Virus record (IMG/VR): IMGVR_UViG_3300034105_001194
Location: 1 to 28,255 of that record
Strand: one strand, 5' to 3'
Source: a virus
Length of the DNA: 28,255 bases
The translations under genes and the position numbers were made by a program. Shown here one piece after another: positions 1 to 28,255 of the stretch (positions within the stretch are counted from its first letter, which is position 1; every line of letters starts with the position of its first letter). A model generated the notes under the pieces. The model saw nothing but the letters and a program-made list of their open reading frames with translations, was not told where the DNA came from and made no database searches.

Positions 1-354
1 AGTGCAGAAGCTAAAAGATTAGCGAAACTTCAACAAGAAATCAACAGAAGTTCAACAGAAAATCAACACGTGTTGAAATCCTGTTCAACAGAAAGTCAAG
101 TATTAAGAGAAGATAAGAGAAGAGAAGATAATACTAATACAACGAAGCATCAAACTTTTACAAATCAATGTTTAGAACAATCTTCTTGGTGTGAATCAAT
201 TTCAATGAGAGAAAAGATAGCACCAGATAAAATACAATTAGCATTAAAAGACTTTAACGGTCATTTAACATCGATAGGCGATGAGAAGCAATATTTAAAA
301 GATTATCAATATCATTTTGTAATGTGGGTTAAGAAACGTAAAGCAATAAACTAA
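1..354 (+). CDS. C-terminal part of a putative phage replication initiator (5' end outside window)
   Basis: The frame is open from base 1 with no start before Met at 70, so the 117 visible residues are probably the tail of a longer protein. They begin with a charged helix (AEAKRLAKLQQEIN), pass through a low-complexity Arg/Glu/Asp linker encoded by a purine-rich GA repeat at about 109-135, and end in a compact domain (about residues 75-117) with the pattern LALKDFNGHL...YLKDYQYHFVMWVKK. Bacteroidota phage initiator-like proteins often have a polar linker followed by a short C-terminal domain of this type, and the next two genes fit a replication module. Its stop overlaps the next start (TAATG at 352-356), suggesting translational coupling. 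The product name rests on context and a remembered pattern, not on a catalytic motif. Confidence 0.6.
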   Translation, partial: SAEAKRLAKLQQEINRSSTENQHVLKSCSTESQVLREDKRREDNTNTTKHQTFTNQCLEQSSWCESISMREKIAPDKIQLALKDFNGHLTSIGDEKQYLKDYQYHFVMWVKKRKAIN

Positions 355-851
355 TGAGTTGGTCAACCGATAACGCAGTAAAAAGGATTTTTAACTCTTT
401 CAAACGATTAAAAAACCAAATCTTCGAGCAAGATATAGAAGCATTGAAATTATTGAATGAGGAGTTAATAAACAATCAAAAAAACTATGTGAATGATAAT
501 ATCCTATTTGCTAAACTTCTTAACTACGCTTTAAGAAATGAACTCAAACATCAGGGTAGTATGAAAATGGCAATTAAAAGCATCGATAGTATTTTAAAAA
601 CACCTATTTCGAATCATACCGAGTTTTTAAGATTAGAATTAAACCACAAAGATTTTTTAGAATATGTAGAAAGTTTAGGAATAGAAACGGATCACTTAAA
701 CCACAAAGAAAATAACAACGATTTAATACTAACCGAAAATCAAAAAGAGGTTCAAGATAAATTAACAAAGTTCTGGAACTACGACAAAGTAGAAAAGAGT
801 TTTTACAACAGCGCAAACGAATTTTTAAAGGACATAAACAACTACAACTAA
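354..851 (+). CDS. Unknown protein in the replication module
   Basis: A 165-residue acidic, largely helical protein I do not recognise. It starts on an ATG that overlaps the upstream stop by one base, and its stop abuts the ATPase start at 852, so the three genes form a tight operon. The N-terminal two thirds (about 1-100) is predicted helical with many Lys/Asn/Leu; the C-terminal part (about 130-165) is again charged. There is no signal peptide, membrane segment or metal site. Position between a putative initiator and a RepA-like ATPase suggests a replication accessory role such as a helicase-loading factor, but this is inferred only from neighbours. Confidence 0.75.
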   Translation: MSWSTDNAVKRIFNSFKRLKNQIFEQDIEALKLLNEELINNQKNYVNDNILFAKLLNYALRNELKHQGSMKMAIKSIDSILKTPISNHTEFLRLELNHKDFLEYVESLGIETDHLNHKENNNDLILTENQKEVQDKLTKFWNYDKVEKSFYNSANEFLKDINNYN

Positions 852-1679
852 ATGGATTTTAACGAACTTTTAAACGATATACAACAAGCTCCAGAAGTTA
901 ACTTCTTAGACTTAATAAACCAATGTAATATAGACTTAGCCGAAGAAATGATTAAGCCTGATATATTACTTTCGATAGGAGAACATCGATATAAAAACAA
1001 TACATACCCAACACCGATAATGACAGCAGGAGAATGCTCCGCAATTATAGCAGTTTCAAAAGCAAAGAAATCATTTTTAAAATCACAGTTTGCAGCTTCT
1101 TATATCGGGGGTAATTCAAATATAAATTTTCCAAATATAAAAACACATCGAACGGAAGATTTTACTGTATTAGATTTTGACACGGAACAAGGTAAATATT
1201 ATGCTCAAAGAACTTTTAGACGAGTGCCAGAGATAACAGGAGTAAACTACGATCATTATCATTGTTACGTTACACGACACATAACTTCAAGACAGCGTTT
1301 AGAAATGATTGACTATTGTCTTGTAAACCAAAAAACACTTTATAAAAAGGCTGTTAAATTGGTTTTTATAGATGGCATTGCTGACTTAGTAGATAACACA
1401 AACGATATTGTTATGAGTAAAGAAGCAAGTGATTATTTAATGAAATGGACACACGATTATAACATTCATATTAGTACAGTAATACACAAAGCAGGAGCAA
1501 CAGGAAAGCCTTTAGGACACTTAGGAACGTATATTTTAAAGAAATGTGAATCAGTTATAGAATTAGAAGTTAATGACGATAAAAGCGTAACAGTAAACAA
1601 TCCTTATTCCAGAGGTATTTCATTTGATGAATTTACATTTGATATTAATACGGATTCATTGCCATATTTAGTTGAATAA
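852..1679 (+). CDS. RepA-like AAA/RecA-fold ATPase (replicative helicase-type)
   Basis: This 275-residue protein has the motif order of RepA/AAA_25 ATPases used in phage and plasmid replication. A P-loop-like segment lies at about 68-74 (VSKAKKS), preceded by the GEC-SAII strand. Bacteroidota members often read KAKxKKT/S rather than the classical GxGKT, so this is not necessarily a dead site. An acidic motif typical of the family, VLDFDTEQG, is at 106-114, the Walker B strand LVFIDG is at 170-175, and the sensor-like strand STVIHK is at 208-213. Length matches a single RecA-fold domain without a separate primase. The start directly follows the upstream stop. It probably unwinds or loads at the phage origin. 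The fold is well supported; the exact role (helicase versus loader) is not. Confidence 0.82.
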   Translation: MDFNELLNDIQQAPEVNFLDLINQCNIDLAEEMIKPDILLSIGEHRYKNNTYPTPIMTAGECSAIIAVSKAKKSFLKSQFAASYIGGNSNINFPNIKTHRTEDFTVLDFDTEQGKYYAQRTFRRVPEITGVNYDHYHCYVTRHITSRQRLEMIDYCLVNQKTLYKKAVKLVFIDGIADLVDNTNDIVMSKEASDYLMKWTHDYNIHISTVIHKAGATGKPLGHLGTYILKKCESVIELEVNDDKSVTVNNPYSRGISFDEFTFDINTDSLPYLVE

Positions 1680-1700
1680 ATAAATAAAATAAATAAAACT

Positions 1701-1856
1701 ATGAAAATTTCAAAACAAGATGCAAAAAATTTACTTTATGAAATGTGGGAGAATGGAGAAGTACCATCAAACTTTACGGAAGATCATAGCGAATATGACG
1801 AAGCTGTAAGATACACAATGAAATATGGTGATTTCGATTATGATGACTGTTTTTAA
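1701..1856 (+). CDS. Small acidic protein (51 aa), unknown
   Basis: A short ORF 21 bases after the ATPase, behind an A/T-rich spacer made of AAATAAAT-type repeats. The protein is strongly acidic, with a Tyr/Asp-rich end (YGDFDYDDCF) and a helical start (SKQDAKNLLYEMWENG). Small proteins of this composition are common in flavobacterial phage early regions, but I do not recognise a family. Support for coding is the clean ATG, the A-rich upstream region usual in Bacteroidota, and the amino-acid composition. It probably belongs to the replication transcript. Confidence 0.6.
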   Translation: MKISKQDAKNLLYEMWENGEVPSNFTEDHSEYDEAVRYTMKYGDFDYDDCF

Positions 1857-1870
1857 ACTTTAAGATAAAA

Positions 1871-1904
1871 TTACGTTAATGCATTAGTTTTTTACTTACA
1901 TTTA
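1871..1904 (+). promoter_or_regulatory. Class A phage promoter
   Basis: TTACGTTAATGCATTA at 1871-1886 is a variant of the recurring 16-base element; 19 bases after its TTACGTT comes TACATTTA (1897-1904), close to the flavobacterial TAnnTTTG -7 box. Spacing agrees with the other class A sites (17-20). It would transcribe a decayed gene fragment and the accessory region. Confidence 0.55.
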
Positions 1905-2001
1905 CAAGAAGTACGGCAAGAAAGAATTAAAGATGATATTGCTTACAACAAAGGGTTTAAAGATGCAATGATAAAGTATAGAACAATTTAAAAAGAAATA
2001 A
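1905..2001 (+). pseudogene. Decayed copy of a small phage gene
   Basis: One frame (1911-1991) reads as plausible protein (RQERIKDDIAYNKGFKDAMIKY) but has no start codon and stops early. Shifting by +1 after base 1979 restores the ending EQFKKK and a stop at 1999-2001. That ending is the same as in the intact gene at 2003-2158, and the two genes share a near-perfect 27-base repeat over it. It looks like a truncated, frameshifted paralogue left behind just downstream of an intact promoter. Confidence 0.5.
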
Positions 2002-2007
2002 GATGAA
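1981..2007 (+). repeat. Direct repeat, copy 1 (27 bp)
   Basis: This matches 2138-2164 with one difference (A/G in the stop codon, TAA versus TGA). Both copies encode the C-terminus EQFKKK and the following AGATGAA. The offset of 157 bases equals one small gene, consistent with a tandem duplication. Confidence 0.85.
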
Positions 2008-2158
2008 AAACATACACATATTACCAAGGCAACAAGAAAGAAGTTATAGTGAGGAAGATTTAAAAACTGCTTTCCTTGATGGCTGGCAATTAAGAGATGG
2101 AGATTTACCTTTTTCTAAAGCAATGAAAAAATGGTTTGAACAATTTAAAAAGAAATGA
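2003..2158 (+). CDS. Small protein (51 aa), unknown
   Basis: The ORF starts at ATG 2003, directly after the first repeat copy, and ends within the second. The product has a polar N-terminus (RQQERSYSEEDLK), a central helix with AFLDGW, and a basic C-terminal helix (KKWFEQFKKK). Comparable small proteins with an SEEDLxxAFxxGW core occur in Bacteroidota phages and prophages; their function is unknown to me. The decayed upstream copy with the same C-terminus supports this being a real gene family. Confidence 0.6.
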   Translation: MKNIHILPRQQERSYSEEDLKTAFLDGWQLRDGDLPFSKAMKKWFEQFKKK

Positions 2159-2164
2159 GATGAA
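2138..2164 (+). repeat. Direct repeat, copy 2 (27 bp)
   Basis: Second copy of the repeat at 1981-2007, 26 of 27 bases identical, covering the end of the 51-aa gene and the first bases after it. Confidence 0.85.
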
Positions 2165-2170
2165 AGAAAA

Positions 2171-2294
2171 AACGGCTGACGCTAACCGATGTTCAGGAAA
2201 AGTAAGCCTAAACTTTCGGATGATGACTAGACTTACAGACACAAAAAAAACATTAAATCTAACCTAAAGCCTGAATAGCGGTTAGCGTATGTTA
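2171..2294 (+). repeat. attC-like imperfect palindrome J1
   Basis: The arm at 2180-2197 (CGCTAACCGATGTTCAGG) pairs with 2270-2287 with two mismatches in 18. Outside the arms are AACGG at the left and TATGTTA at the right. The right end is followed by a conserved flank, TCGGCTTTTT then TTCCACTAA, that also follows the element at 3111-3181. Size (124 bp), the TAAC/GTTA-type ends and its position between single genes resemble integron attC sites, but the GTTRRRY core is not matched exactly. The loop holds no gene. Confidence 0.6.
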
Positions 2295-2322
2295 TCACTT
2301 CGGCTTTTTATTCCACTAAAGT

Positions 2323-2802
2323 ATGAGAACAAAAACAACATTAAAAATTCTATCTGAAACATCAGAAGAAACAAAAGAAAAAGTAAGAAATAATGCTAAC
2401 AATTTAATAAATAAAAAAATGGACATAAAAGAAAAAATGACAACACAAGAAAAAGCATTAGAATTAGTGCAGGACTTAGGTTTTAATCACGCTATTTATG
2501 TTACTGAAGAAGTAATAGCTATCCTTGAAGATTGGGAGGGAACTGAATTGGCTAAAAAAGATTGGATTGAAATTAAGGAAATTATAGAAAGTATAGAAAA
2601 TACTAACAATTTAATTGAAAATCACTATCAAGAAATAAATGATATTGTTCACGAAAATCAAGGAAATTTAGGAGATATTACTAATCAAATTTATGAGTGG
2701 TTCAAACGATTCAAATATGATTATTCAAAAAATTGTGAATGTGAAACACGAATAGGCGAAACGTGGTGCTGCAATCAATGTGGTTTACCGACTACTAAAT
2801 AA
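2323..2802 (+). CDS. Unknown protein with C-terminal Cys cluster (cassette gene 1)
   Basis: A 159-residue protein. The first two thirds is acidic and helical; the last 25 residues contain a Cys cluster (NCECETRIGETWCCNQCGLP), which could bind zinc as a small ribbon. The first ATG is 29 bases after the J1 palindrome; Met at 2419 and Met at 2437 are alternative starts, and the region between 2323 and 2419 is low complexity, so the true N-terminus may be shorter. It is alone between two palindromic elements, like a gene cassette. I do not recognise the family; a regulatory or anti-defence role would be speculation. Confidence 0.65.
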   Translation: MRTKTTLKILSETSEETKEKVRNNANNLINKKMDIKEKMTTQEKALELVQDLGFNHAIYVTEEVIAILEDWEGTELAKKDWIEIKEIIESIENTNNLIENHYQEINDIVHENQGNLGDITNQIYEWFKRFKYDYSKNCECETRIGETWCCNQCGLPTTK

Positions 2803-2811
2803 GCTGAGTGA

Positions 2812-2937
2812 TAACGTTTCGCAGATTTGCGAGGGTTGGGGCTTTTACCACAAAATTAAATTTGAAACACAAAATTATGGATTTACTAAAAATATTATTT
2901 GAAAAACGACATCCCAACTCTTGCAAATGTGATGTTA
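2812..2937 (+). repeat. attC-like imperfect palindrome J2
   Basis: It begins TAACG at 2812 and ends GTTA at 2934-2937. Left arm 2825-2840 (ATTTGCGAGGGTTGGG) pairs over all 16 positions with 2913-2928 (two pairs being G-T). It is a relative of J4 (3623-3749): same length within one base, and the centres align (CACAAAA, AATT(T)GAAA, ACAAAA, then ATG). The start codon of the next gene lies in its loop. Confidence 0.65.
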
Positions 2938-3113
2938 GTGGCTGGGTGTCTTATGATTGGAATAAACCACAAACCCGACCAACTAAATACGGCAAATACT
3001 TTGTTCATCGCAAAGATGGTAAAACGCACTGGGAAACTTGGAACGGTAGCGGTTGGGCGTATAATGGAAATATAATTACGTTTTGGATGGAGGTTATACC
3101 ACCTTGCCACTAA
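2877..3113 (+). CDS. Small DUF551-like protein (cassette gene 2)
   Basis: 78 residues. The C-terminal half, KYGKYFVHRKDGKTHWETWNG followed by W, an aromatic run and FWMEVIPP, resembles the short DUF551-type domains (G-Y/F-V-R..G....W...W, then xxWMPLPxPP) found in phages. An upstream in-frame ATG at 2808 exists but would translate the palindrome arm, so 2877 is preferred. Even so, the first 25 or so residues (HPNSCKCDVSGW) are encoded by the right arm of J2, so the N-terminus appears to have been recruited from the recombination-like element. Function unknown. The stop overlaps the left end of J3. Confidence 0.6.
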   Translation: MDLLKILFEKRHPNSCKCDVSGWVSYDWNKPQTRPTKYGKYFVHRKDGKTHWETWNGSGWAYNGNIITFWMEVIPPCH

Positions 3114-3181
3114 CGTTAAAACTACACGCTGGTTGCCTATGCGGTTGCTAAATTTCGGCAACTAGCTTGTAGTGATTGTTA
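3111..3181 (+). repeat. attC-like imperfect palindrome J3
   Basis: A compact 71-bp element from TAACG to GTTA. Arms 3121-3137 (ACTACACGCTGGTTGCC) and 3157-3173 (GGCAACTAGCTTGTAGT) pair with two mismatches in 17. The right flank, TCGGCTTTTTTTTCACTAAC, matches the flank of J1. Its size is in the usual attC range. No integrase gene is visible in the window. Confidence 0.65.
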
Positions 3182-3263
3182 TATTCTCGGCTTTTTTTTC
3201 ACTAACAAAATCAGTTAACGAGGAATACTCGACAACTTAAAAATAACATTAAAACTAAACAAA

Positions 3264-3578
3264 ATGACAATACAACAAGAAGCATTATTAAGACACAATT
3301 CTATTGAGGAATTATTAGACAATATGACTACCGAAAAATCAACTGGAATGAAAAGAGTTTTTGCTGAAATAGGAAGTGATGAAAACGGTTATAGCAATTT
3401 TAAAAATAGATACAAGTTTTTTAAAGAAACTATTGAAAAAGATTTGCCAGAACTAACCAAAGATGAAATTATAAAATTCAATCGCTATTATCATAGTTTT
3501 AGAGAAATCTATAAATGGAATGGATTTGATGTTTTGTTAAAAGTATTAGAATGGGAAGAACTACAAAAGACAAAATAA
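3264..3578 (+). CDS. Unknown soluble protein (cassette gene 3)
   Basis: 104 residues, mixed charge, predicted mostly helical (SIEELLDNMTTEKSTGMKRV; FKNRYKFFKETIEKDLPELT). It has no signal peptide, transmembrane segment or metal-binding pattern, and I do not recognise it. The start ATG is preceded by an A-rich stretch (AAAACTAAACAAA), normal for Bacteroidota. It sits alone between palindromes J3 and J4. A small hairpin with CTTTC/GAAAG arms lies just after its stop at about 3581-3613. Confidence 0.65.
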   Translation: MTIQQEALLRHNSIEELLDNMTTEKSTGMKRVFAEIGSDENGYSNFKNRYKFFKETIEKDLPELTKDEIIKFNRYYHSFREIYKWNGFDVLLKVLEWEELQKTK

Positions 3579-3622
3579 AAGCGAGAGTAGCTTTCACCAG
3601 AAAGTTGCTCGAAGCTGGAATA

Positions 3623-3749
3623 TAACGGCTTCGGGCTTGGCGAAGTGCGGGCTTAATATCACAAAAGTTTAATTGAAAGACAAAAGTTTATGATAAATAC
3701 AGAAGATAAATTGAAAGACGAAACCCCGCATTTTGCCAAACCCGTGTTA
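3623..3749 (+). repeat. attC-like imperfect palindrome J4
   Basis: TAACG at 3623 to GTTA at 3746-3749. The left arm at 3632-3651 (CGGGCTTGGCGAAGTGCGGG) pairs with 3725-3744 over 19 of 20 positions (two G-T pairs). It is related to J2 in length and centre. The right end continues TGTGCTGG; J2 continues GTGGCTGG. The methyltransferase start codon lies in its loop and about 20 codons run through the right arm. Confidence 0.7.
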
Positions 3750-4406
3750 TGTGCTGGTGCGGTTTCAAAAGACGGTATTTCATTGATACACGGAGATAGT
3801 TTGCAAGCCTTAAAAAGCTATGGCGATAATTACTTTGATGTGGCAATAGTTGACCCACCATACGGGATTGGAGATACTTTTATCGGATTTTCAAGTGGAG
3901 TAAAAAAAGGTAAACTTGAAAGAGTTCATAAAGAAATGAAATGGGATGATAATATACCAAGTGATGAATATTTTGCGGAACTAAAAAGAGTATCTAAAAA
4001 ACAAATCATTTGGGGTGCTAATTACTTCAACTCATTTAATAACGAGGGCGGTGCGTTGGTTTGGTATAAAAACAGAGGCGGAAATACTTTAAGCCAATGT
4101 GAAATAGCAAGTGTTTCAGGTCAGAAAAAAGTTGATTATGTAGCTATACAAATATTAACTGGATTTGTAGCCGATGAAGAACGAATACACCCAACGCAAA
4201 AGCCTGTAAAACTTTATAGATGGGTGCTTGAAAATTACACAAATGAAAATGATTTGATTTTAGATACTCACTTAGGAAGCGGAAGTATCGCCATAGCTTG
4301 CCACCAAATGAAACGGAAACTAATAGGATATGAAATTGATGCAGATTATTACCGAAAGGCTTGCAAACGATTTGAAGAACAAACTCGTCAAACAGCATTA
4401 TGGTAG
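3690..4406 (+). CDS. DNA adenine/cytosine-N4 methyltransferase (cassette gene 4)
   Basis: A 238-residue amino-methyltransferase. The catalytic motif DPPYGIG is at 55-61, HPTQKP at 167-172 and the AdoMet-binding DTHLGSGS at 192-199, followed by the GYEIDADYY strand. Catalytic motif before the AdoMet motif is the beta-class order (N6-adenine or N4-cytosine). The core family start is near residue 28 (GISLIHGDSLQAL); the first 27 residues are largely encoded by the J4 palindrome, so they may be an accidental extension, and GTG at 3744 is an alternative start. No restriction enzyme is adjacent, so it probably protects phage DNA or regulates expression. The specificity cannot be read from the sequence. 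Of the cassette genes this is the only one with a clear function. Confidence 0.9.
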   Translation: MINTEDKLKDETPHFAKPVLCAGAVSKDGISLIHGDSLQALKSYGDNYFDVAIVDPPYGIGDTFIGFSSGVKKGKLERVHKEMKWDDNIPSDEYFAELKRVSKKQIIWGANYFNSFNNEGGALVWYKNRGGNTLSQCEIASVSGQKKVDYVAIQILTGFVADEERIHPTQKPVKLYRWVLENYTNENDLILDTHLGSGSIAIACHQMKRKLIGYEIDADYYRKACKRFEEQTRQTALW

Positions 4407-4473
4407 CACTTGCACATAACTACTCGCTATAACCTATAAAAGTATTACTTTTACTTCTTAACTATCTAAAAAT

Positions 4474-4617
4474 ATGGTAAAATATACAAAAGTAAAAGTA
4501 ATTAAGATTACAGAGCAACAACATCAAACGTTAAAAAAATTAGACAGCTATCAAATCAATGTAGCGCAGTTCATCAGGGATGCAATTTTTATTAAATTTA
4601 TTACGTTATTATATTAA
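4474..4617 (+). pseudogene. Ribbon-helix-helix regulator, 5' part (interrupted gene)
   Basis: The 47-residue frame begins with an RHH pattern: strand KVKVIKITEQQHQTLKKL, then YQINVAQFIRDAI as helix B. After FIRDAI the sequence degenerates into the recurring promoter element and stops (residues ITLLY). The usual RHH continuation (basic helix then KREY-type ending) is missing here but is found in frame 628 or 637 bases downstream at 5228-5284. Joining them at a shared TTTA or AATTTTTA gives an uninterrupted RHH protein. RHH proteins are small DNA-binding repressors. The truncated form could still be made, but would lack the end of helix B. Confidence 0.7.
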
Positions 4618-4632
4618 TTTTTTGTATCTTTA
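4601..4632 (+). promoter_or_regulatory. Class A phage promoter of the HNH cassette
   Basis: An exact TTACGTTATTATATTA at 4601-4616, then TATCTTTA at 4625-4632 after a 17-base spacer, one base from TAnnTTTG. With the preceding TTTA and the following T run, it is nearly identical to the site at 26301-26325. Predicted transcription start is about 4637-4640. Confidence 0.55.
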
Positions 4633-4642
4633 CTGAGTCGAA

Positions 4643-4718
4643 ATTCAGGAAGTCGATATTTAAAAATTTAATTTAAAGTTTAGTGAGTACCCGCCTGAAT
4701 CGGAGAAAGCTAAACTTT
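4643..4718 (+). promoter_or_regulatory. Structured 5' leader (pseudoknot or attenuator) of the HNH gene
   Basis: Two perfect pairings interleave: ATTCAGG 4643-4649 with CCTGAAT 4694-4700, and AAAGTTTAG 4675-4683 with CTAAACTTT 4710-4718. The order A-B-A'-B' is that of an H-type pseudoknot, or of two alternative structures. The second helix ends in a run of seven T and directly precedes ATG 4726, so it could act as a terminator or mask translation. AGTCGA occurs twice around the first arm. No known riboswitch class is recognised. Confidence 0.5.
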
Positions 4719-4725
4719 TTTTATT

Positions 4726-5229
4726 ATGGAAAACTGGATAGATATTAAAGGATTTGAAGGGTTGTATCAAGTTAGTGATTTAGGCAATGTTAAAAGTTTG
4801 GGTAATAACAAACTTAGAAAAGAAAAAATACTAAAACAAGGTTTATCGCATTGCGGATATAAAACTGTTTGTTTATCAAAAAACAATAAATGTAAAACAT
4901 ATACTACACATAGATTAGTAGCAATGTCTTTTATCCTAAATAATGAAAATAAGCGCACGGTAAATCACCGTAATGGTATTAAAATAAATAATAATGCTAT
5001 AAATTTAGAATGGTGTACTACTTCCGAAAATACCAAACACGCATACGATAATGGATTGATAAAAGTTTCTAAAGCAGAATGTCACGTTAATTCAAAATTA
5101 ACTAATTTACAAGTTTTAGAAATAAGAAAAATAGGTAGAACTTTAAAACAAAGAGTTATAGCTGATATGTTTGGAGTTAGACAAGTTTTAATAAGTAATG
5201 TTTTAAATAATATAAGTTATAATTTTTAA
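4726..5229 (+). CDS. HNH homing-type endonuclease (NUMOD4 + HNH_3)
   Basis: 167 residues in the order usual for free-standing phage homing enzymes. A NUMOD4 DNA-binding segment (WIDIKGFEGLYQVSDLGNVKSL, residues 4-25) comes first. The HNH_3 nuclease core is at about 61-107, with H62, N80-H81 and the N-x-x-N-LEW-CTTSEN block. A C-terminal helix-turn-helix at 123-161 (NSKLTNLQVLEIRK; IADMFGV) follows. The enzyme would nick or cut a target in phage lacking the insertion and promote its spread by repair. Here the presumed target is the RHH gene split around it. It has its own promoter and leader, and its stop codon overlaps the first restored codon of the RHH 3' part. Confidence 0.9.
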   Translation: MENWIDIKGFEGLYQVSDLGNVKSLGNNKLRKEKILKQGLSHCGYKTVCLSKNNKCKTYTTHRLVAMSFILNNENKRTVNHRNGIKINNNAINLEWCTTSENTKHAYDNGLIKVSKAECHVNSKLTNLQVLEIRKIGRTLKQRVIADMFGVRQVLISNVLNNISYNF

Positions 5230-5284
5230 ACGAGAATACAGCGATCTTATCCCGAAACCTAAAAAAGAATATTGCCCGTTTTGA
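5228..5284 (+). pseudogene. Ribbon-helix-helix regulator, 3' part
   Basis: Read in the frame that starts AAA at 5228, this encodes KREYSDLIPKPKKEYCPF and a TGA stop. It has no start codon. The KREY helix end and the Lys/Pro-rich tail fit the C-terminus of an RHH protein whose N-terminal part is at 4474. The stop is 9 bases before the next gene, normal operon spacing, which supports this having been the end of a functional gene. Confidence 0.65.
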
Positions 5285-5293
5285 AATAATATT

Positions 5294-5635
5294 ATGAAAC
5301 GTAAACCCAAACCAATCAGACATAAATGCGATCTTTGTAGAAGAATTGCTACCGTTAAGATATTTGGCGAGTGGCTTTGTGATATTCACTATGATAAAAA
5401 ATACAGTAAAATGAAAACAGCAATCAATCAGTTGATAAAATGGATTTGGTTAGACTTCTTCCCGAATGAGTTAATAGATACAGAAACGGTCAATAGAATC
5501 GATTTAAAGGCAAAAGAACTCAAAGAGGTAGAAAAGGAATCTATTATAAAAGCGTTTAATTCTGGCAGGTTAGCAGAAGAAATGGGAATGGATAAAAGCG
5601 CAGAGGAGTACTTTGATGAAACTTTTGAAAAATAA
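5294..5635 (+). CDS. Small protein with N-terminal Cys/His zinc-finger-like motif
   Basis: 113 residues. The basic N-terminus is followed by CDLC at 12-15 and, 15 residues on, CDIH, giving a C-x2-C...C-x2-H arrangement typical of a small zinc knuckle. The rest is helical and acidic (IIKAFNSGRLAEEMGMDKSAEEYFDETF), a pattern found in many Bacteroidota phage hypotheticals. It lies 9 bases after the original end of the RHH gene, so the two probably formed one operon. It may be a nucleic-acid-binding regulator; I do not recognise a named family. Confidence 0.75.
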   Translation: MKRKPKPIRHKCDLCRRIATVKIFGEWLCDIHYDKKYSKMKTAINQLIKWIWLDFFPNELIDTETVNRIDLKAKELKEVEKESIIKAFNSGRLAEEMGMDKSAEEYFDETFEK

Positions 5636-5644
5636 TTGAATTAA

Positions 5645-5678
5645 TTACGTTGTCGTATTAGTTTTTTGTTTATATTTG
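5645..5678 (+). promoter_or_regulatory. Class A promoter of the sigma factor operon
   Basis: TTACGTTGTCGTATTA (5645-5660) is the most divergent copy of the recurring element. After a 19-base spacer from TTACGTT lies TATATTTG (5671-5678), a perfect TAnnTTTG -7 box. It precedes the sigma gene start by 17 bases, so the leader is about 10-12 bases. Host sigma should read it. Confidence 0.7.
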
Positions 5679-5695
5679 AAGCAAATTAATTCTGA

Positions 5696-6229
5696 ATGTT
5701 AGAAGAACTTTGCAAATCTCACGATAAATGGTTACGAATGGCGATGTCAATTTGTGGAAATCGTGACAAAGCAAACGACTTAACGCAGGATATGTATATC
5801 AAATTACATAATTCAACACAAGAGATCAACGAATGGTATATTTATAGAACGATTAAATCTATATTCATTGATGAGATACGAGCAAACAAAAATAACACCT
5901 TTATTGAAATTGATAATCTGGCAGTAATAGACGAAACAGCAGACCATTATCAAAATAATATTAACTACGAAATAGTTAAACACGAGTTCGATAATTTAAA
6001 GTGGCACGAAAAAACAATAATAAAACATAGTTACAACGATGGGTTAAGAGAATGCGCTTTAAGAATGCAAATATCTCCCACAACCGTTTTAAATTACAGA
6101 AACAAACTAAAACATAACGTATGGCAAAAGTTAAAAAATCCAACGGGATTGGAGATGTTATCGCAAAGTTTACAGAAGCAGTCGGAATTGAACCGTGCTC
6201 AGGGTGTACAGGTAGAAAGGCTGTTTTAA
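5696..6229 (+). CDS. ECF-like RNA polymerase sigma factor
   Basis: 177 residues with a two-domain sigma-70 layout and no region 1 or 3, as in ECF sigma factors. Region 2 is at about 8-66: MAMSICGNRDKANDLTQDMY (gN.d.A.DltQ) and IKSIFIDEIRANK (compare NlaiDelRR). Region 4 is at about 98-146, with WHEKTIIKHSYNDGL and a helix-turn-helix, LRECALRMQISPTTVLNYR. It could instead be a sigma-like regulator with weak core binding, since region 2.4 is short. The last 36 residues overlap the next gene in another frame and are probably not part of the fold. It has its own host-like promoter and stands upstream of the terminase and all late genes, so a role as late-gene activator is likely. Confidence 0.8.
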   Translation: MLEELCKSHDKWLRMAMSICGNRDKANDLTQDMYIKLHNSTQEINEWYIYRTIKSIFIDEIRANKNNTFIEIDNLAVIDETADHYQNNINYEIVKHEFDNLKWHEKTIIKHSYNDGLRECALRMQISPTTVLNYRNKLKHNVWQKLKNPTGLEMLSQSLQKQSELNRAQGVQVERLF

Positions 6230-6438
6230 ACGATTGGTTTCCTTTTAAAAATGTAATTGAACTTACAGACGAGCAAAAAACAAAAGTCGCTAATATCAAA
6301 GATTTAGAAGATGAGGAAGTATTAGCCATTTACAACGATGCTTTTAATACTAATTTGATTTTAGAACATTACAACGGAAGTGTTAAAGATGCAGTTATTA
6401 ATTCACTTTTAAGATTGAGTACTTATATTAAAGATTAA
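6121..6438 (+). CDS. Conserved small phage protein with CxxC motif
   Basis: 105 residues. The N-terminal block GIGDVIAKFTEAVGIEPCSGC with RKAVLNDWFPF is a pattern I know from Bacteroidota phages and prophages, where a GIGDxI..T...GIK.C.GC..R...LN..FPF protein often lies just before the terminase genes. Function is unknown; the CxxC may bind metal. The start lies inside the sigma gene (109-base overlap), yet the conserved block begins within the first ten codons, so this start is probably right. The C-terminal part is helical and acidic. Confidence 0.8.
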   Translation: MAKVKKSNGIGDVIAKFTEAVGIEPCSGCTGRKAVLNDWFPFKNVIELTDEQKTKVANIKDLEDEEVLAIYNDAFNTNLILEHYNGSVKDAVINSLLRLSTYIKD

Positions 6439-6465
6439 CTTTACAAAATAACTAAATGTAAAATT

Positions 6466-6705
6466 ATGAAAAAATCAGTAGTATTATTAGCGAGTTTATT
6501 TTTAATGAGTTGTTCAAGTGATAGCGATACACCAGAGCAAAAAAATTGTCAATGCGGAATAGTAACGACAATAGTAGTAGGTGGAACGGTAAACGGTAAC
6601 ACGCTTTATACTTTGACAGTTAAGAATGATTGTACCGGAGCAGTAACAACAGTGCAAAAAATGAATTTATTAAATCCGAGAGTAGGAGATAGTTATTGTG
6701 ATTAA
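6466..6705 (+). CDS. Small phage-encoded lipoprotein
   Basis: 79 residues with a lipoprotein signal peptide: KK start, hydrophobic core, lipobox LMSC with Cys16 as the lipidated residue, then a Ser/Asp-rich tether (SSDSDTPEQ). The mature part has four further Cys, in two groups (CQC near the start; C in the centre and at the end), suggesting disulphides in the periplasm or on the outer membrane. The SSDSD tether is typical of Bacteroidota surface lipoproteins. Lipoproteins in phage genomes often block superinfection, so exclusion is a reasonable guess; nothing in the sequence proves it. It lies between the CxxC protein and the terminase. Confidence 0.75.
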   Translation: MKKSVVLLASLFLMSCSSDSDTPEQKNCQCGIVTTIVVGGTVNGNTLYTLTVKNDCTGAVTTVQKMNLLNPRVGDSYCD

Positions 6706-6731
6706 AGATTGGATTTCAATTTTTTTCAATT

Positions 6732-7004
6732 ATGGATAAAAGAAAGAATAACGGAGGGGCAAGAGCAAACAGTGGAAGATTAAAGAAAGACGATGTTTTA
6801 TCTTTGATTGATTCTATGGATGCTATTGCTGTTCCTGATTCTATTTGGAAAGCATTATACAATAAAGCAAAAGAGGGAGATACCAACGCAATTAAAACGT
6901 GGTTACAGTATCGTTTTGGGATGCCTAAACAAACAGTTGATAATAACAATAAACATTCTTTTGAAGATTTCGATATAAAAGATTTGTATGGTAAAAAGAC
7001 ATAG
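6732..7004 (+). CDS. Terminase small subunit (putative)
   Basis: 90 residues. The N-terminus GGARANSGRLKKDD is basic and is the pattern seen in many small terminases of this type (GARxGSGRPKK). A helical oligomerisation segment follows, then WLQYRFGMPKQTVD, resembling the ..YxxGKPxQ.. element near the end of such proteins. It would bind the packaging site and recruit the large subunit. It overlaps the large subunit gene by 17 bases, a common arrangement. The size is short but within range for Bacteroidota phage TerS. Confidence 0.78.
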   Translation: MDKRKNNGGARANSGRLKKDDVLSLIDSMDAIAVPDSIWKALYNKAKEGDTNAIKTWLQYRFGMPKQTVDNNNKHSFEDFDIKDLYGKKT

Positions 7005-8196
7005 CGATAAATGGGATGCTTTAGCTAATGACACAAGATTTTTTGTATTAACGGGAGGTCGTGGAAGTGGTAAATCTTATGAGGTTGGTAAATTTACCAG
7101 CCTTTTGTCGTTTCAAAAAGGTCATAAAATATTATTCACTCGTCAAACAATGACAAGCGCACACCTTTCTATTATACCAGAGTTTCAAGAAAAGATTGAT
7201 ATAATGAATCTTAATAATAGATTTGATGTAAACAAAGCGGAGATAACTAATAAAGAATCAGGAAGCGAAATAATATTCAGAGGTATCAAATCTTCAAGCG
7301 GAGACCAAACAGCAAACCTTAAATCCTTACAAGGGGTTACCACTTGGATATTAGACGAAGCGGAAGAACTTACAGACGAAAAGACTTTCGATAAGATTAA
7401 CTTATCTATTCGACAAAAAGGAATACAGAACCGAGTAATACTTATTCTTAACCCAGCCACTAAAGAACATTGGATATACAAACGTTTCTTTGAAAGCGCA
7501 GGAGTTGAAACGGGATTCAATGGAATTAAAGGGAATACTACTTACATTCATACCACTTACTTAGATAATATTCAAAACTTAGACCAGTCTTTTATAGATG
7601 AAGTCTTAAACATCGAAGCATCAAACCCAACGAAATACAAACACGTTATACTTGGGGGTTGGTTAGATAAGTCAGAGGGTGCAGTCTTTACGAATTGGAA
7701 GCTAGGAAAGTTTGAGGAAGTGGCACAATCTATTTACGGTCAGGATTACGGTTTCTCAATAGATCCAACAACACTAATTCAAACCTCGATAGACAAAACA
7801 AATAAGCGCATTTACGTAAAGGAATTACTGTATCAAACTAAACTAACCACTACAGAAATATCTATTATTAACGCTCGTTATTGTGACAATCGTTTAATAG
7901 TTGCGGATAGCGCAGAGCCAAGATTGATTCACGAACTACGAAGTAGAGGAAACAATGTAAGAGAAACGATTAAAGGACCAGGAAGTGTATCAGCTGGTAT
8001 CGCCTTAATGCAAGATTACGAATTGATAATAGACAACGATTCGATTAATATAATCAAAGAATTAAACAACTATTCGTGGAGCGATAAGAAAAGCAATACA
8101 GCAATAGATGCATTTAATCACGCTATCGATGCAATGCGGTATGCTATTTACTTTCAACTTGCCAAACCCAACGCAGGAAAATACAATATTGGCTGA
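6988..8196 (+). CDS. Terminase large subunit
   Basis: 402 residues carrying both activities of the packaging motor. ATPase: Walker A GGRGSGKS at 23-30, Walker B WILDEAEE at 120-127 with catalytic Glu in DEAEE, and the coupling motif LNPA at 154-157. RNase H-fold nuclease: acidic residues D253 (GQDYGFSID), D307 (VADSAEP) and D374/D381 (AIDAFNHAIDAM). This is the Terminase_3 / PBSX-like family and the length is typical. The start at 6988 places the P-loop at the expected distance from the N-terminus. Its TGA stop forms the first three bases of the late promoter at 8194. It translocates DNA into proheads and cuts the concatemer. Confidence 0.95.
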   Translation: MVKRHSDKWDALANDTRFFVLTGGRGSGKSYEVGKFTSLLSFQKGHKILFTRQTMTSAHLSIIPEFQEKIDIMNLNNRFDVNKAEITNKESGSEIIFRGIKSSSGDQTANLKSLQGVTTWILDEAEELTDEKTFDKINLSIRQKGIQNRVILILNPATKEHWIYKRFFESAGVETGFNGIKGNTTYIHTTYLDNIQNLDQSFIDEVLNIEASNPTKYKHVILGGWLDKSEGAVFTNWKLGKFEEVAQSIYGQDYGFSIDPTTLIQTSIDKTNKRIYVKELLYQTKLTTTEISIINARYCDNRLIVADSAEPRLIHELRSRGNNVRETIKGPGSVSAGIALMQDYELIIDNDSINIIKELNNYSWSDKKSNTAIDAFNHAIDAMRYAIYFQLAKPNAGKYNIG

Positions 8197-8222
8197 TACA
8201 AAATAACATACTTACGTTATTA
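8194..8222 (+). promoter_or_regulatory. Class B (late) phage promoter 1, tail module
   Basis: TGATACA at 8194-8200, 11 bases, then TTACGTTATTA at 8212-8222. The next gene starts at 8227. The same two blocks with the same 11-base spacing recur at 15772 and 18578. The geometry resembles an ECF -35/-10 pair (with ACGTT as -10). Confidence 0.6.
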
Positions 8223-8226
8223 AGGT

Positions 8227-8895
8227 ATGAAGATAACCATACCTACCAACCTAAACGAAATCACTTTAAAACAGTATCTAAGTTTTAAAGCTGCCATACT
8301 TAACAATCAAGATGAGGACTTTATAAAATTAGCCTTAATTACTGTATTTTGTAATGTAACTCTTGAAGATGCTATTAAAATAAGTATCAAAGAATTTAAC
8401 GAAATAGCGTTGCAAGTTTCTCAAACACTACAACAAGAGCCAAAATTTACCCAACGTTTTAAATTGAACGGTAAAGAGTTTGGCTTCATTCCCAACTTAG
8501 ACAAGATTACAGCAGGAGAATACATCGACTTAGACAAATATTTACAGAACGAGGACACTTATGACCGTGCTATGTCCGTACTATTCAGACCCGTTGCTAA
8601 CTCATTTAAAGACCTATACAACATCGAGCCTTATGTAAGTTCCGAAACATACAGAAAGGAACTTGAAGATATGCCGCTCGATGTTGCTTTAGGTTCATTG
8701 GTTTTTTTTTACAATTTAAGCAACGAATTATTGAAAGCTACGAGGGATTATTTCAGTCAACAGACACCGGAAATAAAACTTTTGGAGGAGGTTTTGCAGA
8801 AAAATGGGGTTGGTATCAATCAATTTATACAGTTGCTGGAAACAGCATCTTTAAGTTTGGAGAAACTACAGCACTCGACATACATACATTCTTAA
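8227..8895 (+). CDS. Tail assembly chaperone (gpG-like)
   Basis: 222 residues, first gene of the tail module. It begins with an ITLKQYLSFKA segment common in Bacteroidota phage tail chaperones, and its C-terminal half includes VFFYNLSNELLKAT and NGVGINQFIQLLET, a pattern I know from these phages. A second frame, open from the T9 run at 8702, continues to 8960 and encodes another conserved sequence, so this gene probably yields a short and a frameshifted long product, as for lambda G and G-T. The chaperone coats the tape measure protein before tube polymerisation. The family assignment is from pattern and context; the position before tail genes and tape measure supports it. Confidence 0.7.
   Translation: MKITIPTNLNEITLKQYLSFKAAILNNQDEDFIKLALITVFCNVTLEDAIKISIKEFNEIALQVSQTLQQEPKFTQRFKLNGKEFGFIPNLDKITAGEYIDLDKYLQNEDTYDRAMSVLFRPVANSFKDLYNIEPYVSSETYRKELEDMPLDVALGSLVFFYNLSNELLKATRDYFSQQTPEIKLLEEVLQKNGVGINQFIQLLETASLSLEKLQHSTYIHS
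8702..8710 (+). other. Probable -1 frameshift slippery site (T9)
   Basis: Nine consecutive T give, in the chaperone frame, the heptamer T TTT TTT at 8703-8709. Slipping back by one base enters a frame with no stop until 8958. Ribosomal or transcriptional slippage would both work. A less perfect A-run at 8775-8778 is an alternative site. Confidence 0.55.
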
Positions 8896-8960
8896 CATTC
8901 TTAGAGTTTAAAATAGATTTAGCCAACGAAGAAAACAAACACATCAATAAAAATGAATAG
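8709..8960 (+). CDS. Frameshift extension of the tail chaperone (gpT-like)
   Basis: 83 codons in the -1 frame relative to the chaperone, with no ATG of their own. From about 8784 the translation reads FGGGFAEKWGWYQSIYTVAG then IFKFGETT...HTFLTFLEFKIDLANEENK, which is the KWGWY...L..GD..KF......LHxFLTFL pattern that follows tail chaperones in Bacteroidota phages. It overlaps the NGVGINQF part of the zero frame, so both frames appear to be under selection. The expected product is a chaperone-extension fusion made at low level. It ends 8 bases inside the next gene. Confidence 0.6.
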   Translation, partial: LQFKQRIIESYEGLFQSTDTGNKTFGGGFAEKWGWYQSIYTVAGNSIFKFGETTALDIHTFLTFLEFKIDLANEENKHINKNE

Positions 8961-9411
8961 TCTTTTAACATCATTAACCTACTTAAAATCACTCTTTGAT
9001 TTAGACACCAGAGTTACGACTGTAATCGAGGGCGAGGGCGAAGAAATAGATACGTATAAAACAAACCAATACCCATTGGTTAATCTTTCAATAGGAACAA
9101 GTACTGTAGGAATTGGCGAGGTAAAACACCAATTTGTTGCACACGTATTAACGCAAAGAAGTTTTAGCAAGGTGGCAAGTAGTGACCGTTTTAATAAGAA
9201 TGACAACAAACTCACAAACTTAGATTTAACGAGTGATATTTTAATCAAGGCAATCACAAATCTAAAGTTAAAAAATAATACAAGCGATATAGAATTATCT
9301 AACGAGCCAACACTCGAAGCGATTAAGTTTGACTTTCTAAATACTCTCGATGGGTATTCCTGCACGTTTGAGTTATCGGTTACTAATAACGATGATGTAT
9401 GTTCTTACTAA
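8953..9411 (+). CDS. Tail completion/terminator-like protein (putative)
   Basis: 152 residues, alpha/beta in composition. The N-terminal helix (SLLTSLTYLKSLFDLD) followed by a short strand with EEIDTYKTNQYPLVNLSI and a beta-strand rich C-terminus (YSCTFELSVTN) recall tail terminator proteins, which cap the tail tube, but I cannot name a family. It overlaps the chaperone extension and the next gene, so it belongs to the tail operon. Nothing indicates an enzyme. Confidence 0.7.
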   Translation: MNSLLTSLTYLKSLFDLDTRVTTVIEGEGEEIDTYKTNQYPLVNLSIGTSTVGIGEVKHQFVAHVLTQRSFSKVASSDRFNKNDNKLTNLDLTSDILIKAITNLKLKNNTSDIELSNEPTLEAIKFDFLNTLDGYSCTFELSVTNNDDVCSY

Positions 9412-9938
9412 ACACCCAAGTTGTAACGAAAGCCTTTGCAGATTATGTAGTACAACAAGCACGTACTAACTTAACCAAAGGAGGGAAGAATGTTTCAAAG
9501 GATTTGTACAACAGTATTACAAAAGAGGTAGTTAGTGACAACGATAACAACTATACTATTATTGGTTTTTCGATGGATGGCTACGGTCAGTTTGTCGATC
9601 AGGGTGTAAGGGGTAAAAGTTCAAGCAGTAAAGCACCGAACAGTCCGTTTAAGTTTGGAAGTGGCACGGGTAAAAAAGGCGGTTTAAGTAAAGGAATATT
9701 AAATTGGGTAACAGCGAGAAGATTTCAATTTCAAGATAAAAAATCAGGTAAATTTTTATCCTATCAAAGTACAGCCTTTTTAATTAGCAGGTCGATATAT
9801 CACAAAGGAATGAAACCGAGTAACTTTTTTACAAGACCGTTAGAACTAGGATTCAAAAAATATGTAGACACGGATTTAATGAAAGCCTTTTCGCAGGATG
9901 TGGATATAATGATAGACTATAATTTAATAAAAAAATAA
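9399..9938 (+). CDS. HK97 gp10-like tail/neck protein
   Basis: 179 residues. The central part reads YGQFVDQGVRGKSSSSKAPN, then a Gly-rich stretch and SKGILNWVTARRFQFQDKKS, and then STAFLISRSIYHKGMKPSNF. This is the YxxFVdxGtkg...A.RPFl-type layout of gp10-like neck/tail completion proteins in its Bacteroidota form. The short N-terminus before TKAFADYVVQQARTNL suggests Met 9399 or a start a few codons later. It overlaps its upstream neighbour by 13 bases and abuts its downstream neighbour (TAATG). Probable role: joining tail to head. Confidence 0.72.
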   Translation: MFLLNTQVVTKAFADYVVQQARTNLTKGGKNVSKDLYNSITKEVVSDNDNNYTIIGFSMDGYGQFVDQGVRGKSSSSKAPNSPFKFGSGTGKKGGLSKGILNWVTARRFQFQDKKSGKFLSYQSTAFLISRSIYHKGMKPSNFFTRPLELGFKKYVDTDLMKAFSQDVDIMIDYNLIKK

Positions 9939-11407
9939 TGGCATTTTCAACACTAACAATCAATTTTACTTCTATTCCGAATGAGAATGAAGTTATCAAT
10001 ATAAGTGAATCTACAAACGGGTTAAACTTAAATCAAATATTTAAGGTCGCACGTTATGGATCAGGGAATACAGAGATACCAGAGTATGACGATTTACTAG
10101 ATCGTTACATAGGGTATATCTCTACGTACTATAAACAAGCCTTTGACTTAGATTATAACGCATCGAGTTTGTTTACAGTTGTAGCGACTAACGGAACATT
10201 ATATTCCGGGTTAGGTTCGGTTACTATTACAGCCAATTATGATAATGCTGTCTTTGCGGTTTCACTAAACAATACCGATGCAGAGATAACCTTTACTAAT
10301 CATTACGTTGCTCCTACGATTCCCGACCCAATTATTCCTGTAGTGCTTCCTGATGCTACAATCTTATCGAGGTCTCCTTATAATGTTGCAGTAACTCCTA
10401 CAGTATTGTTCGACCAAATTATAATGAACCTTTATTTATACAAAGGACATAAGACAACCGACAAACCTATACTACCAAACTATACTTTGTCTAAAATTGT
10501 AGTGTATGCAGGACAGCCAAAAATAGCGATTGAAATATCTAAGATAGTAAACGATTTTATTAAAAATAACTATACCCCAACATTAGGAGGGGGAAGCAAT
10601 ACCACATCTTCAAAAGACAGTACTTGGATTTATGCAGAAATGACGATGAAGTATTTAGGCGAACCCGTTTATTATATTAATCAAACACTTCACGCATTAG
10701 ATGGATTCGGGTATCATACAGAATTAGCCAACCCAACCATTAACACAAACGTTTTAAGCAGTATTACAAAGCATACTTTTTATAATGGTAGTGCTTATCC
10801 ACTTTACTTTAAAACAAAGAATTTAACGACTATTACAGTCAATGGTATAAGCGTTCCTTTTACTTATAATCAAAACTATTCTAATCAAATTATAGGAATG
10901 GTTAATATCGGAGCGTATGCAAGTACTACAGGCACGTTTAACGCTGTCTTTGTGTACTCAACAGGTACAGAAACGCACACTTTCGAGGTAAAAGAGGAGT
11001 GCAAATACCCAGTTATTAACTGTATTTTTAAAAATAAGTTTGGTTTTTGGCAGAATATCCCATTCAATAAGTTATCAAAGAAAACTATCGACTTCGAAAG
11101 TCAGGATTTTATGCCTATTGTTTCAAGTTTTGGAACGTACAATCTTAACGCTCACAACAAAAAGACCTTTTTAAACAACGGAAAAGAGAAAGTAACAGTT
11201 AATACTGACTTTATAGAGGAGCATTACAACGAATTATTTAAAGAATTAATGCTATCGGAGTTTGTTTATCTGGAAGAAAACGGGCAAGTACTCCCGGTTA
11301 ACTTAGTTAAAAAATCATTTGAAAAGAAAACTAAACTAATTAATAAATTGATTCAGTACTCAATGGATTTTGAGTATAGTTTTGACTTAATGAATACTGT
11401 AATTTAA
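9938..11407 (+). CDS. Large tail/virion structural protein
   Basis: 489 residues, rich in Asn, Thr and Tyr and predicted mostly beta. The first 140 residues form a Ser/Thr-rich domain ending in a Pro-rich hinge (PTIPDPIIPVVLPD). The middle and C-terminal parts contain KYPVINCIFKNKFGFWQNIP, a pattern recurring in Bacteroidota phage structural proteins located between tail completion proteins and the tape measure. No enzyme motif is visible. It overlaps the next gene by one base (TAATGA). Likely tail tube, distal or receptor-contact protein; the exact part is unknown. Confidence 0.7.
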   Translation: MAFSTLTINFTSIPNENEVINISESTNGLNLNQIFKVARYGSGNTEIPEYDDLLDRYIGYISTYYKQAFDLDYNASSLFTVVATNGTLYSGLGSVTITANYDNAVFAVSLNNTDAEITFTNHYVAPTIPDPIIPVVLPDATILSRSPYNVAVTPTVLFDQIIMNLYLYKGHKTTDKPILPNYTLSKIVVYAGQPKIAIEISKIVNDFIKNNYTPTLGGGSNTTSSKDSTWIYAEMTMKYLGEPVYYINQTLHALDGFGYHTELANPTINTNVLSSITKHTFYNGSAYPLYFKTKNLTTITVNGISVPFTYNQNYSNQIIGMVNIGAYASTTGTFNAVFVYSTGTETHTFEVKEECKYPVINCIFKNKFGFWQNIPFNKLSKKTIDFESQDFMPIVSSFGTYNLNAHNKKTFLNNGKEKVTVNTDFIEEHYNELFKELMLSEFVYLEENGQVLPVNLVKKSFEKKTKLINKLIQYSMDFEYSFDLMNTVI

Positions 11408-13737
11408 TGAACGTATCAATTTACATACAAGGGAAACAGCTTGACTTATTCAAAGATGAGAACATCGAGATTAATCTTTCAGTTAAAAATATTTCGGATA
11501 TTTCAAAGGTAGTAACTGACTTTACACAAGGGTTTACTATTCCAGCTTCCCCAACGAATAACCAAATATTAACGTATTGGTTCGATGCCGATGTAGATGG
11601 TACATTTAACGGAAACCTTAGAGTAGATGCTTATCTCGAAGTAAACAGCCTACCTTATAAATCGGGAGTAATACAGTTAGATAATTGCAAGTTAAAGAAA
11701 GGATTGCCTTATTCGTATTCAATTACTTTTTTTAGCAACGCAGTAAGTTTAACCGATAGGTTTGCGGATAATATGTTAAGTGGAAATATAGATCCGTTAA
11801 TGAATTTGAATTTAACAGACTACAATCATAATTACAATGCTGCAACCGTAACCGATGCAATGCACAAGGACACTCTTTCAGATGGGGATGTTTACTATCC
11901 TTTGATTTCAGCAACGGGCGATTTAAACTATGGCGATAACTCGACACGGGATATAATCTACGCTTCTAATACTTTAAAATTTACAGACTTCAAACCAGCA
12001 ATAAGACTTATTAGAATTATCGAAGCGTTAGAGGTTGTTTATGGGATTACCTTTTCCCGTGATTTCTTTGACCGTGCTTTATTTTATAATTTGTTTATGT
12101 GGTTGCACAAAGATTCAGCCAATGTAGATAACGGAGGGCAAAGTTTATTAATTGATTTTACAAGCGCAGGAAACATTACAGACTTAACCGGGTGTTTAAT
12201 GAATTTAACAACAAACGAATTTACACAAGGCACATCGACAAACTCCGCAATATACACGACCATTACACCAAGCGCAGGTTATGAGACAGTACCTTATGGT
12301 GTTGAGCGTTTTTTAGATGGGGAAACTTGGGGAATACGTACAGGTTTAAAAGGGATAACTACAACGCAATGGAGAACAGATAAAGACGAAAAGAAACACA
12401 CCTGGAAAATTTTAAGTACAGAGGAATTTAAGTTTACCACTACATTAACTGTTATTGTGTTTGCATCAGGAGTAACAAAGTCAGCCACTTTTTCAGAGCA
12501 AACCGTATTAGGGGATTTAGTTTTAGCGGATAACCTACCACAAATAAAAGTTAAGGATTTTATTAATAGTCTAATTGCTCAATTCAATTTAATAATCAAG
12601 CCTACAAGCGCAACCTCTTTTTATGTAGATACATTAGATAATTGGTATAGTAAAGGAAAGACTTATGATATAACGGGATTAGTTGACATAAAAGAAATAA
12701 CAGTCGCTAAACCCGATATAAAAAAACAGATTGATTTTACCTATCAAAAAACCGATGCAGTTACTGGCAAACAATATTTCGACACTTATCAAATAGGGTA
12801 CGGAGATTTAAGGGCAAAGTATGAAGTAAGTGGTTCAGATTTAAAAATAGAAAGTCAGTTCGAAAATATGATGTTTGAATTATTGGTAAACCCAACTACA
12901 AAAACACCCACTAACATTCAATGTGGTTTATCAGTTGACAAAGAATTAGCACCCTACAAATCAAAGCCTTTTATTTTTTATAAAAACGGGCGTTTAGATT
13001 TAGCCACAAGTTTAAAAGTATCTGGGGTTTCTGTTCCTAAATTAACGCATACAGCAACGGAGGATAATTTAGATTTTAATCAGGTTACAAACTCGTTAAA
13101 CTTTGGAGATGAAAACTCAACTTATTTTTACACCCCAATATTAAAAGGTTTGTATTATAACTTTTGGAAAACCTACATAGAAGATTTGTTTAATCGTAAG
13201 TGTAGAGTGCTAACTTTTAAATGTAAAATACCTGTAGGTATATTATACAATTTAGGGTTAAACGATAGGTTTATAATCGGAGATAAAAAATATAAAATAT
13301 CTACTGCCAAAGTAAACCTTATCAATGCCGATGCAACGATAGAAGTATTTACAGACTTTTCAGCACCCGTAGACAGCGCAAGTGTAATCTCCTTTGTAAC
13401 GGTAGATAGTGGAGCAGTAACCGTAGACAGTCCTATGACAGTCGATGGTGTTATTTCTACAGCACCTACAACATCATACATTACAAACGGAATAAGCGCA
13501 ACGGAATATTTAAGCACCAGAGCAAAAGAACATTTTGAGATAGGAATAAAAGCCAATACAGGATGGATAGTTACAACAGCTTCTGCTTGGATTACTATCA
13601 ATAAAATGGCAGGAAAACAAAGCGACTATGTAAGAATATCAACAGCCGAGAATGTAACAGGAGCGAACAGAACAGGAACGGTAGTATTTACAATCGGAGT
13701 AACAGCATACACACTAACAGTAACACAATTATTATGA
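11407..13737 (+). CDS. Large tail protein with C-terminal BACON domain
   Basis: 776 residues. The first 600 look like a distal tail or tail-hub protein: an N-terminal segment (VSIYIQGKQLDLFKDENIEI) with DFTQGFTIPAS, and later ITVAKPDIKKQIDFTY and a beta-rich region. Residues about 700-776 form a BACON domain: EIGIKANTGWIVTTASAW-I, then SDYVRISTAEN-V, then NRTGTVVFTIGVTAYTLTVT. BACON domains are mostly Bacteroidota carbohydrate or mucin binding modules and also occur in a crAssphage tail protein. Here it would sit on the virion and could bind host or environmental glycans. The ATG of the next small gene overlaps its stop. Confidence 0.78.
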   Translation: MNVSIYIQGKQLDLFKDENIEINLSVKNISDISKVVTDFTQGFTIPASPTNNQILTYWFDADVDGTFNGNLRVDAYLEVNSLPYKSGVIQLDNCKLKKGLPYSYSITFFSNAVSLTDRFADNMLSGNIDPLMNLNLTDYNHNYNAATVTDAMHKDTLSDGDVYYPLISATGDLNYGDNSTRDIIYASNTLKFTDFKPAIRLIRIIEALEVVYGITFSRDFFDRALFYNLFMWLHKDSANVDNGGQSLLIDFTSAGNITDLTGCLMNLTTNEFTQGTSTNSAIYTTITPSAGYETVPYGVERFLDGETWGIRTGLKGITTTQWRTDKDEKKHTWKILSTEEFKFTTTLTVIVFASGVTKSATFSEQTVLGDLVLADNLPQIKVKDFINSLIAQFNLIIKPTSATSFYVDTLDNWYSKGKTYDITGLVDIKEITVAKPDIKKQIDFTYQKTDAVTGKQYFDTYQIGYGDLRAKYEVSGSDLKIESQFENMMFELLVNPTTKTPTNIQCGLSVDKELAPYKSKPFIFYKNGRLDLATSLKVSGVSVPKLTHTATEDNLDFNQVTNSLNFGDENSTYFYTPILKGLYYNFWKTYIEDLFNRKCRVLTFKCKIPVGILYNLGLNDRFIIGDKKYKISTAKVNLINADATIEVFTDFSAPVDSASVISFVTVDSGAVTVDSPMTVDGVISTAPTTSYITNGISATEYLSTRAKEHFEIGIKANTGWIVTTASAWITINKMAGKQSDYVRISTAENVTGANRTGTVVFTIGVTAYTLTVTQLL

Positions 13738-13880
13738 TAAAGGTAGTCATTGACCTGCTCACTTCTAGCGAGTGGTACGGTACGAAAAGCGAGGTTATAG
13801 AGATAGCAAAAGGGAAGTATGAACTACCAACAAATTTTAAAGGAACGGTTACAAAAATAAAAAGGATATTATGGCAATAG
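13734..13880 (+). CDS. Small tail-module protein (48 aa)
   Basis: It begins on an ATG overlapping the upstream stop (ATGA at 13734) and ends 10 bases inside the tape measure gene. The sequence IKVVIDLLTSSEWYGTKSEV followed by IEIAKGKYELPTNFKGTVTK looks like a real folded peptide, with the SSEWYGTK/GKYELP pattern seen in comparable small genes before tape measures in Bacteroidota phages. Function unknown. Coding is supported by the overlaps and by the otherwise unexplained 133-base gap. Confidence 0.65.
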   Translation: MIKVVIDLLTSSEWYGTKSEVIEIAKGKYELPTNFKGTVTKIKRILWQ

Positions 13881-15496
13881 AGAAAGTAGTTAATATTACG
13901 GTTAAAGATAACGCATCTGTAGCAGACAAACACGTAAAAGAATTAGACAGGTCTTTAAATAAATTAGAGGGTTCTACATCAGGTGTTACGGGTGCGATGA
14001 AAGAATCCAGCTTATCCGTTTTAGAGAATGGCGGAGCAATGGGATTGCTTAACGATGCAACGGGTGGTATGGCTATGACTGTTAAAGATGCAGTTGAATC
14101 TTTCGCCTTATTCTCAAAAGGTAGTAAGATAGCAACAGCAGCAACAGCCTTACAAACTTGGGTAACCAATGGTGCGACTGTAGCAACAAAGGCATTAAGA
14201 GCCACTTTGATAAGTACGGGAATCGGGGCGGTTGTAGTTTTGATTACAGCCTTAGTGGTTGCTATGTCAAATATGGAAAGTTCAGCAAAGAAAGCAGAAA
14301 ACGCACAAAAGTTATTGAATGACGAAATCGAAAGAAGTAATCAGTTACTATCTCAGGAACTTTCAGACATTGACTATGTTACTAAAGCGCAAATATTAAG
14401 AGCAGAGAAGCAAGGCAAAAGCGTAAAAGAAATACAAGCGATTGAAAACGGAGCAAGTGCCGACAGATTAGCTGCGTTAAAAGTAGAACAAACTAAGCTA
14501 TTAGAATTACAGGATAGAAAAGACAAAACACCTGAACAAGCTAAAGCGATTAACGATGCACTCGTTAAAAATACAAGCGCATTTAATAAAGAAATTAAAA
14601 ATCAGGAATTAGACAGACTTACAAAAGAAAAAGACAACGCTGTAAAAGGCAGAGAAAATCAAGCAAAAGCAAATGAGGAAAGCAAAGCTAAATCAAAAGA
14701 GCATAACGATAAATTATTAGCAGACCGAAAAGCATATTTAGACAAAGCCAATGCGTTTGATGAAGAAAATAATTTAAAGGCAGTTGATACCGATAAAATT
14801 AAAAGAGATGCGGATAAAATCGCAATGCAAGAAGATTTAATTAATAAAGTTGCTATTGGGGATAATTGGGTTTCAGAACAACGCAGAATTTCAGAACAAG
14901 AGATTTTAGATTTAGAAGAAGCTAACATTAGAAAAATTGAAATTGAGCAAACTTTACAAGATGCAAAAAGAAACGCATTAAATACCGGACTTGATATATT
15001 ACAACAATTTGCAGGAAAGAATAAAAAAATAGCATTAGGTATATTAGTAATTCAAAAAGGTTTAGCGATAGCAGATGTAATTGTAGGAGCGGCTAAATCA
15101 ATAGCATTAGCACAAGCTAACTTAGCAGCAGTACCAGCAGTTATTGGTGTAGTTCCCAATCCTATGTATGCAGTACAAGCAGCAGCAACACTTAAAGGAA
15201 TACTATCTACTAAGATTACAGCAGCGACTTCTATTGCTTCTATTTTAGCAGCAGGAATAGGACAAGCAGCATCTATAAGCGGAGGTAATGGAGGTTCAGC
15301 AGGTGGTAACGATGGAGGTAGACAAAGCGCACCCCCACAATTCAACATAGTAGGGCAAAACTCAAACAATCAACTTGCTCAAAGTATTGGTAAAAGTCAA
15401 AACAGACCAATAGAAGCGTTTGTAGTATCAGGCAATATGACTACAGCACAAAGTTTAGACCGTAATAGAATAGCAACAGCCACTTTTAATAGTTAA
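13871..15496 (+). CDS. Tape measure protein
   Basis: 541 residues. The N-terminus (VVNITVKDNASVADKHVKEL) starts with a strand typical of tape measures, followed by a hydrophobic Ala/Thr-rich segment at about 85-140 including ISTGIGAVVVLITALVVAM. A long charged coiled coil spans roughly 140-390. A second hydrophobic region, Ala/Ile rich (GILVIQKGLAIADVIVGAAK), follows, then a Gly/Asn-rich tail. This is short for a siphophage tape measure, suggesting a short tail. It sets tail length and is guided by the chaperones encoded upstream. Its position before the head genes is unusual (see findings). Confidence 0.85.
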   Translation: MAIEKVVNITVKDNASVADKHVKELDRSLNKLEGSTSGVTGAMKESSLSVLENGGAMGLLNDATGGMAMTVKDAVESFALFSKGSKIATAATALQTWVTNGATVATKALRATLISTGIGAVVVLITALVVAMSNMESSAKKAENAQKLLNDEIERSNQLLSQELSDIDYVTKAQILRAEKQGKSVKEIQAIENGASADRLAALKVEQTKLLELQDRKDKTPEQAKAINDALVKNTSAFNKEIKNQELDRLTKEKDNAVKGRENQAKANEESKAKSKEHNDKLLADRKAYLDKANAFDEENNLKAVDTDKIKRDADKIAMQEDLINKVAIGDNWVSEQRRISEQEILDLEEANIRKIEIEQTLQDAKRNALNTGLDILQQFAGKNKKIALGILVIQKGLAIADVIVGAAKSIALAQANLAAVPAVIGVVPNPMYAVQAAATLKGILSTKITAATSIASILAAGIGQAASISGGNGGSAGGNDGGRQSAPPQFNIVGQNSNNQLAQSIGKSQNRPIEAFVVSGNMTTAQSLDRNRIATATFNS

Positions 15497-15499
15497 ATT

Positions 15500-15721
15500 A
15501 TGGAAGAACAAGACGATCCTATCTATGACGATATGGAATACGAGCAAAGCGATACCCGTTACGAGGTTGTTTCTATTTGCAATCAGGCTTTAAACGCAGT
15601 CGATGGTTTTGATTCTTATTTAGAATCGGATAAAATCAGGGTAAACGAGATTAAAAGAAAGGCTTTACGACTAATAGAACATCAAATAAATATGATGTAC
15701 GATGAACACTTCGAGGATTAA
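15500..15721 (+). CDS. Small acidic protein ending the tail operon
   Basis: 73 residues: a very acidic N-terminus (EEQDDPIYDDMEYEQSDTRY) followed by a helical region (VVSICNQALNAVDGFDSYLE; KRKALRLIEHQINMMYDEHF). I do not recognise it. It starts 3 bases after the tape measure stop and is followed within 3 bases by a terminator, so it is the last gene of the tail transcript. A minor virion or assembly protein is possible. Confidence 0.7.
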   Translation: MEEQDDPIYDDMEYEQSDTRYEVVSICNQALNAVDGFDSYLESDKIRVNEIKRKALRLIEHQINMMYDEHFED

Positions 15722-15723
15722 TT

Positions 15724-15752
15724 AAAACGACCACTTTAACGAGTGGTTTTTT
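15724..15752 (+). terminator. Rho-independent terminator after the tail module
   Basis: The stem ACCACT (15730-15735) and AGTGGT (15742-15747) with the loop TTAACG is followed by a T run to 15752 and preceded by A4. It separates the tail operon from the late promoter at 15772. Confidence 0.85.
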
Positions 15753-15771
15753 AATGCCTTTTAAATAAATG

Positions 15772-15805
15772 TGATACACTTTGTAAAAGTTACGTTATTA
15801 TATTA
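15772..15805 (+). promoter_or_regulatory. Class B (late) phage promoter 2, capsid module
   Basis: TGATACA at 15772-15778, 11 bases, then exact TTACGTTATTATATTA at 15790-15805, with ATG directly following at 15806. It comes 20 bases after a terminator. If ACGTT is the -10, transcription starts within a few bases of the start codon, so the mRNA would be nearly leaderless. Confidence 0.65.
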
Positions 15806-16909
15806 ATGGAAACATACAAAGTAATATTTAAAGAGGGCGAGACTACAGGAGTATATGGAATTTCTTTAGTAGAAAATCCTGCAATGGATTCTATGTTTAT
15901 TGCACTCAAAGAAGATACTAAACTACAATTAAAAGCAATCGACACCGAAAAAAGAATACTACTCGGAGCGGTGCTTATTCCAGAAAAACCAATATACAGA
16001 AATCAAAACGGTAAGGAGTTCAACATCGTATTTCCTGCCGAAACAATATTACTTGCTTCTCAAAATTTCTTAAAACAAAACTATCAAAGCAGTTCGACAT
16101 TAGAGCATAACGAAGATATGAAGTTATCCGATGTAACATTTGTTGAAAGTTGGATTAAGGAAGATATGGTAAATGACAAGTCCGTACTACACGGATTCGA
16201 TGAGCCAATAGGAACGTGGTTTGCTTCTATGAAAGTGGATAACGAGCAAGTATGGAATGACTATATCAAAACAGGAAAAGTAACGGGATTTTCAATAGAT
16301 GGATTTTTCGACTTAGAGCAAATTAATTTAAACAAACAAGAAATGAATGTAAACGAAATCGTAGATGCGATTAAACAAGGGTTTGCTTCTTTGTCTTTGA
16401 AAAAAGAAGAAGCTGTAAATCTTGGAAGTATTGCCAACGAAGATGGTAGTATCACTTTCAACTTTGAGGGCGATACCATAGCAGTTGGTACACTTATGAG
16501 TATGACAGGAGCGGATGGAGAATTACCCGTACCTGATGGCGATTACACTCTTGCAGATGGTATGATGGTAACCGTAGTAGGTTCTACAGTTTCAGAAATT
16601 GGAACACCAGAAGCAGAAGTAGAAGAAGAAAACGCACCTGCACCAATGGCAGCAGCACCAACAACTTCACCGGTAGTTAAAAGCGAGAAATCAACTCAAG
16701 AAGTTTTTTATCAACTTTCTAAAGAAGATTTAAACGCAATGACCTTAGAGTTCGCAAGTCAATTAGAAACTAAAATTTCTGAATTGAGAAACGAATTTAA
16801 AACAGAATTGGAAGCACAAGCACCAATCAGTTTGACAAAAAACAAACCAGCTAAAGAAATGGCTTGGGAAGAAATGACAGAATTACAAAAACGCAGAGCA
16901 ACAAAATAA
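15806..16909 (+). CDS. Prohead protease with scaffold domain (XkdF-like)
   Basis: 367 residues. Residues 1-170 match the XkdF-type serine protease layout: GVYGISLVENPAMDSMFIAL, LEHNEDMKL with His101, VTFVESWIKED, FDEPIGTWFASMKV and the GFSIDGFF block with candidate Ser163. The rest (about 180-367) is acidic, with a linker rich in Glu, Ala and Pro followed by a coiled coil (LEFASQLETKISELRNEFK), as expected of a fused scaffold that is degraded during maturation. It is the first gene behind promoter 2 and precedes the major capsid gene. The catalytic dyad is inferred from position, not proven. Confidence 0.82.
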   Translation: METYKVIFKEGETTGVYGISLVENPAMDSMFIALKEDTKLQLKAIDTEKRILLGAVLIPEKPIYRNQNGKEFNIVFPAETILLASQNFLKQNYQSSSTLEHNEDMKLSDVTFVESWIKEDMVNDKSVLHGFDEPIGTWFASMKVDNEQVWNDYIKTGKVTGFSIDGFFDLEQINLNKQEMNVNEIVDAIKQGFASLSLKKEEAVNLGSIANEDGSITFNFEGDTIAVGTLMSMTGADGELPVPDGDYTLADGMMVTVVGSTVSEIGTPEAEVEEENAPAPMAAAPTTSPVVKSEKSTQEVFYQLSKEDLNAMTLEFASQLETKISELRNEFKTELEAQAPISLTKNKPAKEMAWEEMTELQKRRATK

Positions 16910-16927
16910 TTTAAAAAAAAATAAACA

Positions 16928-17950
16928 ATGGCAATTACTTATAACAGTATTGATATTAAAGGAGTAGCAGCAGAACCGATAATCGAAGAAATCTTATTCG
17001 AGAATGCTACCATAGGAAAAGGACTTGTAACATTTGAAGAAGATGTTAAAGCCGAAACAATTTTTACAGAAGCTACAGCATCTGCAACCCTACAAGCCTA
17101 CACAAGTGGAGTACCTACTACAGCAGGTTCTCTTACTGCTTTTGATGTAGCAGTAACACCGGTTAAAGGTCAGTTTTACCAAACATTTGACCCTGCTAAC
17201 TTACGTTTTTCAAGATTCAAAAAAGACATCAAGCCAGGTGCTTGGGAAATTATGTCTACTGAATTTGAAAGACTTTTGATTGGCGGTCTTTACGCTAAAC
17301 AAATCTCTTTAGCTTTAGAAAATGAGTTCTGGAATGGCGCAACTTCAGCTACTAAAACAGCAGTTGCTGCACTTACAGCAGGAACTTTAAACACAGAAGT
17401 TGGAGCAGCCGAAAAAACACAAGTAGCCGCTTTAGCAGCTTCTCAAATTGATGGTATATTAACTAAAATGGTTTACAACGCTTCTAACGCTTCTGCTACA
17501 GCAGGTGTTGGTACTCGTATCAAAGTAGCAGGAACTACTATTTCAGCTTCTACTATCAAAGCAGAGTATGACAAAATCTTCGCTGCTATTCCAGCCGCTG
17601 CTTTGTCAGGTTCAGAACAACCTACTTTATTCGCTCCAAGATCACACAGACAATTTATAATCGCGGCTAACAATGTTACTACTGATTATACTAAACCTTT
17701 TGATGTTGATGCAAGTGCGCAAAACATTTACTTCAATGGATTGAAAGTAGAGTTCGTACCACTACCTGAGAAAGTAGTTATCGCAGCTTTGAAATCTAAT
17801 TTGATTTGGTGTACTGATTTACTTTCTGATGTAAACACAATGAAAGTTGATTATATCGCTAATAACAGCGAACAAATGTTTATCAAAAACAATGTAACAA
17901 TCGCTGCTCACGTAGTTAATCAAAAATTCAACGTATTGTACGCAGGATAA
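16928..17950 (+). CDS. Major capsid protein
   Basis: 340 residues, directly behind the protease/scaffold and followed by a hairpin, the usual setting for the most abundant virion protein. It is rich in Ala and Thr, with codons slightly richer in C-ending and GCT/ACT forms than neighbours, as in highly expressed genes. Features fitting an HK97-fold capsid protein are the N-terminal arm (IKGVAAEPIIEEILFENATI), a long central region (FRRFKKDI-type segment: RFSRFKKDIKPGAWEIMSTE) and the C-terminal NNSEQMFIKNNVTIAAHVVN. The name rests on context and this layout. Confidence 0.85.
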   Translation: MAITYNSIDIKGVAAEPIIEEILFENATIGKGLVTFEEDVKAETIFTEATASATLQAYTSGVPTTAGSLTAFDVAVTPVKGQFYQTFDPANLRFSRFKKDIKPGAWEIMSTEFERLLIGGLYAKQISLALENEFWNGATSATKTAVAALTAGTLNTEVGAAEKTQVAALAASQIDGILTKMVYNASNASATAGVGTRIKVAGTTISASTIKAEYDKIFAAIPAAALSGSEQPTLFAPRSHRQFIIAANNVTTDYTKPFDVDASAQNIYFNGLKVEFVPLPEKVVIAALKSNLIWCTDLLSDVNTMKVDYIANNSEQMFIKNNVTIAAHVVNQKFNVLYAG

Positions 17951-17961
17951 GAACAAGTAAC

Positions 17962-17990
17962 AAGGGGGGATTAGTTTCTCCCCTTATTTT
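17962..17990 (+). terminator. Hairpin after the capsid gene (terminator or attenuator)
   Basis: A nine-pair stem AAGGGGGGA / TCTCCCCTT with loop TTAGTT (17962-17985), one G-T pair, followed by ATTTT. The T tract is weak, so partial termination or mRNA stabilisation of the capsid message is likely. Confidence 0.65.
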
Positions 17991-18002
17991 AAACTAAAAT
18001 AA

Positions 18003-18521
18003 ATGGCTTGTGATATAACAAAAGGCAGGGCGTTACCCTGTAAAGATTCAAGAATAGGAATTAAAAGCGTAGACTTCGCAGTCTATAACGATGCAGTATT
18101 TACGGTTACAGCTGGAGAGGTTACAGCTATCCCTGCTTCAATTACAGCGGTGTTCAGATACCAAGTAAAAGGCACAGGAAATAAGTTTGAAGATGTAGGA
18201 ACGATTAACGCTGAAAACAGAACGGTAGAGTTTAAAAAATCTCTTTCATTAGTACTTCCAAAATTAGGAGTAACAAGTGAAGTAGAATTGTCAGCTTTAT
18301 TGTATGGTAGAGTTTACGCATTTGTAAAAGACTTTAACGGTAATGTAATTGTTTGTGGTATTGATTCTGGAATGGATGCAATTTCACTAAACAAATCTAC
18401 AGATACTCAAGGTTATGCAATTACGTTAGAAGCATTAGACAGAGTTATTTCTCCATCTTTAAGCTCAACAGCTAAAACAGCCTTAGAAGTATTGGTTAGT
18501 GTAACAAATGTAGCACCGTAA
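18003..18521 (+). CDS. Small virion protein, possibly tail tube or decoration
   Basis: 172 residues. The start MACDITKGRALPCKDSRIGIKSVDF is a pattern I associate with Bacteroidota phage virion proteins (ACelTkGR..pCk...GGik.vyf). It is beta-rich in the middle with VTAVFRYQVKGTGNKFEDVG and a C-terminal STDTQGYAITLEALDRVISP. These traits and the high-expression position after the capsid gene suggest an abundant structural protein: a decoration protein or the tail tube. It ends the capsid transcript, followed by a strong terminator. Confidence 0.7.
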   Translation: MACDITKGRALPCKDSRIGIKSVDFAVYNDAVFTVTAGEVTAIPASITAVFRYQVKGTGNKFEDVGTINAENRTVEFKKSLSLVLPKLGVTSEVELSALLYGRVYAFVKDFNGNVIVCGIDSGMDAISLNKSTDTQGYAITLEALDRVISPSLSSTAKTALEVLVSVTNVAP

Positions 18522-18544
18522 TTTTAACAATAACTTTATTAAAC

Positions 18545-18574
18545 AAGCCACTATTTAAGTATAGTGGCTTTTTT
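18545..18574 (+). terminator. Strong rho-independent terminator
   Basis: The perfect ten-pair stem AAGCCACTAT (18545-18554) and ATAGTGGCTT (18561-18570) with the loop TTAAGT is followed by T to 18574. It closes the capsid operon just ahead of promoter 3. Confidence 0.92.
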
Positions 18575-18577
18575 ATT

Positions 18578-18611
18578 TGATACAAAAGGCAATAGTTACG
18601 TTATTATATTA
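18578..18611 (+). promoter_or_regulatory. Class B (late) phage promoter 3, portal module
   Basis: TGATACA at 18578-18584, 11 bases, then exact TTACGTTATTATATTA at 18596-18611, the last A being the A of the portal ATG. It starts 4 bases after the terminator T tract. The two conserved blocks are separated exactly as at 8194 and 15772. Confidence 0.65.
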
Positions 18612-20302
18612 TGAGTATAGAAGTTATCCAATTATCAAATTATATTAGACCACAAGTAAAAGAGGTGCAGTCTAAAGAGTGGGTATTAAATGGGGATAAA
18701 AATTCATTTTATCAATACATTATAGACCGTTACAACGGTAGTCCTACTAACAGAGCGATTATAGATTCTTACAGTCAGTTTATTTATGGCAAGGGTTTAA
18801 TGTCTACGCAACAAAATAGCAAAGCCTTACAGTTTGCCACAATCAAAACTATTTTAGGGAAGAATGATTTAAGAGCAATTTGTCAAGACTACGCATTATT
18901 TGGCGAAGCTGCAATAGAATTAATCTACAAAAAAGGCGAGTTAAAACAAGCAAAACACATACCTAAGAATAAAGTTTGTCCTCAAAAAATGGATGAGAAC
19001 GGGGATATTACAGGCTATTGGTTTAGTCAGGATTTTAACAACACCCGAAAATACGAGCCTTTATTTATAGAATCGTTTGACTTTAAGAAAAAAAGTGAGG
19101 GTTCGTTTATTTATGTTATATCCGATTATCAAGTAGGGAAAACTTATTTTACAGACCCAACTTATTTAGCAGGTTTACCTTATGCAGAGTTAGAAGAAGA
19201 AATAGCCAACTACTGTATCAATCATATTAAAAATGGTTTGTCTTTCGGTCACATCGTAAATATGAACAACGGTACACCAGAGAGCGAAGATGTTAAAAGA
19301 GAAATCCAAAAAGACATTAAAGACAAATTAACAGGTTCACAAGGAGCAGGGAAATTTGTTCTAAACTTTAACGATAACAAAGAAAACGCTATCACAGTCG
19401 AAGCGTTAGAAGTTTCCGAAGCACACAAACAATACGAATTTTTAAGTGCAGAATCAGGGCAAAAGATTATGATCTCGCACCGGGTAACTTCTCCAATACT
19501 TTTTGGTATTAAAGACAATACCGGAATGGGGAACAATGCCAACGAAATGGAAAGCGCATTTAACGAATTAATGATTAACGTAATCACTCCAAAGAAAGAA
19601 GTAATCTTAGATGCGTTAATGGAAATCTTTACCGATGCAGGATTAGTTATTGATTTGGACTTTATCCCACTTAGAAAGGTCGCACAAGAAGCAACACAAT
19701 TAAGCGCACACGTTCAATGCAATCACGACCATACAGATGATATGTTTGCAGATGCTTTGTTAGAGTTAGGCGAACAAATAGACTTAAACGAATGGGAAGC
19801 AATAGACGAAAGCGAGTACAATTCAGAAAGTAAAGTAACGGAAACAGCTTTAAATATGTCATCGTTACAATTAGCTTACGCTCCGAGTGCTTTTGCAGAG
19901 AGAACAAGCGAACAAGATACTAAACTATTCAAGATTAGATACGAATATAAGGGAAGTATGACACCCGAAAGATCCTTTTGTCGTAAAATGATGGGTGCAA
20001 ATCTACTTTTTAGAAAGGAAGATATAGAAAGTGCAAGTAGAAAAGGGGTAAATAAAGGTTTTGGACCACACGGAGCAGACACTTATAACCTATTTTTATA
20101 CAAAGGAGGGGTTAATTGTAAACACTTTTGGCAACGTAGTATCTTTTTGAAGAAAAATAACGACAGATTAACAAGCGCACAAGCACGAAAAATGCTAAAT
20201 GACCTTGACCCAAGCCTCAGAAAAGAAGCAAACTTCGAGCAAAACCCTCCAGAGGTTGCAAAATGGACTTATGATTTACCTAATCACGGAGCGTTAAGCT
20301 AA
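18611..20302 (+). CDS. Portal protein with C-terminal Cys/His domain
   Basis: 563 residues. Residues 1-400 have portal traits: YGKGLMS near 60, DLRAICQDYALFGEAAIELI at 86-105, an acidic clip region, and SGQKIMISHRVTSPILFGIK at 282-301 followed by a long helix. From about 439 a separate domain follows: FKIRYEYKGSMTPERSFCRK, FRKEDIESAS, GFGPHG and FLYKGGVNCKHFWQRSIFLK. The Cys/His residues (C457, C503, H505) and the GxMTxxRxFCR opening resemble MuF/head-morphogenesis domains fused to or encoded after portals. It forms the dodecamer through which DNA enters; the extra domain may act in the capsid interior or be ejected with DNA. It is the first gene of the third late unit. Confidence 0.8.
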   Translation: MSIEVIQLSNYIRPQVKEVQSKEWVLNGDKNSFYQYIIDRYNGSPTNRAIIDSYSQFIYGKGLMSTQQNSKALQFATIKTILGKNDLRAICQDYALFGEAAIELIYKKGELKQAKHIPKNKVCPQKMDENGDITGYWFSQDFNNTRKYEPLFIESFDFKKKSEGSFIYVISDYQVGKTYFTDPTYLAGLPYAELEEEIANYCINHIKNGLSFGHIVNMNNGTPESEDVKREIQKDIKDKLTGSQGAGKFVLNFNDNKENAITVEALEVSEAHKQYEFLSAESGQKIMISHRVTSPILFGIKDNTGMGNNANEMESAFNELMINVITPKKEVILDALMEIFTDAGLVIDLDFIPLRKVAQEATQLSAHVQCNHDHTDDMFADALLELGEQIDLNEWEAIDESEYNSESKVTETALNMSSLQLAYAPSAFAERTSEQDTKLFKIRYEYKGSMTPERSFCRKMMGANLLFRKEDIESASRKGVNKGFGPHGADTYNLFLYKGGVNCKHFWQRSIFLKKNNDRLTSAQARKMLNDLDPSLRKEANFEQNPPEVAKWTYDLPNHGALS

Positions 20303-20308
20303 TATATT

Positions 20309-20869
20309 ATGGAAGCACTACTATTAAACGACATAGATATAACCGAAAATACTCCTTTAGGGGGGAATATTGATGTAGATAAATTTAGATTTTGTATCGC
20401 AGATGCTCAAGTATCTAAACTAGAGGAAATCTTAGGAGAAACATTATACGAAAAGATTAAAACAGACTACACAGCGAACACTTTAAGCGGTCTTTATGCT
20501 ATTTTGTACGACAAGTATATCAAACCTTTTTTAATACACCAGAGCGCAGTAGAATACCTTTTAGTAGGTGCGTATATGGTTTCTAATGGGGGGATATTTA
20601 AGAACACTCCACAAAACGGAACACCCGTAGAGAAAAACGAAGTTGATTTCTTAGTACAAAACCAACGTAGCAAAGCAGAAATGTATCAGGCACGACTTGA
20701 AAAATGGTTAGTTAGAAATAATTTGCCAGAGTATTTAGTCTATCTAAGTACTACCATCGTACCGGCATCACGACAAAGTTATGGCGGTTGGTATTTCGGA
20801 CAATCAGGAAACGATAACACACCTAATAAATCATATAACGACTATGAAAGAGACTTCCCAAACGGATAA
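20309..20869 (+). CDS. Head-tail connector-like protein (DUF6712-like)
   Basis: 186 residues. FCIADAQVSKLEEILGETLYEKIKTDY and IHQSAVEYLLVGAYMVSNGG are typical of a family of Bacteroidota phage proteins (I recall it as DUF6712), encoded near portal or capsid genes and helical at the N-terminus like gp6-type connectors. It ends in a Gly/Tyr-rich tail (SYGGWYFGQSGNDN). It starts 6 bases after the portal stop. Its probable role is joining portal to tail. Confidence 0.68.
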   Translation: MEALLLNDIDITENTPLGGNIDVDKFRFCIADAQVSKLEEILGETLYEKIKTDYTANTLSGLYAILYDKYIKPFLIHQSAVEYLLVGAYMVSNGGIFKNTPQNGTPVEKNEVDFLVQNQRSKAEMYQARLEKWLVRNNLPEYLVYLSTTIVPASRQSYGGWYFGQSGNDNTPNKSYNDYERDFPNG

Positions 20870-20957
20870 AGTAGATCACGTAAAAGTAGCAAAATTGATT
20901 AAAAAAATAGAATTGTACTTATCAAAACAAAAAGAAAATAAATGCCACAACAAGTAA
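20844..20957 (+). CDS. Small basic protein (37 aa), possible
   Basis: It overlaps the connector gene by 26 bases and the fibre gene start by 16. The product is Lys-rich (HVKVAKLIKKIELYLSKQK), an amphipathic helix. Without it, 72 bases between genes are unexplained. Small ORFs at this place are common in related phages as I remember them, but the evidence here is only composition and position. Confidence 0.4.
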   Translation: MKETSQTDKVDHVKVAKLIKKIELYLSKQKENKCHNK

Positions 20958-23869
20958 TAAATATAGGTACAGTAGCAGGAGATGGAACGGGCGATACTTT
21001 AAGAGAATCACAAAGAAAAGCAAACGAAAACTTTAGCGAAATTTACACTCGTTATGCTCCTAATTTAGGACTCGTAGAGCCTGGAGATACACCAACAGGA
21101 ACAGGTTTAAATTATTGGGATTGTGTTACAGCAGGAACTTATACCAATTTTGGTGGTGTTGTTTTAGCGGCTAACAGCAGAGGGGTTATATTTAGAAATT
21201 CATCAGGGGTTTTTAGTATTAGCGCAGTATCTTATGACATCACTTCAAAAGTAAACGTTTCTGATGTTGTGAATACTTTAGTATCTACGGAAACTACAAA
21301 GCCTTTGTCAGCAGCACAAGGGAAAGCATTAAATGATAAATTTGCAAACTATCCTTTAACATCAAGCCTTACAAGTAAAGTAAATGTTTCTGATATTGTA
21401 AACACATTATCATCCATAGAAACAACAAAGCCTTTAAGCGCAGCGCAAGGTAAAGCGTTAAACGATAAGTTTAATGATTATGCTTCAGATGCAGAAATAG
21501 CAATTATAGAAAGCGATTTATACACAGCTATTACTGCGGTTGCTTCGGGTTCTCCTAAAGGGGTTTTCGCAAACTTAGCAGCTTTAGAGGGTGCTTATCC
21601 ATTAGGACACGGAAACGATATTTATGTAACATTAGATAACGGTCATTGGTATTATTATAATGTAGATTGGCAAGACGGGGGATTATATCAAGCACCAATT
21701 ACAGGCACAATAAAATCAAACGAAACTCTTGCCCTAGCACAAAGAAAAGACGATGTTATTTATGGTGTTATAGACCGTTATACAGGTGAGGAAATTACAC
21801 TTTCAAAAGTTACAGGAACACCAACGGTTGATGGAATTATTTATTTTCAATTAGGTGTTGAATATTTTAAAAGGAATTTTACAGATATAGACACTAGATG
21901 GTGGGGAGCAAAAGCAAGTGAAAGTTTTGATAGCGCACCTGCAATTCAAGCGGCTGTTAATTATGCGTTTTATATTGAAAGAGGTGGAGAGGTTTTATTA
22001 CCTGCGGGTAGAATAAAAATATCAAACACAATTCATATTGGTTATGGCACAAGCTACGGTTCAATTGTACTAAAAGGTTATGGAAAAAAATACAAAAGCG
22101 AAGAACCTTTTAGTGGCACTTCGTTAGTGTGTTCTTTTTCTGATAGACCCGCTATAAATATACAAGGCTCAATACAATCAAAATTATACAATTTCAGTAT
22201 AAAAGGACTTCTTTACGATTGGATTGATAGCCATTATTTGGGGGGATTTAACACAGCCCCTACATTAGACGATACTGTTCATACAAATTGGAATGATCCA
22301 TCTTTATCCGCAACACAAGACGATAGATACAGACCTTATGCGGCAATAACTATTGATGCGTATTCTAGTGCAGATACAGGAACATCATATCCTGCTGTAG
22401 ATTATTCTTACTTAGGCGGTTCTGTTCCTCAATTCAATAAAATCACAAGTCAAAACAATGTTATTGAGGATGTTTTTATTGATGGCTTTAATACTGGGGT
22501 TGTTATTCATCCAAACGGTTCAGATGGTAACGGAGATTTCGTTAAATTAGTAAGAGTTCGTGGCGAAAAATGTAAATACTTTGTTTCTGTTTGTCAGACA
22601 CAAAGCAGAACAGTTTCTATGATAGACTGTTACGCTTTTCAATTTTTTACAGGAATCACAAACAGAACACACGGACTACAATTAGGCAGGATTGATTCAG
22701 ATATTATAAACTTAGGTTTTGAATATGGAATTAATTTATTCAATATAAACACAACAAGGTCATTTCCAATAACTTTTACAAATTTATTTGCAGAAGCGGT
22801 TTGTAATTTTGGAACGTTCACAGACCCTGAATCACAAGGACATCCTATTGTTTTTTTAAATTCTAACATATCATTTAAAGGGTTGACACTTCCTTTTGTT
22901 GATGTTGCTGTCAAATATAAAAGAGGAGTGCCTTCTTTTCTTATGAGTGGAACGGCAAAAAATATAAAATTTATTGGAGGTCAAGTTTATGACTTTATTA
23001 GTATCGCTAATTTTCAGCCTGATGTTAAGTTTGAGGGAACAAAGATAATAAACGATGAATTACTTTTAGACACTACGATTCCTGTTTATAGAAGTATTGG
23101 CTATAATGCAACAGATGGAGGTATAATAGTCAATAATTTTGATTTAGACTTTCAGGATATATCAACAGTAAATATTGATTTGTCTAGCGGATATATTTTA
23201 CCTCAATTCCTTAGAAATAAAGGTATAAATAAAAATACAAGAAACAGCTGTATTTCTTTATATGCGGACAAAGTTATTCATAACGGAGATAATAGTCAGA
23301 AAATATACAATAGACCTAAAGGAATTAGGAGTATTGATAAAACAGTATTTTCTGGAGTAACCACATCTGGCATAGAAGTAACTATTACAGATGCTCAATT
23401 CAATACTTTAGATGGTGAAAGCTACGGAGGAACAACAGGCGATGTGATTTATGACACAGAAAATAACACTGTGTTTATAATTAAAAGCCATACGGGTACA
23501 ACTGTGGTTTTAGAAGCTCAAAATAATTGGAAAATAACAGGAGGTGTGAAAGTTTTAATAAATCCGTTTGTTTTGACAGGTGTTTTAAAAACCACTAACT
23601 GTAGGCTATTTATATTAAACTATCCACATCGCGGGGATTATGTAACAACCGGTCTTGCAATAACAAATTTAAAAACATCAAATAGTATTACACAACTCAC
23701 ACCATTAGTTGTAGGCGATTTAGTGTATTTAAATGACATCCATTTACAAACTTTTTACCCAAGTCAAAATAAAATAACAGCAATAGATAACGCATTAAAG
23801 AAATTAACAATGGCGGACAACGCTCTTTTAAATACAAGAGAGGATGTTATATTTTTTATAAGAGGATAA
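20942..23869 (+). CDS. Tail spike/fibre with pectate-lyase-type beta-helix
   Basis: 975 residues. The N-terminus INIGTVAGDGTGDTLRESQR with KANENFSEIY is a common virion-attachment module of tail fibres. Two 32-residue repeats follow (103-134 and 146-177), each KVNVSDxVNTL..ETTKPLSAAQGKALNDKF. A linker leads to DTRWWGAKASESFDSAPAIQ at 318-337 and EVLLPAGRIKI, the hallmark start of right-handed beta-helix (pectate lyase 3) spikes. The beta-helix fills roughly 318-730; the remainder is beta-rich. Such spikes bind or cut capsule or exopolysaccharide. No catalytic residues can be assigned from sequence alone. It is the likely host-range determinant. Confidence 0.85.
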   Translation: MPQQVINIGTVAGDGTGDTLRESQRKANENFSEIYTRYAPNLGLVEPGDTPTGTGLNYWDCVTAGTYTNFGGVVLAANSRGVIFRNSSGVFSISAVSYDITSKVNVSDVVNTLVSTETTKPLSAAQGKALNDKFANYPLTSSLTSKVNVSDIVNTLSSIETTKPLSAAQGKALNDKFNDYASDAEIAIIESDLYTAITAVASGSPKGVFANLAALEGAYPLGHGNDIYVTLDNGHWYYYNVDWQDGGLYQAPITGTIKSNETLALAQRKDDVIYGVIDRYTGEEITLSKVTGTPTVDGIIYFQLGVEYFKRNFTDIDTRWWGAKASESFDSAPAIQAAVNYAFYIERGGEVLLPAGRIKISNTIHIGYGTSYGSIVLKGYGKKYKSEEPFSGTSLVCSFSDRPAINIQGSIQSKLYNFSIKGLLYDWIDSHYLGGFNTAPTLDDTVHTNWNDPSLSATQDDRYRPYAAITIDAYSSADTGTSYPAVDYSYLGGSVPQFNKITSQNNVIEDVFIDGFNTGVVIHPNGSDGNGDFVKLVRVRGEKCKYFVSVCQTQSRTVSMIDCYAFQFFTGITNRTHGLQLGRIDSDIINLGFEYGINLFNINTTRSFPITFTNLFAEAVCNFGTFTDPESQGHPIVFLNSNISFKGLTLPFVDVAVKYKRGVPSFLMSGTAKNIKFIGGQVYDFISIANFQPDVKFEGTKIINDELLLDTTIPVYRSIGYNATDGGIIVNNFDLDFQDISTVNIDLSSGYILPQFLRNKGINKNTRNSCISLYADKVIHNGDNSQKIYNRPKGIRSIDKTVFSGVTTSGIEVTITDAQFNTLDGESYGGTTGDVIYDTENNTVFIIKSHTGTTVVLEAQNNWKITGGVKVLINPFVLTGVLKTTNCRLFILNYPHRGDYVTTGLAITNLKTSNSITQLTPLVVGDLVYLNDIHLQTFYPSQNKITAIDNALKKLTMADNALLNTREDVIFFIRG
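21248..21343 (+). repeat. 96-bp coding repeat, copy 1
   Basis: It encodes fibre residues 103-134. The protein repeat is nearly exact, but many third codon positions differ from copy 2 at 21377-21472, so the duplication is old and the protein sequence is conserved. Confidence 0.85.
21377..21472 (+). repeat. 96-bp coding repeat, copy 2
   Basis: It encodes fibre residues 146-177; see copy 1 at 21248. The unit contains the SAAQGKALNDKF block known from phage fibre stalks. Confidence 0.85.
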
Positions 23870-23870
23870 T

Positions 23871-24125
23871 ATGAAAACTCTAATCCTACTACTATCCACA
23901 ACGCTGTCATTTGCTCAAAGTAGCATCGTTGCATCAGGAAGCGAAACCTACACAATAGGGGAAACATTCCCAATAATGCAAAGTGTTGATACGATAGTAG
24001 AAGAAGTGAGTTTAGGAGTGCCAAAATGGGAAGTGCCAACAGAAATAAAAACAACACCAAAGAAGAAAGTTTCTTTTTTACAAAGTATAATTAATTTTTT
24101 AAAAACAATTTTTAAACAGAAATAA
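23871..24125 (+). CDS. Small exported protein, unknown
   Basis: 84 residues with a signal peptide (MKTLILLLSTTLSFAQSS, likely cleaved after SFA). The mature part is short, acidic in the middle (SVDTIVEEVSLGVP) and basic at the end, with an amphipathic helix (FLQSIINFLKTIFKQK) that may lie on a membrane. It sits between the spike and the holin genes, so a role in lysis or in the envelope is possible. I do not recognise a family. Confidence 0.65.
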   Translation: MKTLILLLSTTLSFAQSSIVASGSETYTIGETFPIMQSVDTIVEEVSLGVPKWEVPTEIKTTPKKKVSFLQSIINFLKTIFKQK

Positions 24126-24126
24126 A

Positions 24127-24300
24127 ATGACAGATTTAAAAACAACAGTATTAGGATTTTTAGGAGCGTTTTGGTTTTTAGCGCAGCCGATAATTACAAA
24201 CGGAAACTTTGACTTTGCTAGAGATTGGAAAAGTTTAATTTTTGCAGCACTAACAGCGGCTTTTGGATATTTTGTAGGAGATAAAAAACCGACTGAATAA
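24127..24300 (+). CDS. Holin-like protein (57 aa)
   Basis: A short ORF with two hydrophobic segments, about residues 5-22 (KTTVLGFLGAFWFLAQPIIT) and 36-52 (LIFAALTAAFGYFVG), joined by a polar loop and ending in a charged tail (DKKPTE). This resembles small Bacteroidota phage holins. Start at 24127 follows the previous stop by one base, and the stop overlaps the next start (TAATGA). It would form the pore that ends infection and releases the lysozyme encoded two genes downstream. Confidence 0.72.
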   Translation: MTDLKTTVLGFLGAFWFLAQPIITNGNFDFARDWKSLIFAALTAAFGYFVGDKKPTE

Positions 24301-24593
24301 TGACAAAATTAGAATCCGAAAGAATAGACCGTGTAGAAAATCATTTAAAGTTCATTAAAAGCGATGTAAACGATGTTTTAGCGGCTTTGATAGGTACAGA
24401 TGCTAACGGTAAAAAGGGAATCGTTCCAGAGGTTGCCATAATTCAATCAGAAATCAAATTAATAAAATTAGAAATTGAAGCGATTAAACTTGCCAACGGT
24501 AAAAAAGAAATAGTTTTCGAGCAGTTGAAATATGGTGTTGGTGTTGTGTTTGTTGGATTTGTGGGGATAATTTTAAAATTACTTTTTGGATGA
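24300..24593 (+). CDS. Second holin/antiholin-like membrane protein
   Basis: 97 residues: a polar, coiled-coil-like N-terminus (SERIDRVENHLKFIKSDVND and IIQSEIKLIKLEIEAIKLAN) followed by one C-terminal membrane segment (about 75-96, YGVGVVFVGFVGIILKLLF). This is the XhlA-like layout of haemolysin/holin partners. The gene overlaps both neighbours by a few bases. It probably modulates holin timing or anchors the lysis complex; it could also be the holin itself. Confidence 0.68.
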   Translation: MTKLESERIDRVENHLKFIKSDVNDVLAALIGTDANGKKGIVPEVAIIQSEIKLIKLEIEAIKLANGKKEIVFEQLKYGVGVVFVGFVGIILKLLFG

Positions 24594-25036
24594 AATTAGA
24601 CGAAAACGGTTATAAATTAATTACAGGGTTTGAGGGTTTGAAACTTAAACCTTATTTGTGTTCGGCTCGAATACCTACTATCGGGTACGGTAACACCTAT
24701 TACAGCAACGGGAAACACGTAACTTTTTTAGATGAAGCAATAACACAAGTACAAGCCTTTGAAATGTTTAAAGAGATTGCAGACCGTTTCGCTTTAGCAG
24801 TCAATCGACAATTAAAAAAAACCGTTACACAAAATCAATTTAACAGTTTGGTTTCTTTCGCTTACAATGTAGGAACGGGAGCATTTATAAGTAGTACTTT
24901 ATTAAAGAAAGTCAATAGCAACCCAAACGATCCGAGCATTAAAACCGAGTTTTTAAAATGGAATAAAGCAGGGGGCAAGATTGTAAACGGATTAACAATA
25001 AGAAGAAATCAGGAACAAATAAATTATTATTTATGA
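24590..25036 (+). CDS. Endolysin, T4-type lysozyme (GH24)
   Basis: 148 residues. The catalytic arrangement Glu-x8-Cys-x5-Thr is seen as E15, C24 and T30 (GFEGLKLKPYLCSARIPTIG then YGNT), the form with Cys in place of Asp that is common in GH24 endolysins. Downstream are QNQFNSLVSFAYNVGTGAF and the RRNQEQ end block typical of the family. Length matches a single-domain muramidase with no signal peptide, so it depends on a holin. It cleaves the glycan chain of peptidoglycan. It overlaps the holin-like gene upstream by four bases and the next gene by four. Confidence 0.95.
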   Translation: MKLDENGYKLITGFEGLKLKPYLCSARIPTIGYGNTYYSNGKHVTFLDEAITQVQAFEMFKEIADRFALAVNRQLKKTVTQNQFNSLVSFAYNVGTGAFISSTLLKKVNSNPNDPSIKTEFLKWNKAGGKIVNGLTIRRNQEQINYYL

Positions 25037-25356
25037 CAACATACAATTTTCCAAACCACAGAAAAGGCGATACTTTCAAAGCACGTCAGATAGTTTTAGG
25101 ATTTGATATTACGGGCGCAACTATTAAAATGCAGTTTAGATTGGCAGGTGCTTCAAATGTATCTTTTGAATGGTCAACAGTTGGCAGCACATTTGTAGTA
25201 ACCAATGCAGCAACGGGAACAATCACAATGAATAAAAGAATATTAGATTTTAAACCTGCTACTTATGTTTATGATTTTCAGATAACAGATGTTAACGGAG
25301 ATGTAATGACTTATTTTGAGGGTTCAATTTTAATAGAACAAGACAAAACAGTATGA
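25033..25356 (+). CDS. Baseplate/fibre-associated beta protein (BppU N-terminal-like)
   Basis: 107 residues, beta-rich. The start [19 protein letters not shown] followed by [14 protein letters not shown] and the end [20 protein letters not shown] resembles the N-terminal domain of BppU-type baseplate upper proteins (KGDT...D.TG...k...r...G.......y..DiqltdpnG...t...G....). It lies directly before the collagen-like fibre and overlaps it by four bases, so it may form the base onto which the fibre is mounted. Confidence 0.62.
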
Positions 25357-26285
25357 TAACCATTAACGAAATAGTTGAAAATGTAAATATAACGGTTGAT
25401 GAAATTACCGAAAATATTACTGTATCTATTACCGAAAATACAATACCCGTAACGATTGCAATAGCGGAGTTTGGAATACAAGGACAAAAAGGCGATACGG
25501 GTTCGCAAGGAATTCAAGGAATTCAAGGAGCAGCAGGAACGAATGGAACGAATGGAACGAATGGAACAGATGGAGAACAAGGAATACAAGGAATACAAGG
25601 TATTAAAGGCGATACGGGAAACACGGGCGCACAAGGTATTCAAGGAATAAAAGGCGATACAGGTGACACGGGCGCAACGGGTGCAGCAGGAACAAATGGA
25701 ACAAATGGAACAAACGGAACGAATGGCGCACAAGGCGCACAAGGAATACAAGGCATTCAGGGCATTCAAGGGGAGCAAGGCATACAAGGTATTCAAGGAG
25801 TTGCAGGAGTTAATGCTCCAACTCCATTAGTCTTAACATTAGCAAGTAATTTTTCTACAACTTCTACCACGAGAGCCAATGTTACCGGAATGAGTTTTGC
25901 TGTGACAGCAGGAAAAAAATATAAAATCACATTATTAGGCGATCATCAAACAGATACTACTACAACAGGGGGAAGTATTGGTTTTGTATTACCATCAGGA
26001 ACTGGAAATATAAAAGGATTTATGAGAATGTCAATATCAACTTCAGTAGTAAACACTGACAATAGTACATCGATACGGAATATTAATTCTATTAATACAA
26101 CAGCTGGTAGTTTTATAACATCTACAAGTGTTACCCCTATAAATACCCCACATTATTTTACTGGTTTGTTAATCTTTGATTGTTTAACTACGGGAGTATT
26201 TCAATTACAATATGGTACAGAAGTAAACACAAGTGCGGCTCAAATGAATGCTGGAAGTGTTATGATTGTAGAAACTTTAAATTAA
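25353..26285 (+). CDS. Collagen-like tail fibre
   Basis: 310 residues in three parts. Residues 1-40 form an attachment segment ([20 protein letters not shown]). Residues 41-154 are 38 uninterrupted Gly-X-Y triplets, mostly GIQ, GTN and GDT, expected to form a collagen-type triple helix about 30 nm long. Residues 155-310 form a globular beta head with a Ser/Thr-rich surface ([20 protein letters not shown]). DNA of the repeat is also highly repetitive, so recombination can change its length. Probable role: a trimeric fibre for host or surface attachment. A long antisense frame over the repeat is an artefact of its composition. Confidence 0.85.
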
Positions 26286-26304
26286 AATAAAAATAATTCA
26301 TTTA

Positions 26305-26339
26305 TTACGTTATTATATTAGTTTTTATTCGTAAGTTTG
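26305..26339 (+). promoter_or_regulatory. Class A phage promoter
   Basis: An exact TTACGTTATTATATTA at 26305-26320, then TAAGTTTG (26332-26339), a perfect TAnnTTTG, 20 bases after TTACGTT. The next gene starts 19 bases later. It opens a new unit after the fibre operon. Confidence 0.68.
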
Positions 26340-26358
26340 ACAAACTAAAACGCTTAAA

Positions 26359-26574
26359 ATGAGAACCTATTTTTTAGCAAAAGAGAATCCTTACAATATT
26401 CGTCAGCAATTCACTACGATTGATGCATTTAAAAAACACTTATTTACCCTTTCTATTTTAGAAATAAGACACTTATTGTTAAACTTTGAAGATGCCGAGT
26501 TTTACGAAGATTGTGTTATCATTAAAGATATTTTAACTGAAAAAATTAACTGTATAGTAACCCGTAATGATTAG
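26359..26574 (+). CDS. Small protein (71 aa), unknown
   Basis: A soluble 71-residue protein: RTYFLAKENPYNIRQQFTTI, then a helix (LEIRHLLLNFEDAEFYEDCV) and IIKDILTEKINC. I do not recognise it. It is first behind a well-formed class A promoter. The following genes overlap or nearly touch, so it heads a unit with the spanin and nucleotide-related genes. Confidence 0.65.
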   Translation: MRTYFLAKENPYNIRQQFTTIDAFKKHLFTLSILEIRHLLLNFEDAEFYEDCVIIKDILTEKINCIVTRND

Positions 26575-26577
26575 ACT

Positions 26578-26655
26578 ATGATACAATCACTTTTTTTATT
26601 AGGACTTATAATGCTTTTATTAATAAACGCCACAGACGAAAATAACAATCTATGA
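26578..26655 (+). CDS. Membrane micro-protein (25 aa), possible
   Basis: ATG at 26578 gives a 25-residue peptide with one hydrophobic segment (SLFLLGLIMLLLINA) and a polar C-terminus (TDENNN). It starts 3 bases after the upstream stop and overlaps the spanin start (ATGA at 26652). Its position immediately before a spanin gene suggests a lysis accessory role. Short length makes the call tentative. Confidence 0.5.
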   Translation: MIQSLFLLGLIMLLLINATDENNNL

Positions 26656-27116
26656 AAAAAATAATCTTATTATCAATACTTGTAATTTTTGCAAGTTGTG
26701 GCAGTCGCAAAGTTCAAAAATCAGTAGTCAAGGAAAACACGACTACTGAAAAAACAGAAACCGAAAAGAAAGATTTAGTTATCGATAACCAAACTAAAAC
26801 AGTTATCAATGAAGATGCAGACGAAATAGAAGTAAAACCTATCGATACTGCAAAAGCTATAATCGTAAACGGAAAAGAGTATAAAAACGCTATTGTAACG
26901 CTTCGTAAAAAGAAAGTCAATACTATTATCGAAAACAAAGAAATCGTTAAGGATAACAGCGTAAAAACGGTTAAGGCAGTTACTACAACTAAAAAAGATA
27001 ATAAGGAAATTGCAGTAGAAAGAAAATCTAATCCTTTCCTGCCTTTGTTGTGGTTGTTAATTCCTGCTATTGGTTATTTGATTTGGAAGTATAAATATAA
27101 AATTATTGGGTTATGA
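26652..27116 (+). CDS. Unimolecular spanin candidate (lipoprotein with C-terminal TM)
   Basis: 154 residues. A lipoprotein signal with lipobox FASC (Cys16) puts the N-terminus in the outer membrane. A periplasmic part rich in Lys, Glu and Thr (about 17-127) follows, and a hydrophobic segment at about 129-146 (FLPLLWLLIPAIGYLIW) with a basic tail can insert in the inner membrane. Lipid anchor plus C-terminal membrane segment is the u-spanin architecture, in which one protein bridges both membranes and fuses them at the last step of lysis. No other spanin pair is seen, which supports the assignment. It is separated from the holin-lysozyme cluster by about 1.6 kb. Confidence 0.7.
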   Translation: MKKIILLSILVIFASCGSRKVQKSVVKENTTTEKTETEKKDLVIDNQTKTVINEDADEIEVKPIDTAKAIIVNGKEYKNAIVTLRKKKVNTIIENKEIVKDNSVKTVKAVTTTKKDNKEIAVERKSNPFLPLLWLLIPAIGYLIWKYKYKIIGL

Positions 27117-27496
27117 ATTTAGAAACCCAACAAAAACACTTCTTAGAAATTACCGAGCAAATGAAGTCTATAATGTTTAGCAAAGGGAATGACTACGCAA
27201 ATAAAGATAGACTTTCAAACTTTAAACTTGCCGGGAACATATCAGGATTAACCCCAGAGTTAAACTGTCTTTCGTTAATCGCTACAAAAGTTGCACGTTT
27301 AGGAGTGCTTTTAAACAACGATAAAACACCAAACAACGAAAGTATTACCGATAGTCTTTTAGACCTTGCAAACTACACCGTATTACTTACAATGTTATTA
27401 AAAGACAAAGAAAGTAAAGGCATTTTAAAAGATTACCCACAAACACAAAACCAACCCTATATCCCAATAATTGGGAAATATAACCAAACATACTAA
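27113..27496 (+). CDS. DUF1599/Nmad1-like protein
   Basis: 127 residues, helical. The block KGNDYANKDRLSNFKLAG, then CLSLIATKVARLGVLL, then ESITDSLLDLANYTVLL matches the DUF1599 / nucleotide-modification-associated domain 1 pattern (kg.DYa...d.l.nF......G.......l....K..Rl..ll......eSi.DtllDlanYavll), frequent in phages. It is related in fold to MazG-like helical bundles. It may act in nucleotide-pool or base-modification chemistry; no modification enzymes are visible nearby apart from the methyltransferase at 3690. It overlaps the spanin gene by 4 bases. Confidence 0.78.
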   Translation: MNLETQQKHFLEITEQMKSIMFSKGNDYANKDRLSNFKLAGNISGLTPELNCLSLIATKVARLGVLLNNDKTPNNESITDSLLDLANYTVLLTMLLKDKESKGILKDYPQTQNQPYIPIIGKYNQTY

Positions 27497-27498
27497 TT

Positions 27499-28255
27499 AT
27501 GGCTTACAATCAATGGAGTGACTACACGAACATTATTTTAAAAGCATTATCAGAACCAAAAAACGCAGTAATAGCAAGAAATATCTATCCAAATGCAACT
27601 CATTTAGAGTTTGATAGTTTACGAAAGTACATTGGCAAAATTAGAAACAATCAAGGAGTAGCAAACGCTTGTAGTAATTTAGGTGTAGATGCTTCAACAA
27701 CCCCGATGTTATGGCTTAAATCTAAAAACGAAAGTATAAGAGTTACAAATCCGTTATTCATCAAACCAGAAGAAAAACAATTTTCAGATTTAACAGAAAC
27801 TTTAATAGCAGATTTACAAGATTATGCTCCTAAATTTATTGAGTTAAAAAGAGTAGAAAATAAAGATTCTTATTTGCTTGTTTTAGATCCTGCCGATATT
27901 CACATTGGTAAATTATGCTCATCATTTGAAAGTGGCGAAACGTACAACAATCAAATAGCAGTACAAAGAGTATTAGAGGGTGTTAAAGGGATATTAAGCA
28001 AAGTTAGTTCATTCCATATTGATAAAATTTTATTCATCGGGGGAAACGATATTTTACACATCGACAATCCAAGCAGAACAACAACAAGCGGAACACCACA
28101 AGACACAGACGGAATGTGGCACTCTAATTTTTTAATCGCTAAACAATTATACGTTGATGTTTTAGAAATGCTTTTAACGGTTGCGGATGTTCATTTTACT
28201 TTTAATCCAAGCAATCACGATTATACAAATGGGTTTTTCTTATCGCAAGTGATTG
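27499..28255 (+). CDS. Metallophosphoesterase-like protein (3' end outside window)
   Basis: The frame runs off the window after 252 codons. An N-terminal helical/winged-helix-like part (about 1-110) precedes a calcineurin-type phosphoesterase core. It carries D-x-H as DPADIHIG (D133, H135), then FIGGNDILH (N183, D184) and NPSNHDY (N239, H240, D241): the D-x-H, GD/GND and N-H-D/E motifs that bind two metals. Phage proteins of this layout are common in Bacteroidota; substrates include nucleic acid ends or nucleotides, but this cannot be read here. Start at 27499 follows the preceding stop by two bases. Confidence 0.8.
   Translation, partial: MAYNQWSDYTNIILKALSEPKNAVIARNIYPNATHLEFDSLRKYIGKIRNNQGVANACSNLGVDASTTPMLWLKSKNESIRVTNPLFIKPEEKQFSDLTETLIADLQDYAPKFIELKRVENKDSYLLVLDPADIHIGKLCSSFESGETYNNQIAVQRVLEGVKGILSKVSSFHIDKILFIGGNDILHIDNPSRTTTSGTPQDTDGMWHSNFLIAKQLYVDVLEMLLTVADVHFTFNPSNHDYTNGFFLSQVI

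Follow-up and report, generated by a model that had tools for sequence, protein, structure and literature searches.

Investigation of an IMG/VR virus record of 28,255 bases (the window, meaning the whole stretch of DNA that was analysed), which encodes terminase, portal and tail genes, raised the question of whether four single genes set apart by palindromes form an array of mobile cassettes comparable to that of an integron and, if so, which kind of recombinase acts on it. The preferred reading, with a probability of roughly three in four, is that a Bacteroidota phage carries an array of four integron-type mobile cassettes that has no integrase.

Elements, units and genes of the array

The palindromes J1 to J4 set apart four genes between the gene of an AAA protein and a small ORF that is followed by an HNH gene; all features of the array lie on the plus strand. 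The preliminary description had proposed four palindromic elements, and each of them was confirmed in place: J1 (2171..2294), the first attC-like element of the array, the long elements J2 (2812..2937) and J4 (3623..3749; GGGCTTGGCGAAGTG...CATTTTGCCAAACCCGTGTTA), J4 being of the commonest type, and the short element J3 (3111..3181). A start in TAACG and an end in GTTA, as described, apply to J2, J3 and J4, while J1 (AACG...GTTA) lacks the outer T; the pairing of the arms is good, but not always with the 0-2 mismatches that had been given (J1, 19 nt at 89%; J4, three wobble or mismatch columns). The right flank TCGGCTTTTT common to J1 and J3, which had been noted as a shared feature, is in part the pairing of unit ends (GGCTT with AAGC). 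A T run is present 3' of both J1 and J3.

Unit C1 (2291..2815; GTTATCAC...AGTGATAAC) holds a gene for an unknown protein of 159 aa (2323-2802), and unit C3 (3178..3626; GTTATATTC...GAATATAAC) one for an unknown protein of 104 aa (3264-3578). The gene of unit C2 (2934..3114; GTTAGTGGC...GCCACTAAC) starts with an ATG at 2877, within the loop of J2, and counted from there encodes 78 aa (2877-3113), DUF551-like by eye and without a match in Pfam. Likewise, an ATG at 3690 in the loop of J4 encodes the leader MINTEDKLKDETPHFAKPVL and opens the gene of unit C4 (3746..4420; GTTATGTGC...GCACATAAC), an N6_N4 DNA methyltransferase (3690-4406). These assignments agree with the gene contents proposed before, as does the lack of an integrase in the window: the array end (4417..4440; TAACTACTCGCTATAACC) resembles attI-like sites found beside recombinases elsewhere (TAACTNNTNTATA), and no recombinase follows it in the window. 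Two further features were observed around the array, a 28-nt direct repeat (96%; 1981-2008 and 2138-2165) whose copies end two small, neighbouring ORF regions shortly 5' of it, and a NUMOD4/HNH homing-type endonuclease gene (4726-5229) a short distance 3' of it.

Complementary unit ends and the mobile unit

The strongest feature of the array, missing from the preliminary description, is the complementarity of the two ends of each unit. Every unit starts with GTTA-N5 and ends with N5'-TAAC, N5 being specific to the unit (TCACT, GTGGC, TATTC and TGTGC) and complementary to its own N5' in 4/4 units of the window. In the window, GTTA and TAAC form 1675 pairs at a distance of 100-1500 nt. At least five complementary bases are present in five of these pairs, four of which are the four units; given the observed background of 0.0012 per pair, the chance of 4/4 paired units is ~2e-12. 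In relatives, end complementarity of 5-6 nt was found in 101 of 151 adjacent pairs (control mean 0.7), and across 203 unique units positions 5-9 covary, with 153-171 Watson-Crick pairs and 3-4 pair types at each position compared with 46-109 after shuffling. Beyond these positions an inner motif recurs (TG/TT, TCG/TG or a G.T pair, then 2-3 further pairs). The flanks of one and the same element did not pair with each other in the adjacent-pair comparison. In integron cassettes, the start pairs with the cassette's own end in the circular form, and the complementarity of 5' and 3' ends expected of such cassettes (R'/R'') is present here. At many loci, copies of one cassette differ by 28% per base in the spacer next to the junction (positions 5-9 after TAACG), compared with 3.7% for the downstream gene; strand exchange across an overlap may be the cause of this divergence, or else a lack of constraint.

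Regarding the limits of the mobile unit, two kinds of locus pairs were compared. Loci with a common downstream gene behind different upstream genes (83 pairs) have kept the element, at a median similarity of 0.84; in loci that share the upstream gene end and then continue into different downstream genes (43 pairs), the two elements bear no resemblance and the sequences diverge from TAAC(G) onwards. It follows that an element and its downstream gene together make up the mobile unit, with the junction between TAAC and G (TAAC/G). The earlier assignment of the element to the other side was wrong: it moves together with the gene downstream, and J2 and J4 even contain the ATG of that gene. As far as sequence comparison can tell, unit structure, end covariation, exact junctions and the co-travel of site and gene are well founded, and the integron-like, cassette-wise organisation proposed at the outset is strongly supported.

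The content of the array also varies at its own locus. Most relatives of the window phage identified through the AAA protein (n=43) have no elements at the array locus, two of them (L179 and L186) have different arrays 3' of the AAA-protein gene, and phage 11b has other arrays plus a J1 homologue at 1712-1846 with the same right flank GTTATCACTTCGGCTTTTTA. Since these arrays differ, the gene order is not fixed across related phages, which had been named as the finding that would count against cassettes, and unit-wise gain or loss is supported by variation of both presence and content at one locus. A search for a pair of otherwise identical arrays differing by exactly one inserted unit found none; the exact gain, loss and shuffling of cassettes known from integrons is seen here in the junction comparison and in the variable arrays at one phage locus.

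The same elements are widespread. The arm pattern of J4 matches at least 119 IMG/VR stretches, some by chance, and most matches are full elements with other genes between them; the proposed search for such elements around other cargo was thus productive, in more than 100 IMG/VR stretches. Arrays of this kind also occur in phage 11b, Polaribacter phages and Bacteroidota genomes, with up to ~45 units, and a structural scan of both strands gave 518 hits in 1.04 Mb of related loci vs 18 in shuffled sequence. Single-gene units with imperfect palindromes between them, as in integrons, are thus present here. IMG/VR 3300043411_001575 (L192-L193) carries >40 inverted cassettes on one unbroken strand over 38 kb, with a recombinase at the end; many of its cassettes encode orphan N6/N4, C5 and MT-A70 methyltransferases. 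DNA methyltransferases are abundant among the cargo of relatives, which would fit an anti-restriction role. A longer class of elements (~180 nt, with GCAGGC-rich arms) was observed at two loci of a Bacteroidota MAG (L208 and L209).

Gene orientation, folded strand and recombinases

Of the 114 ORF-bearing units in the viral groups, 109 have their gene downstream of the element (91+6+12 vs 5+0+0). The corresponding counts are 17/24 in MAG contigs and 0/11 in chromosomal XerA-like arrays; the latter had been considered inverted as well, a view that was dropped once ORF orientation was measured. The integron arrangement, with attC 3' of the gene and the gene reading away from attI, is therefore not that of the viral arrays, whose genes read towards attI. 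Among 164 long elements (105-140 nt), the class to which J2 and J4 belong, 107 show a loop ATG that is in frame, counted where it opens a frame of at least 45 codons that crosses GTTA, while short elements have none (0/104). At least seven proteins with no relation to each other carry the leader M[SI][ND]RITEQPFCQTR as a fusion, from which it follows that element cores are reassorted on the GTTA side too; this reassortment is unexplained by the cassette model. The in-frame fusion of one attC-encoded leader to many unrelated proteins is a possible footprint of new-cassette formation.

The arms are asymmetric in their pairing. In 116 non-redundant arms, 167 G.T wobbles are in the sense and 54 in the antisense orientation (p 1e-14), with 466 vs 168 in the redundant set; the viral loci were gathered with one 15-mer, which biases arm statistics and spares the 116-arm strand statistics, the orientation counts in relatives and the single-locus comparison of AAA-protein relatives. 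The internal loop is uneven as well, mostly with 5-6 nt facing 1-3 nt. IntI recombines the bottom strand of attC, and with attI at the left, as in the integron frame, the sense strand of the elements is the bottom strand; the bias would accordingly favour the strand that corresponds to the folded attC bottom strand. The R' core GTTRRRY is absent, the cores in the window being GTTATCA, GTTAGTG, GTTATAT and GTTATGT. The preliminary description was correct in calling this core inexact, but taken alone this is no sign of a distinct system: IntI-linked arrays of Bacteroidota are not strict either, and the motif was dropped as a discriminator.

Regarding the enzyme, a tyrosine recombinase of 276-298 aa is encoded directly after the last unit in four array-bearing viral contigs, in which the TAAC of the last unit abuts an attI-like sequence. 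No terminase (PF03237) was detected in these four contigs, which may therefore derive from a host or from some other mobile DNA. Recombinase homologues (E below 1e-50) are present in Bacteroidota chromosomes in 84 of 395 genomes; at 34 chromosomal loci sampled, a paired unit end lies 61-108 bp from the recombinase stop in 11 and an array within ~1.2 kb in three more, several others being near contig ends. Profile-found recombinases of seven MAGs had no array beside them and were left out of the count. The attI-like ends beside recombinases mostly share TAACTNNTNTATA, with deviations at L121, L124 and L212. An attI next to the integrase gene, typical of integrons, is seen in related loci, and the window has a similar end with no recombinase.

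The nearest family of the array-linked recombinases is XerA, i.e., the XerA/integron-like simple tyrosine recombinases (NF040815; 'integron-like' subgroup, PMC8138268), for which no earlier link to cassette arrays was found in the literature. Scores against NF040815 are 176-213 bits, under its cut-off of 220, and those of the viral enzymes against TIGR02249 (IntI) are 145-169, split around the I2 region, with a cut-off of 265 bits. The I2 insert of IntI is missing: the spacing of the boxes is 59-66 aa vs 106 in IntI and 71-72 in XerC/D, and an alignment to IntI4 leaves a gap at the insert. An IntI integrase with an I2 domain near patch III is likewise missing from the window. In the phylogenetic tree, array-linked recombinases fall outside the IntI clade (100/100 support) and are interleaved with array-free ones, so array linkage is not confined to one clade. 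A structure prediction of the recombinase was of low confidence (pLDDT 57) and was set aside. Linkage of recombinases to arrays in relatives and the strand bias of pairing are both readings of sequence data; within that frame, the presence at array ends of XerA-like recombinases that lack the IntI insert lends support to the earlier suggestion of a distinct cassette-moving system. The inverted arrays are tied to XerA-like enzymes through four contigs only, because the chromosomal XerA-like arrays are in normal orientation.

Competing explanations and significance

The array works like an integron cassette array and is not a canonical integron, since three marks of canonical integrons, namely their gene orientation, the core GTTRRRY and the features of IntI, were sought and are lacking. 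In the proposed mechanism, a cassette would consist of the attC-like hairpin and the downstream gene, cut at TAAC/G; in a putative circular form the two variable ends would pair and lengthen the hairpin, and a tyrosine recombinase supplied in trans would bring whole units in or out, most likely acting on the sense strand in its folded form, which is the bottom strand when seen in the integron frame. A gene with the site on its 5' side would take promoter and start signals along, long sites bringing a start codon and leader peptide, and a cassette could therefore be expressed wherever it lands, with no need for the platform promoter of an integron; this would suit a phage. In complete versions, the array ends with an attI-like site and a XerA-like integron recombinase that lacks I2; the window phage itself could be served by a XerA-like enzyme or by IntI in trans.

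The alternative that survives best, although we regard it as unlikely, is an ordinary CALIN, in which phages acquired canonical Bacteroidota IntI cassettes, inversion arose by selection on the phage side and IntI in trans moves the cassettes. IntI cassette arrays and CALINs do share with the present arrays single-gene units, palindromic sites, an attI by a tyrosine recombinase, a one-strand folding bias, cassette-wise mobility and the complementarity of start and end within a cassette; unit ends pair in IntI-linked arrays too. Suitable enzymes are also available, as IntI above the NCBIfam cut-off was found in 57 of 198 Bacteroidota genomes. This frequency (L252-L277 among the loci) is far above the published one, integrons of Bacteroidota having been reported as rare, with one complete integron, in Salinibacter, according to IntegronFinder 2.0 (PMC9024848). 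The phage CALINs of Qi et al. 2023 (PMC9892861), notably that of Polaribacter phage P12002L, are likewise integrase-less attC clusters with DNA methyltransferase cassettes in Bacteroidota phages, and IntI1 recombined attC2 of P12002L (PMC9892861); P12002L has one candidate element of the window kind and its sister phage P12002S has elements of this kind. However, the IntI-linked arrays examined have the gene first and then attC, with genes directed away from attI and starting ~20 nt past GTTA, whereas in the present arrays the site is 5' of the gene and holds its start codon, the genes are directed towards attI, the core is GTTA followed by freely variable bases, and the recombinase of the recombinase-bearing inverted arrays is XerA-like and lacks the I2 insert. 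Odd cassette directions are taken as mosaicism in PMC9892861, which reports no inverted-cassette family, in-site start codons or non-IntI recombinase. Treponema-type integrons (PMC3607928) resemble the chromosomal XerA-like arrays in that the integrase is transcribed towards attI, but have an IntI-type integrase and cassette genes that read away from attI.

Shuffling of units by homologous recombination between near-identical hairpin arms, without a site-specific enzyme, could draw on the GGGCTTGGCGAAGTG arm type common to many elements and on the presence of one leader on unrelated genes; it is nevertheless quite improbable, as identity switches at TAAC/G, outside the arms, even where the arms are unrelated, and neither the unit-specific complementary ends nor the linkage to recombinase and attI would be explained. 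That the palindromes are terminators, regulatory RNA hairpins or MITE-like repeats between operon genes is very improbable, for although intergenic hairpins and the T runs 3' of J1 and J3 would suit this, J2 and J4 straddle coding starts, the ends of one unit pair across hundreds of bases while the flanks of one element do not, and attI-like sites and recombinases lie at array ends. An Rfam search of 1900-4700 returned no family and a chance hit only.

Integron-type mobile cassettes thus remain the preferred reading of the array. For the broader proposal, that a second lineage of integrons occurs widely among Bacteroidota and the phages of this phylum, the odds are about even: in this lineage an I2-less XerA-like recombinase would act on hairpin attC sites, and the phage branch would have inverted, self-expressing cassettes with a site-encoded start and leader on unrelated cargo, mainly anti-restriction methyltransferases. 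The literature searched, with most subscription journals and all preprints outside its scope, contained no description of integrons with inverted cassettes, nor of an integron recombinase other than IntI. The findings suggest that enzymes outside IntI serve large pools of cassettes in this phylum and in its phages, and searches based on IntI would therefore miss such arrays. If the proposal is true, recombination at hairpin sites would be separable from the I2 domain, which has been thought essential for it, a way for cassettes to be expressed without a platform promoter would be at hand, and phages would have a means of swapping anti-restriction genes, while the in-site leader common to unrelated genes bears on how new cassettes arise.
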